Assembly (NCBI GenBank): GCA_015227615.1
Contig: JAALGZ010000027.1
Span: 62,001-126,000 of the forward strand
DNA from: Labyrinthula sp. Ha
Lineage: Eukaryota; Sar; Bigyra; Labyrinthulida; Labyrinthulaceae
DNA: 64,000 bases
Direction: 5' to 3'
Shown here piece after piece: positions 1 through 64,000 of the stretch. Under the pieces are notes generated by a model. It was not told the DNA's origin and ran no database searches. It saw only the letters and a list, made by a program, of their open reading frames with translations. Positions within the stretch are counted from its first letter, which is position 1. Every line of letters starts with the position of its first letter. The position numbers were made by a program, and so were the translations under genes.

Positions 1-2971
1 TGATCGGGTTTCTTAGAGAGTTAGTTGTCCTCTACTACCTAAATCCAGTATGATATCAAACTGTCAATAATAGCTGTCTTTCTTTCTGAAGTTTCTACTT
101 ATCTATCTTCTAATTAGAATTCCGTTATTTTTAGCCTTCTTGTCCTCTTTTCGATGCTGCGTAATTTTAACTCCATAATAATGGCTGATGAAAATACTTC
201 CATTGGTGAGATAACCAAAAATTTCAGCCATCTTATAAAGTTCCGTATTTAAGTCACACAGAGCAAGTCTTTTTCAAAATGTGTGTAGTGTCTCGTACCC
301 TTTAGTTCTATACTTTCTGCTCTTTCTAGTTGTCCATTGAATCATGATGTTTGAAGTGTGCTGATTAGTAAGGGCATTTGAAAATTTATGTTTGGTTTGT
401 GGTTCTTTAATTTTCAAAATTGGAATTTGGCATTCTTTTGTTGATTGCTTAGAAACCGAGCGTCGGAGGAAGGGCATATATACATGTTGGATTTTGGAGT
501 ACGGTTTAATATTATCATTTTATATCAAACAAGTTTTGAGCTTTTTTATTTCAATTTTAGTAATCATGAAATATTATCTCGCACGTTTGAATAGGCTTTG
601 ATGTAATCAATTACTTCCTTTGGGGCTTTGATCATGTGACCTATTCTTTTCTTTTTCTTGATTAGGCATCGGTACCACAATATCATTGTAGATATACTGT
701 TGGTAAGAGATTACTTCATTATTTCATGAAAACACTTATCAGCAAAAATATATTTCAAGTGCACTTTGATATGATGATACCCATACCTAGTCTTGATGTT
801 TTGAGTTTTCTGCAGTTCATGGACTTTAGAACACTTTCTGGTATTTCGCAATTGTGTTATTATGCTCCTCCAGCGCATGGGATTTGAAACCATGTTCCTA
901 TATCTTTCTACTTCTCATTTCATCAACTGAATCACTTGAACAGTTGCTGATGATAGTCTAGCAATAGTAGAACGCGAGTTTATTATCTACTGCTCACGCA
1001 GCTATCGTTAACAAGAATTTTTCCAATAAAAACATCCGATACTATACCCATTCGCAAGAAACATATATCTGACTTCGTATACTCCCAAAATAACACCAGA
1101 CCGGCTGATCTCTTTTATGTAGCTTTTCCTGTGGCATCAAAATGGGGTAAGAATTTCTTAGGCAATTTGGTCCCTGACCATGCGATTTAAATGCCTCTTA
1201 AGATGTTAGGATACATATATAAATCTGAAATACCATTTGAGAAATACCCAAGTTTAAAAAAAGTATCAACACTCAAACCTTAGGAAAATATCATTTAATT
1301 TTTTTGGATATTCTTTTTAAACGGAGCACTTGGTTAAATTACTCCTACCTCTAAAATCTCAAATAAAGTTATGATGAAGATCTAGGAAGCCTCAGGAAGA
1401 GTTGGTGGTTCATTTTGAGTCTTTGAGGGGTTATTTTTCTTAATTCTCAGTACTGAGGTATCTATGAAGCTCGTTCTTACTTACTGTATAGTCCACGGAC
1501 TACTATTGTCGTTGCTTCAGTATGGATAGTTTCGGTAAGGGCTTCTGTGATTTACTCCTTCACCAGGTTTTCGTGCTTTCTACTAATTTATTGACAGTTA
1601 TGTCTGAAATCGACTCATTTTGAGGAATGGTAAGTTGTAGGAGAATGGTGGATACGTCACCAGCCTGGGCGTGGTCGATCATTCTATGGTCTGTCTTGTT
1701 TGTATTAATTTAAGTTATTATTCCCCGGGTTGGAGTGGTTTAGAATTATTAAATGTTTGGCGTTTCTCAACAGCCAAGATTTTTTATCGACAAGGTTTCT
1801 GGTCGCATATATTTGACCTGGTTTAGCTTTTGTCACTATCTTTTAGAAACCTTATTCGCGTTTTTATTGTTGAAATCGTTTGGTTTTGATAACTTGTATA
1901 AACTTCTTCAACTTATTGAGAAATAAGTCTTAGTGTCTTTGATATCACTGGATGATGTGGTCTGTTTCTATGTTCAATGATAAGATAGATATCGTCATTT
2001 TCTAGTTTATGGTATTTTTAATCCTGTCTGAATGTATATTGCGATTATAGTATCTCTTAATATGTTTTTGAGAACGGCTAGTGAGTTCAATTCGGTAATA
2101 ATTGCTTCAGATCCTATTAATAGGGAGTCAAAGATAAAGTCTAGATATAGATATTATGTTTTCATTCGAGCATTGCTGTTGCTGATATCTGTGTCATAGT
2201 GCTTTAGTTGAATACTTTCGTGTTTATCTACCTCACTGTTTGTTTCTATCATTCTTGCAGACATGCTTTATTTTGTTACGCTGCCATAAAGTCGGACACT
2301 GCTGTACCAGCTAAAGAAGAGCACTATGTATAAAATTTTAGGCTGTAATTTTCACAGCAGACGTTTATATTAGGCATTTCATATCTATCTATGTTATTCT
2401 GTTCACGGTGTGATACCATTTGTTCTTTATTATAACGCTGGAATTGTTCGAAATTTTTTAGAACAACCACTTGTCCAAGATGACACCCCTATGATAGGCA
2501 CTACTAATGTCCTGCTCATTTCAAATTTGAATACCAAGTCCATAAAAAAACCAAAGCTTACGAATGCTCCGTAGTGAAGTAATATTTCAACTAAGGTGTT
2601 GTTCTATATGGGTTTCCTTTTTGAGTTGTGGTAGATGATGAATTTACTTGGCGAGGGGGGGGGGGGCTCTTCATAAAACTCTCATGTTTACATTAGCTAA
2701 GAAAGTTTTTGTACGCTTTGAGGTAGAAATAACATACTTCTGTATTACTATACCGGGATGAGATTAATCAGTTTATGACATGTTCTGTATTGTATTAGTG
2801 ACAGGAATATAATTTGTTCAAGGAAGTGTTAAGAGTTCTACCAATGTACTCTAATAGGAACTGTAAATAAATATACATTTCCAAAACTTTTCTTTACTAA
2901 TTTCTCAAAGCTCTAGATTCTCTGCACTTTTTCTTTCTGTTTACTAGTTTTTTTATAATCTGCTCAAGAGC
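1..2971. other. gene-poor AT-rich region
   Basis: Only short open frames (60-70 codons) occur on either strand, with no recognisable domain, signal peptide or consistent coding character. A run of 12 G residues lies at 2655-2666. I see no RNA gene, repeat family or homology to a known element. Confidence 0.6.
2655..2666. repeat. poly-G tract (12 G)
   Basis: A homopolymer of 12 G residues stands out in strongly AT-rich surroundings. It is a simple-sequence tract; a function is not evident. Confidence 0.9.
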
Positions 2972-3253
2972 TTAAAATTCATACAGTAATGTTATCGACG
3001 ATTTTAATCGGGAGTTTTGAGCATGTGAGTAATAGCAATGATAGCAGGTAGTTTCACAAGATCTTACCATCATCCTATTACATATATAAATATATTTATT
3101 TCCCTTAAAAATTTTTAACACACGTGGTCCTGGATTTTTCTTACCCGAGGAAGAATTGGGTATTTTGAACTGTTTTGTTTTCTTTTCCGCAAAATGCTTC
3201 ATTGCTTCTTTCATTAAATTCTCTGACACTGGAGTTTGCCTCTTGATTAACAT
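2972..3253 (-). CDS. hypothetical basic protein, 93 aa (weak)
   Basis: A 93-codon ATG-initiated frame on the minus strand. Its first half is Lys/Ser/Pro-rich and looks protein-like (VSENLMKEAMKHFAEKK), while the second half is Cys/Tyr-rich and looks like random translation. No domain is recognised. It could be the first exon of a gene with a short intron, a decayed fragment, or chance. There is no neighbouring gene within 3 kb to support it. Confidence 0.25.
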   Translation of the reverse strand: MLIKRQTPVSENLMKEAMKHFAEKKTKQFKIPNSSSGKKNPGPRVLKIFKGNKYIYICNRMMVRSCETTCYHCYYSHAQNSRLKSSITLLYEF

Positions 3254-6200
3254 TTTGCTGTTAAAATATTCTCAACTTTAGTCCATTGATGCACATTTAC
3301 ATTTTTAAAGGAATCTGAATCATATATTAGAGCATTTAATGTATTGCCTATCAATGTCTTAGATCTACAGTTGCAATAGCTGTTACTTGCTGCATTTGAA
3401 ATTGTTTTGAAAAAAAATTTTAAATGTTATAATTTCCTATCGATTTATAGATGGTCTTTATTTATTTTACGGAATATTTTTTGATTTTTTTAGTTTATTC
3501 CACAGTTACTATCTTTTCAATGGTTTTGGCCTTCAAAAGGTGTCTGAAATTACAGAACAAGCTCGTTCATCCAGTTGTTATATTCTCTTCTAGTAGACTT
3601 TTTATGATCAAAGTCGTTTATTTTCTTAAATAAATTATTCAACTGGTTCAAACTGACTGTCTTTAATATGGAATAGATTTGACTAAGTTCATAGTTAATG
3701 AATTGTTGGGAATTTTAAGAAAGTTTCTGAGAAGTGTGACTCAGCCTCTTTTTACAAAACTTTAAAAGATTTTTCAAACCTAATTCCAATTTTATTATTT
3801 GATTAAATCCATTCTCAAAATTCTCTGGATATCTTTTCCAAAGGATGTAAACTTGAATTTAAGAATTTGTAGTACATTTACTGAGTTTTTGTTCATATTG
3901 TACTTAAGGTATCGTAACCTGAAGAAAATTTGAAGTTTAAATAATCAAAGTTTCTATTGTGCCAGTGATTCCCTTATATATTTTTGACTTGCTTATAACT
4001 ATGATACAATACGCACACGGGTTTTTATAGCATAAACGCTTTCATACATTTACTACCGTCCTTCTTCGAGTATAGAGTGGTATTTTGCTGACACTTCTCT
4101 CCTAGTTACGTGCTTTAAAAATTAATTATTTTCTTCAGTGAATAATATCACTGACACTTCATCTCATTTGCTTAGTGCAGATTTTAATTTACAAATTGAG
4201 GTCTAACTCTTTCCGTGGTACTTTATCGTGGAAATCTCCAGAAAGAGAATATGTTATTTTTATTGATCTTGGAGGACTTCTTATTCAGATCTTTCACATA
4301 ACTCCTTATTTTTCTTTTTTTAATGTCGATTCTAGGAATAGAGATTTCCTACTGATTTAAATTGGCCCTTGTTCTCTAGATTAGCAACAATTTATAGTAT
4401 GATATCTAAGAGCGCATCTATGACCATACATTAATTTACAGCTATTTCAATGGACAAGTGTCTACATCAACTGAAATATTATTCAGTAATTAAAAAGCTA
4501 CCTACAGATTATCAGATTAACGTTCATAATACTATAAAACAGTTCAGTTATAGCTCAGTACATCTATTTTAGTATCAACCGACCATGATATTATACAGTT
4601 CGATAAAGTCAAAGTAATACAGGGCAGTTATACGGCCAAAGTCCACACAGAAGAGATTGGGAGTATGATTCCGTCAATTGGCTACTTATGTAACTTTTCT
4701 AAAATATTTTTAGATATTGGTACACAGAAAACTTAGCTTTTTTTCTTTGTCCTAGATGTCTTATTGAGACGCTTGATTTTCTTGAAATCCCGAGGCTTAT
4801 CAACCAATTGTTAAGATTGCCCTTAGAGAGTATTTTTCACTGCACTACTTGTTTCTTTTAAAGAAGCTCTAAATGAGCCTCTTTTTTGTTAAGAAAACTT
4901 AAGTTTAAATTATAATGGATTGACTCATTGATTTCAGAGGTTTCACCAAAAACCTGGTCAAACCTCAACAGGGGCCTCAGTAACTTTCACTAAGATATCG
5001 CAAAATTTATTGATACGCTAACATAAATATCTTATTATTATTGAGAAGATATGCACAAATTTCAGGAGTCATTGCGTTATGATAAAACCATACTTAAGTT
5101 AAAACAATCGTATAGAGCTAATAAAGAAGCCCAAGATAAGGTATATATATTTGAGTAGTATCTGCTGGAATTTAATAGTTTTATTATTTAATTTCTCAAA
5201 GCTTGAAAATACTCAGAATTTTTGCATATATTTTAATATTTAACGACAAATTTAAATTTTATGCACTCAGAGAACTATAAAGCAGCCATTGTGAGTGAAG
5301 ACGTAGCATACATTCACTACAAAAAAGAAATTAATTTGATGTAGTATCGTTTGGTGTAAATATGTGAAGCTTAAGCACTCATTTTGTGCACAGAGTATAA
5401 ATCATTTTATGTATATTTTAGATAATCTTGAATCACAGGAATTATCCTGCATTAGCATCAAGATTGAAGTTTACTTCTATAAAACCTGCGCTGTTTCAGA
5501 ATACTGTATAGACGTCTTGCAATATTTCTCTAACAATAGGTTGAACTAAACTTATTCTGTTGGATAGACCAATTTGGATTTTTTGTAGCATTTTATTTAG
5601 CATATAAAGATTTTCAAATTACAAATAAACATATATTTTGGGCTAATTATCAAATAACTATTAATATACAATAACAACCTTCTATCTAGAACGCATAAAT
5701 ATACTATTTTCTAACTCTCAACTGATATTTGCTATTTTTCCTGATTGTATTTCCATATATATGTAATAAGTTAAATTACGTGACAATGATTCTGTGCTAC
5801 CTCTGAAAACCATTTCCAAGTCATTCTTTCTCTAATTCATTTTAGCTATTGAATTCTCTAAGAAAGCTGAAGTTAATTAGACTCATGCTACTTAGCTACA
5901 CCGTTGCAGTTGATAAAAATTTATTATTACATTTTTTGAAGGGTTAAATTCAAGGATATTAGCCATTTTAGAAATGATTGAGCTCAGGTGTGATATGTTG
6001 GAGCTTGTGCCTAGAAATATTTAAAGATTTTAATATCATACGTGAATCTCAAGAGAAACAGGTAATATAAACGTTATTTCTCGTTTTTAGCATGTTACAT
6101 AAATAAAACAATATCATTAAAATAAAACTTATAATACCTCGCATTTTACAGAAATTTATAGACTTAGAAATGAAGAAACATTACCTAGCTTATTTTTTCG

Positions 6201-6902
6201 AAACCAGAAAGCAAATATCCACAATTCACCCGGAAAATTACTTTCCGGTGATGTGATAGATTCAATTTGATATAATATTCCTATATAAGAAGAATATATA
6301 GGTAAATTAACTACATTCTGGCTCATTTGTGTGTGCAATAGTTTAGACGGTGTTCTGAATGTTTCAATCCGCTTGGGTCCTTGTTGAGAGATCAATAACC
6401 ATTGAAAACACCCTTAAATTATACGGCTTTGCATAGATAATATGAAAACTATCATAAGTACTATTATGTTTAATGAAGAGGTCATTAAATATGTGCTCTC
6501 TGATTATTATATAGAAAGCAGTTTTTCTATTCTGCCCGGGATGAAGTATTAAATTATGTTTCATGGCAACCTAGAGTAACTATGTCTAATTACATAACTA
6601 AAAATTCTACGTATAAGCATAGATATAACATATAACGTAAAAATAATGTTTAGTTTCTGCCTGTTTCAATATATTTCTTACTTTGTAATAAGCTTTCATT
6701 GGGGACAGTTGAAACGGTATAAGTCAATTATTTAGCAGAAGAATAAGTCGTAATTACATCCCTATAATTGAAAAGGATAGCTTTTACTACTCTGAATCTA
6801 TAAAAAACTAGGTTTCCATAACTCTCTTCTCTTGAATAGTCTGAAGTTGTAGAAGGAAAACCACAACCTGACAATGGTTCAATTGAGATTCAATTTTACA
6901 AT
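3254..6902. other. gene-poor AT-rich region
   Basis: Contains only scattered frames under 80 codons on both strands, none with recognisable motifs. No tRNA, repeat pair or mobile-element signature was seen. The last few hundred bases presumably hold the promoter of the gene starting at 6903, but no specific element is identifiable. Confidence 0.6.
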
Positions 6903-8210
6903 ATGGGATTACCCTCTTACCTGATATTCAGATTAAGATTTAAGAAGACAACGATGGATAAGTTTCATATGTTCCTGCTTGCTGTCATCATGTGCCTACT
7001 CTTATACGCTGGATACGCACCAAATATTTACAACCTCAGAAGCAAAACAAAACTAATAACGCACCAGACTCCAGCAATTCATTTTTCGGAAAGTACTAAC
7101 TGTTTGAATCTTTCATCTGCAGAAACGGATCGTGGATGTGATCGATTAGACTTTTATATAAAATGTTTATCTTCGGAATACAGAAAGCAATCATATAATT
7201 CAAATAAGCCGCTTATACACAAGTTAGATATGCCTACTCAAGGAATTGGACGTGTGTTTGAAACGGCTGCAAGAAGTGTATTATTGTCAGCTTTCTTCGG
7301 CAGACCTTTTCTCCTGGATTTATCTTCCCAAGACCCGTATTATTCTGTGAGAAGCTTTTTTGAGCCTCGAATGTTTGATTTTCGAATACTTGATGCAGAA
7401 AAACTTGACCTTGAAAATACTGAAAATTTTTTAGAAATGAAAATAACTCAAGAAGAAAAAGAAGAAAGAAATTCTCCTGGTTTTGAAAATAACTTTATTC
7501 ACAAGTTGAGGTCAGAGAAAGAAAAATACTTAATAAATAGAAATTTTGGAACTTTCAAAGGATTGGGTTGGGAGTCACTAAAACTTTTAAGGAAACCTTT
7601 GAAAAAGTTTCTTACAGGAGAAAAATCGGCTTTCGATTGCGAAGACGATTCTGCAACTCGTTTATTTAAACCTACTGATAGATTGTTAAATCTTTTTACA
7701 GAGCGACGAAAACTTTTATTTTCTCTTGGACAAAGTGAAGAAAACTTAGCATCTTTTCATATTAGAACGTATTTTATAAAGAAAAATAAAAGAAAATATA
7801 TTTTGGAGTCTGTACAAAAATGTTTGCTCTCTGAATTAACTTCTGGCATCTCAGTTATTTCAGTATTCAGCGATGAACCTAAAATATCGGGAGTAGTTTC
7901 TGATGAACTTGAACAGATATTTACGAATTTCTCTTTCAAGACTAATCTTGTCACAGAGCTAGAGAATGCAAAGTATTCTGCTGCTCATAGTGCTTTTGAG
8001 GCAACGAAGAAATCTTTGGATGATACTTCTTTGGGAACCACTATGGCTGATTTCTTTACAATGATGAACTCAAAGATTCTGTTTTATACACAAGGTGCTT
8101 TTGGTGAACAGGCGGGAAAATTTTATAACAAGAAATGTAGAAAAGCAGTATGTGGCACTGAAAATGTTATGTTTAATTTATGTATTAGAAAAAACCCGTT
8201 ACACTTTTAA
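6903..8210 (+). CDS. type II membrane protein, fucosyltransferase-like (GT-B) candidate, 435 aa
   Basis: The protein begins with a short basic cytoplasmic tail and one hydrophobic anchor (about residues 20-38), followed by a soluble lumenal region: the layout of a Golgi type II glycosyltransferase. Suggestive motifs are GIGRVFETAARSVLLSAFFG near residue 115, FHIRT (His286, Arg288), which resembles the HIRRTD-type donor-binding motif of alpha-1,6/O-fucosyltransferase folds, SDEPKI soon after, and near the C-terminus a segment (TMADFFTMMNSK then GAFGEQAG) like the conserved strand-loop of those enzymes. Cys pairs near the end are typical of a lumenal domain. Length suits the family. An alternative start is Met18 at 6954, which still keeps the anchor. 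Assignment rests on fold-level motifs only; it may be a lineage-specific glycosyltransferase or an unrelated Golgi protein. No introns seen; ends in TAA. Confidence 0.6.
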   Translation: MGLPSYLIFRLRFKKTTMDKFHMFLLAVIMCLLLYAGYAPNIYNLRSKTKLITHQTPAIHFSESTNCLNLSSAETDRGCDRLDFYIKCLSSEYRKQSYNSNKPLIHKLDMPTQGIGRVFETAARSVLLSAFFGRPFLLDLSSQDPYYSVRSFFEPRMFDFRILDAEKLDLENTENFLEMKITQEEKEERNSPGFENNFIHKLRSEKEKYLINRNFGTFKGLGWESLKLLRKPLKKFLTGEKSAFDCEDDSATRLFKPTDRLLNLFTERRKLLFSLGQSEENLASFHIRTYFIKKNKRKYILESVQKCLLSELTSGISVISVFSDEPKISGVVSDELEQIFTNFSFKTNLVTELENAKYSAAHSAFEATKKSLDDTSLGTTMADFFTMMNSKILFYTQGAFGEQAGKFYNKKCRKAVCGTENVMFNLCIRKNPLHF

Positions 8211-11200
8211 TTTTTCGTTGTAACTTATTCTATAATTTCCACGAACACTCTGTTGTAATTAGCCTTTATCTCCCTTGACAGTTGAGACTACCAAAACTGG
8301 TAATAAGATAGAAGATCCTTGTTTCCCGTTTCCCCTACTTAGTATATATTAATATTATACTAGTTTGTTTTTACTTATTTTTGGTAATATTAAGTGCTTT
8401 ATTTGTATACTATATGCGTTCAATGAGTGTAGTGTTCAATTATGAGCAAGTGATAATATAAAAAGTAGGTTGAGAATAGTAAGATTACGTTTAGAGTGTT
8501 GACAAGACCTTTTTGATGTTAAACTGATTTCACTTTTCAGCTATTTTGAGAAAAATATAGATACTTCCAAGAAGTAACTATAGCAATCAACGATTCTTTC
8601 TGTTTTGTTTTATCTTTGCCACATAAAATATAATCAGCAAATAATCTAGGAGCTGAAAGAGCTTCACTTCTACATTGCCAGAATCTTTCCTTGGTAAAGA
8701 AATGAGATTCGGAGGAACAAAGAAGTATGACAAATTTATCTTATCTTAAGATAATTGTAGCTATATTAAATTTAGGTTAAATTTTGAACTAGAAAGTATG
8801 ACTTGAAACCAGAGATCTCATTGTGACTTTCATGAAATTTTCAAGAGTCTAAGTTTGTTTAGGTCACCCCGTATAGACTCAAGTTTATATTTTATCTACC
8901 CATAAGGGTTCAGTGGCTTTAACTTCTACTTAATGCTCAAAATATTTCACAAGCCGAGAATAAACTTTAGCGCCTAGTGAGAATATAGAAATTCCGAATC
9001 ACAGTCAATACTCTGTACTACTTCTCCGCAGTGAAAGAGTAAATCACACAAGGTTACTAAATATTTAAGCTGCCATCCAATCACATTGGACTTATAAAAC
9101 CCTCAGAGAATTGATTTAGTTAAGTTTAAAAAGTTACTACCTCAAAAAATGAGTTGGTCAGATGAAAACTCTCTCAAATCATTGGAGCTACACTCAAAGG
9201 ATATTCCATCGGGCAGATAATAACAGCAAGAATAGGTTGTTTGATTCAAAGTTCTTGTATATACATTCAGAACCAGTCTAACCCAAAATATGTGAAAAAT
9301 AGAAAGAGACTTATTATCTTCTAGCTAAAATAATTAAAGTACCGTGAGATTCTTTGAATTGGAAACGGTTGTGCATTGGTTTAGTCGTAAGTTCAGTTTC
9401 AGTACGTGGACACCTTCACACACGTTGACGTTTTTCCTACTGTACAACTTATGTTTGAAAATTCACAATGGGATGAAGGTTGTTTTTATCCGACTAACTG
9501 GTCAGTGAAGGAGATGGGTTCTAAGTTTGGGAAGAATTTGTTTGGGAACCCATTTTTCTTACACCAGCGTAATTTACTCCACTGTTCCGTTAGGGATTCT
9601 ACAAGGATTTAAGCAAGGTGTACCAGTAACGATTTTTAGTGGAATTCCATAAAAGCTAACAGTAGCTTAACAGCAGAAACCCCAAGGCCCAATAGTATGA
9701 ACCCCAGACCATATACAAAATGTACAGGGGCGTGCAAAAAAGTGAAGTGCACTAGAAGGTAATAAGCAAGTAGTTAAACTTCAAAAATGGGAAAATGGAC
9801 AGCTGTTTTACCCTAGTATAGCGGGGAGCCTTTCATCCTCCCCGCCGCTTTAGAAGTGGCCCCCATTACTCGGCCCTCGAGGAAGAAGAGGATGGATTGA
9901 CAAACTTATCAATGTCTTGAAGATAGATACGCCCAAATATGTATAAAACTTTATGAAGATGTACTTGAGTAAAGTGCATAGAAGTTTAAGAAACTTAATT
10001 TTAAGTAATGAAATTGAGAAGGTTTAGATTCGTGCTAAGATTAAAATTTGCGTGTTCCTGATGTAACAGAAAATATTTTAAAATTGTACGTAGCTTGATA
10101 CTGAACTTTCTTTCCTTTTACCTATTGATTTTGAACTTTCCTTCCTTCTGTATCTTGATACAGAGTTTTTTTTTTGTCATTTTGTTTCTAATAGTTGGTT
10201 TTTGATTATTAATTTTGGGAAATTATGTTATTGGCATAATTGCAAGAGTGGCATAAATTGTGCTGGTGTAAATAAAAACTATCCCAATTTTTTGTTGTTC
10301 ACTCTTAATTTATTTTTTCAGCAGCTACAGTAATATGGAGCTGTATTGCCACTGACGCTAGAGCTTTAGGCATCCAGAGAGTTCTTCGAGTAGTTTGTCT
10401 AAGATAGAGCCCACCACCCAACTATATGAAATTAAAGAATAAGGAAACAAAATAGTGATCATGATATTTGAAAGAGTAGGAAAAATAACAAAACTCTCCG
10501 AAAGGAGAGAAAATAATAACATCCATTCATCTGAAAACACCTACGAGAGCCAAATAAAATTCTATTTGAGGAGAGAGAATGCTACTCATGTTCTCGTTAA
10601 ATAATTTGACCAACACACTACATTCCAATAAAAACAAAAACTAGTTATTTTAAAATGGTGTCAACAGTACTACCCTACAGAACCTATCAGTCCAGAAAGC
10701 GTTGATACTGTAAAATTTTATGTTTGACTCTTTTAGATACTTCCCAGTTTTCTGAAACGTTTTATACTTCAACTCTGAGTTATATTCAAGAATTGTTCTA
10801 CTTAGTTTTTATATAATATGCACTATGACATTATTCAAGATATTAAACTGATTCAAAGATTGTGCTTTCACCGGTATTAATCCTACCAGAATCTGAAACT
10901 TTACAATTCTAGCCATTAGAGTAGGGAATGTACTTTACCTTGACGATGGTATCACACAACTCTAGTGCTATGAATCACTTTATTGTCTTGAGAACCAAGT
11001 ACTTTGGCCTTCAATTGCTAGCATATCTTAGCAAGCCTGTAAACTGACCTTTTTATTTCAAGGTGATGACCTGTCTGTTAATGTGAAATATTTGGTGAAC
11101 GAGGTATTGGCAAATTATACTGGTTATTCGTGCTAAAGTTTACTTAAATACATTATTTTTAATTACCAGGCATGCGACTGTGGTTCACGACTAGGTCAAT

Positions 11201-13211
11201 GGATATTCAAGAATGTTTACTGCTGCTATTTTAAAGTAATTCCTCTTGTAGTTGTATTAGACAACAATGAAAATGCTGATATGAAAGCTGCAGGTATCCG
11301 CATTAAATTAGGAAAATACTCTTTCATATTTTTTTCTCGCAATATATCAACTTGATAGACCTCAAATTTAGACTTAAATAATATAAGATTAAACGTGAAA
11401 TTTGAGTTGAGTAGATCATGTCCTAACTAAAGTTTGCAAGTTCTAGGTATGCAGCGAGTATCAGCTGGAAATAAGTGCTGATGGTATATTCTACAGGATC
11501 AACTTAATAGAACTTAACCATTGCATATAAATAAAATTCATAGAACCTTTGAACGAAATTGAACACCATGCAAGAACTCGTAACCATGTATTGAAGACTT
11601 GGAATTATGCCAATTAAGGAAGGATCTAAGATTATAAATGACCAGCTCTTAAGAATACGATGTATCTTACTATTGAGAGTAAAGTAAGTATGTTCAAGAA
11701 GGCACCATATTGAAGAATTACAGCAGTAGCTTCCAACCGCTTTCCGACAACTCTACTCTTGTGAAGAAAAACTTTGATACCAGTATTTTGAGTCTTTTAA
11801 ATGAAGTTGAATTAGTTTTCCAGGCTTTAACATATGTTCTACTCTTGATAACATGATAACTTCCTATGGCTGTTCCCTGAGTCAAAAAAATGGACTTCTT
11901 GTGTCAGGTCTACCCTTGAAAGAAAACAACTTGTGTTTAAAAATGATAATTACTAGGTCTAAGATATAAATGTTTTTTGCTCAAGATATTTGCTTATGGA
12001 TTAGAAACTTAAGTGTTCTTAAGTTAATCAGAGTTGAGATTTTATGATCCGCAACAACATTAGGCTAAATGTGAACAAACTGTACTAGTGTTTAATGTAT
12101 TTGCTATAATGCTTTATGACTTTGCATTTTAATCGCAATGTCTCTATAGTACTTAGAAAGTGAGAAGAAACAGAAAATAAACAGCAGGAAAAAAGCATTT
12201 ATCAATGGTCATGCTCCGACCAAAGCACTCTAGTTAATTTTTCTTAATTTTCCATAGTCATAAGAATATAATTCAGCAACATAGAAAGACGAGAAAAAGG
12301 TTGAAAGGTACGTTTGGTTTAGTTAATGTACATTTTCATAATAAATGCTTTTGCTCTTCATTTAAAAGAAGTTTAAAAGTAACACTAAAGAGATTTCTCT
12401 ATATTGTTTAAAATGAATTCAAATTGAAGTTTCGAGCAATCAGACCATACAAGTTTTCAATGAGAACTAGACGATTTCATGAATCTGGTATGACCTGATA
12501 GCAGTTCAAATGGAAATAGAAAAATCCAATAAGTAGCTCAGCAAGGAATCCAACAAGGTTCATTTTTTCAGAAAATAGCAGATTGGGTCATACTCGGGCT
12601 TATGCATAGCAGTTAACATTTCTTCATCGCAAATAACCAATAATATAGAAGCAGAATGCGAGCAACAATACACAACGATTCTAAATGTGATAAATTTGTT
12701 ATCCTGACGTGTGTTGACTTAGGTTTGCTAAAACTTAAATTCCGAAATACTTGAAATAAACTCTAAAGAGTCAATACGAAAATTCTTAAGATTAAATTTT
12801 ATCATCACGTATATTTCGGGTGCTACTACCACGAAGCAAAGATCTCTTTGGAAACTTTTGACTGAGTGACATCACCAACTATCTAAGATGCACCTTGCTA
12901 TCTAGAAGGTGGAAGAAAAATTGTTAAAATCAGTATGGTTTGCTTTAACCTACTTAGATAAAGGTTTCTTTGTTTGAACACCCAGTATGGTTTTCTTTCT
13001 AAATTCCAAGGAGAGTTTTTCCAAGAAACATTCCATCGGACACTTCCGCCTAGTTCGAAAGGAACATTTCGCGAAGAAATTGGAGCATTGAAAGAACATT
13101 TTGGCAAATTTTGTACCGTAAGATCACATTAAGAAATAATGTCTATACTCAACATATGGAGTACAGAACGTTTTTGCGAATAAGAACTCAAAGACTTCCT
13201 TTGATTGTCAC
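8211..13211. other. intergenic region with weak coding-like fragments
   Basis: No convincing gene. Two stretches look slightly protein-like but match nothing I know: about 9400-9612 (+), a 68-codon frame without ATG, and about 12955-13135 (+), a frame of about 55 codons rich in Phe/Lys. A conspicuous GC-rich segment with a strong hairpin lies near 9790-9890 (listed separately). The rest is AT-rich and featureless. Confidence 0.5.
9818..9842. other. GC-rich perfect hairpin, possible structured RNA
   Basis: An 8-bp perfect stem (GCGGGGAG pairing with CTCCCCGC) closes a 9-nt loop. It lies in a GC-rich island that continues to about 9880, where a second small stem-loop (GCCGC/GTGGC around a 7-nt loop TTTAGAA) resembles an anticodon arm. 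The flanks lack a T-arm consensus and an acceptor stem, so this is not a normal tRNA. It may be an unannotated small structured RNA or a relic of an inserted element. The island contrasts with the AT-rich background. Confidence 0.35.
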
Positions 13212-13480
13212 ACATTATTGTATCACAGTATGACATTACTGCAAATATCGCCTAACAATTAATCAATCAAAGACACAAATTTACAAATTATTCATTGACT
13301 CTTATCTCAACAACTACTGCGAATAAGAACACGATATTTGCACCAATTTTAAGCTCTAAACTTGAACTTTAAGGTTCTGCAATTTTCTTGCGACTTGTAT
13401 AAATCTTTACTTAGTATACACCTTTTCTTTTCTCTCACTTAAGAGATATTGCACAACGTCCACGACGAAGCTTGAATGTC
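13212..13480. repeat. dispersed repeat, copy A
   Basis: About 270 bp, clearly similar to 43163-43430 in direct orientation. The best block is CAGTATGACATTACTG followed by CGCCTAACAATTAATCAATC, and both copies continue through TTTACTTAGTATAC and a GAAGCTT. This copy ends about 50 bp before a decayed reading frame starting at 13534, so it may be the promoter/5' leader of a multicopy gene family rather than a transposon. Confidence 0.75.
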
Positions 13481-13533
13481 ATTCCAAATTCTTTTCGTTC
13501 TATTAGACTCTTTGATTATTCCCAATCTGTACC

Positions 13534-14016
13534 ATGAAGGTTGTAATTTTCACAGTTATCTCTTACGAACTACTAAACATTTGGATTCGCAAAAAAAAGA
13601 AATCATACGAAAAACCATATATTAAAAAAAAAAAACCGACTAAACCAATTCAATTAAAACAAATAGAATTGGGCCAACCAAGTACTGTGCTAAAATCAAA
13701 ACCATCTGTAGAAGATATCATTTCTAGGGAGTTGAGTCCCGTTTCCTCTGAGTTGAACGTAAATTATGTCAGTACTGAACCTGAGATAAGTAGAATTACT
13801 CTTACTCATTGGGTAAAATGAAACACTGATATAAATGGGTTCACTGCAATAATAAACTACGAAGTTCCACTTCCTGCGAAAGTAACCTTTTCTCCAAGCG
13901 AAATTTTGGATGGTCATGCTGCAGTAAAGAAAGGAATGATTAGAAAAAGAGATAAAAAGAGATTCCTTCTTGTGTTTTCTCGGATATTCTTGCGTTGTTT
14001 AGGAGTTTATATCTAG
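13534..14016 (+). pseudogene. decayed gene of unknown family, broken by one TGA
   Basis: An ATG-initiated frame runs 95 codons to a TGA at 13819-13821, then stays open in the same frame for another 64 codons to a TAG at 14014-14016. The translation has a hydrophobic N-terminus followed by a Lys-rich stretch, then a segment with beta-strand character on both sides of the TGA (ending in PLPAKVTFSPSEILDG). No family is recognised. Its position right after the dispersed repeat and just before LRR fragments suggests it could be part of the same dead gene. A short intron spanning the TGA cannot be excluded. Confidence 0.4.
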
Positions 14017-14099
14017 GCTTTAAGCCTTGGAAAAACAAAAGACGGTCTCGAAACTCAAATGGAAAGAGCGTTAGAACCTTGTTGAGGAGAAGAGTTAGA

Positions 14100-14946
14100 A
14101 CTAAATCTGTTTCGAATAGTAGCAAATGCTTTTCTTACTGAAGGCAGTCTAATCAATCCTGAAATAGAAGTTTCTGATGTCGAAGTATCTTTTTTTCCAA
14201 GAAATGCCTTTGGCAAAACCGATACTGATTTAGAATAATCCGAGATTTGGTTCTTATCAACACGAACAGAACTATTAGTGAAGGTAATGCGCTTGATTTT
14301 GTAGCAGAGCATTTTTATTTCAACACTACAAATATTACGTTTTTTGGCTAACCAATCTATACAAGTGAAAATAATGTTGCTTCGACAGGTAGCTAAGATT
14401 GAGTATTTTCCAAAGATTAGAGGCTTTATACAGTTTGTTCGACCAGAAATTCAAGACTTAAATTCACTGAATTTTTTTTGAAGTTCTTGACAAAATCTAA
14501 CATGCAGTTTATTTTATTTTTGTCTTCACTTTCAAAGAAACAAATTGTTGAGTGTGAAAAAACTCTATCTGCATCTGCGTTTATGTTTAACTTAACAAGC
14601 TCAATTCCGACTATTTGGTTATATGGAAATAACTTTACACACGTACCAGAAAATTTATTTGGTTACAGAAAATTTGTATTGTTGGAATGGTTGTAAAATA
14701 ATTTTTTGTCGTAACAATTGCATTGAATGTTTTGACTCAAATGCTTTTTCTGAATATCAAACTGAAAATCAAGCGGACTTAAGAATTTGGAGAGAAAGTT
14801 TAATAAAAGAAACTCCTGAAGTTTTTCTAAATACTAATAGACAAACAATAAAATTACATGAAACGGTGATTGATGACTTTGATGATATTGATTTCAGCAG
14901 GTTGACAAACCTTGAGTTGATTGACATTGAACGGTCAGTCCTCTAA
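14100..14946 (+). pseudogene. leucine-rich-repeat protein remnant
   Basis: Three forward-frame fragments carry LRR signatures but are separated by stops and shifts. Around 14106-14225 the translation shows two repeats ending in NAF. From 14502 a secretory-like start (MQFILFLSSL) is followed by a repeat with LYGNNFTHVPENLFG. After a frame change near 14690, CRNNCIECFDSNAF and then FSRLTNLELIDIE continue the pattern. The L-x-x-N and (N)AF spacing is that of extracellular LRR proteins (LRRNT-like Cys precedes the first repeat). Frame breaks and absence of a long ORF argue for a pseudogene, although mini-introns such as those in the next gene could restore a few joins. Confidence 0.55.
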
Positions 14947-15323
14947 GAAACCTTTCTAAAAAATGTCAATTAATTCATAGATAGATATAATAATACCGAA
15001 TAATATGAGTGTGTGTTGCAGCTAAAGACTTGTAAAAAATAGAATCTAGTTGGTTTGATATATAAATCTTACATATAATGACAACAGATTCCTCTTGTTT
15101 TAAAAAACTTATCTTATACTGTTCCAATAGCTATAGTAAAGAAGAAATTAGTTAATTTCAGAGAGAATATAAATATATGCAATGAATATGTGTTTTAGGT
15201 TTAACCACAGTTGTTTTTCATGTATTCTTTTCTTTGTCTATTCAACTTTCAAATATGATTGGTTAAGTATGATTAGATCTGCTGATCGTATTGGTTAGAG
15301 TATTCATTTTTGGGAAAAGAAAA

Positions 15324-18278
15324 ATGAAAGAAGATCCTCATGATGTAGATCTTTCTATAGGAACACATTCTATTCCACTGTCGACGTTAACCATATTTTT
15401 TTTCATTGGGTTAACATTGTCAACCTATCTATTCTCTAAAGTATTCATTTCCTCAGCGAATTCAGCTTCTTCTAACTCAGATACGTATGTTCCAGCTTTT
15501 TATTACCTTCTAGCTCAAAGGATAAAAAAATTAAGTTTCTCACACTTGAATCAAGTGATATTAATAATTTTTTGTCTGAACTCTCACAGCTTTGTCTTAT
15601 TCTTCTATATATTTGGATAAGTGAGAATAGACCTGCATTTTCTCATGGAGAAAAATGGCACGATTTGGATTTGTTCTGGTTTCTCACACTTGGTTAATTT
15701 CGTTTTATTTTTAGTTCTAGGTTTTTTTATTGCTGGATTATTCTCTTTAAAAATAGAACCAGAAAACTCAAAAGCAATAGACGTGTTAAATCGGAACCAG
15801 ACAGAAGAATGGAAAGGTTTAGTTTGTTCCTGCATTTTAGTGCATAGGTTGGATGCAAGTTATGTTTTTATTATACCATTATTTTCATGTCAACGAAGTA
15901 TATAACTCTATAAGAATTATGATCTCTTGTTATGTTTGGATGACGGTATTATTTTGTTCTTGTCTTATCTCTAGGGATTTGGGAATTTTAGTTTTTTTTA
16001 TCTGAAACAAGACTATTCTTTTGTTCGATTCTATCAAATGTTATGGAGACTTAACTTTCTTGTTGTTTTTCTCTGTCTATTGATGAATAACTTGTACATT
16101 TTATATTACATTTGCCCATTGCACACTTTCTATTTCTTACTGACTTTTGGAACAATGAAAATATCTTCAAATATAAACTACACCAAGTATAAGATGCGAT
16201 TTAAAATATTCTTTCTCGCTGCTTTAATATTTCTCATATGGGAGTTTCCAGATATTTACAATATAGTGTTTTTCTACTTACCAACTGAGTTTCATCCTGG
16301 TTATGCGCTTGGTCAATTCGGTGTAAAGTATGAATGGCAGTTTAGATCAGGATTAGATCACTATTCAACAATCTTTGGAATGATTTTCGCTCTTAACTTT
16401 CCAATTACTAAGATGTTTTTGGAGAAATCACGTCCATTAACTCGCGTTTTAGTTGGTTTAGCCTTAGCTTTTTGTGTATGGATCTACACGCGCTACTTTT
16501 TTTGGCTTCCTAAACTAGAGTACAATGAAATTCACCCCTATATATTTTTGTTGCCTCTTTTGTCTTATGTTTTTTTTCGAAACATTTCACATAAAGTTCG
16601 AAGATTTAGAATTCGTTTATTTGAGGAAATGGGAAAAGTAACGCTGGAAACTTATCTAATGCAACATCACATTTGGCTCACTTCTAATGCCAAGTCACTT
16701 TTAGTTTTGGTTCCAGGCTATCCTAAGCTCAATCTCTTAGTTGTTACTTTCTTCTACTTGCTCGTTTCTCGCAGACTGTATAGGTTGACTATTAACTTGA
16801 GAGCAAGGTTGATCCCTGAAGACTATACTGGAGCACTGATATCTTTCTTTGGAATCGTTTCCTTTTTTTCGGTGTTAGGTGGTTTAGCATTTCTTTTTCA
16901 AGCTCTAAGATTTCCTTGGATTATTTTGGTTCTATTTTGTACCTTAGGTGGTGGATTTATATCCTGGATAATTTCTCAAGTTACAAAACAGACTTGGATT
17001 GCGGGGATCAAGTATGGAAATAGTTCACAACCAGTTAAGAAGTTTATCTTTCGACTTTTTCTTTTTACTAGTATTGGACTCTTATCTTTTCTCTATGTTA
17101 TCGGTAGCAAAGCTTCTGTATACACTGAAAGTTATGGAATCGGTCCTATAAGACCTTATAATCGAGAACCCTTCTCAGAGAGAGGTTTATTGAATATGAA
17201 CCAGGTTTCTAGAATTGTGGATCTAGAATTCAAGCCTGTTGATCATTCAAGACAATTGGAGCTAGAAGAGAATATTGCGTTTGAGTTCAGAAAATCCGCA
17301 GATGGATTTTCCATTCAAACAGCGAAAGAACTTTCTGTATTGTTTAGCTCTTCCTCAATTGTGATATTTGGAGATACAGACTTCTACTATTTTTTGCGAG
17401 ATCTAGTTGAGATTTTAGGATTGAGTTTGACTGAACAGAACCAATTTGATAGTCCTGGAAATGTTACAAACGAATATAAGGTTTACAGGAGCAAAATTAT
17501 AGAAACACGGTTTATGAATATTTATGACAATAGAAAAGAATTTAACTTTGCGTTTTTCTTAGTAGATGATGATGAACAGGTTCAATTGTGTTTAGACGCT
17601 TTGGCAGAAGGAAATTTTATTCCTGATCTATTGGTTTACCAAGTAAGGAGTTATGATGAGCAAAGCTTACAAGCTATTCTTTCAATGAACAAACATATAA
17701 ACACCCTTATATTCTCTGATGATAGTGATCTGGATTCATCTAAATTCTACTCTGAATATTTTACCAACGTTGGATTCATCGAACTATTTAGATTAAAAAC
17801 GGAGTATGAAGAACTGTTGAAAATTGGAAAAGTGGCTGGTGCAACAAAAAAAGAGGAAGATGCCGAACTATCAAGAGTCTTAGTGCAAATTATATCCAAC
17901 GTGTTTCAAGTCTTTAAAGATATTTCGACTGAAAGCAGATCTCTCTCCTCAGAAAAGAAAGGTTCTGGTGGTGGGGTAGCGCATAATCCAAAGGTTGGAT
18001 TACTTATTTTGGCCGTCATCTTTATTAAGCTGTTCTTCTTCGATAACTTTTATGGCCTATTTAAATTAGTTTCAAACATACTTCAAGATCCCGCCAAGAG
18101 TTTGACGTGGGAGGATTCAGTTGATAGGTTGCATGAGTCTATTTTCAGGAACAAGAATGATGTGGTTGAGAAGCTGAACGTACCGAGTTTTAAAGAACAC
18201 TCGTCACCAGTTGGAAATGGAAAACACAAAATAGGAATTTCTGACGAAGAAGTGGAGAGGCTACTAGAGAAGATGTAG
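15324..18278 (+). CDS. RWA/CASD1-like polysaccharide or glycan O-acetyltransferase with C-terminal extension (spliced, 945 aa)
   Basis: Joining 15324-15484, 15514-15692, 15721-15816, 15848-15945 and 15975-18278 gives one 945-aa frame. The first ~470 residues are the multi-pass Cas1p-type acyltransferase: FLTLES near the N-terminus and [62 protein letters not shown] and LVPGYPKLN follow in the order of plant RWA and animal CASD1 proteins. These proteins move acetyl groups to Golgi glycans. The N-terminus is RWA-like (one anchor, no N-terminal SGNH domain). Unusually, about 470 further residues follow: more TM helices, a soluble part with IVIFGDTDF (Gly-Asp-Thr at residues 644-646, resembling SGNH block I but with Thr for the Ser nucleophile), a Gly-rich linker and a final TM segment. 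Start: first ATG before TM1. The splice joins are supported by restored family motifs. Introns cluster at the 5' end. Confidence 0.85.
15485..15513 (+). other. intron 1 of the RWA-like gene (29 nt)
   Basis: Starts GTATGT and ends TTCTAG. Removing it links the anchor exon to the frame encoding KFLTLES, the RWA-family motif that precedes TM2. Phase: splits a Thr codon. Confidence 0.75.
15693..15720 (+). other. intron 2 of the RWA-like gene (28 nt, or 22 nt)
   Basis: Starts GTTAAT. Two in-frame acceptors exist, TTTTTAG at 15714 and TTCTAG at 15720; the second gives 28 nt, matching the other introns, the first would add Val-Leu to the protein. Either join completes the TM helix beginning DLFWFLTL. 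Confidence 0.7.
15817..15847 (+). other. intron 3 of the RWA-like gene (31 nt)
   Basis: Lies between EEWKG and [12 protein letters not shown]. Splicing restores the family-invariant EWKGWMQ string, which is strong evidence that this is an intron and not a frameshift. Confidence 0.85.
15946..15974 (+). other. intron 4 of the RWA-like gene (29 nt)
   Basis: Starts GTATTATT and ends ATCTCTAG, phase 0. Splicing restores YVWMT-GFGNF, another invariant string of RWA/CASD1 proteins. Confidence 0.85.
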
Positions 18279-18703
18279 ATACAAAGAAACGAGCATGCAT
18301 TTGGGTTATTCACCTAAGAGTTGAAGGTTAGGTTTCCCTCATTTCAGTAGGAAGTTAAACAAATCACGAATGTTAGTAAACCCTCCTTTTAGAACATTTT
18401 TCTTTGGTTTTTCTATAGCTTTCATCAATCTATAGCCAGGAAATCCTGACTTAAGAATCATTAACTTAACTCTTTGGAATGCAGTTTATTCGAGTACCTG
18501 GAAGACTAATACAACATCTGCCGATACTTCCCGATAGACCAAGCTCCCTTAAAAAATATGCCCCGCAGCTATACCGATAACTACCAATAGAAGGCGACGC
18601 ATGATTGCAACTACCCATGTTTCAGTAAGAAAATCACAACAGGGACGAAGATATTTTTACTCCCCATCGTCATCAAATCCAAACCAAAAACCATCCAAGA
18701 GAT
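18279..18703. other. intergenic spacer
   Basis: A 425-bp spacer between two plus-strand genes. It holds the 3' region of the acyltransferase gene and presumably the promoter of the next gene. No defined element is visible. Confidence 0.6.
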
Positions 18704-19243
18704 ATGAAACTTATATTTACTGTAATTCTCATAGTTATTCAAATATCCCAGAGTGTTGGAAAAAATGCATACGAAGAAACCCAAGTTTTCGAAAGACTAG
18801 CAAAACAAAAAATTAGAGGATTACTAAGTTCATTTGGAATAACCAAAGAGTCCCTGGAAGAATACGAATATTTGGACACATCTCCTTCGAATTCGACTGA
18901 AGAATATGAATATAATGGATATTCCGTTGATGTGGAGTATGAGTACATCAATGAAGAATATGAATATCAAGTTAAACCAGGAAGCAGTGTGGGGGTTGGA
19001 AGCGAATATGAGTATGATACTTCAACCTGTCCAATGTTCAAGGAGTGCTTTCAGCCAGTTGTTAATTTTCTTTCTAAATTGGAAGATGATCATATCTGCG
19101 TTCCTGAGTTTTCTCTTGCTGTTCAAAGCTTTTTTAAGTGTCAAGCTGAAAATTGTGCTGTTGATTGTTCTGCTTTGGAGAATCTGGGTCGTACTTTGGA
19201 TTGTGAGATAGGGCCAATTTGTCAAAAGAATTTAAGACATTAG
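18704..19243 (+). CDS. small secreted EYEY-repeat, Cys-rich protein, 179 aa
   Basis: A clear signal peptide (MKLIFTVILIVIQISQSVG) starts the protein. Residues about 50-105 are acidic and tyrosine-rich, with EYEY occurring five times (EEYEYL, EEYEYNG, VEYEYIN, EEYEYQ, SEYEYD). The C-terminal ~75 residues hold eight Cys (CPMFKECF, CVPEF, CQAENCAVDC, CEIGPIC), suggesting a disulfide-stabilised extracellular domain. No known family is recognised. Tyr/Glu repeats suggest an extracellular matrix, adhesion or metal-binding role, but that is inference. The start is the first ATG that gives a signal peptide; an overlapping frame at 18601 is noise. Ends in TAG. Confidence 0.75.
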   Translation: MKLIFTVILIVIQISQSVGKNAYEETQVFERLAKQKIRGLLSSFGITKESLEEYEYLDTSPSNSTEEYEYNGYSVDVEYEYINEEYEYQVKPGSSVGVGSEYEYDTSTCPMFKECFQPVVNFLSKLEDDHICVPEFSLAVQSFFKCQAENCAVDCSALENLGRTLDCEIGPICQKNLRH

Positions 19244-22200
19244 ATTACTAGAAGAAAGTGTATTTTAAAATAGATTTGAAGTCTATATATATATAGTTAA
19301 ATCAATGGGATTAAGGTTAAGTAAATGTATTTCTTATTGTTTTGCTCAGATGCAATATAACATAGGTTTAACACTATCTTCTTTTAAAACAATAATAAAA
19401 ATATATATGTGAACTAATGCTAAATCACACTTCCAAAAAACCAAGAAAATAAAGCTAGAACTGATATTCCAACTATAATAGAAAATGCGAAATTTTTGTC
19501 AGCTGACGTTTAGTTGATGAAAATTAGATTACTAAATCTACAGAAGAACCTCTGTGGAATAAATAGATTGACGCAGCAGCTCAAACTACAACAGTAGTTT
19601 CAGCATACTATTATGCACTAGATTGGCTTACTTTACTTAATATAAGATCTTGCGTTCGCACTCTAAATTGATTTAGGTACTTAAGTCAGCTAACAGATTA
19701 CGATTTGCGTTTAAGGGTGTTTGTGAACTACAGAACAAACTTTAGTTGCTGTTCCCGTGCCCGGATTTGAGGTGTCATAGTGTAATATATTTGTTACAGA
19801 ACATTCATTTATCGGTTAGCTGATATACTATCCAGTCGTTAATGATTTGAGTCTTACACTGAAGAATTTATAATATCTGTCATTGTATTTACAGGAAGTC
19901 AAGACTAACTTTGTTTAACTTGTGTAGCTCTTTTAAGCTTACTTAATATTCTAATTCCTTTATTAATTATTTAACTGTTTTGTAAATTTAGGTCTCTAGC
20001 TGAGTGGTATTTTTCTATAAGTATCTCAAAACTTAAAGTTTCTTGAGAAATTTATTCTTGGAAAACGTACTATTCCTTAGAAGTAATTGCTTCAAATAAT
20101 TTTAGGAACAATGACTGCTAAATTAACAATGCTTATATGATATGTTAAGTGTCGCATATCAATGGGGTGCTCAATTTGTTTCCCGTACAAACGCAAGTTT
20201 CTTGAACTAAATTAGTTTGGGTGCAATATTGCTCTATCTAATGTTATAATATTAGTCAAAGATGAGCTTATATTTCTGTTGAAGACAACAGTTCAGATTA
20301 TTATGGCCCACTAAATACGAGGAAACGTATAATTCTCTGTAGTTGTCTAAATTCTTAGCTAATTTCTAAGAACATATACGACATGAAGAATGCACTTTTC
20401 AGAAGCTTTTCCAAGAATAGTTTCAAACTGATCATTTTTTTGCTGGAACTAAGATTTATAAAGTTTTTAACCTTTGCTAATAGAAAATACTCTTAATTTG
20501 GCAACTATAACAACAAAGATTCTCTTTGAAGAAGAATTCTCAAGCAATTAACTTTAAGTAAAAATCAAAGGTAGTCATGGGTCTTGCGCAAACGAAGCGG
20601 GGCGACCTTTCATGAGGGTTTAGCTCTTGTGTTTCTGTTTCATCAAGTCTTTAGTTTATGAACATTATCTTTCATTACTTGTAGCAAATTAAGAAGAATA
20701 GAACTTAATAAAAAACTTTAAATATACGATATGGTTTCAATAAAATGGAAGATTTTCATGAATTCAGAAATAAGATAGACAACTTCTTGAAGTTACTAAG
20801 GGAATACATCCCCAATTAACACTGTTACCTGCTTCATAATTTTCTTAGATCTTATCGCAGTATTCCGGCTGTTTTAATTATAACTTCTCGAGGTAGAAAC
20901 AAAGCAGACATAGGATCAGTTGTTGTATTGGTAGGTCTAAACTCGGTTATGAAAATCTTAATTTTTAGCAAAGATATTCCGAGTTGAAACAAACTAACTT
21001 TATTTTGCTTTTTCTTTTTCTTTTTTTCTTTTTTATTTTTTATATTTGCCGTTTGATACCTTCCCTTATCACACTTCTCTGGATACCAACTGTCTGAATA
21101 CCAGCTACCTGGGCTACCTTACTTCTTCGGGAACGACAACCTTCTAAAACCAACTAACTACGCAAACAACTAAACATACAACATCAGTTCCTTTCAAAGG
21201 GGCATAAGAAACTACGAAAGGAGAGTGCTCCGATAAATTTCAATTTCAGATTCAGAATATAAAGCCATGGTTGCGCCGTTTTTTCATACTAGCTGGTAGA
21301 GATAACGACCTAATCCTCCTTAAAATCTCACACCGAGTTTTGAGGAGTCTTCAGATGATCAGCTGAGCTTAAGCCTGTTTTTATGGCAGTTTGAGTAAGG
21401 AATGAGATACCTATTATGAATTGTGTTATATGACCGTAGGAGCCCTCATTTTCCATTTCCTATAAGTTCAACACATGATGATACAAAAATTCTAGTTCAG
21501 TAATATACATCACCTGCGTCAAGGCTCATCGGGCTAAAGGACACATTTTGATTTGAATTTAATCTAATGTAAAACTGAGCTTACACAAAAAGGGATTGTG
21601 ATTTGAATCTACGGCAAAAATCCTTGACATTGACTCTTTGGTCCCCTTTAAGGAACCTTTGAACTGCATCATTATTAGCAAGAATATACCGTGTTAGTCT
21701 GAGTTTGAGAATTCTAGAATTTTTAGCGAGTAAAGTTTTGTGAATCTGTACCAATACGCTACGAGAAACTTTCTCACTAGAAAAAATATTTTATTCTTCC
21801 TCTATTTTATCTTACTATCCAAGTATTCTTGTGAATGCATTGGCATAAATTATCTTGCTTTACCAAGAAAGAAAATCTCTGACATTTTATAATCTATAAT
21901 TTGAGTGGCAATGGACACAATACCGACGAAAATAATGTAGATGACAAGATATGTCTAGTCGAGAATAAATCTTCAATTCTTCTAGATTAAGATATCGGAA
22001 TTTCCTTAAGTTCTTCACATAAAATTTCTATTAAAATCGTGTAGTATTTTTCTAGAATACACCCAGTCAATAGAATTATTCGCAATATCTCACTGTCGTT
22101 AAAATTAAATTTTAATTTTAAACCTAATAATGACAAACCGCTGAAGTGTTTTAATGTTTATATACTTTAAGCATAAGCCTGGAAACTGAAATAACTATCG

Positions 22201-24619
22201 CAGTGTACGTAATTCTAGATAACTTAGTCCAAAAATATATTTTTCTTTTTTAGATGAACCAAGAGCTAGATTCCTCCAGCCCAGTTGTAAGGAAAATGTA
22301 ACTAATTTTGGGAACTCTTTGTATGGAATATCACTTCTAGTGAAAGATTAATGAAAAATATATAGAAAATGCTACTGCTAAGAAATATAAACTTATATTA
22401 GTGATTGCAGTAGGAAAACTTTACTTTCTTAGTATCCTCTTGCATTCAACTGAAGAGTTAAAGAATCAGGTGCATATGTCTATGGTTTACATGTTCCTTC
22501 ATAATGTGGGATAGGGAAAAGAGAAAAAGATTGTTTGATTTATAATTAAACAAAATTTTAATCTACCTTCGATATCAACCCGTCATATTTGCTTCAGGAT
22601 GATTTGTCTGTGAATTTAGATATTATAGAATTATATTGCGCTAGAAACTTTCTCTACTATGGCTTAGTTAGCATCCCCGAATAGATTTGATAGTTTTCAC
22701 CATCATGGAATCGGCAACTATGAATGAAACACAAAAGCCTACACAGTTTGATCTTTCAAAGTAATAGTTGAGGATATTTAAATTAATTAAGTTGGTCATC
22801 CAGACTTTTCAGTTAGAAAGGTATAGTATGGAAAGTTTAGGTGATATTAGAGATGGGTGGTCTGATTAGTGGGTTCAGATTCTAATTTCAGAGCACGAAA
22901 TATTTACTAGGGGAATTAATACGGCGAGAGATAGCTATTTCTCTATAGAAGGGTAGTAAATAGCTTGGGCTGGTTATCAAAGGATCTTTCTTACTTCATG
23001 TCTCAAAAGGTTTCCAAGGACTAGAACTTGGGGCCTATACAAAAAGCATTCAGATGAACATGTCTAATATCATCAACAATTAATGAAAAGTTGCAGAGTT
23101 CTACGAACCAATATATATATATTTCTTATTTTCTTTGATTTTTAGCAAATATATGATCGTGTATATGCAAAACATCATCATAACGAAGAGTTTACCAAAG
23201 CTTTCAGCTTATATTGAACAAATGGTGAAATAGTGGTGCAAAAAATGTATGAGAATGTATTTTTTCTAGTAACTTCCAGCGCAGAGAAGCACTAGAACCA
23301 CTATATTGACTATTGAATTCACTACTCCCTGTCCAAATTTATAGCTCATTTAAAATTGACATTAGTTAGAAGAAAAAACTCAGTTTTCTACTAGTATTTC
23401 AAATGTCAGAATGAATAAGAATCTTTCATAGAACTTGGCCATAGAAAATTGTGCACCACTTCACAAATTTATAATATTTTTTCTAGGTTTATAATCCTTC
23501 AGGACCCACCCAAATGATCCAAGCCAATTTTGGGCTTTTTTTTAGATGCAAAATGTTCCACGAAAACTGTAAAGGTTGGAAATCCATGAGATGAAAAATA
23601 ATGAAAATCATACACGAAAGGGACCAAAACGAAAATTCAAAATAGAGATTTTGGAATAGAACATGGAAAAGACTTTCCGAATATTATTACCGCTTCGGAA
23701 GATGCATTAATCAAAGTGGTTGATACATAATTTGATGGATCTTTAGCGTCATCATTGCCATTGTAGATGAGAATAGCATTTCTTTTGCAGAACATGCCCC
23801 ATTTTTTCTCACATTTTTGTTTTCGTAGAAAATTTTGGATAGTCCTGATAAGATGATCCTGGGACTTTTTTAAATACTTTAAGACTTTGCTGGGTACTGT
23901 GTATTCTTCTCACGTTTCTACATTTCTTTATTTGCTTTAGGTTTCTTAGAATTTCTTGGCTTATTTGATGTATCTGCTATTTTCTATATTCAAGGTGAAT
24001 ATTAGGCTCCCTGACTAAGTTAAACCTATCCATCCGATGTTTGGAGAGATTATTTACTTCAAAACTGACATATTTCTGTGTAACTTCAACATGCTTTCAA
24101 AATTTCTTGGATCTCTTCTCAATTTGAACCACGATCAGTTTTGGAATTTTTGACAGTTTGGCAATATTAAATTTATGTTTCACCAAACCTTTTATATTCT
24201 TATCGTATTTTCTAGTTTTGAAAGCGTCTTAATTTTGTCGTATAATTTTGGTTAATTCCTTGTTAGTAGTTTAAATTTGGTTACAAGTCTGAACAGTTCT
24301 CAGAATATCTTAAAAATTTACGGTTCTTTTGTTCTCCAGTTAGAATTTTGCATACCAAGTACCAGTGATTTTGGATAGTTTAATTACGAAGAAAACTTTT
24401 ATTTTTACACAATAGATTGTTCCGTGAAATTGTTTGTAGCTTCTTAGAGTATTTTATGATCAAGTTTTACTTCATATATGACCAGTGTATTTTCTTTGAA
24501 TACTAAGCCTGGGCTTTCTTTCTGTTGGTTCTGTGTGTGTTAGTACATTTTCATCTTCATTTTATTGCATCTTGTTACTGTATAATATCGAGAGGAAGGT
24601 CATTATACCCAGATGGTCT
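19244..24619. other. long gene-free AT-rich region
   Basis: No frame above 60 codons on either strand. Features worth noting: a C/T-rich tract at about 21005-21045 (runs of T broken by C), and a perfect 11-bp inverted repeat with a 1-nt centre at 22099-22121. No repeat pair, tRNA or mobile-element hallmark was found. Confidence 0.65.
22099..22121. repeat. AT-only inverted repeat, 11-bp arms
   Basis: TTAAAATTAAA and its exact reverse complement are separated by one T. It could extrude a hairpin. In DNA this AT-rich, such palindromes arise by chance fairly often. Confidence 0.8.
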
Positions 24620-24997
24620 TCAAGAGCACAAAGTGAATACCCTTTCTGCTACTTGATTACTTATACATATTCTTATGGTTCTATTGTGCTCTTCTGTGGA
24701 CTTATGTATTGAATTCCCCGCCGAAGAGTAAAGATCTCTTCTATTTACCTTTTCTAGTACCTCTCTTTGCATACCCTGCAAGAACTTCTTGTATCTTGCT
24801 ATAGATTCTACAGGAATCAAATACATTTCTTGATAACTAGCTAAATCATCCGAAACAGTTAATATAAGACATAAGCTTAACACATAGGCACTTACTCTAA
24901 AGAATCCGTTATAATTATAAGACGGTATTGACTTGTTTAGAATTTTAGGGCGTATAACTTGGAGCTGACCTCTAAAGACATCTCCCTTATAATACAT
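24620..24997 (-). CDS. hypothetical ORF, 125 aa (weak)
   Basis: A minus-strand ATG frame of 125 codons, the longest within 8 kb of otherwise closed sequence. The translation has one hydrophobic stretch (AYVLSLCLILTV) and a charged C-terminal half (EVLEKVNRRDLY). No motif or family is recognised. It may be a fragment of a decayed gene or a chance ORF; its isolation keeps confidence low. Confidence 0.3.
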   Translation of the reverse strand: MYYKGDVFRGQLQVIRPKILNKSIPSYNYNGFFRVSAYVLSLCLILTVSDDLASYQEMYLIPVESIARYKKFLQGMQREVLEKVNRRDLYSSAGNSIHKSTEEHNRTIRICISNQVAERVFTLCS

Positions 24998-27180
24998 TCT
25001 TGTTCAAGTAAGTTGTTAACTTATCTTGATCTTTCAACTTTTCCTGAGAAAACTTTCAGAGTCATTTAAATATTCAGATGTGCGGTAGAAGAATGGCCGT
25101 TTACAAGAGTACCAAGTTTACTTTAAGCAATACCACCAACGTTCAGAGACATAGTATTAAGGAGAAATTCCTATTTCCATTGGCTCATAAGGTGTGGAGA
25201 GCCGTTTGAGTGCTTCGAGAACCCGCTCCCAGAGTCAAATATTTTGTTGTTATCAGTTATCACCCGATTTGACCAGGATTTTTGGAAAGTGATGATATCT
25301 GTAGCCATATGTGGTCTGCCTTTCTACTTTCTTCTGGGTATCGACCCCAATTTCCTAATTTCTCACGCTATAGTCTAATCCTTTGAGTACGTGGAATTGT
25401 GAAGACTTATAACTATAATGAGCTGTTGGTGTGTGGTTATATGATGAAGCTTAAGCTTCGTTATCAGTTTTAGTTCTTACAATGACGCGCTAAAATTACA
25501 CCGAAATACAGTACATATAGGTGAGTTGCACCTCTTATTGTAACTATACCACGTGAATCGCCAAAACTTCCCAGAAAAAAATAATTTGAATCTGAAGAAA
25601 GTTCCAACAACAAAAGTACTACCTAAACAAAAGCAAAGAATTAATTTTTTTGTTGATATCCTAATTTCATGTACGAAGCTTAGAAAACTTCAATGCCCTG
25701 AAATTATGTTTGCTTAAATGCATAGGCCAAAAGCTTGTGAAAGAACTTTGCATCCAATAGATTCTTTTAAGGAGAGTTTAGATGACAAAATATTCCAACT
25801 CAATCGACAATTAATTCAAGTTTCTCTTGTTCTAGATTTGTATTTTAAAAATTATTGAAACCAATACAGTAAGGAATAGTCCCCAAGGTAACAAACTATA
25901 CGAATATCAAATATCTAGACAGAGTCATTTATTATCTTTTCTTCGTTTTAAAGGCTGTTAAATACCACGAGAAAATATTATATGCAGAAAGAATGTAAGA
26001 CCAAGCTTAACTTCCATTATATATTATTTCTTTGATGACGACACTGTGTACCGAGAAAAAAGTCATGTAACTGGAAAATATAACTCGACTAACTACTTTA
26101 GCCTGCTGCAGAAAATATTTTTTCTTCATTTAATCAAAGTAATAAGTACCCGCAGTACATGTTATGTCCATTCGATAAAGAATTGTTTCAACTAGGATAG
26201 ATAAGGTCTCATTCAAGAAAAGTATGGAAACAAAGCAGGTATATTCAGTGTTTTTATCATCTACCCAGAAAACCATTTCTCTGTTCATTGAAACCAGGGG
26301 CTATGCTTGCTCCCAACGGTTTCATACATTTTTTAAGAAAAAGTGAAAGTTTCATCTTCTTCGAACTCATCTATTTCATAAAACAAAATGCTATGCTAAG
26401 TTTCAATAGAATCATGTTGCTCAGTAGAATCAGCACAGGTATTACTAATCTGGCAATTGGCCTCCACATGTTCAACAATAATAAAATAGCCAATGTTGGC
26501 CTCTTCCTTCTCCGCTACACATATTCTAACCAATCATCAAGATTTCCTTCTTCAGTAAAAAATCCTTGGTGCAGAATGTTTGTTTTAGACATGAGAATGA
26601 TGTAATATCTTTGAATTAGGTCCCCCTAATATCAAGAACTAAAGACCTAAGACTAAACCTCTTATTGCATCTATTAATGGCCAATGAACTAGCCAGTGAT
26701 TCTTGTTTTAAATTACTTTTAAGCAGAGCAAGATACAGATAGCTGTTCCAAAGATAACATATCATATTTTGCAACAAATTTTCACTTCTGTCATAATACA
26801 TCCAATATGAATTCTAGGCTTGGATCTTTTATTGTAAACCAATATAATTTTTATCAAAAATTCTTATTTAATTTATAACAGTGGATATCAAGGAAGTGTT
26901 TATGGCAAAAAAATGATAAATTCAGCATCTTTTTTATTTGTTAGTATTTTTGTAGAAATTTGTGATTGGCAGGATTTTTAGTTACATTTCCCTGTACTAA
27001 ATCTGCTCCTCGGAACCAAGACACATAATTTTCCCAACGCAGTGTGTTTCTAAACTGATAGCTTAAACCCTATTGAAATAATTATTTTTTCAGTGGTATT
27101 TGGAGGCAAGGTTTTGCTTAGGAAAATAGGCAGTTCCCAACTAATTTTATAGGTTTCTTAGGTTTCTTGTCAAGGAGGAT
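24998..27180. other. intergenic region with unassigned fragments
   Basis: Open fragments at 26288-26605 (+) and 26616-26801 (-), and an antisense frame in the former, show some hydrophobic, protein-like translation but no family I can name. They could be further debris of the GH1 locus that begins at 27181. Otherwise nothing is visible. Confidence 0.45.
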
Positions 27181-28087
27181 TCACATTGACAGTGCTACTT
27201 CTAGGGCAACCGTAGCAGCGATGAAAGCAAACAACGCCCTCTCCAGAACTTCTTTGTCATCACTTGAGCTTCGTTTTTCTCTATTCTCCTCAACATCAGT
27301 TTCTACAGCTGCTGATAATCTTTTAATCAAATCAGGAGAAAAATCAAACACAACTTTAGGTTCTCTCTCTAAAATTTCATAGTTGATACGGAGAAAACGA
27401 CATCTAATCTCATATCTGGTATACTAATAAAACTTTTGCATCAACCCCCAAGCAAAATATCCCTGCATGTTTACTTCCCTTTCTACTGACAACCTCATGG
27501 TACGATTGTATTATCTATAGTAGTCAATCCTTAAATCATCTTGATCTTCAATTTCATCTAAATACCCAACCTCGTTCTCGGTGCAAATAATTCCACCCAT
27601 CGGATTGTACTTTTCCTGCATACATTTTAGCAAGTCTCAAAACCATATGGTGCGGCTCTTAACCAGCCTAATAATGCAATTCCAGTGAAAAAAGTCACGA
27701 AGGGGTTATTCCATTCTGGATTAGTTCATCTACCAGGTTACTAATGAAATCTATCCCAGATTGATTAATTTAGCTTCTTGCAGTTCCTGATGAGATAATA
27801 CGAGTCTGAGCAGCACTGAATCTATGAGCATTTATTCCAAGATTCTTCAATTGTTCTGTATTTTTCTCACATCTGTGATAAAAGTCACGAGCTACATCTC
27901 CATTACCCCCATTTACCACATTTACTGGGAGTTCAACAAAGTCATCGCAGATGAAAGATCCTTCCCCATCCTCATTCCAAGCCCTTTCTATTTGATATGT
28001 AGGGATTGCACACGCCCGGAGGAAATTTTTCGGCTGTTACGCCTAGGCAATTCCAAATGTGGCTGCAAGAAACCAACTAAACTTCAT
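27181..28087 (-). pseudogene. GH1 beta-glucosidase-like pseudogene with internal deletion
   Basis: Reading the minus strand from an ATG at 28087 gives a signal-peptide-like start (MKFSWFLAATFGIA), then stops, then strong GH1 sequence: IPTYQIERAWNEDGEGSF, NGDVARDFYHR, INAHRFSAAQTRI, INQSGIDFISNLVDELIQNG. A frame change follows near 27700, then IICTENEVGYLDE (the family's TENG nucleophile region, here TENE), DDLRIDYYR, VNMQGYFAWGL and ILEREPK. GH1 enzymes are normally about 450-500 residues; here the part between the barrel's first third and the nucleophile strand is missing, and several stops and shifts break the rest. The last ~50 codons (to TGA at 27181) encode a Ser/Glu-rich linker and a hydrophobic tail (LFAFIAATVALEVAL), suggesting the live gene encoded a membrane-anchored secreted glycosidase. 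Confidence 0.8.
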
Positions 28088-28906
28088 GTTTCATCTCTCG
28101 TATTATATTTTTTGAAGTTGAGTTTACTTTTCCGTGCAATACAGAAAATGCAGGGAGAAAATGTTGGGAATCCACCAAGGACTTGATAAGATTTTAAATG
28201 AGTATTATAAGCGTTTAGATATCCAGCGGATCTGGGCTCGTATTGAATTACTTGAGTTTCTCTTCAACTGTGTATATCATTCAGTGGTGGATTTATCGAT
28301 TATCAATATAGACTATCATAGGATTATTAATTTACTTATCATATCTTTGGAAACTAATTCATAAGTAATTTAGGTAGAACTAACATCTCGGAAGAAAATA
28401 TAGTTATACAAGTATTTGTTGGTATCGTCTATATCTGTCTAAGGATATGTATATATGATACGATAACCTGCAGGAACTTAAAGAGAGCTTCAAAATGAAA
28501 TAGATAACTTTTTGTAACTCCTAGTAGTTGTGGAGCTATCGAAGTTTTACGATTTGCTGTTCCCGGTGCTTATGTATTAGTAAAGATATATTATGCAAAG
28601 TTGCACCAATTGTGCGGTAATGTAACATTATGTTAAAACTATGTAAAATGTAAACAGTCACTTGCTATGCCCAGCGAGTATTAGGTGTAGAGTTTTGAGA
28701 ATTTGCCCAAAAACAGCGCAGACGTACCATTTCAATGAACAAAGTCACAAATTTGTTGTACAAAGATGGCGCACAAATTCAGTACTTTTGTGAATAGAAA
28801 AAACAACCGTTAACAAACATAAAGCAATCATCAAAACCTCTCATTCAAAGCATCAAATAAATTTTCGCAAATTTCGATTTAAAATCTATAGAAAAAAAGA
28901 AGAAAA
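28088..28906. other. intergenic spacer between divergent loci
   Basis: Separates the minus-strand GH1 remnant from the plus-strand gene at 28907. A short open frame at 28134-28364 (+) has no recognisable content. The last 100 bases are A-rich and lead directly into the ATG at 28907. Confidence 0.55.
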
Positions 28907-29992
28907 ATGAGCACAAAAACAATAGTTGCTTCAACATTTTTATCTTTGGTTAACGTCCAAGCAGAGTTATACGCGGATGCTGGATTTCAAACAGGGCTAA
29001 CTGCCTGTCAATCGTCCTGGGAATATAAGTTTGAGGATAAATCTATTGAAACTGTCTCGGGTTGTGTTAGCATTGAAGAGTATCCCCCATATCCTCTAGC
29101 AGGTGGTGATGCAGATTCAGTTGCTTTGTTTACACCCAGCCAAAGGGGAACGGATCAGACCATGTGGTGCGCTACAGAAGAAAGATATAATGCATATAAT
29201 GAACTAAGAAGGGAGAGTTGGGGATATTGCTATGATTCGACTGTTCTAGAAGATGTGAAACTTCCAACTCAGGCTGGAGTATATGCTGATGGTGGCTACC
29301 AAAAGGAGGTAGTTGAGTGTTTGTCTTCTTGGACATTCAAAGAAAAAACTGATTCTGGAAATGTTGAAACAACTTACTCTGGCTGTGTAAGTTTCTCTGA
29401 AGTTTCTCCATATCCATTCTTTTCAGCTAATAGAAACGAAGGAGAGATCTCCAATTTGCTCGAGCCAGTGAGTAGTAATACAGATAAGACAAAGTGGTGC
29501 GCCGTTGAGAGAGACGTGTACAATCCTACACCACAGTTGACGCTGGAAAATAGATATCACTGGGGATACTGTTTAACTGTAGAAGAGGGATCTGGAAGCG
29601 AAGAGCCAGTGGATGTTACACCTGAACCTACCCACTTTCCAACAAAGTTTCCTACCAAGTACCCTACTCACAGCGATGATTACTACTTTGAGTATGAGTT
29701 GCCAACTACAGTAGAAACTCCTGCTCCAGTTAGTCAAAGTGGGAATGAAGGCGGGGAAACTGTTGGAATTCAAGGAGAGAGCAGTTCCTTTTTGGATATT
29801 GTTGGGGTTGAGGTAATTGCTGCTGTTGCCCTAGTAGCTTTCGCCATTATACTTTTGGCAATGTTTATCAGGTCTCGAAGGAAAAGAGTTAGAAGCATAT
29901 TTGGTGATGAAGAAAGTGAAATTGACGACATAGATGTCGAAGAAAACAGGCAGTATAGGTCAAACAGAGGAAATAGAGCCGGGTTGTTTTAG
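28907..29992 (+). CDS. secreted type I membrane protein with two fibronectin-II-like domains, 361 aa
   Basis: Residues 1-19 are a signal peptide (cleavage likely after NVQA). Two tandem units of about 100 residues follow: (E/G)xYADxGxQ, then C-x-SSW, SGCVS, a Pro/Tyr loop, WCA and WGYC. In the first unit the Cys lie at 34, 53, 88 and 108. This four-Cys pattern with WCAT...WGYC resembles the fibronectin type II fold, which in other proteins binds collagen or glycans. A stalk follows with PTHFPTKFPTKYPT spacing and an acidic Tyr patch (YYFEYE). Near residues 297-320 there is one TM helix (IAAVALVAFAIILLAMFI), then a basic stop-transfer and an acidic cytoplasmic tail. Function is unknown; adhesion or carbohydrate binding at the cell surface is a reasonable inference. 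Intronless, ends in TAG. Confidence 0.8.
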   Translation: MSTKTIVASTFLSLVNVQAELYADAGFQTGLTACQSSWEYKFEDKSIETVSGCVSIEEYPPYPLAGGDADSVALFTPSQRGTDQTMWCATEERYNAYNELRRESWGYCYDSTVLEDVKLPTQAGVYADGGYQKEVVECLSSWTFKEKTDSGNVETTYSGCVSFSEVSPYPFFSANRNEGEISNLLEPVSSNTDKTKWCAVERDVYNPTPQLTLENRYHWGYCLTVEEGSGSEEPVDVTPEPTHFPTKFPTKYPTHSDDYYFEYELPTTVETPAPVSQSGNEGGETVGIQGESSSFLDIVGVEVIAAVALVAFAIILLAMFIRSRRKRVRSIFGDEESEIDDIDVEENRQYRSNRGNRAGLF

Positions 29993-30226
29993 TTTGTTGT
30001 TTTCATAGGTTTCTTAAAGGAATTTAGTAAGCCAAGGAAGGTTTTCTTTTAATCATATTTTTGTAATGAAGTTATTCACCTATTTGTTTCACTTAATATT
30101 TCCTTCAAGCCATATTTTAAATTTGAGTACAATGATCTGTGAGAATCTCAGATTCGACCAAAGCAACTTCAACAAAATTAATCTCTTAAAGGAAAACTTA
30201 AAACTGATAATGGTGTTCCGAGATTC

Positions 30227-33200
30227 TTACTCTTTTTCAATAAGCCTGATTAAGGTGTCCCCACGTCGCTGGAGTTCAACTGCCGTTCTTGACTTGAAAA
30301 ACCAGTCAAAACGAAACAACCACGATTTTCTAATCTCTTGCTTTATTTGTTCCCATTCACCATATCCAAGTCTGTCCATCATACATATGAGGAACCGATC
30401 TTCATCTTCATTGAAAATCTTCCCCTTGTTTGTTCCATAGTTAATACGCAGGGCTAAAAATGGGTTTTCACCTCGGTCAACACAAGCTTGGACTTTTTTT
30501 CTCAGACACTCTTTAATCTTGATAACACGCGCAATCTTTTGTTCACCTCTCTCTATTTTGTCAATAAGTTTTTCATAGTCCGCTATATTTTTGTAGTTGT
30601 CATCTGTCCAGAACTTTTTGTGATATCTCATGACGTCATTTTCTGTCTTATTTGTGTTACTGACAACATCAGTTACAATAGCATCAACGTTGTTGCGCCC
30701 ATTCCTTTCACACGCGGAAATAAATTGCCGAAACTCCTTCTTGTTCCAATTACCAAAAGATTCATCAATTAGGTCCTGCTTCTTTTGGATTAACTCTTGT
30801 GGAAGGACCATTTTGTCAAGCTCTGTTTCAAGGTTGGATATCTCTAGGACAATATTATCGTGGTCTTTCGTTAAGTCATCATCGACTGCCTCACCAAACT
30901 TTGGTCTCATTTTCTTTTCCTTTTGCTTTGCCTCTTTAATTAGATCACTCTGTGTTCTGCGCTGATAAAATACGTCCTTCTCCTTTTGTTCAATTTCCTG
31001 CACCGCTTCTTTATTGTAGAATTGAAAGTCATGCATAGTTAGTCCTTTGGGACCCTTAGGTTCTTTCTTTTTCGGCTCTGGAACGGAGTTACCATCCTTG
31101 TTAAGATCTTTATAATAATCATTTACATCGTAGTTTCTTCTTCTGTTACGAGTTGGTAAGGAAATAAAGTTCCCTCCTTTCTGCTCTTTGTAATCTTTAC
31201 CCTCGAACATAAACATATCAGTTTCTTTTTCAGTCTCCAACCTGAAATTTAGTAAATTATGCTGCACATCGGTTTGAAACTTTTCAAAGTTCTCTTTGTC
31301 TTTCTCTGTTCTGTTTTCACCCTTGGATAAAATAACGTCGATATCTTCATCAGTAATTGTTGCACCTTCAGATTTGAATATTGCATCTGCTCCAAACTTA
31401 ACCATTGTCATCAATTCTTCTTTATTCAGTTTCTGGTTTGCCTGTTGAAGTCGACCTTGCTGTACAACAACTGCATCGAGATACAACTTTTTTTCAGCTC
31501 GCTCAACAATTTTTTCTTCAACCGTACCTTCAGTAATAAAACGAAAGACAGTAACTTCCTTTTTCTGTCCGATTCTATGAGCCCTATCTTGGGCCTGAAG
31601 ATCTGCTTGAGGATTCCAGTCACTATCGTACAAGACCACAATATTTGCAGTTTGAAGATTAATACCTAAGCCACCAGCTCTTGTAGATAAGAGAAACACA
31701 AATTTCGTCGAGTCTTCCTCATTAAACTCGTTCATGAACCGGTCACGATCAGTTCCTGATGTCTGTCCATCAATTCTACAGTACTCATATTGCTTATAGC
31801 GCATGTAATCCTCCAAAATGTCTAACAACCTAGTCATTTGGGAAAATATTAAAACTCTATCGCCATTTTTCTTTAGCTTCTTTAAAAGCTTGTCTAATAG
31901 AAGCATTTTACCTGAGTTCTCCCAAAGATGAGGGCCATCAAAATAAGGTGGGCCAGGTTCGGCTCCTTGGAAAAGGTATGGATGGTTACACACCTTTCTC
32001 AACTGCATCAAGATGTTTAGTAAGCGAGTTTTCTCCGGACCTCCTAACTGATTGAGTGCAGCAACATCACGGGAAAGAGTAGTTCTATACCAATAAGTTT
32101 GCATCTCGGTCATACCGGTATATAGCTTAATTTCTCTCTTTGGCGGTAAATCCTTCTCAACATCAGTTTTCAAACGACGAATCAGAAATGGTTTCAAAAT
32201 ACCATGGAGTTTAGACACTACTGACTCTTCTTGCATGTCTTCCATCTTGAAGTAGTCCTCGAACTCTTCAGCACTTTCAAAAACTTCTGGCAGAAGAAAG
32301 TTTAGAAGAGCCCATAGTTCTCTCAAGTTATTTTGAAGCGGCGTTCCCGTAATAAGCAATCTAAACTGTGTATTCAATTCTCTCACTGTTCTTGCAAGTC
32401 TACTATTCTCGTTCTTAATACTGTGCGCTTCATCCATCACTAAGTACCTGAAATTAAACTTCAGGAACTTAGTTCTTTCAATTCTCACGATTTCATACGT
32501 TGTTAAGACAACATCAAACTGGCCAGCAATCATATCGTTTTCAATTTGTTGTTGTCTAAGCGCTTTATTTCCTGCTACTTGGATAACTCTCATATCAGGA
32601 CACCACCTCTTGAACTCTCTTGCCCAATTTCCTATGACGGACTTTGGTACGATAACAATATGTGGCCCTGAAACCCCCCGATCAAAAAGCAAATAACCAA
32701 GCAAACTGATACTTTGAAGAGTTTTCCCCAATCCCATTTCATCAGCTAAGATCCCATTTATTCCTTGCTCATACAGAGAAACAAGCCAGTTTAAACCATC
32801 CAGTTGGTACCATCGCATAGTTCCTCCTTTAATACAAGCAGGTTGTACAGTCAAACGAGTTGTTCTATGACCAGATGAGTCTGCCTGCATCATTTCCGCA
32901 TCTTCTTCCTCCTCTGTTTTTCTGTTTCGGCCCCTTCCAGTTGCTGGTGCTGCTTTCTTTTGTTTTCCCTTGTTCTTTACATCAGGTCCAAGAAACCTTG
33001 AAAAGACTTCAGCTTTTTTCTTAATAAAGTCAAGTCTTGCCAAGGCGGATTTCCTCCCTGATTCAGCCATTGCCCTGTTTTGCTCTTCACGAATAGCAGC
33101 AAGTCTTGATTTCTGCAGCTCTTTGCCTTTCTTAATTGCCCTTTCTTCTTCCTTGGCTAACTTCTTTTGCATCTTATAATGGGCAGCAGTTTCTCTCCTG

Positions 33201-33556
33201 GGACTTAACTGCAACTGGTTTTCATTTTCATCTGTCGCAGAGCTTTCTGTCTCAACTTTACTCAATCTATCCTCTTCCTTCAGGTTAGAAACTGCGGAAT
33301 GCATAGGGATTGTCAACGGGTTATGCTTCTTTGCGGGAGGGTTTTCTAGCGGTATAGTAAGTGGATTAAACTCCTTTTCTCTTTTTTCAGTTTCCATGGG
33401 TATAGTCAGTGGGTTTGAAGGTGACTTCTTATCTTCAGTTATATCCATCTTTGTTTCTTCACCAACATCATCTTTATTGGTAGATTCTGTTTTCTCCACG
33501 TTTGAGGCTTCAACCTCCATCTCCTCACTTTCCATAGTGCTTTTTTCTTCAACCAT
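30227..33556 (-). CDS. ISWI-family chromatin-remodelling ATPase, 1109 aa
   Basis: Full-length ISWI (SMARCA5/SNF2H type) catalytic subunit: an ATP-driven motor that slides and spaces nucleosomes in the nucleus. After a charged ~240-residue N-terminal region come the SNF2 ATPase lobe 1 (DEMGLGKT with Lys278; DEAH at 375-378; LITGTPLQNN), lobe 2 (VLIFSQMTRLLDILEDY, STRAGGLGINL, QAQDRAHRIGQ), then HAND, SANT (FGNWNKKEFRQFISACERNG) and SLIDE (GYGEWEQIKQEI, SWLFRFDWFFKSRT) at the C-terminus. Length is typical for the family. The N-terminus has an unusual triple NPLTIP(M/L) motif not known to me from other ISWI proteins. The gene is a single exon, starts at the first ATG, and is divergently paired with the JMJD4-like gene 130 bp away. 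Confidence 0.95.
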   Translation of the reverse strand: MVEEKSTMESEEMEVEASNVEKTESTNKDDVGEETKMDITEDKKSPSNPLTIPMETEKREKEFNPLTIPLENPPAKKHNPLTIPMHSAVSNLKEEDRLSKVETESSATDENENQLQLSPRRETAAHYKMQKKLAKEEERAIKKGKELQKSRLAAIREEQNRAMAESGRKSALARLDFIKKKAEVFSRFLGPDVKNKGKQKKAAPATGRGRNRKTEEEEDAEMMQADSSGHRTTRLTVQPACIKGGTMRWYQLDGLNWLVSLYEQGINGILADEMGLGKTLQSISLLGYLLFDRGVSGPHIVIVPKSVIGNWAREFKRWCPDMRVIQVAGNKALRQQQIENDMIAGQFDVVLTTYEIVRIERTKFLKFNFRYLVMDEAHSIKNENSRLARTVRELNTQFRLLITGTPLQNNLRELWALLNFLLPEVFESAEEFEDYFKMEDMQEESVVSKLHGILKPFLIRRLKTDVEKDLPPKREIKLYTGMTEMQTYWYRTTLSRDVAALNQLGGPEKTRLLNILMQLRKVCNHPYLFQGAEPGPPYFDGPHLWENSGKMLLLDKLLKKLKKNGDRVLIFSQMTRLLDILEDYMRYKQYEYCRIDGQTSGTDRDRFMNEFNEEDSTKFVFLLSTRAGGLGINLQTANIVVLYDSDWNPQADLQAQDRAHRIGQKKEVTVFRFITEGTVEEKIVERAEKKLYLDAVVVQQGRLQQANQKLNKEELMTMVKFGADAIFKSEGATITDEDIDVILSKGENRTEKDKENFEKFQTDVQHNLLNFRLETEKETDMFMFEGKDYKEQKGGNFISLPTRNRRRNYDVNDYYKDLNKDGNSVPEPKKKEPKGPKGLTMHDFQFYNKEAVQEIEQKEKDVFYQRRTQSDLIKEAKQKEKKMRPKFGEAVDDDLTKDHDNIVLEISNLETELDKMVLPQELIQKKQDLIDESFGNWNKKEFRQFISACERNGRNNVDAIVTDVVSNTNKTENDVMRYHKKFWTDDNYKNIADYEKLIDKIERGEQKIARVIKIKECLRKKVQACVDRGENPFLALRINYGTNKGKIFNEDEDRFLICMMDRLGYGEWEQIKQEIRKSWLFRFDWFFKSRTAVELQRRGDTLIRLIEKE

Positions 33557-33686
33557 GTCGTATATTAGTATGAATTTCTAATTGAAAGATTGAGTAACAA
33601 ATTAACAGTTTCTTTCCTTATCTTTTGTTAGTTGTTCTGGTTCGAATAAAAATCCAATCAACTTTCGTTTCCCTTATTTTTAGCCA
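33557..33686. promoter_or_regulatory. 130-bp divergent intergenic region, likely bidirectional promoter
   Basis: It separates the start codons of the ISWI gene (-) and the JMJD4-like gene (+). Both transcripts must start within it or very close. It contains a T-rich segment ending CCCTTATTTTTAG just before the plus-strand ATG, which could also be the acceptor of a short 5'-UTR intron. No consensus TATA box is evident. Confidence 0.55.
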
Positions 33687-34646
33687 ATGAAATCCATGCA
33701 TTTTGAAAGAGTAGATCTCCAAGAAATAACGGTTGATGATTTTGAGAAGAATTACCTGAGGAAAGAGAAAGGTCTTATCCTAATTAATGCCTTGTGCAAT
33801 TGGGGTATATATAAGAAGTTTTATAATATTGATGAGAAGGAGAGAGAGAAACTTTTAGTTGAGCTTCTCGGGGATGCTCAGGTTCCTGTTGTCTACGATA
33901 AAGACGCGAAGAGTGAAGGTCTATATGGTAATAATGTAAAGGAAAATATGAAAATTACTGAGTTCTTCAATGTATGGAAAGACAGACCATTTGCATATTT
34001 GAAAGACTTTCATTTTGTTCCTGTTCTGGGGGAAAGCGCTTATGATATTCCACTTATGTTCAAGAACGATTGGTTAAACGAATACTGCGTTGAGGAACAA
34101 AAAAGTGATTACAAGTTCATGTATCTAGGAGCTTCAGGCACACAAACGCGAAAACACAAAGATGTTTTGCAGTCATATTCCTGGAGTGCTAACGTTTTTG
34201 GGAAAAAACTGTGGAGGTTCTACTGTAAGCAATCAACAGTGGAAGTTGTTCAAGAGTCCAATGAAATTATATTTGTTCCTTCTGGTTTAGAGCATGAAGT
34301 ATATAATATGGAGGATACGCTGAGTATAAATCAGAACTGGTTTAATGAGTACTGTATTGAAAAGGTGTGTCGGTTTCTGATGGAGGAGTATGCAGCTACC
34401 TGCTACAGTTTGAGAGACATTCGAACCAAGATAGAACCTGAAATTGATACCGAGTATGAGAAAACAGTTCAGAAAATCATGACTCTGAATACAGGATTGA
34501 ATTTGGAGGATTTTTTGCATATTTTACGAGCTCAACAGAAAAAAATGTCAAGAGATGAGTGTCTTTCATACAAATCTATTCAAATATTAAAATGTATATC
34601 TCAGATACAAAAATTATCTTATTTTAATACATCTACTCCGAATTAA
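33687..34646 (+). CDS. JMJD4-like JmjC dioxygenase, 319 aa
   Basis: A compact JmjC-domain protein of the JMJD4 type. In animals JMJD4 is a 2-oxoglutarate/Fe(II) lysyl hydroxylase that modifies the release factor eRF1. Diagnostic strings are YLKDFHF, DWLNEY, YLGASGTQTRKHKD, SYSWSANVFGKKLWRFY and FVPSGLEHEVYNMEDTLSINQNWFNEY. The iron-binding facial triad is visible as His157, Asp159 and His203. Length is somewhat shorter than the mammalian protein, with a reduced loop between the two motif blocks. A chromatin-demethylase role is less likely, because no reader domain is attached. Single exon; its last 14 nt overlap the 3' end of the convergent transporter gene. Confidence 0.88.
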   Translation: MKSMHFERVDLQEITVDDFEKNYLRKEKGLILINALCNWGIYKKFYNIDEKEREKLLVELLGDAQVPVVYDKDAKSEGLYGNNVKENMKITEFFNVWKDRPFAYLKDFHFVPVLGESAYDIPLMFKNDWLNEYCVEEQKSDYKFMYLGASGTQTRKHKDVLQSYSWSANVFGKKLWRFYCKQSTVEVVQESNEIIFVPSGLEHEVYNMEDTLSINQNWFNEYCIEKVCRFLMEEYAATCYSLRDIRTKIEPEIDTEYEKTVQKIMTLNTGLNLEDFLHILRAQQKKMSRDECLSYKSIQILKCISQIQKLSYFNTSTPN

Positions 34647-35652
34647 GAGTTTTATCATTTGTTATTTTCATACAATGGGAGTTATTTTCGTCAACGGTTT
34701 CATACGTTGATTGTTCATTACGCGATGAGAAGTATAGGACACCAAAGAAGATCATCAGATACCCAACCAACAACTGAAAACTCCAGTAATACTTAAAGTC
34801 CCTATACAAAACTAAACTAAATAGAACCCCCCAAAGGTTCGCAGTGAGCAGGTTAAGATTCATGGTCGATGCTTCATTTTTGCCCAGAAACTTGGACACA
34901 AGAATATAATATAGAGATAAGATAGAAGTATACAATAAAAAATAAAAAAGAAATGTAGCACTTTGTGCCTGGCGCACTATGGAAAAAGACTCAAATATAA
35001 GCGAGTAGAAAACCGAAATAATAAAACCGAGCGTACCGAGAGTAAACAAAAAATATCTTCTTTGTTGTTCTTTGTCCAGTTCACCATTGTCTTGAAGGAA
35101 ATGTTCTTGGAAAATATTAGAAACAGCGTAGAGAAAACAGCTGCATAAAATAAAAATATCTCCAGTTATTAACGAACTATGTTTTCCATCCTCATTGCTC
35201 TTCTCGAAAGATTTATCAAAAAAAATAGTCAGAGAAAACCCAGCAAAACAAATAAAAGCTCCTAGCTTTTCAGTGACAGTATACTCCCTGTCATAGAACA
35301 TATAAGAAAGTAACATTACAAACAGGGTGGTTGAAGATTGTAGAATAAGAACAGTTGATATATTTCCATAAGTAAAGGCCAAGACTGCAGTTATGTTTCC
35401 TGCCACGTCACATAAGGCTATTAGGAAAAAGGGTAGAGTTAACTTTGGATTGAACATAGTAGGTAAATGTTGAGAGTCGTAGTACAGTAGGCACAAAGCG
35501 AGGTATATACAAGAATTTCTGGAAGCTGGAGGTGACAAGACATTTAGAGTTGAAATTTCTTTGTTTAACAACGCCGAAAATGAAATTAAAAGTGATAGAA
35601 CTTGCCCACCACGAAATGAAGAGGAATCAAACATTGTGTCTGAAATAGACAT
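34633..35652 (-). CDS. SLC35F1/F2-like (EamA/DMT) membrane transporter, 339 aa
   Basis: About ten hydrophobic helices with the pattern of the SLC35F drug/metabolite transporter group: IALCDVAGNITAVLAFTYGN, ISTVLILQSSTTLFVMLLSYMFYDREY, LGAFICFAGFSLTIF, a charged loop, then GDIFILCSCFLYAVSNIFQEH in the second half, which repeats the fold of the first. Substrate is unknown; relatives sit in plasma or endomembranes. The first ~30 residues are Ser-rich and variable, so the true start could be a few Met later, but residue 1 gives a normal cytoplasmic N-terminus. Stop codon TAG overlaps the coding end of the convergent JMJD4-like gene. The next gene upstream on the same strand ends 165 bp away. Confidence 0.82.
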   Translation of the reverse strand: MSISDTMFDSSSFRGGQVLSLLISFSALLNKEISTLNVLSPPASRNSCIYLALCLLYYDSQHLPTMFNPKLTLPFFLIALCDVAGNITAVLAFTYGNISTVLILQSSTTLFVMLLSYMFYDREYTVTEKLGAFICFAGFSLTIFFDKSFEKSNEDGKHSSLITGDIFILCSCFLYAVSNIFQEHFLQDNGELDKEQQRRYFLFTLGTLGFIISVFYSLIFESFSIVRQAQSATFLFYFLLYTSILSLYYILVSKFLGKNEASTMNLNLLTANLWGVLFSLVLYRDFKYYWSFQLLVGYLMIFFGVLYFSSRNEQSTYETVDENNSHCMKITNDKTLNSE

Positions 35653-35817
35653 AGTCTCGTTTTAGCATCGTTGGTGAGTAAGTGAGCATGATATCTAACT
35701 ATTACACAAACATTTAATATTTTAAAACAACTTAAATTTATTAAATGATATATTGCTGATTAATACAATAACTATACGCTACTTCCTTCAATGAAACTCA
35801 AACCTACTCTTGCTGTT

Positions 35818-38499
35818 TTAGTGTAGACCTAACAAATCACCTATTTCTTTTGAGACTTCTGATTCCAGTGTGTCGAATCTAGAGCGTGTGGTGTGTCTCT
35901 TCCCGATATCACTTGGATCACGGTTATCTCCGTTTGGAGACGGAAGGCTAGAAAACTCATAAGAGCTCTCAGGATTGAATGAAAACTCTGAAAGGTCGGC
36001 TGTTGACGCGGCCATGCTACTTTCCCCTGAAGGCTTTCCCGATCCACGGGAACCAAATTGTCCTTGTGGGCTATCAAACGCGCCATCGGGGTTCCTGTTT
36101 TTCAAAAAGGCATCCACAGCAGCTCGTGTAAAAACTAAGCTTTGGAAAGTTTGTCGTATTTTAGGAAGATTAACCTCTCCCTCCTGTTTATCAGTCAGGG
36201 TGGAGTTGGTGCTTTCTTCTTCCTCAGAACCTGCTCTACTCTGTGTTCTAAATACATCGTCAACAGTTCCGAAACTTGATTCGAGGACACTTGGTACGTC
36301 ATTAGATTCAAACGATTGGAACATTGAGCTTGCTGGACTCATGCGAGCAGTTTTGAGGGTACTTCGCGTACTCAGTTGAGCTAATGGTGGACTGTTAAGT
36401 TTGATCTCTTCATGGTCCGAATCATAAGCTTTTTGAATCGCTTCATTAATTACCTCTGCTGTCGTCCGTTGCTCCGGTGACATTTCTTCTGATTGTCTCA
36501 CACGGCTATAAAATTTATCTGCATCAGTGACTTTTTCTATTTTTCTTGTTGGGGCCAATATTTCGCTAGCAGTTTTTCCCCTCTTAAACTGTGCCTTTAA
36601 GTTAATCCCTTCGTGATCTTTTCTCAAGGTAGACGGAAACGTATCGTCTGCTGTAGTTGGTGCCTCTGATACATCACTGCTTAGTTTGGCATGTGGAAAT
36701 GGGGCTCTGTCTTCTGTAACCACTGTTTGAAGCGTTTTTTGCTGCCGAGAAAAATCCATACTAGGGTAGCTTGAATGGGTGCCATTTTCCTTAGAGTTCA
36801 CCGCAGCTTTACCTTTTGTTTTTCCTCGAGATTTAAATTCCTGATCTAAGCTTTCGGAGTCATCAACATCCACCGGGAATGATTCGGCAGATGATATTAC
36901 CTCTGGCAAATTACTTATCAAGTCTGTATTTTCAGAAATATAACTCTGCGCACCGCGCTCAAATACTTGAGAATTAGTTTTCAGCGCAGTTGGAGTTGCA
37001 ACAGAGATGGCATCTATTTTACTCGGGGTAGGAACAACCTGATTAGCCACCACAACACTGTCAGTTACGCGCTTCTGGTCTACTACATTCGACTCGAAAG
37101 ATTTGACGGAGCTTCTACGAGCTCGTTGGAAACCACTGCTACTGAATCGAGTTCCAAGACCAGCATCTGATGTAAAACCAGAGCCAGAGTTCAGTTTCAC
37201 ATTCTTCTTAAACTTCTCTGCTATCTTTCCGACCTTGGGCCAGTTAATGACAGAATCTCTGTTATAAGATTTCGGCTTTGTGTTCACAGCATCTGAACTT
37301 GATTTTTGTGCTTTTTCTTCGAACTTCATGAACGCCTTATTTTCTTTCAGCCGTGTAACAGGCTTATAACTTAATCCTGCTTTTAATTTAAGACTTTCCT
37401 TAGGTGCATTATCTCCAAACTTCTTCATCAGTACATCAGTAGATTCAGAATTCACCTCTGACCTAGTTTGAATCTTATCACCATCATAACCTAATAAAGC
37501 CCTAGAGGATTGCTTCTGTACAGGAGTCAGAGACTGAGCTTTGATGGCTTTATTCTTAGTAACAGATGTCCGTTGAGGCTTTATCTCGACCAACTGCTTA
37601 GAAGGATTTAGTGCATAGGAGTCAGGTCTCCTAATAGACTGAACAGGAGCTCTACTATACTTCGGTTGAAAAAGACCAACATTCCGGATACTATTTCGAT
37701 CTGCCTCGCTATAACGACCTGAATCTCGCATAAATTTAAAGGTTGGCAAGTATGCAACTTTTGTCTTTGCTACATTTACTCCAGGTCTAGACTTGATTTT
37801 TTGTTGTGACGAGTTGCTCTGTTCAAACTTTTCTATTTTCTCTGAAAACTTGTTTTTTTCGGATGTGGGAAAACTATCACTCGGATTTTCTGTTTCCATT
37901 GCCAATGGGTTTACAGATCTTATACTTGATCGCAGTGAAAGAGGGGTTTTTCCAAAACTACTTTCATCCTGCCCTTCTTCAAAGTACGTATTGGAAATTC
38001 TATTAACACCAGATGATAGAAGATTCTCAAAATAAACGCCATCATACTCTTTTTCCTTTCCAATTGGCCTCTGGTTCACCGGTGTTATTTGTATGTCACT
38101 TTCTTTCCTTCCTGAGACCTTTGTAAAACTACCTCTTTTCAAAGTATTCGGAGATGCTTCATCAACTCCAACATTAGGTGAGTTATTCTTCCATTCAGAA
38201 GATAACTTGTAATTAAAATTTCGAAGTTTAGAAACTTTGTTTCTAGATCTTCTACGCACAGGTCTAACACTTCCCGAAAAATCTTCATTCAACTGAGTTT
38301 CAGGCCGCTTTTGTCTACTCTTATTTAAATTCCGCAAAGCTGTGTCCCGAGGAAAAGGTGTTGGTAGATAGTAGTCCTCAAACTTTCCATAGGATGCCCC
38401 TTCTTTGTTCGCTGTGTTCACATTTTTCCTCAATGGTGCTCCTTTTGGCACTGGTTTCTTCTGCCTCTTCCTGATTCTTGGTTTATAAGCAACAGCCAT
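35818..38499 (-). CDS. large basic, Ser/Lys-rich, mostly disordered protein (~893 aa)
   Basis: A long intact frame of low-complexity, charged sequence with no recognisable folded domain. The N-terminus is strongly basic (KPRIRKRQKKPVPKGAPLRK), resembling a nuclear localisation or nucleic-acid-binding patch. The middle has many SS, KS and RS pairs that could be phosphosites. The C-terminal third is acidic and Ser-rich, ending IGDLLGLH. The frame is open to an ATG at 38571, but the 24 residues before Met25 look hydrophobic and random, so I choose the ATG at 38499 (MAVAYKPR). A short NPLAMETENP string recalls the NPLTIP(M) motif in the neighbouring ISWI protein. Function unknown; nuclear or cytoskeletal scaffold is a guess. 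Confidence 0.75.
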   Translation of the reverse strand: MAVAYKPRIRKRQKKPVPKGAPLRKNVNTANKEGASYGKFEDYYLPTPFPRDTALRNLNKSRQKRPETQLNEDFSGSVRPVRRRSRNKVSKLRNFNYKLSSEWKNNSPNVGVDEASPNTLKRGSFTKVSGRKESDIQITPVNQRPIGKEKEYDGVYFENLLSSGVNRISNTYFEEGQDESSFGKTPLSLRSSIRSVNPLAMETENPSDSFPTSEKNKFSEKIEKFEQSNSSQQKIKSRPGVNVAKTKVAYLPTFKFMRDSGRYSEADRNSIRNVGLFQPKYSRAPVQSIRRPDSYALNPSKQLVEIKPQRTSVTKNKAIKAQSLTPVQKQSSRALLGYDGDKIQTRSEVNSESTDVLMKKFGDNAPKESLKLKAGLSYKPVTRLKENKAFMKFEEKAQKSSSDAVNTKPKSYNRDSVINWPKVGKIAEKFKKNVKLNSGSGFTSDAGLGTRFSSSGFQRARRSSVKSFESNVVDQKRVTDSVVVANQVVPTPSKIDAISVATPTALKTNSQVFERGAQSYISENTDLISNLPEVISSAESFPVDVDDSESLDQEFKSRGKTKGKAAVNSKENGTHSSYPSMDFSRQQKTLQTVVTEDRAPFPHAKLSSDVSEAPTTADDTFPSTLRKDHEGINLKAQFKRGKTASEILAPTRKIEKVTDADKFYSRVRQSEEMSPEQRTTAEVINEAIQKAYDSDHEEIKLNSPPLAQLSTRSTLKTARMSPASSMFQSFESNDVPSVLESSFGTVDDVFRTQSRAGSEEEESTNSTLTDKQEGEVNLPKIRQTFQSLVFTRAAVDAFLKNRNPDGAFDSPQGQFGSRGSGKPSGESSMAASTADLSEFSFNPESSYEFSSLPSPNGDNRDPSDIGKRHTTRSRFDTLESEVSKEIGDLLGLH

Positions 38500-38571
38500 A
38501 ATATCAGAAGAGTTCCAAAGGTTGTTTTTATTGTTTTGGTAAAGCAAATATAGGAAACAAGAAGAGCACAC

Positions 38572-41500
38572 AAAACGATATTAGAGCGGTTCTTTGATTC
38601 TCAGCGCAGTCTAATTGGTTTTTCCAGTTTCAGTACATAGTGAGCTCGTTTCTCAAAAGGTTACATTCGAGAAAACATTATACTCAATGAGACATTACCA
38701 TAATGTCTTATTTGTCTTAAGATCTATTTGAGGGGATTAGATTGTAATATTCTCGGTTCGTGTTAAATTGGCCTTAGCTTTGGGAGAAATACCTGTTTAA
38801 TAATTCATCTCGTTAAGTTGTTACTTTGAATTTACATGCTGTTAACAAGAGGGGACCTTCAGTTTCAACTGGAATACTGGAACAACTTTTTTGGTTGGAC
38901 ATTAAATAGCTGTACTCTACTGAGGATATATGCTAAAACCAACCCCTTGAAAGAAAACTCTATAGAACTTAGACAGGGTTGCTTCGTATGCTACTAGAAT
39001 AAAATAAGATACTAAGAATACAGAAGAAGACGTACCAGGCCCGTCACCCAGCATTTGTTTATAAGCGAATTGCAGAATATGTCTCCCTGTTTCTTCACAA
39101 TAAGAGGCTTAATATATTCAAGCTTCGCTAAATCTAGTGTTTCTGTCATTTTTAATGGGGATGATTATTTTTTGTTGATAATGTCTTGATTCATTAATTC
39201 AACTTTTTCTGTTTAACTATTCCACAGTTACTTTGCTTGTCTATTATTGATCAAAGAAAAACATTAATAACCCGTGCTACAGGGCAACATTGTTGTTCTT
39301 CATTTTGAATTTTGAAAATCCTTTTAGTAATAGCAATATGCCTTGAACCAGGTCAAATATCACATTCTCCTCGACTAACTATTTCTTTTTATTAAGGTTT
39401 TCTCAGATTTTTAAGCTAAGATTAATGATTTCGGACCAAACTACCTAAATTGTTAATCTAAGCGTTTCTAATAAGTGCGAAGCACTACAGGTTACAAAAA
39501 TGGCACACATTCAATCGAAAATTCGAACCAAGATTAAAACAGTACTTTTTGGAGAATTGCCCTCATAAAGCAGGCCTTCGTCCAGAGCTGAGGACTATAA
39601 ATGGTAGAGAAAATTTAATAGAGTTTTTTCACGGAGACAATTAAGATATCCTCAAATTTCAGCTTCAGTTGGTGTTCCAACAAGAACAAACCATTAAACT
39701 CAAAATCATCCCTCCACCTCTACTAGTCATTAGTTGTACTAACAATTTATAGTTTTTGAATAAATCAAGAAATGTTTTCCCAAATGGAGAATGAGTTTTC
39801 ATAGAATGCGAACATACTTGAAGGATCTAAAAACGGGATTAGCCCTACTTAGAGTAGAACCTGTGGTTCCTGTCTTATGTTTAAGCATTTTAGGTCATTG
39901 CGATCTGGTTTCCTCTAGGATAGAGGTAACATAGAGAATATTCTCTTGCCGTGGGATGGGCAGTTTACTTCATGATATGTTACCTCACAGAGGAAGATAT
40001 ACTTTGATTTAAAGCCGGCACTATATAAGCAAAGCCACAACCCTGAGAAACTGAAGTCTTTTGCATTGATGCATTATCCAACTTTGGTGAGGCGAATATA
40101 GGCTAGTTTTACTTGTCTATCACGGAAGCAATAGCGTAGCGTTGCCCTCTTATTCTGAGGCACCTAGGGTTGTAACCGACCTTATTTGTTGAGCTTGGCT
40201 TTAAATTTACTAAATAGCTAAACTTTAAGCAACTATTCTCATTGAGCTCCTCGCTGCCCGCAACCTAATCTATTACATGTGAAATTTAATTTCTCGCTCA
40301 AGGCCAGGGATGCATTCTAAGTTATTTAAACCTATGAATAAATGACGCCCATAAAACATTCTTCTCGGCTGATTCTGATAAATTTCAAACGGCTTTGATT
40401 GCTTATAGAATATGATTGATTATATTTTAGAAAGTGGGCCATGTGCCCATGTGCCAAATGATCCAAAGACTTGATTTGATTCTTACCATATGAAAACTTG
40501 AAGAACCAGTCATCTAGCTCGGACATAACCCTTGGGTTTGCTGGCTATATGAAATAATAGCCAAAGTTATAAGGGGTGTCAGATTGTGCTTACTAGAACA
40601 GTTTTTTTGACGAATACTACAATGGCCTATTGATGATGATCCCATATTTTGGAATTGTTAGACCAATTTTAACGCACTTTGTGGGTTAGCAAGATGAGTA
40701 ACCATCATGATCTACCTAGTTAGTTGACTGGAATCTCAGAAGACGAGAAGCATTAATGGTATGAATATGAAATACGAGCGAGTACCGTAAAATGGGGTGA
40801 AAATCAGGTAGTACAAAAATTCAAAGTATGAAAATATCAAAATTATTTATGCTGACTTGAAATTTACCAAGATTGCTTTGACTTATCCTGACAATATTAA
40901 TCTGTAGCATCAATGCCGAGCTTCGCATTCAGGTTCTAAAAGTGCTATATGATCGATGTTAATCTCTGAGTTGCAATATTCTACAGTAACTGGCTTACCG
41001 CTTTATAATAATATTTTTAAAGGTTCTTCTCACCCAGGTTGATACTTATAATTTCACCTCTTGTCAGTGTGCATTTTAGTTACAGCACCACCACCCCCTA
41101 AGACACAAGGGCCACGAGATACCGTGTTTCATTCTTCAAGAAATATGAAACCAAGAATCCAATTTAAGTGAATATAAATGTGTTATCCCGAAGAATAATT
41201 CCACTCTCAAAGGCTTGAGATATTATCAAGTCACTATAGATAGTTGCTAAGCGATCTAGAATATTTCAACTCACATTTTGCTATATTTCAAACCCAGACG
41301 TTGTATTGTCTATTGCTCAAACAAACGGACAGCTTCTATAAGAAAATGATTGCTGATCATTAATTAAGAAAGAATAAGTTCATAAAATTGTTGGTTTTCC
41401 ATGTAGATGTTAGCAATTGCAATAACAGTACTTAAGGTACCTTAGTTTGGTATTTGAAAGATCTCGATATCAGTGATTTGTCGACGTTTTAAGATAAATT

Positions 41501-43162
41501 TTAACTAACACTTCAAGCAAGATATTCCCGATGTTTCCATCTAATGCAAGTTTAGTTTACTTTATTATTAATTCGTGCCTTGCTTTTAAAATACCTAAGA
41601 TAATTTGAAAATAAGATTTTCGGTATCTAAATCTTATCGGCTGTCATTGCTCTTAACCAAAATAATATGATTTAACTGTGATATTAGTTTATCCCTATCC
41701 ACAAGATATTCTGTTGCCCCAAGTTCCTATACTTTAAATAAAACCATAAGAACTTGTCTACGGTTTTACATATTTGTTAGCAAAATCCAAGGGTTTCTTA
41801 AAGACAGAGCCCACTTTCTTACAACTTTATCGCATAGGCAGAATTATACTTTTTCCTTCTGTAATATATTTAGAGTAAATTATTTTGTTGCGTTGCAGAA
41901 TGTTGCCGTAATTAGCTGTATATTCTAAGAAATGCTTCATACAAACTTGAAGTAATGACCCCAACACACGTATATATCAAATAATCAATAATATTAACAT
42001 TGCAAGATTCGTCAATAGAAACCTTTAGAAGTTATATAGTTTCCTTGGCATTGTGTATTCATTCAAGAGAAAGTTTGATTATGCGTCTTTGGGAATAAAA
42101 CCTGGGCTTAATAAGCTTTCATTCGTAATGATTTTAAGCTGCACAAATAAATATAGAAATTTTGCTGTTACGCGATTTAGTAGCGGTTTGTCTTTTTCTC
42201 TTACAGTGTATTATACATGCATATGTAAAACATTTTTTGCAACCTGTACTTCTTCGGTAAGCATAATCCATCTTACGTTATTTAAAATAATTCGGTGCTT
42301 ACATTGTACCATATATAAGTTGCTGCGCCACACAGTAGATAATGAAACTAAGTATATATATTAGGAAATGATACTATAGGATATCTTGACTTAAGTTAAA
42401 AGTATGAATCTTCATAGCTATAGTAAGCGGTATTTGTTGATCTGAAAAGTTAAAAGCATATTTAATTTGAAGTTAGGAGTCTGTGCAATTACTAACGAGA
42501 AAATGAAACCAAGAAAACTTCAAAATAAATAAATACCAATTAAATAAGTTTAACTAATATATTTGAGGACTAGAATACACTTTTAAAAGCAATGTATCCT
42601 ATCAGTTTTAAAGAGGTGAGGTCATTAGGCAAGTTTATGAGATTTTCAGACATCATCAATTTCTCAAGAGTGTGTATACTTCTTAATCCATTTTTTTACA
42701 AAGTGAAAAGAAATATATATGAAAACAGGAAATTTCTTAGAAGAAAATATTTGATGCATCTATCCAACATCCAGAAGTGAGGGCGCTATACAGCGATTGA
42801 TAATAACATATTCTTTTTTTTTGCTTTGTACGACGGATGAAACTACCTGGTGCAAACCTACTAATGTATATTAAAACATTTTAAGATTGGTTTTAGTCAA
42901 TAATAACAAGGGTAATTTACTACAAATGTAAGAAACTCTTTCAATTTAGGACAAAAACCTTTAAGAAATCTGTACCTACGTTCTTTATGGCATTTGGACA
43001 AATTCGTTTTGTCATAGATATCATCAATTCCTATAGTTTTAGATAAATAGAACTTTCACTAAATTTTTAATTAAGATATATAGTTTAATGTTGCTTAATT
43101 ATTAACACTATTATCATTGATGTTATCAGTGTTTCCACAAAAAACTTTCTTTTGATAGTTAT
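38572..43162. other. gene-poor AT-rich region
   Basis: Only isolated frames of 60-105 codons (for example 42053-42364 +, without an ATG start) and none with motifs or sustained coding character. No tRNA, mobile-element hallmark or additional copy of the LTR was seen. Confidence 0.55.
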
Positions 43163-43430
43163 ATATTATTTTGTTGCAGTATGACATTACTGTAAATACC
43201 GCCTAACAATTAATCAATCAATTCAAAACACAGATTTGCAAATTATTCGTTGACGCATATCTCAACAGCCACTACAAGTTAGAAGATGATATTTATAAGA
43301 ATTAGAACTTTAAACTCTAACTTTAATCTTCTCCTTGTTTCTTGCTAATTATCCCAATATTTACTTAGTATACTCCTCTTATTTTATTTTCTCGCAATTT
43401 TCTATTACATTCTTAGTGAAGCTTATGAAG
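43163..43430. repeat. dispersed repeat, copy B
   Basis: Direct-orientation relative of 13212-13480, with many substitutions and small indels. The shared blocks are listed under copy A. Unlike copy A it is not followed by a recognisable reading frame, so the gene it may once have preceded is gone or diverged. It ends about 1 kb upstream of the retrotransposon. Confidence 0.75.
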
Positions 43431-44399
43431 TCTACCATTTGTATTCGGTAGTTTAACAAGAAATATATTTAAGAACAAAAGTATCCGGTACAAAAATATT
43501 TATAAGTTTTGTAATGAGTTTGTTCGTCATGGATTTTAGATGTTTCTAATTAGAAAAGGAAATTTATCTCATATTTTGCTACCTTTGAATATATATATAG
43601 TCAAAATTATCTTTTTAAAGATAATTAAAAATCAAATCTAGATAAATGTTCAATAGGCCACTATTTACTTCCTAAAAAGTTGTAAAGTAGCCTTTTGTGT
43701 ACATTATCGTTCAGCTATACTCGGTACACATATTACAATTCTGTTTGCTAGTTCCTTCAACCCATTGCGAGTTTTTTTCTTGTTTTGATCGTTATAGCTC
43801 AATTTTCTGAAAACTAAAACTATGAAATCCTTAAGTTTGTATATATTATGTGAGTAAATGATCAATCTCCTTTAATTGGTATACTTAAACAAGTAGTATC
43901 CCTCAATAAACAGAAGCTCTTATTAAATACACGATAAATAGATATATAATACATTTCACATCCCTAAAGATAGATTTATATTTATTGATTACTTTTTGGT
44001 AGTTTTTTTAATTAGGAATTCAAAAATGATTTTGACACATTGACAATAAGTAATTGCTGGTTTAAATAAAATCACTCTCATAGTTCGTTTCTTAAATTTA
44101 TGATCAGAATAAAGGTTAGAATCATTTTATTTTTGTTAGTCCTTATCATTGTATTTACCTACTTGGTTCTATATTCACTCTGACATTGGTATATTGTGAA
44201 AAGATTTAAATTCATTCTTGTTTTCCCTATCAGAAATATATCATTAGTGCAAAAAATTAAATTATTACAAATAACATTTTAAATCGCCAAAAGGAGGAAA
44301 AAGCAATGAGCTCGGAGCTAAATAATATTACTTTTTTTGAACGCAGCATGTCAATAAAGGTTATTATATGCAAGTTTTTAGCCCCATAGACTTGATTCT
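43431..44399. other. AT-rich spacer before the retrotransposon
   Basis: No frame above 60 codons and no recognisable element. The retrotransposon inserted at its right edge. Confidence 0.6.
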
Positions 44400-44403
44400 G
44401 AAT
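44400..44403. repeat. putative target-site duplication, left copy (GAAT)
   Basis: GAAT immediately precedes the left LTR and recurs at 54201-54204 immediately after the right LTR if the LTR is taken to end in ACAAA. Four bases is short, but the fit to the shared LTR boundaries is exact. Confidence 0.55.
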
Positions 44404-44897
44404 TGTGTAGATTTAATTGTTAAGGTTTTAGATTACTTGGGCAACTTAAGTAACTCAGTGAATAATATGTAGTAGTTAGGTTATTGTTAACAGTTTGGTT
44501 ACTTGTGCTAGTTAATTGAAGACCTATAGAATAATTATAAATAAAATAGATATCACCTTTGTATTTTGGGCGATCAAAAACAGATTTAATAGTTAATAAT
44601 AAAAGAACGTGAGAACTTGTTATCTTCGTTTCAGAAAACAGTTTCACATAGAATAAAAACCCCTGAGTGCTATCAGCGCCTTGTGAGTTTGGATAAGAGA
44701 GATATAGGAAGATATCTCTGCGTGTGGCTTGAATAGAGCTCAGCGTTTAGTTTTGTGAAAGGATCCCTTAGGAATAAGAGCGATCTGCCCGTATCTTTTG
44801 GCATCATTGGATACGATCAAGCACAGTTGCTTTAGAGCTCGTCGTTGCAACTTATCCTTGCAAGTCTGAACGCTCGAGGGTTTTCCGAGTGTACAAA
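44404..44897 (+). repeat. 5' LTR (494 bp)
   Basis: Begins TGTGTAG and ends TGTACAAA, aligned end to end with 53707-54200; I count three substitutions and no indel. The canonical TG...CA ends would stop at 44895, but both copies share two further A residues. A TATA-like TATAAATAAAA lies at 44536-44546, which would start transcripts in the middle of the LTR. The gag ATG lies only 20 nt beyond the LTR. Confidence 0.95.
44536..44546 (+). promoter_or_regulatory. TATA-like element in the 5' LTR
   Basis: TATAAATAAAA sits about 130 bp into the LTR, a usual position for the U3 promoter. The same sequence is in the 3' LTR. Two of the three LTR differences fall just downstream. Confidence 0.5.
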
Positions 44898-44911
44898 TTG
44901 TTATAACAATT
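44898..44911 (+). other. primer-binding-site region with 12-bp palindrome
   Basis: The 20 nt between LTR and gag ATG contain the perfect palindrome TTGTTATAACAA (44898-44909). No TGG-initiated complement of a tRNA 3' end begins at the LTR edge; the first TGG is at 44919, inside the gag start. Priming may use an internal tRNA fragment or self-priming. Confidence 0.35.
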
Positions 44912-44917
44912 CCTCAG

Positions 44918-47755
44918 ATGGCGGGGAAGAAAAGCGATAAGGGCGCAGCAAAGCCACCTCCCAGATCAGCGAGGCATGCTGCCGCCGCGCAGACTCCCGT
45001 GAGGGAGGTCGTTGGAGGCAACGTTCCAGGTTCTCAGGAACGGGTTACCTCGGGTGTATCGGACCGTGAGGTCACGATCGTAAATCCGGTAACGGGTGCG
45101 CAAACGCAATCTCGGATAACTGCCGGAGCTGAACCCAGTTCCACATCTCAAGGAGCTGGTTCGGTCCCAGTGAGTATGCATCAAGATACTCAAGCGACAT
45201 CTGTGTCAACACGAAGCGCTCCGGTGGGAGCAAGAGCTGCGGGATCAGCTGAAACAAATATAGAAACCGTTCCAGCGGCTGAAAATACTGGATCAGCGGT
45301 ACGAGAAGCACAGGCTATTCCGCTGCCTGCCGGCTCACAAGCTAGAGCTGGGGGCAATACCACTGTGACTCGTCATGGTGTGTCTGGGGTGACGAGCAGT
45401 GATGCTCCGTCAGCGGCCATTCCTGCCCGCCCCGCGGCAAGCACTGTTCCTGCAACTGGTGGCAGAAGTTCTAGACCTGTTGAGCGGGTTGAAGCTTCAA
45501 CTCAGAGTAACGTCTCTGGGGCTACTGCAGCGAGGGGACGTGGTGCTGGAGCACCTCTGGGATCCCCCCAAGTGCCGGTATCTGTAACCTCTACCCCTCC
45601 GTATTCTATGAATGCACCTTCTGCTCAATTATTGAATCCTCCGGACACGCAAGCCCATGTGGTGGAAACTCAGGTAGATACAAACATTGGGTATGGAGAG
45701 AGGGATGCTGAAGCATACCAACCAATGGAGACTGAATCTGTTAGATCCTTAGAGGTCGTAGATTTCGAGGAATCCGAGGTTGAAGGTTCTGTTGGTCCTG
45801 ACAGGGATGGGAATCGTATTCCGAGAGCGAATCAAGGAATACGAACTGGTAGAGGCGCATCGCGTCGAAGTGCGCGAGCCTCGATGAACCTAACCACCCT
45901 GGCCAGAGACAATGGTTCGGACAGATGGTATGATGCCGTTGTCAATGCCATTGACCGCGCAAACATCAGTACGAACCATAGGAGCATGGAGAGGCAGCCT
46001 CTTAGTATTCGTGAGAGAAGGCACTTTGAAAATATGACGGAAAATTGGTTGTCGCTTAACCCTGAGCAACAAGCAATAGAGTACGCCGCAGAAGTCGCCA
46101 TAAACGCTAGAGCTTCTCGAAACGAAAGGTTGGCTAGACATGCTCTCTTGAAACAGAAAACAGGGGGAAGGGAACCATATACGTTGGACCCGGTACCCAA
46201 GGTCTGTTTGTCTACGGATGACCCACAACATCGAGGAATACTTGATGGAATGGATATGTCTATCTTCGACAACTGGCCGGTCATGAGCGACGCGATGGAT
46301 AAAGCTTATCCCATTATTAAAATGAATTATGTTAATTCACAGGATAGTGCGGAGTTCATGGCCATAATGAGTAACTCGATGTATAAGTTGAGTGAAAAGC
46401 TTAAGGATTTGGCTAGGACATCGGATGTGTTGTTCGCTGAGAATAAGACTCTAAGGGCGTTAGTTATGAAACTGTCCTCGAGTCCCCCCGGCAACACGTC
46501 TAATAGTAGGCCAAGGTATCCTAAGCCTCAACTGTTGACGGCTGAGACAATGTCTATAGAGACCATCAACCAGTTCCTTCATGTTTCAGAAGCGGCTGAA
46601 AAGATGGATCCTATGTTCAAGCCTGAATTATACGTTGATCGGAACCTTTTGGACGACTTGTGTCCAACTGGGGAGTTTACTCAGATCCTAATGGTATTGA
46701 GGGAGCGTAGAGATAGGCTACTTGCTGAAACTACGGATATACCAATGAGTGCTTTGGAGAAGTTGAAGTGGCCTAACAGTGGCACTTCGCTACAGAACTT
46801 CACAAAGTTTTTCCAGAGCATTCGGAAGGTCATCAAAGAGCAATACGTTATGCGTATTGATAACCATGAGAAGGCTAACCTCTTTGAGATGATAGTTAAG
46901 AAATGCCCTAAGGAGATGCAGATGACTAGGGAAATCATAGCTAATAAGATTTCAGCTAATGTGAACCCTCTGTCCACGCTACATGCTCTCCAGAAAGCCC
47001 TTGAAACTCAGCGACAAGCGGCGATTGACAGGGGTGAGAAGGCACAATATGGGCCTGATTATTTGCCAACAAGTGCAAACGCGTTGGTTGTGGGGAGCGA
47101 ACCCCTTGAGACTAAATCGCAAAGGCGCAGAAAAAGGAAGGCGCTTGCTATGCAGAGGCAGCTGATGCAGGGCCAGGGGAATACCAACTATATGGCAACT
47201 ATTCAATGCTACAGATGCAAAGAATACGGCCATTACTCCCGAAACTGTCCTAATGCAGCGAATACACCTCGTAAGAGAGCAAGTTTGCTTAAACAAAAGG
47301 TTAAGCCGAAACGAGAAGTCCTTAGTGACGACTCGAGTGATGTTCAATACATCACTACCAAAAGGCCGCCTTTGGTGAGGACTTTCATTGCTAAGTCAGT
47401 GAGTCCTAGGCCCTGCGAAGGCATGCAGGTATTCAACCATGAGTTCAAAGAAATCAAAGACGCGATGATGGACTCAGGTGCGGATGCCGTAGTAGCATCT
47501 TATGGCAAACACGGAAGTTTTTGCAAAGATGTGAAGGATGCTGAAGGGCAGGTAACCTCCGCCAACGGGACGATCAGTCCTGTTGTCAAGGTTGGACGTA
47601 TTGACCTCAACGTCTTTAAAAATGGTAAATTGAGGCGGAAAGTACATGGCCAGCGTGTACTATTAGTGGCTGGGGACTGGGATTATTTCTTAATCGGGAA
47701 GCCAGCACTAAGAATGATGCATTTGTTACCCGAGCAAAATATGGAGCTCGGGTAG
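44918..47755 (+). CDS. gag: Gag-protease polyprotein segment of the retrotransposon, 945 aa
   Basis: The first ~300 residues are Ser/Thr/Ala/Gly-rich and disordered. A helical capsid-like region follows (about 330-720), then a CCHC zinc knuckle CYRCKEYGHYSRNC at residues 764-777, which binds RNA, and an aspartic protease with DSGA at about 852-855 near the C-terminus. The frame ends at TAG 47753-47755 between protease and RT, so Gag-Pol needs a way past this stop. Start: first ATG after the LTR, in the context CCTCAGATGG. Gag this long is unusual, mainly because of the disordered N-terminus. Codon use is GC-richer than in host genes. Confidence 0.9.
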   Translation: MAGKKSDKGAAKPPPRSARHAAAAQTPVREVVGGNVPGSQERVTSGVSDREVTIVNPVTGAQTQSRITAGAEPSSTSQGAGSVPVSMHQDTQATSVSTRSAPVGARAAGSAETNIETVPAAENTGSAVREAQAIPLPAGSQARAGGNTTVTRHGVSGVTSSDAPSAAIPARPAASTVPATGGRSSRPVERVEASTQSNVSGATAARGRGAGAPLGSPQVPVSVTSTPPYSMNAPSAQLLNPPDTQAHVVETQVDTNIGYGERDAEAYQPMETESVRSLEVVDFEESEVEGSVGPDRDGNRIPRANQGIRTGRGASRRSARASMNLTTLARDNGSDRWYDAVVNAIDRANISTNHRSMERQPLSIRERRHFENMTENWLSLNPEQQAIEYAAEVAINARASRNERLARHALLKQKTGGREPYTLDPVPKVCLSTDDPQHRGILDGMDMSIFDNWPVMSDAMDKAYPIIKMNYVNSQDSAEFMAIMSNSMYKLSEKLKDLARTSDVLFAENKTLRALVMKLSSSPPGNTSNSRPRYPKPQLLTAETMSIETINQFLHVSEAAEKMDPMFKPELYVDRNLLDDLCPTGEFTQILMVLRERRDRLLAETTDIPMSALEKLKWPNSGTSLQNFTKFFQSIRKVIKEQYVMRIDNHEKANLFEMIVKKCPKEMQMTREIIANKISANVNPLSTLHALQKALETQRQAAIDRGEKAQYGPDYLPTSANALVVGSEPLETKSQRRRKRKALAMQRQLMQGQGNTNYMATIQCYRCKEYGHYSRNCPNAANTPRKRASLLKQKVKPKREVLSDDSSDVQYITTKRPPLVRTFIAKSVSPRPCEGMQVFNHEFKEIKDAMMDSGADAVVASYGKHGSFCKDVKDAEGQVTSANGTISPVVKVGRIDLNVFKNGKLRRKVHGQRVLLVAGDWDYFLIGKPALRMMHLLPEQNMELG

Positions 47756-47783
47756 GAAAGCGGCAGCCAGGTTAGCTACCTGG
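47753..47783 (+). promoter_or_regulatory. Gag-Pol stop with downstream hairpin: candidate readthrough signal (or 24-nt mini-intron)
   Basis: The TAG is followed, after 11 nt, by a 6-bp stem CCAGGT (47767-47772) and ACCTGG (47778-47783) around a 5-nt loop, with a second CCAGGT copy downstream that could compete or form a pseudoknot. A stop plus a short spacer plus a stem is the layout of retroviral readthrough sites. Alternatively a GT-AG segment 47752-47775 (24 nt) would splice out the stop and keep the frame. It is less T-rich than the host introns found here. Confidence 0.45.
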
Positions 47784-49978
47784 TGGGCCAGGTAAATTCG
47801 GGATCTAGTTTTCTATGTTATAAATATATAAATAATGTAAATTGGCTAAGTAGAAAACTAGGGTCTTCAGTTTGGCCCAACGTAGTTATGTTAATCGTAG
47901 ATGTAATTAAAGTTAACAGTGTATTTCAATATATGAGTTTTCACCAATACGAGTTATTGGAGTACATCCGCATTTTACGTTGGGGCAGGGGTGGATCGTC
48001 CTTAAAGATCCGTAGATATTACCTTTTTGGTAAGAATATTGACCAGAGTAAGGTCGTTAGACAAAAGCAGAAAGATGTTCTGCTTGTGAAAGGTGGTCTA
48101 CCTGAGGAACTTGATCGGGTGATACAGATGCTTTCGCTTCTGCAGGGCGGAAGTGTCAACGTATTTCCCAAGATCAAGGTTCGAGAGGATGGACAACTTT
48201 TTCGGAGAGAGCAAAAGACCATGGTTGTGGTGGGTCAGCTGATCACTGACGAGCAACATAGTCTTATCAACTACCTGCAAAGGGACGCCTTAGCGGGTGA
48301 TAGCAAGTGGCTATCGGACTACCATGAGCATATGGTGGTAGGTGACTCCTTCGCACACTACCTTGCTGAGGTCAGGCAGGCAGTGGAAGCCCAGAGAGTG
48401 GGGCTGACGAAGGTGGAAGTCCCCGGGATGTTGTGGGTACGCAACACCGCGACTAGTGTTGACTTAGTTGAGAGAATAAACACCGGTGATACCTCCGGTA
48501 TCGACTTTGGAGAGGTCATCCGATTGAAAAGGCATGTGGAAGACATCGCCGATGATGACTTGGGTGATATATTGTTGCCCGATGTGGATGAAGAAGTGGA
48601 CCCGGTCTCTGAGGAGATAGAGATAAAGGAAGCTATATCATCTATGATCTCTAAAGCAACGGATGCCTCGATGGAGATGAGGGAGAAGTTGAAAGCTTTA
48701 TGCTTGGAGTACTGGGATGTGTTCGCGACGGACCATTCGCAGACCCGCATAAGTGAGCTAGAGCCTATGCCCGTGTTCCCGTTGGAGAATTACGAGTTCA
48801 AGTACCCCAGAGTTAGGCCGACATCTGCTGAAAAGAGCAGATTTATAAAGGAAAAACTTATGAGTATGGAGAAAAGGAAGCTCTTGAAACTAGTGCCGGC
48901 TGCGGAATTCGGTTCCATAGTCTTTGCCGTTCCTAAGAAAGGAAACAAACTTAGGATGGTAGTTGATTTAGTCGACGTGAATAAAATTTTGCGTCGCGAT
49001 GTTAATCAGCTACCCTTTTTGGAAAAGAGTTTCGAAAATCTCGCTCAAAGCAAGTTTTATGCTTCATTCGATGTGGTGTCAGGGTTTGACCAGCTCGGCA
49101 TCACCGAAGAAGCGAAGAAGTATTTCAATATAGTGTCCGAACATGGGACCTACCAGTTGAACTTCGCACCCATGGGATACCACTCGACCCCCGTGTTCTT
49201 CCACCAGCAGATGGTGAAGCATGTGGTGGGCAGAGAAGTCGAGGGTAGACATGGTCATGGCATCATCCAGTGGATTGATGACAGTCTGATCTACGCAGAC
49301 AACTTTGATAATTTCATCAAAGTATTGAAGGGATTCTTTGAGAACCTTAGGAGGGTTAAGGTGAGGATCAGTCCTCAGAAATCTACCATATTCTCGACCA
49401 AGATTAGTTATTGCGGAAGAGAGGTAGAGGGGGGAAGGTGGAACTTTAACAAGGAGTATTATGAGAAAATACTCGAGGTTCCGAGGCCGGAGTTTGTGTA
49501 TCAACTCGCGGCGATACTTCATCTTGCGCAATGGCTGTCGCTAGCCATACCGAAGCTCGGGGAGCTTAGGGGTAAGGTTATGGCTAAGTACCCACAAATG
49601 AAGGGGGAAAAGTCTGACCTGAAACGCAAGAACGAACGTATCGAGTGGTCGGACGAGTTGTCTGACGACTTCGAGGAGTTCAAAAGGATCTTGTCTATAG
49701 CGGCGAAACAGAAGCTACAGACTTATGATCGTAACCAGGATTTGTTACTGGTGACAGATGCCAGCAAGGAATACCATAGCGCTATAGTATTTCAAGCTGG
49801 GTCATCTGAGAGAAGTAAATCATTGTTAAAGAAGACAATGTTTCCTATGATGTTTTTCTCTGGTAAGTTTGCCGAAGATCAACAGAGATGGGGTATCGTT
49901 CATAAGGAACTGTACCCGATTGTGAAGACGTTCAGTCGTCTTTCATATTTACTGCCATATCATCCAACACCGATATAG
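47756..49978 (+). CDS. pol: Pol segment 1: reverse transcriptase and most of RNase H
   Basis: In the same frame as gag. The first ~80 codons are AT-rich and look unlike the rest of the element. RT motifs follow: VPKKGNKLRMVVDLVDVN, SFDVVSGFDQLGI, NFAPMGYHSTP, and the catalytic box QWIDDSLIYAD (49268-49300) in which Trp replaces the usual Tyr of YxDD; the two Asp are codons 49277 and 49280. RNase H begins with LVTDAS (Asp at 49757) and VHKELYPIVKTF. It is interrupted by TAG at 49976-49978, one codon before the last catalytic segment VYTDH. Pol copies element RNA into cDNA. The stop makes this copy defective unless read through. Confidence 0.9.
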   Translation, partial: ESGSQVSYLVGQVNSGSSFLCYKYINNVNWLSRKLGSSVWPNVVMLIVDVIKVNSVFQYMSFHQYELLEYIRILRWGRGGSSLKIRRYYLFGKNIDQSKVVRQKQKDVLLVKGGLPEELDRVIQMLSLLQGGSVNVFPKIKVREDGQLFRREQKTMVVVGQLITDEQHSLINYLQRDALAGDSKWLSDYHEHMVVGDSFAHYLAEVRQAVEAQRVGLTKVEVPGMLWVRNTATSVDLVERINTGDTSGIDFGEVIRLKRHVEDIADDDLGDILLPDVDEEVDPVSEEIEIKEAISSMISKATDASMEMREKLKALCLEYWDVFATDHSQTRISELEPMPVFPLENYEFKYPRVRPTSAEKSRFIKEKLMSMEKRKLLKLVPAAEFGSIVFAVPKKGNKLRMVVDLVDVNKILRRDVNQLPFLEKSFENLAQSKFYASFDVVSGFDQLGITEEAKKYFNIVSEHGTYQLNFAPMGYHSTPVFFHQQMVKHVVGREVEGRHGHGIIQWIDDSLIYADNFDNFIKVLKGFFENLRRVKVRISPQKSTIFSTKISYCGREVEGGRWNFNKEYYEKILEVPRPEFVYQLAAILHLAQWLSLAIPKLGELRGKVMAKYPQMKGEKSDLKRKNERIEWSDELSDDFEEFKRILSIAAKQKLQTYDRNQDLLLVTDASKEYHSAIVFQAGSSERSKSLLKKTMFPMMFFSGKFAEDQQRWGIVHKELYPIVKTFSRLSYLLPYHPTPI

Positions 49979-52117
49979 GTGTATACGGATCATATGAACC
50001 TTAGGGCCATAATTAAGGGAGGATCCAGAATAAACCATGGACACCTTAATAGGCTACAGAGGTGGGTGCTAACTTTACAGCAGGCTCAAGTTGAACTTTA
50101 CCACGTAGATGGTGAAAGTAACATCTTTGCCGACATGCTGTCGAGGTGGGCAGCCCGGGTCGAGAGGAAAGACCAGGAAATTAAAGCTGCTATGGCTTTG
50201 GTTAGGGATCCTCCTCCGGAGTCTTTGGACACAGGGGAGCGTAACTTCTACAGAAAGATGTTCGTATCGCCTACCAACCAGGAGCTTGAACAGCTGAGGG
50301 AAATGGTTCCTGAAGCACCCGATGATATCGAGGTTAAGTCGATGCTTGGCCAAGATAGCTTCGATACTTGGTATCTCGACGATGATGTCAAGTACGAAAC
50401 TCGCCAAGATGGAGGCCTAACATTCGCAAGGAAGCCTAGAGAAAAGGTTCGAGAGGAGTTTCTTCTCAAGGATGTCGATGAGTCAGCGGTGACCTTCGAT
50501 GATATCTTTGATTGGGAAACAGAACAAGCCGAGTACGAGGAATCTTCGGGTCCAACGATCGAAGATCTTGGTACTGCAACCGAAGATGATGAAATACTCA
50601 GGATCACGGTGAGCGCTGTCAGACTGAACCCGAATAAGCAAAGGGAGAAAAGAACGTATGAACAGATGAGAGCCTTCGATAAGGATCGAGTCTCAGCGTT
50701 CAACCCATATTATGAAGGTTCGTGGAAGCGCATCTCTGAGGCCGAACTGCTTGATGGTCAGAAAGCTGAAGGACTTGGCGATGGCATCAAGCTGGCAAGA
50801 GCCGGCGACAAGGTTGTGATACCTGAAACTCTTTTTGAGAGACAGATGGTTCATATTCACCTTGCGGGTCACCATGGACCGGTGAGTGCCTGTGTAGCGG
50901 AAGCTTCGAAATACGCATGGGTCATCCCTGAGACATATGGTGAAGGGGCAACTTTACGGAGCATCTTTCAAGATCTCAAGGTGAATTGCGCTCACTGTCG
51001 AAAGGGACCTTCCTTATTGAAGACCGCGTTGAGCATAGTCACTGAGGCTAGGGCTCCGAGGGAAGTGTTAGTGTCCGACTACCTGTATGTTAACCCGAAG
51101 GGATACATACTCGTACTAACGGATGCCTTCTCAAGGTTCACCTACTTAAAGTATGCACCGAAGGCTAATGCCGAGACGGTGGTAGCTGCTTTAGAAGACT
51201 TTAATAGTAATTGGAAGTTAGAATCGAACTTCACCTTGGTGACAGATCGAGGATCTCACTTCGCTAACCAAGTGTTAGAAAAATTGAGTAAGGCCCTTGG
51301 TTTCACCCACAACTTTGCGGTAAGTTACGCAAGTTGGACGAATGGTGAAATTGAAGTGGTACACAAAAAGGTACTTGACTTCTTGAAAGCCCTGGTATCA
51401 GAAAGAAGATACCAATGGGATGAATGGCCCTTGGTACTGGGTACTATACAGGCGGCAATGAACGAGTTACCTATCATGTCTAGGAAACTTCCAGGAGAAA
51501 GTAAGGCGCCTTGTGCGAACCAACTCTTCCTGTTCATAAATCCTGAGAAGGATTATATCGAGGCCGCTGCTTTTCCGAGGTTGATCTCGAGAAAGGTAGG
51601 TGGGGAAGTGAGGGTAATAGATACTGATGTGGATACTTTGTTTAAGTTGTCGAAGAATTTTCGAGATCAACTCGATGAGTATCAGTGTCGGGTTGCTGAC
51701 TATGTGTCTCTGATGAAATCTAAAAGAAATGCCTACTGGAATAAAAGGAGGAAGCGTTTTGATAAGGCTTTGCTCCAATATCAGGTAGGTGAATGGTGTC
51801 TCATTAGCACTGCTAAGACGCCGAGAGAGACTAACAAGATTAAGCTTGAGTGGTCTGGCCCTGTATTGATACAGGAGGTACTTAGTAATAATGTGTACCG
51901 GGTGCGACTCTTGAACGGTATGATCTTAACGGTTCATGCTTCAAGGTTGTATTTTTACGAGCCCTCAGGGTACGTGCCGGATGATGCATTGAGAAAGATC
52001 TTCATTAATAATTGGGGTGAGCTTGAAGTGGAAAGATTCCATGGATTGCGGTACTCTAATGGAGAATGGTGGTTACATGTCCACTGGAGAGGATTCGAAT
52101 CTCGAGATGATACTTGA
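49979..52117 (+). CDS. pol: Pol segment 2: end of RNase H, integrase, start of chromodomain
   Basis: Continues in frame from the TAG with VYTDHMNL (final RNase H Asp). The integrase zinc site is HIHLAGHHG...CAHC (from about 50855). The catalytic triad is Asp at 51077, Asp at 51245 and Glu at 51353, with exactly 35 residues between the last two (D,D35E). A GPY/F-like module follows (LEWSGPVLIQEV...VHASRLYFYEP), then the chromodomain from about 52021 (LEVERFHGLRYSNGEWWLHVHWRGFES). It ends at TGA 52115-52117. Integrase inserts the cDNA, and chromodomains of such elements direct integration to marked chromatin. No ATG is expected at 49979, because the codon after the stop is GTG. Confidence 0.9.
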   Translation: MYTDHMNLRAIIKGGSRINHGHLNRLQRWVLTLQQAQVELYHVDGESNIFADMLSRWAARVERKDQEIKAAMALVRDPPPESLDTGERNFYRKMFVSPTNQELEQLREMVPEAPDDIEVKSMLGQDSFDTWYLDDDVKYETRQDGGLTFARKPREKVREEFLLKDVDESAVTFDDIFDWETEQAEYEESSGPTIEDLGTATEDDEILRITVSAVRLNPNKQREKRTYEQMRAFDKDRVSAFNPYYEGSWKRISEAELLDGQKAEGLGDGIKLARAGDKVVIPETLFERQMVHIHLAGHHGPVSACVAEASKYAWVIPETYGEGATLRSIFQDLKVNCAHCRKGPSLLKTALSIVTEARAPREVLVSDYLYVNPKGYILVLTDAFSRFTYLKYAPKANAETVVAALEDFNSNWKLESNFTLVTDRGSHFANQVLEKLSKALGFTHNFAVSYASWTNGEIEVVHKKVLDFLKALVSERRYQWDEWPLVLGTIQAAMNELPIMSRKLPGESKAPCANQLFLFINPEKDYIEAAAFPRLISRKVGGEVRVIDTDVDTLFKLSKNFRDQLDEYQCRVADYVSLMKSKRNAYWNKRRKRFDKALLQYQVGEWCLISTAKTPRETNKIKLEWSGPVLIQEVLSNNVYRVRLLNGMILTVHASRLYFYEPSGYVPDDALRKIFINNWGELEVERFHGLRYSNGEWWLHVHWRGFESRDDT

Positions 52118-52324
52118 GAACCTCTCAGATCTATGTATAGAGATGTCAAATCACTTGTCATTAAATACTTAGAGAATCAGAGGAAGTCTGTAAGAGATAA
52201 GAGAAACTCGAAGAGGGCTATGGCCTGGATCGAGAGACATATCCTAGGCGATATCAACGTTAGGTGGGTTGGTAAGATGAGACCTAATCTAAGATCACAT
52301 CTTCTAGTTGAAGGTAACTGGTGA
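52118..52324 (+). CDS. pol: Pol segment 3: C-terminal helix of chromodomain and linker
   Basis: Same frame, directly after the TGA. The residues on either side of the stop (DDT, stop, EPLRSM...VKSLVIKYLENQ) fit the chromodomain signature T-W-E-P plus C-terminal helix, so the TGA occupies the position of the conserved Trp. The rest is a basic linker (QRKSVRDKRNSKRAMAWIERH). It ends at TGA 52322-52324. As translated separately it would start at Met 52133, but it is better read as an interrupted continuation. Confidence 0.75.
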   Translation, partial: EPLRSMYRDVKSLVIKYLENQRKSVRDKRNSKRAMAWIERHILGDINVRWVGKMRPNLRSHLLVEGNW

Positions 52325-53467
52325 GAGGAACGAGAGGCTGTTCCTTTCTACGTGAAAAATTGGTCTGGGTTGGACAAATTTGCTATGGGATGCCTCGTAA
52401 AATGCTTTGGTATGGGCGACTTTGAGTCGTTTATAAAGTTCATGCCGCATAAATCGAAGGCAATGATGTACTCATATATTCAGAGAACTATGGGAATCAT
52501 GAGCTTGGCTGGATTTAATGGTAGAAAATTTGATATAGCTACAAAGGATCGAGAGCGGGAGTATAATTTTCCGGTGGAAAATATTCTGTGTTCGTGGAAG
52601 TATGATTCTTTTGAGACGGCGAAGTCATTGATGAGCTTTGTAATACCGGAGGGTGCAGGGAGAGCATTCTGCCGACAAGTAGAGAGGATGCAGTCAAGAG
52701 CAAGGCAGGATGTTTCTAAGGTGAGAGACTGCTTGCAGGAGTTGACTGAAGTGAAAGGTTTATGGCTAGAGATCTCGAGATATGTGTTCGAGGGGGTATC
52801 TTTTGTGGGTAACCCTGAAGGATATATTTTGGATGACCGTAGAACTGTAACTTTGGTAGAAACTGTAGAAAATGTTCAAATAAGTAGTGAGAGTATAGAG
52901 ACGAGCTCCGACTTAAGAATATTTATGCAAGTAGACAACATAGGTAACTTCACTTTAACTAAACTGTATGACAATATATTTGACTTGTCGAGCGAGTTGT
53001 GGCCTTTTTCGGTAAAGGTCTGCATATTCCCTAGAGAAAGAACTTGGTATTTTGCTGATATTTATGAAGGAGATACCGTTGCTTCATGGCCAGGTGATGA
53101 GGTAGATCTTCTCCTCTTCGATCCACCATGGGCCACTGGAACCTTTAATCCTGTGAGAGGAATCCGAACTCGGTATCCTAAATGCAAAGATTCTGAGGTC
53201 CTCGATATACCTTATGAGAACATGAAGCCGGCATTCATTGCTATCTGGGTTATCGAAAGGAATCTAGGCAGAACCTTACAACATTTTGACGAGCACCAGT
53301 ATGACTTAGTTAACATAGTTGACTGGATTAAATGTACCAAGTCAGGGGTCTTGCGTACATCCTTGGGTTATTACTTCCAACATTCAGCAGAAATGTTACC
53401 TGTGTTTGTATCTAGGACTAAGAAAAAGAATGTTCTTGATAAGATTCATAAATTAAGGGAGACATAG
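52325..53467 (+). CDS. retrotransposon cargo: SANT/Myb-like segment plus MT-A70 adenine methyltransferase core
   Basis: Still in the same frame. Residues just after the stop (KNWSGLDKFAMGCLVKCFGMGDFESFIKFMPHKS and YIQRTMG, in separate blocks) have the spacing of a SANT/Myb helix trio. About 200 residues of unrecognised sequence follow. Then comes the MT-A70 Rossmann core: VDLLLFDPPW (DPPW at 53120-53131, the S-adenosylmethionine/adenine catalytic motif), IAIWVIERNLGRTLQHF, YDLVNIVDWIKCT, GYYFQHSAEMLPVFVS. These line up in order with METTL3/METTL4-type proteins, which make N6-methyladenine in RNA or DNA. A TAG at 53465 interrupts the domain. I know of retroelements that captured cytosine methyltransferases; an MT-A70 cargo in a Ty3 element is, to my knowledge, undescribed. 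Confidence 0.85.
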   Translation, partial: EEREAVPFYVKNWSGLDKFAMGCLVKCFGMGDFESFIKFMPHKSKAMMYSYIQRTMGIMSLAGFNGRKFDIATKDREREYNFPVENILCSWKYDSFETAKSLMSFVIPEGAGRAFCRQVERMQSRARQDVSKVRDCLQELTEVKGLWLEISRYVFEGVSFVGNPEGYILDDRRTVTLVETVENVQISSESIETSSDLRIFMQVDNIGNFTLTKLYDNIFDLSSELWPFSVKVCIFPRERTWYFADIYEGDTVASWPGDEVDLLLFDPPWATGTFNPVRGIRTRYPKCKDSEVLDIPYENMKPAFIAIWVIERNLGRTLQHFDEHQYDLVNIVDWIKCTKSGVLRTSLGYYFQHSAEMLPVFVSRTKKKNVLDKIHKLRET

Positions 53468-53692
53468 TTATTGTGGGCTGATCGCTTAGACAATGGTGTA
53501 AAACCTTTGAAGGCTTATGAGTATTTCGAGTCAATATTTGGAAGGAACACTCTCAAGGTTGAGCTTTTCGCGAGATGCTGCAACTTGCGAAGAGACTGGG
53601 TTCAATTAGGATTCGAAGTCGATCCTCGATCAAGTGGGGTTGCTTTTGGCTGTGGGATGTCGACTAATGGAAAAGAGGTACACCTCTTTTAA
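53468..53692 (+). CDS. C-terminal part of the MT-A70 domain
   Basis: Continues the frame after the TAG. ADRLDNGVKPLKAYEYFESI corresponds to the family's R-x-x-S-x-KP-x-E-x-Y-x-x-IE segment. LKVELFARCCNLRRDWVQLG is the terminal strand motif (E-L-F-A/G-R then W...G) found in MT-A70 proteins; ELFAR is closer to METTL4-like than to METTL3-like sequences as I recall them. The frame ends at TAA 53690-53692, which overlaps the polypurine tract. Because both halves of the fold are needed, the TAG at 53465 should inactivate a protein that terminates there. Confidence 0.85.
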   Translation, partial: LLWADRLDNGVKPLKAYEYFESIFGRNTLKVELFARCCNLRRDWVQLGFEVDPRSSGVAFGCGMSTNGKEVHLF

Positions 53693-53706
53693 GGTGAGAA
53701 GGGGGA
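53691..53706 (+). other. polypurine tract
   Basis: A purine run (one T) ending GAAGGGGGA directly abuts the TGTG of the 3' LTR, the expected plus-strand priming site for reverse transcription. Confidence 0.8.
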
Positions 53707-54200
53707 TGTGTAGATTTAATTGTTAAGGTTTTAGATTACTTGGGCAACTTAAGTAACTCAGTGAATAATATGTAGTAGTTAGGTTATTGTTAACAGTTTG
53801 GTTACTTGTGCTAGTTAATTGAAGACCTATAGAATAATTATAAATAAAATAGAGATCATCTTTGTATTTTGGGCGATCAAAAACAGATTTAATAGTTAAT
53901 AATAAAAGAACGTGAGAACTTGTTATCTTCGTTTCAGAAAACAGTTTCACATAGAATACAAACCCCTGAGTGCTATCAGCGCCTTGTGAGTTTGGATAAG
54001 AGAGATATAGGAAGATATCTCTGCGTGTGGCTTGAATAGAGCTCAGCGTTTAGTTTTGTGAAAGGATCCCTTAGGAATAAGAGCGATCTGCCCGTATCTT
54101 TTGGCATCATTGGATACGATCAAGCACAGTTGCTTTAGAGCTCGTCGTTGCAACTTATCCTTGCAAGTCTGAACGCTCGAGGGTTTTCCGAGTGTACAAA
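53707..54200 (+). repeat. 3' LTR (494 bp)
   Basis: Matches 44404-44897 throughout, with three substitutions: two close together just after the TATA-like box and one before the CCCCTGAG block. The shared end is TGTACAAA. Confidence 0.95.
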
Positions 54201-54204
54201 GAAT
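54201..54204. repeat. putative target-site duplication, right copy (GAAT)
   Basis: Matches 44400-44403. If the LTR is instead ended at the canonical CA, the flanks do not match, which favours the AAA ending. Confidence 0.55.
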
Positions 54205-57200
54205 ACAACTTTTTTGTTCGTATCGAATCTTCAATTTAATTTTCTCAAAGTATTGGAGCTTAATTAAAAAAATATATAGTAGTTCAGTTTCTAGATACTG
54301 ACACTCCTATATTTATCTGATCCAGCTCATACATGTTCCTCCGCCTACTGACTTATTAAGGGGTTGCCGTGACATTGTCGATTAAGGCTAATGTCCTAAG
54401 CTTTACGAGCAGGAGATCACACTCAATATCAATACACTGACTAATGTTACTAGTATTGGTACCTGTACTTCTTTGAGTTTGATTTGGTTTGTCTGGCCTG
54501 GGTCTTGTTTCATTCTTTGGTACTGTCTTGCACCCGTGATTCCTTTTTCGTTATTTTAGCTTTGTTTGTACGGTATCAATGTTTCGGTATGACAGATGCT
54601 CATTACCTAAGACCCCCCTAACATAAATTTTACAAATAAGATGCTCCAGATATTTTATTTTAATGGATTATCTGGGTGAAAATACGAAGAGGAAATTGAT
54701 CCATGATATACCCTTAAGGTATATAATTCCCTTTACTTTCCACCTCTTCCTACTCTTTATTCTTGTTTTAGTGAATAAAAAAGAACTAAACATTTGGTAA
54801 GACGCTACAGCGACAACATTCCAAGAACTTTTATTCCTCGTCTCACCTTAAACGATATATTTTTAGTATCTTTCAACCTGTAATTTTTGTTATTGGCTTT
54901 AAAGAGAATTTAGTATATTGATTATTCAAAATTAAAAAAAGCAATATTTATATATATATGTGCATGAATTCATAGTATAAACTATCATTCAGTGGGCAGT
55001 TTCCTTACATAATACTTACAATTTAATTACAAGTATCAAAAGATTCTTATAATTTTGCATTTATTTCAAATTGATTAATCAATCTACCTTGCTCAAAATG
55101 AATTTTTCATTCAAAAGGACATCGAATTTAACCTGTCAGGTTTTCACCATAAAAAGCCATTTTCAGTAATCATACGGAATTTACTGAATGATTTTACTTC
55201 ATTAGTAGCAGTACGGGCGATACTTTCTCGATTGTCCGAGATCAATGTTAATATTGTCATAGATAAACATCTATTCTTAAGCGAAATATATTACTAAGCA
55301 GAAAGCTTTCTGCAAAGACCCTTTTTAAAAACTCATTGGGCATTATTTTCAGTAGACGGCTCTATCTTAAATAAAAAGAAAAATATTTTTCGATCTAATC
55401 AACTTACATCCATTTTTGCACAATAATTTTAGCTAATATATATAGAAGACCCCTTCACAATATTCGTTCTCTGCTGCTCGTTGACTAAGAGGTTATGTAT
55501 GATATCCATGCGCTATGCTTTGAGTTCCAGAAACTTATTTTCGTGCGCCACTGCGATAAGTCTTATTCTTAAGCGTGAAAATCTTAGTATGTTTATTACG
55601 TCTACTAGCTTCTTGTCTAGAACTAAAAATAGTCATTGGATATTTTTATCTCTCTTTTTTTCTACGGTACATGTTGCTTACAACATTTAACCTGTTTGCA
55701 ATGCACCGATATAGCTCATTACCACAATTCTGGTGAGTATTCTGTCTATTATAATATAATCAGTTACTGTAGCAGGACAGCCAGTTACAAGAATAAATTA
55801 TAACCTGAAAACCAACTTAATAGGATCTGAAACTAAACATTCTACCATGATGTACTTAGGCTTGTCAGTTACCATTTCTAGTAAGTAATTGTTTTTCTGA
55901 AATTCTCAGGATATTCATCATAGCTCAAATCCCATACGTAGTCATATTCTTCGGAACAATCTGTGAGTACTAATAAATGATATATGAAGCGCAATCTGAT
56001 ATAAACGAATCTATTACCAGGGTAAATCTATTTACATTCATTTTCCTTTTAACTGAGCCTATCAACTTATCACATATATACCCCACATTAAATTTTCTAG
56101 GACTTCTACTATTATATAGTGCCAGAAATTAAATATAGGGTTACGGATCGTGAGGATATTTCAGTGATAGACATATCTAAGCAAAATTCTGGGTTCTTAT
56201 GCTTTAATAAAATATTGTTAACAGTCTCTGGATACCCCTTTTAATAAATGCAAGTATTTGCTACACCATAGTGAGTTTAAGAGTTATTAGGTATGTAGAA
56301 TTGATTTTGAAATGTTTTTTTCCAAGAGCTTAGCGTATTGTACAAAAAAATTACAAGAACTTACAGATTTAAAAAAGCTCTGAAGGATGTTATTTATCTT
56401 TCCTAATGATATCCCCGTGATATTTTTTTGGCTTATTTTTGAATGATGAGGAATAGGCCCTAGGGATTCATAACGGTACACCCATCTAGGGGCCGGATTT
56501 GATAAACATTATCAATAATTATTTGAACATCTTTTCAATCTGATTATGAATAAAAGACTTTGCATTTTGATTTTTGTCAAATGATTCTGACTTTGATTAT
56601 CAACAAAGAGTTGGACAAGATGGCGTTGGGTCAGGCGGTCCAACAATATATATATTATATTGATGCACCGTACAAGAATCCCTGTAACAATACTATATAG
56701 CCCGGGAATAACTAGTAATAGAGTGCGGCAAGGTCATATTTTGCATTTCTTAACGAAATTCTACATCGCATCATGACACTAACGTCCCTGTTATGATGCT
56801 ACCGCGGTACATATTTGCCTAAGAATTCTGCTACGGTAAGATATGGTTCTACGGTTAAGAAAACCTACTCAAATTCCCGTGTTTAGGAGAATTCTATGCG
56901 GTACCAACATGAGATATTAATTTCCTCGGGGCTTGGTCCAAGGCCATATGACCTAATTTATTATTGATTATTATTTGATTATCAATAAGCAATCAAAATG
57001 GTTAGAAAGTTATCAGAATCAATGATTGAAAAAAAATATAAGAAATGTCTCATTGATAAATTTTCAATAAATAAAATTCGAGGCCGACACCCATCCAACA
57101 TGAAGTATGAAAATAAAATTACCAAAGAAATATACCTTTGGAGCATTACTGAGAATAATAATTAGTTATGTATTAGATCTTGGCAAAACGGGGAAATTGC

Positions 57201-60200
57201 CGCTGATCTCAGTTCTTTCTTATTGATTTCTGGTACATATTAAATTATTTCTAAATAGAATTTGCTCCATGTTTCACCCGTTTTTTCAAGTAGTGGTTTG
57301 AGATGCAGTTATTATTAATCGTTTTCCTTTGCTTTTATTAACTATAGTGAGCTATCTTATTTTAGACACCTTTCCTTTGTTGTGTTGAATAGATTTCTTC
57401 TACTCTTAATTCAAAATTTGTACGGGTTACCCAAATTTGCCAATAAATTTATCCTCATAGTTTAATACACGCTCCATAATTTTGAGCGTTTATAGCCAGT
57501 TTAGATAATACAAAGCATCATTCTTAACCATCATTATTTGAAAATGCTTCGTAATCATCCTAAGAAGTATCAGTTTTATTAGCCTTACTGACACAAGTTT
57601 GAAATTCAAATGACATAAAGTAGTTGAAGCTTGATATTGCTTAAGCGAGTTTTCATTAATAGTTGCTAATGAATTAACAGTTTTTTCTCTCTATATATTT
57701 ACTTGGAAAAGTTATGAAATTATTACTGAGAAAATCATAATATACATTAGTAATGTTAGATGCCCTCTACATTATTCTCAATGCATTAAAATTTAATCAT
57801 AAAGCACCAAGTTTCTAGATATGATAGCTAACTTAAAAAACGCGAAAAATTTTTATCTCCGTATCGTAGTTACTCCTCCGCCTAAAACAACCTTTACCCG
57901 GCAACTGAACTCAGTTAATGAGCTTGTATATTTTTCGAGCTATCATTGCTTAGGGTCTAGCAAGGGTAGAAAATACAGTTTACTGCTAAGTATAATCTCG
58001 AAACTTTTACCATCTCTTCAAGGTAATTTTTGCCCTTCTAGGTAATCTATTTTAAATTTAGACATGATAATGACTTATTTGCATGCTATTTGATCTCGAT
58101 CAAGTAGTATCTTGAAGTTTTTTAAAATAGAAACAAGTCATAAAACTCCAAGTGAAAAATAAGTATGAACACATACGATAAACTTTGTTTTGAATTTTCA
58201 GTTATTTCAACTTAAACAAAGTAAAATGCTCTATGGAGAATATTGTTCCTTTATATTTAAAATAAATAAATAGATGTTTATAGATAGCAAATGTTTGAAA
58301 ACTTTTTAGTTTCATAGCATACTACTATCCTAGGTTCAAAACGTTTAAAATATTTATTCTAGGTTTGAGAAGCTCTTAGTATTGATATGGGATAATGCAG
58401 TATGAAATGAAGAAAATGCTAATATTCTAATTCGCAACGGTAGTTTTCTAAGCTATTCCTTCATATTCCTCTCTAGAATAAGACTCGGTAATTGGTTAAA
58501 TGTAATATTATATTGGATATATATATATATATATATCTACTTGGTAGAATGAATTTGTATCTGAGCTTTCCTTAAGCATGGTGCTATTGAATACATTGAT
58601 TTAGAGTTGCAAGTTTATTCTTATATATGAAACTACTTCTTGACAAAATACTCTAACATAAATTCTGAGAGTTGTTTAAGAAAATATAACTGCAACTATG
58701 CTTAGAATTCTGGTAAATTCTGCTTTGCTAGGTATTTTTCTAATTTATCTTCTTGTCAATTTGGATTTTCGGTTAAAAATTATAAATTCTTAAAACTAAT
58801 TGCTCGTAATAACGATAAAGTACAGGAAAAACAAATAATGGTGTAGACTCTTTTCGTTTTATTCTTTTTTTTTAAGTATCAGTGTATTGGAAATAAAAAT
58901 GTTACATTTAGATACATAGTTTCGTAAAGCTTTGTCATGTTCATTAGATATTGGCAAAAAAGAGGGAAGTTGAATCTCATAGTTTCTTTAAATGTGAGCT
59001 GTTTCCCAAAAAAAAAGGACAAGGCATCTCTCAGAAAGTAGTTTTGTGTCTAATTTGTTTTTATTTTGGACTTTTTGCATTTATTTTGGCAACATTTTAA
59101 GAAGTACTGGGCAATTGCATTAAAATTTAAACTATGTTCTCCGCGTTTTTTAATACATTAAAATTACACAGATATTCTAATACCTTTTATTACATAGACT
59201 GTTAGAATAAACTGATCTGGGAGAAAAAATGAAAAATGAAAATGACGCATAGAGTATTTGCTAACCCTTGTTGGTAAATCATCCATATGTACCGAATCCT
59301 CGGCAGCAAGGTATTCGGTGTTGATAAAAAATTTCATTTTCATGTTTTAGCATATTTTTTCAATAATGATAGATACATTACATTTTAATAATTGAAATCT
59401 TAAGGGGCATATTTGCAGAGTACACCGATGTTTATATAGCATGTAATCAACCACAACATCATGAAAACAACTCTATGGATGATTTTACTTTTTTGAAACC
59501 ATATGAATATATTGAATATGACTTTCCAGGTAATTTGTAAAGATATTCTTTGGTTTACTTGCTTGTAAATAAATACATACTTAGAAGAGTCAAATAAGTT
59601 GGTTATGCATGTCTGAGGATATGAAATCTATCAGTTTTTGTATAACCCTATAGATGTTTGCTTTAGAAAGTTTACAATTGCTACGAAATATAGAGTTTCG
59701 CATTTACATTTGATTTGAAGAAGTTTTCAATATTTCCAAAAAGAGAACCAGTATTACGGTAAAACGTCATTTTACTCAACAATGCTACGTACTCTGCCTC
59801 TAGAAATACAAATTTAGACAATGAACAGAACTTAGCAAACTGATTATCAAGAAAATGCTGGCTCAACTATATGTTATATGCCATATTGAAATGCTTAGAA
59901 TATCTGTAACACGCAAAAATATTTTTTCAATACCTCGGCGCTGAAAAATAATCCTTTTAAGATTCAAACATTCCTAAATAAGTGATACTATGCAGGAAAA
60001 AATTTAGAGGAAAACCAAGAAGTAAGAAGATAGATTCTCAAGACTAAATGTAGCTTTTAATGCAAATAGATACTCCTACAATACTCATGATAAGAACCGA
60101 TATAGATTTCTGAGCCTAAATAAATTGGTTTTAAATTCAATCTTAATATAGTCACACCTGCACATTTACTAGGTGAAATGCGGCTATATCAGTCGCCAAG

Positions 60201-63188
60201 TTCACATAAGAATTAATTCCGGTAAGTAAAATCACAATAACATTGTTTTTAAAACTTTTATTGTTTGCAATAATTAAATACCTAAAATATTACCTCGTCT
60301 GTATAGATGAAACGATGTATCTGTTTAATTTCTGCACCTAGTAAATTGATCAAAACATCAAGTGACTTGATTAAAACCTGATTCATAATAGTCGAAAGGG
60401 ATAAACGTTTTTTTTGCACCAAGAAAAAAGTGTATTATACATTTTTAGGTGTAGTTAACGTAGAAAAATCTCAACCCTAAAATTTTACACACAGTAATGT
60501 TCTCTTGTTATAGAAATCATATTTATAGTATTTCTAAGTAGCGTTACCTTCATAGAAGGAAATTGCCTTTATTTCTTGCTGGACTAGTGTTCTTAGGTAT
60601 TTAACAATGAAAAGAAAAGAAATATAGGAAGCATAATATCCGATATTGATGGAACATACTAGCCCTTATTTTGTTTATCGTTAATATCCAGATGATTCTG
60701 TTCATCAATAACTGCGGAATTTCGCTTATATATGATAACCGAATGTATTCTAATCTCGCATCTACCATTACTTATCGTGAATAAAGACCAGATAACGAGC
60801 TCTAGCTATAATTATGGGTGTCTTCTGATATTATCTTGAAATAGCAAAGATTGTAAGAGAATATTGAAAACTTAAACTTTGATAATATTAATTGAATTTT
60901 GACATTAGTCCTCAAACAATGCACCTATTTCAAACTATCAAGACCTAACTAGTATAAATTACTTATTCAATTAGTTATTCTTGATGAGGTAGTTAATAAA
61001 CGTAGTATCGACAAATGAAAGAACCAGAAGATATACACTTCTGGAAAAGGAGTTTATAGGGTATACATGCATAAACACGAGATGGGGGTTGTTATTTAGA
61101 AAAGTTATAACGCCATGGAAGCTATTGTGAGCAAAGATAAAAGGAAATGTGTAAAATTTTGGTCCATATGTCTTAGCTGATACACATATATGGGACATGT
61201 CTTAAAGCTATCTTACGGCATAGAGATCCTCAAATGAATCTCTGAAATAACTGAAATATTTTGAAAATACTCAAAGCTTGTACTCTATCCCCGAAAAGCT
61301 CACATATTATTAGTTTATCTTCCAAAGAGAGCTTTACCTTATTCAGAGAGGTATTCCACTGCACAATTTTTATGAATATCTGATTAATACAGGTTAGTTC
61401 CTCAAGTTGCTCTAATGACTTAGACAGTCGCTTCAAATAATTGTGTATAACTCATACCATTATTAACTATGACTTCCCTTGGGTCATCATGGTTTTAACC
61501 CTTTGGTTTACTAATTGTCTTCCTCCGGTGATTTGGTTATTGGCAGTAATAACACGTATGAGTAAGCATGAACATTGCAAAAAAGTATGACTTCTAACCG
61601 AAAGTTTGTTTTGGTTTAGGTTTCATTAAAGAAGTTTAAATTTTATTTCTCAGCGAGCTATTCTAAGTTTCTGAGGTATATCAAATGGTTCTAACTAGTT
61701 TGAGGTTATTGTCCTTCAAGAATTAGCTATTTTTTTAACCATTGAACACTATCCTCAAATGGGCCAGATAAGCGCAGAAGGACCTTGCCGGATGATATAT
61801 GCATCCCAGCTGCCCATCTTATGAAAGTTTTTCCTAGTAAGCAAAATTAAATGAAAAAGTTGAGCCATGGGGTGTAGGATCGTGTTTCCTCACTTATGAT
61901 TGAAAATTAGTTATTATCAGGAACCAAAGTGTATGGTTGGTGAGTCTTCGGTATTTATCAAAAAGAGAAATATGAAGAAAAATGATACGAATATGTATAA
62001 AAGAAAACTTGTCCTTTTTTACTATAGTTCCCAGTTTCAAGGTGAAGAGATTTACTTTTGTTATTAACATTGTGTTCTTTGTACATTCTTAGATTGATAT
62101 TAGTTTTGGTACCCCTTTTGCAAGGCCGGCTGATTGGTGGTCCTTTATCTTTCAGAATAAATAGTTGTTGCTGCTCTCAGAGAAACCTAAAAGTAAGAGT
62201 TCACATGGTAAGAATTGTTTTTTCCCGAAAACTAATTTCTAAATTTTCTGTCTCGTTCTGTATCTACTTCAGATGATTTAGAGTGGTGTGGTCATTTCGG
62301 GTACTGGCTCTGTATTTTCTTAAGCTAAGAGTGCCGCTCTAGAGATCCAATTATTCTCTATCATGAAGACTAGTTTTCTTGTTGTATGGCAAGTTTTCCA
62401 ATTATTGACTGAGACAAAATTCGCCTTAATAGTTCAAGTTAAGAGTTTTAATTATTGACAGCTAGAATTCACTAACGTAACAGTAGCATTATCTGAATAT
62501 ATAAATCGGCCAAGACCTATAAAGTTGAACTAGATTCCTTTGACTTAATTCTTGTCTAAGGATTCTGCCGCATGAGCTACAAGCATTTCCTACTTACTGG
62601 AGAGGTAAAGGAACTTTGCTTTCGAAGTCCTGGCCAGCACGTCTTATCCCAAATTGGATCAAAGACAATACGGATTAATGGAAGCAATTTCTAGCAGGAC
62701 CCACTGCTTTGTACTATAGGCAAAAGTACAGGTCTCTAGCTCTGGAAAATACAAATTTCTTGCTCAGGTGTTCCAGGCTCACAAACCTTAGTAGACTGTT
62801 GAACCCCATTTTTCAGGTCTTTTCCGCGAATAGCCTGTTTTTTCCCACATGGACCTATAGAAAATTTCCCTAAATTCCAGCCTCTAAATAAAACGCATAA
62901 CCTGAGAAGTCTCAGCTCAAGTATTTTCACTTAAGCGATTAAAAATTGACCTGGTCCTTTTAGTACTCATTTTGAAACAAATAAATCCTACAACAATAAT
63001 CTTCAAGTTCAACTTTGCTACACTTAAGCTCAGCAGCAGATACTTTTCAATGCATCAGTTCTACAAGAAGAACTTGTCTAGGGTGGAAAACGTCAAATGG
63101 AGCTAGAAGGTGAGACCAATTAGAAGGTTTAAACTAGCCTTCGAAAACTAAGTTAAACTAGGAAAATCTAGTGAAAGGTAAACTTGAT
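54205..63188. other. long gene-free AT-rich region
   Basis: Nine kilobases with no frame above 76 codons and none with motifs. Contains a (TA)n microsatellite at about 58515-58536 and many short A/T runs. No tRNA, LTR relative, inverted terminal repeat or decayed protein family could be recognised by eye. Confidence 0.6.
58515..58536. repeat. (TA)n microsatellite
   Basis: About 11 uninterrupted TA/AT units. Simple-sequence repeat with no further context. Confidence 0.85.
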
Positions 63189-64000
63189 TTAGAGAAAGAA
63201 GGAGTTTGAGACCCCAAACTCAGATTCAGCAGGAAAAAAATATACTTCAGATTCTGCAGAATTGGGTTCCTGAAACAGAATAGAGCGATCTTCAACTTCC
63301 GGTTTTTCTGAAAATGAATAAGAATTACAACAAATGGACTCCTCTAGAGCTTCTATTCTTTGTCTAATACCATGGTTTTTCAAGCCAAAAATTTTATACC
63401 CATCAATAACATTAACTGAAATATAATTAAACAAGAGCGCTAATTTTTCTTCTGAAAAGATTCCACCCAGATATCTGCATAGCAAAGACCATACTTCTGG
63501 AATAGATTGACCATCCAAAATAGCATCTTCTTGCAGGCCAACAGTTTCTATTAAACAACTGAGTTTGTTTGTTTTTTTTACAGCTATACTGCACACCAAA
63601 TTAAAGGAAAAACTTGTGTAGAAAAATTTTGATTTTACTTTGTAACCTGCAGGAAAAATGTAACTTTTGCTATGAAATATTGGGTTAATCTTACCTATCT
63701 TTAGGACCTCCAGGTATTGGGAAGCAATAAAAGAAGCCCTTTTATTCCTTATTTCATTCACTTTTTCGTAAAATTTTGCAATTTGGAACAAGCGCTTTTG
63801 TTTTGATTTTTTTTTAATTTTGTTCTGGATACTAGTATGCTTCTTAATGTTTACAGATGGTGTCAGCATCCATTTGTTAATATTACTTTTTTGCTCCAAT
63901 AGAGTTATTAGTTTCATTTTAGTAAGATCTTCAATCTTAAATAAAAAATTATGTGCTGCATTTATAGTATCGAAAGTTCCAATATATCTCTGAAAAGGTG
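63189..64000 (-). CDS. FYRN/FYRC-domain protein, C-terminal part (runs off the right edge)
   Basis: The frame is open from the stop TAA at 63189 to the window edge, so the gene continues upstream beyond 64000; the ATG at 63917 is internal. The upstream residues (RYIGTFDTINAAHNFLFKIEDL) look coding. The FYRN domain is visible as IFPAGYKVKSKFF...VCSIAV...ETVGLQEDAILDGQSIPEVWSLL, and FYRC as DGYKIFGLKNHGIRQRIEALEES. These paired Phe/Tyr-rich domains occur in chromatin proteins such as MLL/KMT2 methyltransferases, plant JMJ demethylases and TBRG1. What else the protein carries is outside the window. A Lys-rich stretch before FYRN may be a nuclear localisation signal. No intron is evident in the visible part. 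Confidence 0.8.
   Translation of the reverse strand, partial: PFQRYIGTFDTINAAHNFLFKIEDLTKMKLITLLEQKSNINKWMLTPSVNIKKHTSIQNKIKKKSKQKRLFQIAKFYEKVNEIRNKRASFIASQYLEVLKIGKINPIFHSKSYIFPAGYKVKSKFFYTSFSFNLVCSIAVKKTNKLSCLIETVGLQEDAILDGQSIPEVWSLLCRYLGGIFSEEKLALLFNYISVNVIDGYKIFGLKNHGIRQRIEALEESICCNSYSFSEKPEVEDRSILFQEPNSAESEVYFFPAESEFGVSNSFFL

Follow-up and report, generated by a model that had tools for sequence, protein, structure and literature searches.

Ty3-type retrotransposons of Labyrinthula sp. Ha with a p1-like module and a putative 6mA (AMT1)-type MT-A70 domain at the end of pol

The window (the whole stretch of Labyrinthula sp. Ha DNA that was analysed, 64,000 nucleotides) contains a young Ty3-type LTR retrotransposon at 44404-54200, whose parts are listed in Table 1. 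Its Pfam matches follow the Ty3 order of RT, RNase H and integrase, and gag, pol and the cargo downstream of the chromodomain-like stretch lie in a single common frame. In the window copy this frame is interrupted by in-frame stops at 47753 (the gag/pol boundary), 49976, 52115, 52322 and 53465, the cargo ending at 53690. The inner stop positions are open in several sister copies, and an alternative genetic code for the window copy was dropped for that reason. The DSGAD stretch of gag is presumably the retropepsin motif, and no Pfam protease match is present in the window copy.

Table 1. Parts of the retrotransposon in the window, in window coordinates
Feature	Position	Strand	Basis and remarks
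5' LTR	44404..44897	+	self-BLAST, 491/494 identical to 3' LTR
16-bp perfect palindrome over the LTR/internal junction, at the expected primer-binding site	44896..44911	+
gag ORF	44918..47755	+	zinc knuckle PF00098 at aa 763-779; DSGAD 47471-47485; ends with TAG 47753
pol part 1	47783..49978	+	RVT_1 E 2.6e-17, about 48929-49420; RT_RNaseH_2 E 2.9e-9; in-frame TAG 49976
pol part 2	49979..52117	+	RNase H end; rve E 1.3e-10, about 51050-51328; integrase C-terminal region; chromodomain start; in-frame TGA 52115
Chromodomain-like stretch	51990..52160	+	aligned with sister copy L061, whose Chromo match (E 0.012) is below the Pfam cut-off
p1-like Myb module	about 52349..52550	+	family profile against p1 of the MTA1 complex
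Linker	52551..53100	+	low confidence over most of its length in the AlphaFold model of sister L003
MT-A70 domain	53105..53617	+	DPPW 53120-53131; broken by TAG 53465 in the window copy
Cargo frame end (TAA 53690) and polypurine tract adjoining the 3' LTR	53690..53706	+
3' LTR, then 4-bp TSD GAAT	53707..54200	+	self-BLAST, 491/494

An earlier note on this DNA had placed an MT-A70 segment inside both LTRs, after the chromodomain and before the polypurine tract, in the same frame as pol. That placement stands; one continuous open frame, however, does not exist in the window copy, which has stops at 49976, 52115, 52322 and 53465. The motifs named in the note all lie inside the LTRs and before the stop at 53690, with DPPW followed by IWV (53243), DWIK (53321) and ELFAR (53561). 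A PF05063 search of 52325-53464 gave E 6.5e-9 and 36.4 bits (cut-off 23.9); the segment past the stop at 53465 matches the remaining profile weakly (E 0.2), and the whole domain in a sister copy without those stops reaches E 3.5e-17. In the four elements that were read whole (L061-L064, described below) PF05063 scores 63-127 bits, which passes the curated cut-off. Neither a Dam-type domain nor a tyrosine recombinase, the enzyme used by DIRS elements, is among the Pfam matches of the window and L061-L064, where MT-A70 and rve were found instead.

When PDB sequences were searched with the window piece at E <= 10, five were returned, all of them MTA1 chains and the best at E 5e-14. Foldseek with an AlphaFold model of the sister copy L003 gave MTA1 chains as its top 11 matches, down to E 1.9e-12, with Tetrahymena MTA1 as the best match. 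The mean pLDDT of this model is 59, with the p1-like helices at about 80, the MT part mostly at 70-90 (loops near 45) and the linker largely under 50. Pfam, the PDB sequence search and AlphaFold/Foldseek agree on an MT-A70 domain, so that the lack of a supported match, for which the earlier note had allowed, is not what we found.

By sequence, the enzyme is nearer to AMT1/MTA1 (DNA 6mA) than to METTL3 (RNA m6A). In 16 of 16 representatives, Tetrahymena MTA1 and the host AMT1 gave the MT-A70 domain better scores than METTL3 or METTL14 did; these domains were chosen by us, and the result held when the references were cut to an equal start. The smallest margin of MTA1 over METTL3 was that of L063, at 107 versus 106 bits with equal-length references. 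In the fold comparison, MTA1 and METTL3 were tied for the L003 model. CCCH zinc fingers N-terminal to MT-A70 are a feature of METTL3, and no Pfam match to one was found in L061-L064 at E <= 0.1. The MT-A70 assignment of the earlier note can therefore be kept, and its label "m6A-type" is better given as "6mA (AMT1)-type". In a tree of MT-A70 domains, built without METTL4, AMT6/7 or AMT2/5 rows, the deep branches did not separate well enough to show the elements and AMT1 as one clade, and a metagenomic polyprotein, P0008, grouped with the host AMT1 at 94/94. The tree was therefore rejected as proof of a single origin of the cargo.

DPPW is found in 43 of 60 loci, including the host AMT1 gene, and DPAW in 14, with another sequence or none at this place in the remaining 3. 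In families A, B and C, DPPW is retained by the majority of loci. In family D, DPAW replaces it in 14 of 15 loci (L031-L037, L039-L044 and L055), and the median dN/dS in the MT part of this family is about 0.15. Because of this replacement catalysis in family D is possibly altered or lost, and its domain may have weak activity, no activity or a role as a partner.

The earlier note described the segment as a methyltransferase, which is correct as far as it goes; the segment also holds a Myb module upstream of the MT-A70 domain. Profile comparison indicates homology between this module and p1, the Myb-like subunit with which the MTA1 complex binds DNA, going beyond a generic Myb resemblance. A profile built from 17 element sequences and the host AMT1 (18 in all) matched p1 at E 1.3e-19 and p2 at E 0.002, with other Myb proteins at 13-19 bits; we read the p2 match as a likely reflection of the shared Myb/homeobox fold. 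A profile of the N-terminal part of family A and its sister had p1 as its sole significant match (E 1.2e-5 over p1 residues 24-89; next PDB protein 0.034), and a profile of families C and D matched p1 at E 2e-25 over residues 22-158, with the next match at 0.04. In the fold-search lists for the L003 model, which the MT part fills, p1 is absent.

With the Tetrahymena p1 stretch as genome query, two separate p1 genes came out on top (42 and 44% identical), followed by other places that are mostly elements. Among the matches listed, 100 of 150 p1-like matches lie directly before a PF05063 match, the controls being 1 upstream and 0 on the opposite strand. This recount used PF05063 matches alone, as the cargo query holds both the p1-like and the MT halves; measured against the combined cargo/MT-A70 places, the figure is 105 of 150 among the matches listed. 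The element showed no MTA9-like part. In families C and D (L063 and L064) a retropepsin-like DSGA stretch, below the Pfam cut-off, lies between the p1-like module and MT-A70 and not before RT.

The host has an AMT1 gene of its own (L038, E 4e-73 against MTA1), which is separate from the elements. Two separate host p1 genes, L151 (C1:1284470) and L152 (C100:135979), share 54% identity. In the complex, MTA1 is paired with MTA9, an inactive partner. According to extracts from PMC9852454, p1 and p2 are both required for the activity of the MTA1 complex.

The cargo recurs throughout the searched assembly (50.8 Mb on 153 contigs). The cargo protein as query found 112 places, of which 19, the window included, reach 87% identity or more over nearly the full length, with further families near 37% and 25%. 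PF05063 gave at least 150 scored places (354 candidates), all above the cut-off, and none in 14 control genomes. Among the 150 PF05063 places listed, the frame reaches 1000 aa or more in 53 and 1700 aa or more in 33. The merged cargo and PF05063 matches make up at least 232 places on 79 contigs, fragments included and with some of the places being matches to the p1-like half alone, as the cargo query spans both halves. Of loci L001-L060, 59 are on mobile elements, judged by similarity to element pol or by frame reading, and the one exception is the host AMT1 gene.

A cargo or MT-A70 match follows 982-2212 bases downstream on the same strand for 88 of the 150 integrase (rve) matches listed; the corresponding counts are 0 upstream and 1 on the opposite strand. 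With PF05063 matches alone, 36 of the 150 listed integrase matches are followed by MT-A70 (upstream 0, opposite strand 1), a lower number, in line with the use of the best 150 of the 354 PF05063 candidates, which leave out most of the window's own family. The other 62 of the 150 have no listed cargo match, and six of these that we picked and read by frame were all in the Ty1/copia order, with INT before RT. Chromo matches over the cut-off number 148 genome-wide.

Four elements were read whole, L061 from family A (the window family), L062 from B, L063 from C and L064 from D. Their LTR pairs are 94.5, 99.3, 97.5 and 96.5% identical, and their common frames of pol and cargo span 1988, 2061, 2358 and 1797 aa, with gag also in frame in B and C. 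The L061 cargo is frame-shifted in its last residues. A 4-bp TSD flanks four of five elements (the window element, L062, L063 and L064), and none was found at L061. RT, RNase H, rve and MT-A70 are matched by Pfam in all of L061-L064, the first three in the Ty3 order and all above cut-offs except for rve in L064; Chromo passes in L062 (25.5 bits, cut-off 25.1) and is below the cut-off in L061, L063, L064 and P0008. Families C and D are closest to one another in every part (RT 59%, integrase 48%, p1-like 42% and MT 51%), in pol and cargo alike, as would be expected if both descend together. At L062 7563-9341 the 3' LTR adjoins an ORF, and this copy sits beside a gene start; we take the ORF to resemble dihydroorotate dehydrogenase.

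P0008, a polyprotein of 3045 aa on a 9.9-kb contig from the metagenome source 'lgn', passes the cut-offs for RT, RNase H and MT-A70 and stays below them for a zinc knuckle, protease, rve and Chromo (24.9 bits, cut-off 25.1), which points to a similar architecture in at least one other source. Its RT, RNase H and rve matches also follow the Ty3 order. It was one of two proteins retrieved with the L064 region as protein query, the other being from EukProt (95% identical), and a further search with P0008 returned only P0008 itself. The window piece as protein query returned six proteins; every one is a EukProt entry named in the MAKER style and probably comes from the same species or a near one. 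MT-A70 proteins with about 25-34% identity to the cargo are encoded on viral contigs of IMG/VR (L065-L144); these loci are the best 80 of at least 228 relatives, and the stretches examined had no match to RT, integrase or p1 queries at 1e-3. Prokaryote genome contigs compared with the host AMT1 gave 18 pattern matches and no relative.

The median dN/dS of the cargo in family A is 0.096 (136 of 136 pairs, which are not independent, from 17 of 19 copies, without L013 and L018). In the other groups it is 0.13-0.18, from 27 of 28 pairs in A', 13 of 28 in C and 22 of 36 in D, the remainder having dS <= 0.02 or being saturated. Divided by segment, 16 copies of family A (without L004, L013 and L015) have medians of 0.063 for integrase-chromo, 0.087 for the p1-like module, 0.080 for the linker and 0.094 for MT-A70, based on 78, 119, 118 and 105 of 120 pairs after removal of those with less than 70% identity or low dS. 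The cargo is thus constrained nearly as tightly as the integrase, which is what one would expect of a part that the element's cycle requires.

Given p1-like and MTA1-like homology in one chain, the element appears to carry the fused core of a 6mA writer. Pol ends with a p1-like module and an AMT1/MTA1-type MT-A70 domain in a clade of chromodomain Ty3 elements, and we propose, with a probability of about 0.5, that this clade marks its own DNA for permissive chromatin. The cargo protein would enter the nucleus with the integrase, and its p1-like module would bind the element's own DNA, either cDNA or a fresh insertion. The MT-A70 part would then methylate adenine at ApT, perhaps with host MTA9, so that the new copy would bear the mark that accompanies transcribed genes in AMT1-bearing eukaryotes and could escape or delay silencing. 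A permissive mark is proposed because AMT1-dependent 6mA goes with transcribed genes in the sections of PMC12695648 used here, which also describe the co-occurrence of p1 and p2 with AMT1. The same sections report TEs without 6mA enrichment in the species studied, which is silent on this genome yet speaks against a general rule. More tentatively, a successful retrotransposon clade, with carriers in more than one host lineage, may have made the core of an ancient eukaryotic 6mA writer (AMT1 and p1) into a single-chain self-licensing tool that pre-marks new copies as active chromatin, the opposite of silencing.

The cargo could alternatively be a DNA or chromatin tether that guides integration together with the chromodomain, methylation being incidental or lost. 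Its position next to the integrase and chromodomain, the DNA-binding type of the p1-like part and the DPAW of family D would all fit; we nevertheless find this unlikely, since most A, B and C loci retain DPPW and the MT part of family A is as constrained as the p1-like part. The earlier note had offered both RNA and DNA as targets, and the nearness to AMT1/MTA1 (16/16) and the fused p1-like module favour DNA. That the domain writes m6A on the element's genomic RNA, for stability, packaging or translation, is decidedly improbable, given those sequence scores, a partner module resembling p1, which is part of a DNA complex, and the lack of a Pfam CCCH zinc finger in L061-L064; the fold comparison is neutral on this reading.

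Action in trans is another alternative, in which the cargo would re-mark or disturb either the host's 6mA or rival elements, or would assemble with host MTA9 and p2 into mixed complexes. The host retains AMT1 and two p1 genes, which makes shared partners plausible, and excerpts of PMC6338049 propose that retrotransposon methylases act against DNA viruses. The embedding of the cargo in pol would argue for use in the element's own cycle, and we consider action in trans very improbable. The in-frame stops of the window copy could be taken to indicate that a single copy picked up a host gene by chance, the outcome that the earlier note had named against itself, or an assembly artefact. The probability of either is negligible: a lone insertion or artefact is refuted by the recurrence described above (at least 232 cargo/MT-A70 places, fragments included, on 79 contigs), by four families with their own LTRs, with TSDs in three of them and at the window copy, by purifying selection on the cargo and by the similar polyprotein P0008 from another source.

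The element resembles the MTA1 complex in that its MT-A70 domain is nearest MTA1, with DPPW in most copies, and its p1-like module is homologous to p1. The complex consists of separate proteins, whereas the element has one chain at the end of pol, in which no MTA9 part was found. The METTL3-METTL14 RNA m6A writer shares the MT-A70 fold, with a sequence similarity lower than that of AMT1 in 16 of 16 domains, and to our knowledge has no p1-like partner.

Cytosine methyltransferases are known cargo of retroelements in dinoflagellates and charophytes, as the earlier note had in part stated (extracts of PMC5890265 and PMC6338049). These are likewise many-copy retroelement polyproteins with a DNA methyltransferase (PMC5890265, in part), and are placed in the Ty3/gypsy and DIRS clades in the excerpted text of PMC6338049; they carry a cytosine DNMT, whereas the cargo here is an adenine-type MT-A70 fused to a relative of the DNA-binding partner of such enzymes. 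The Dam-like methylases of DIRS elements, described in the same two sources, likewise place an adenine methyltransferase on a retroelement, but they are bacterial-type enzymes, in contrast to the MT-A70 and rve integrase found here. The Ectocarpus Sola1 element (PMC12477816, in part) is also mobile and also combines a base methyltransferase with a DNA-binding domain, ParB; Sola1 is, however, a DNA transposon, its DNA-binding domain is unrelated and the gene lies apart from the transposase. In PubMed Central open-licence text, bioRxiv being outside the scope, we found no report of MT-A70 on any retroelement. Judged by the parts of these sources that we used, retroelements are already known to carry cytosine enzymes, Ty3/gypsy elements among them, and DIRS elements to carry adenine enzymes of the Dam-like kind; the combination of MT-A70/AMT1 and p1 on Ty3 was not found in the literature searched.

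According to the portions of a 2025 survey used here (PMC12695648), the MT-A70 families have been relatively static over the evolution of eukaryotes. In contrast, this one genome has at least 150 MT-A70 matches, nearly all of those examined being on mobile elements. If the enzyme is active, the elements would offer a natural system for the effects of 6mA on chromatin and for self-marking as active by a mobile element, and structural and biochemical studies of 6mA may find a simpler enzyme in the fused p1-MTA1 chain.

Gag and pol lie in one frame split by a single stop in the window element (TAG 47753), L061 (TAG 3429) and L064 (TGA 2110), as in read-through gag-pol, and L062 and L063 have no such stop. 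No tRNA primer-binding site was seen by eye beside the 5' LTR in the window element and L061-L064. In its place, a perfect palindrome of 14-18 bp spans the 5' LTR/internal junction in five of five elements from the four families (L061 566-581, L062 1085-1100, L063 518-531 and L064 672-689, in addition to the window element), which suggests self-priming. Palindromes that long occurred at 3 of 1719 control points in the window and at 1 of 260 in each of L061-L064. Outside the element, the window contains a 240-base repeat, 77% identical, at 13196-13431 and 43147-43385, and one window ORF has PT-rich repeats.
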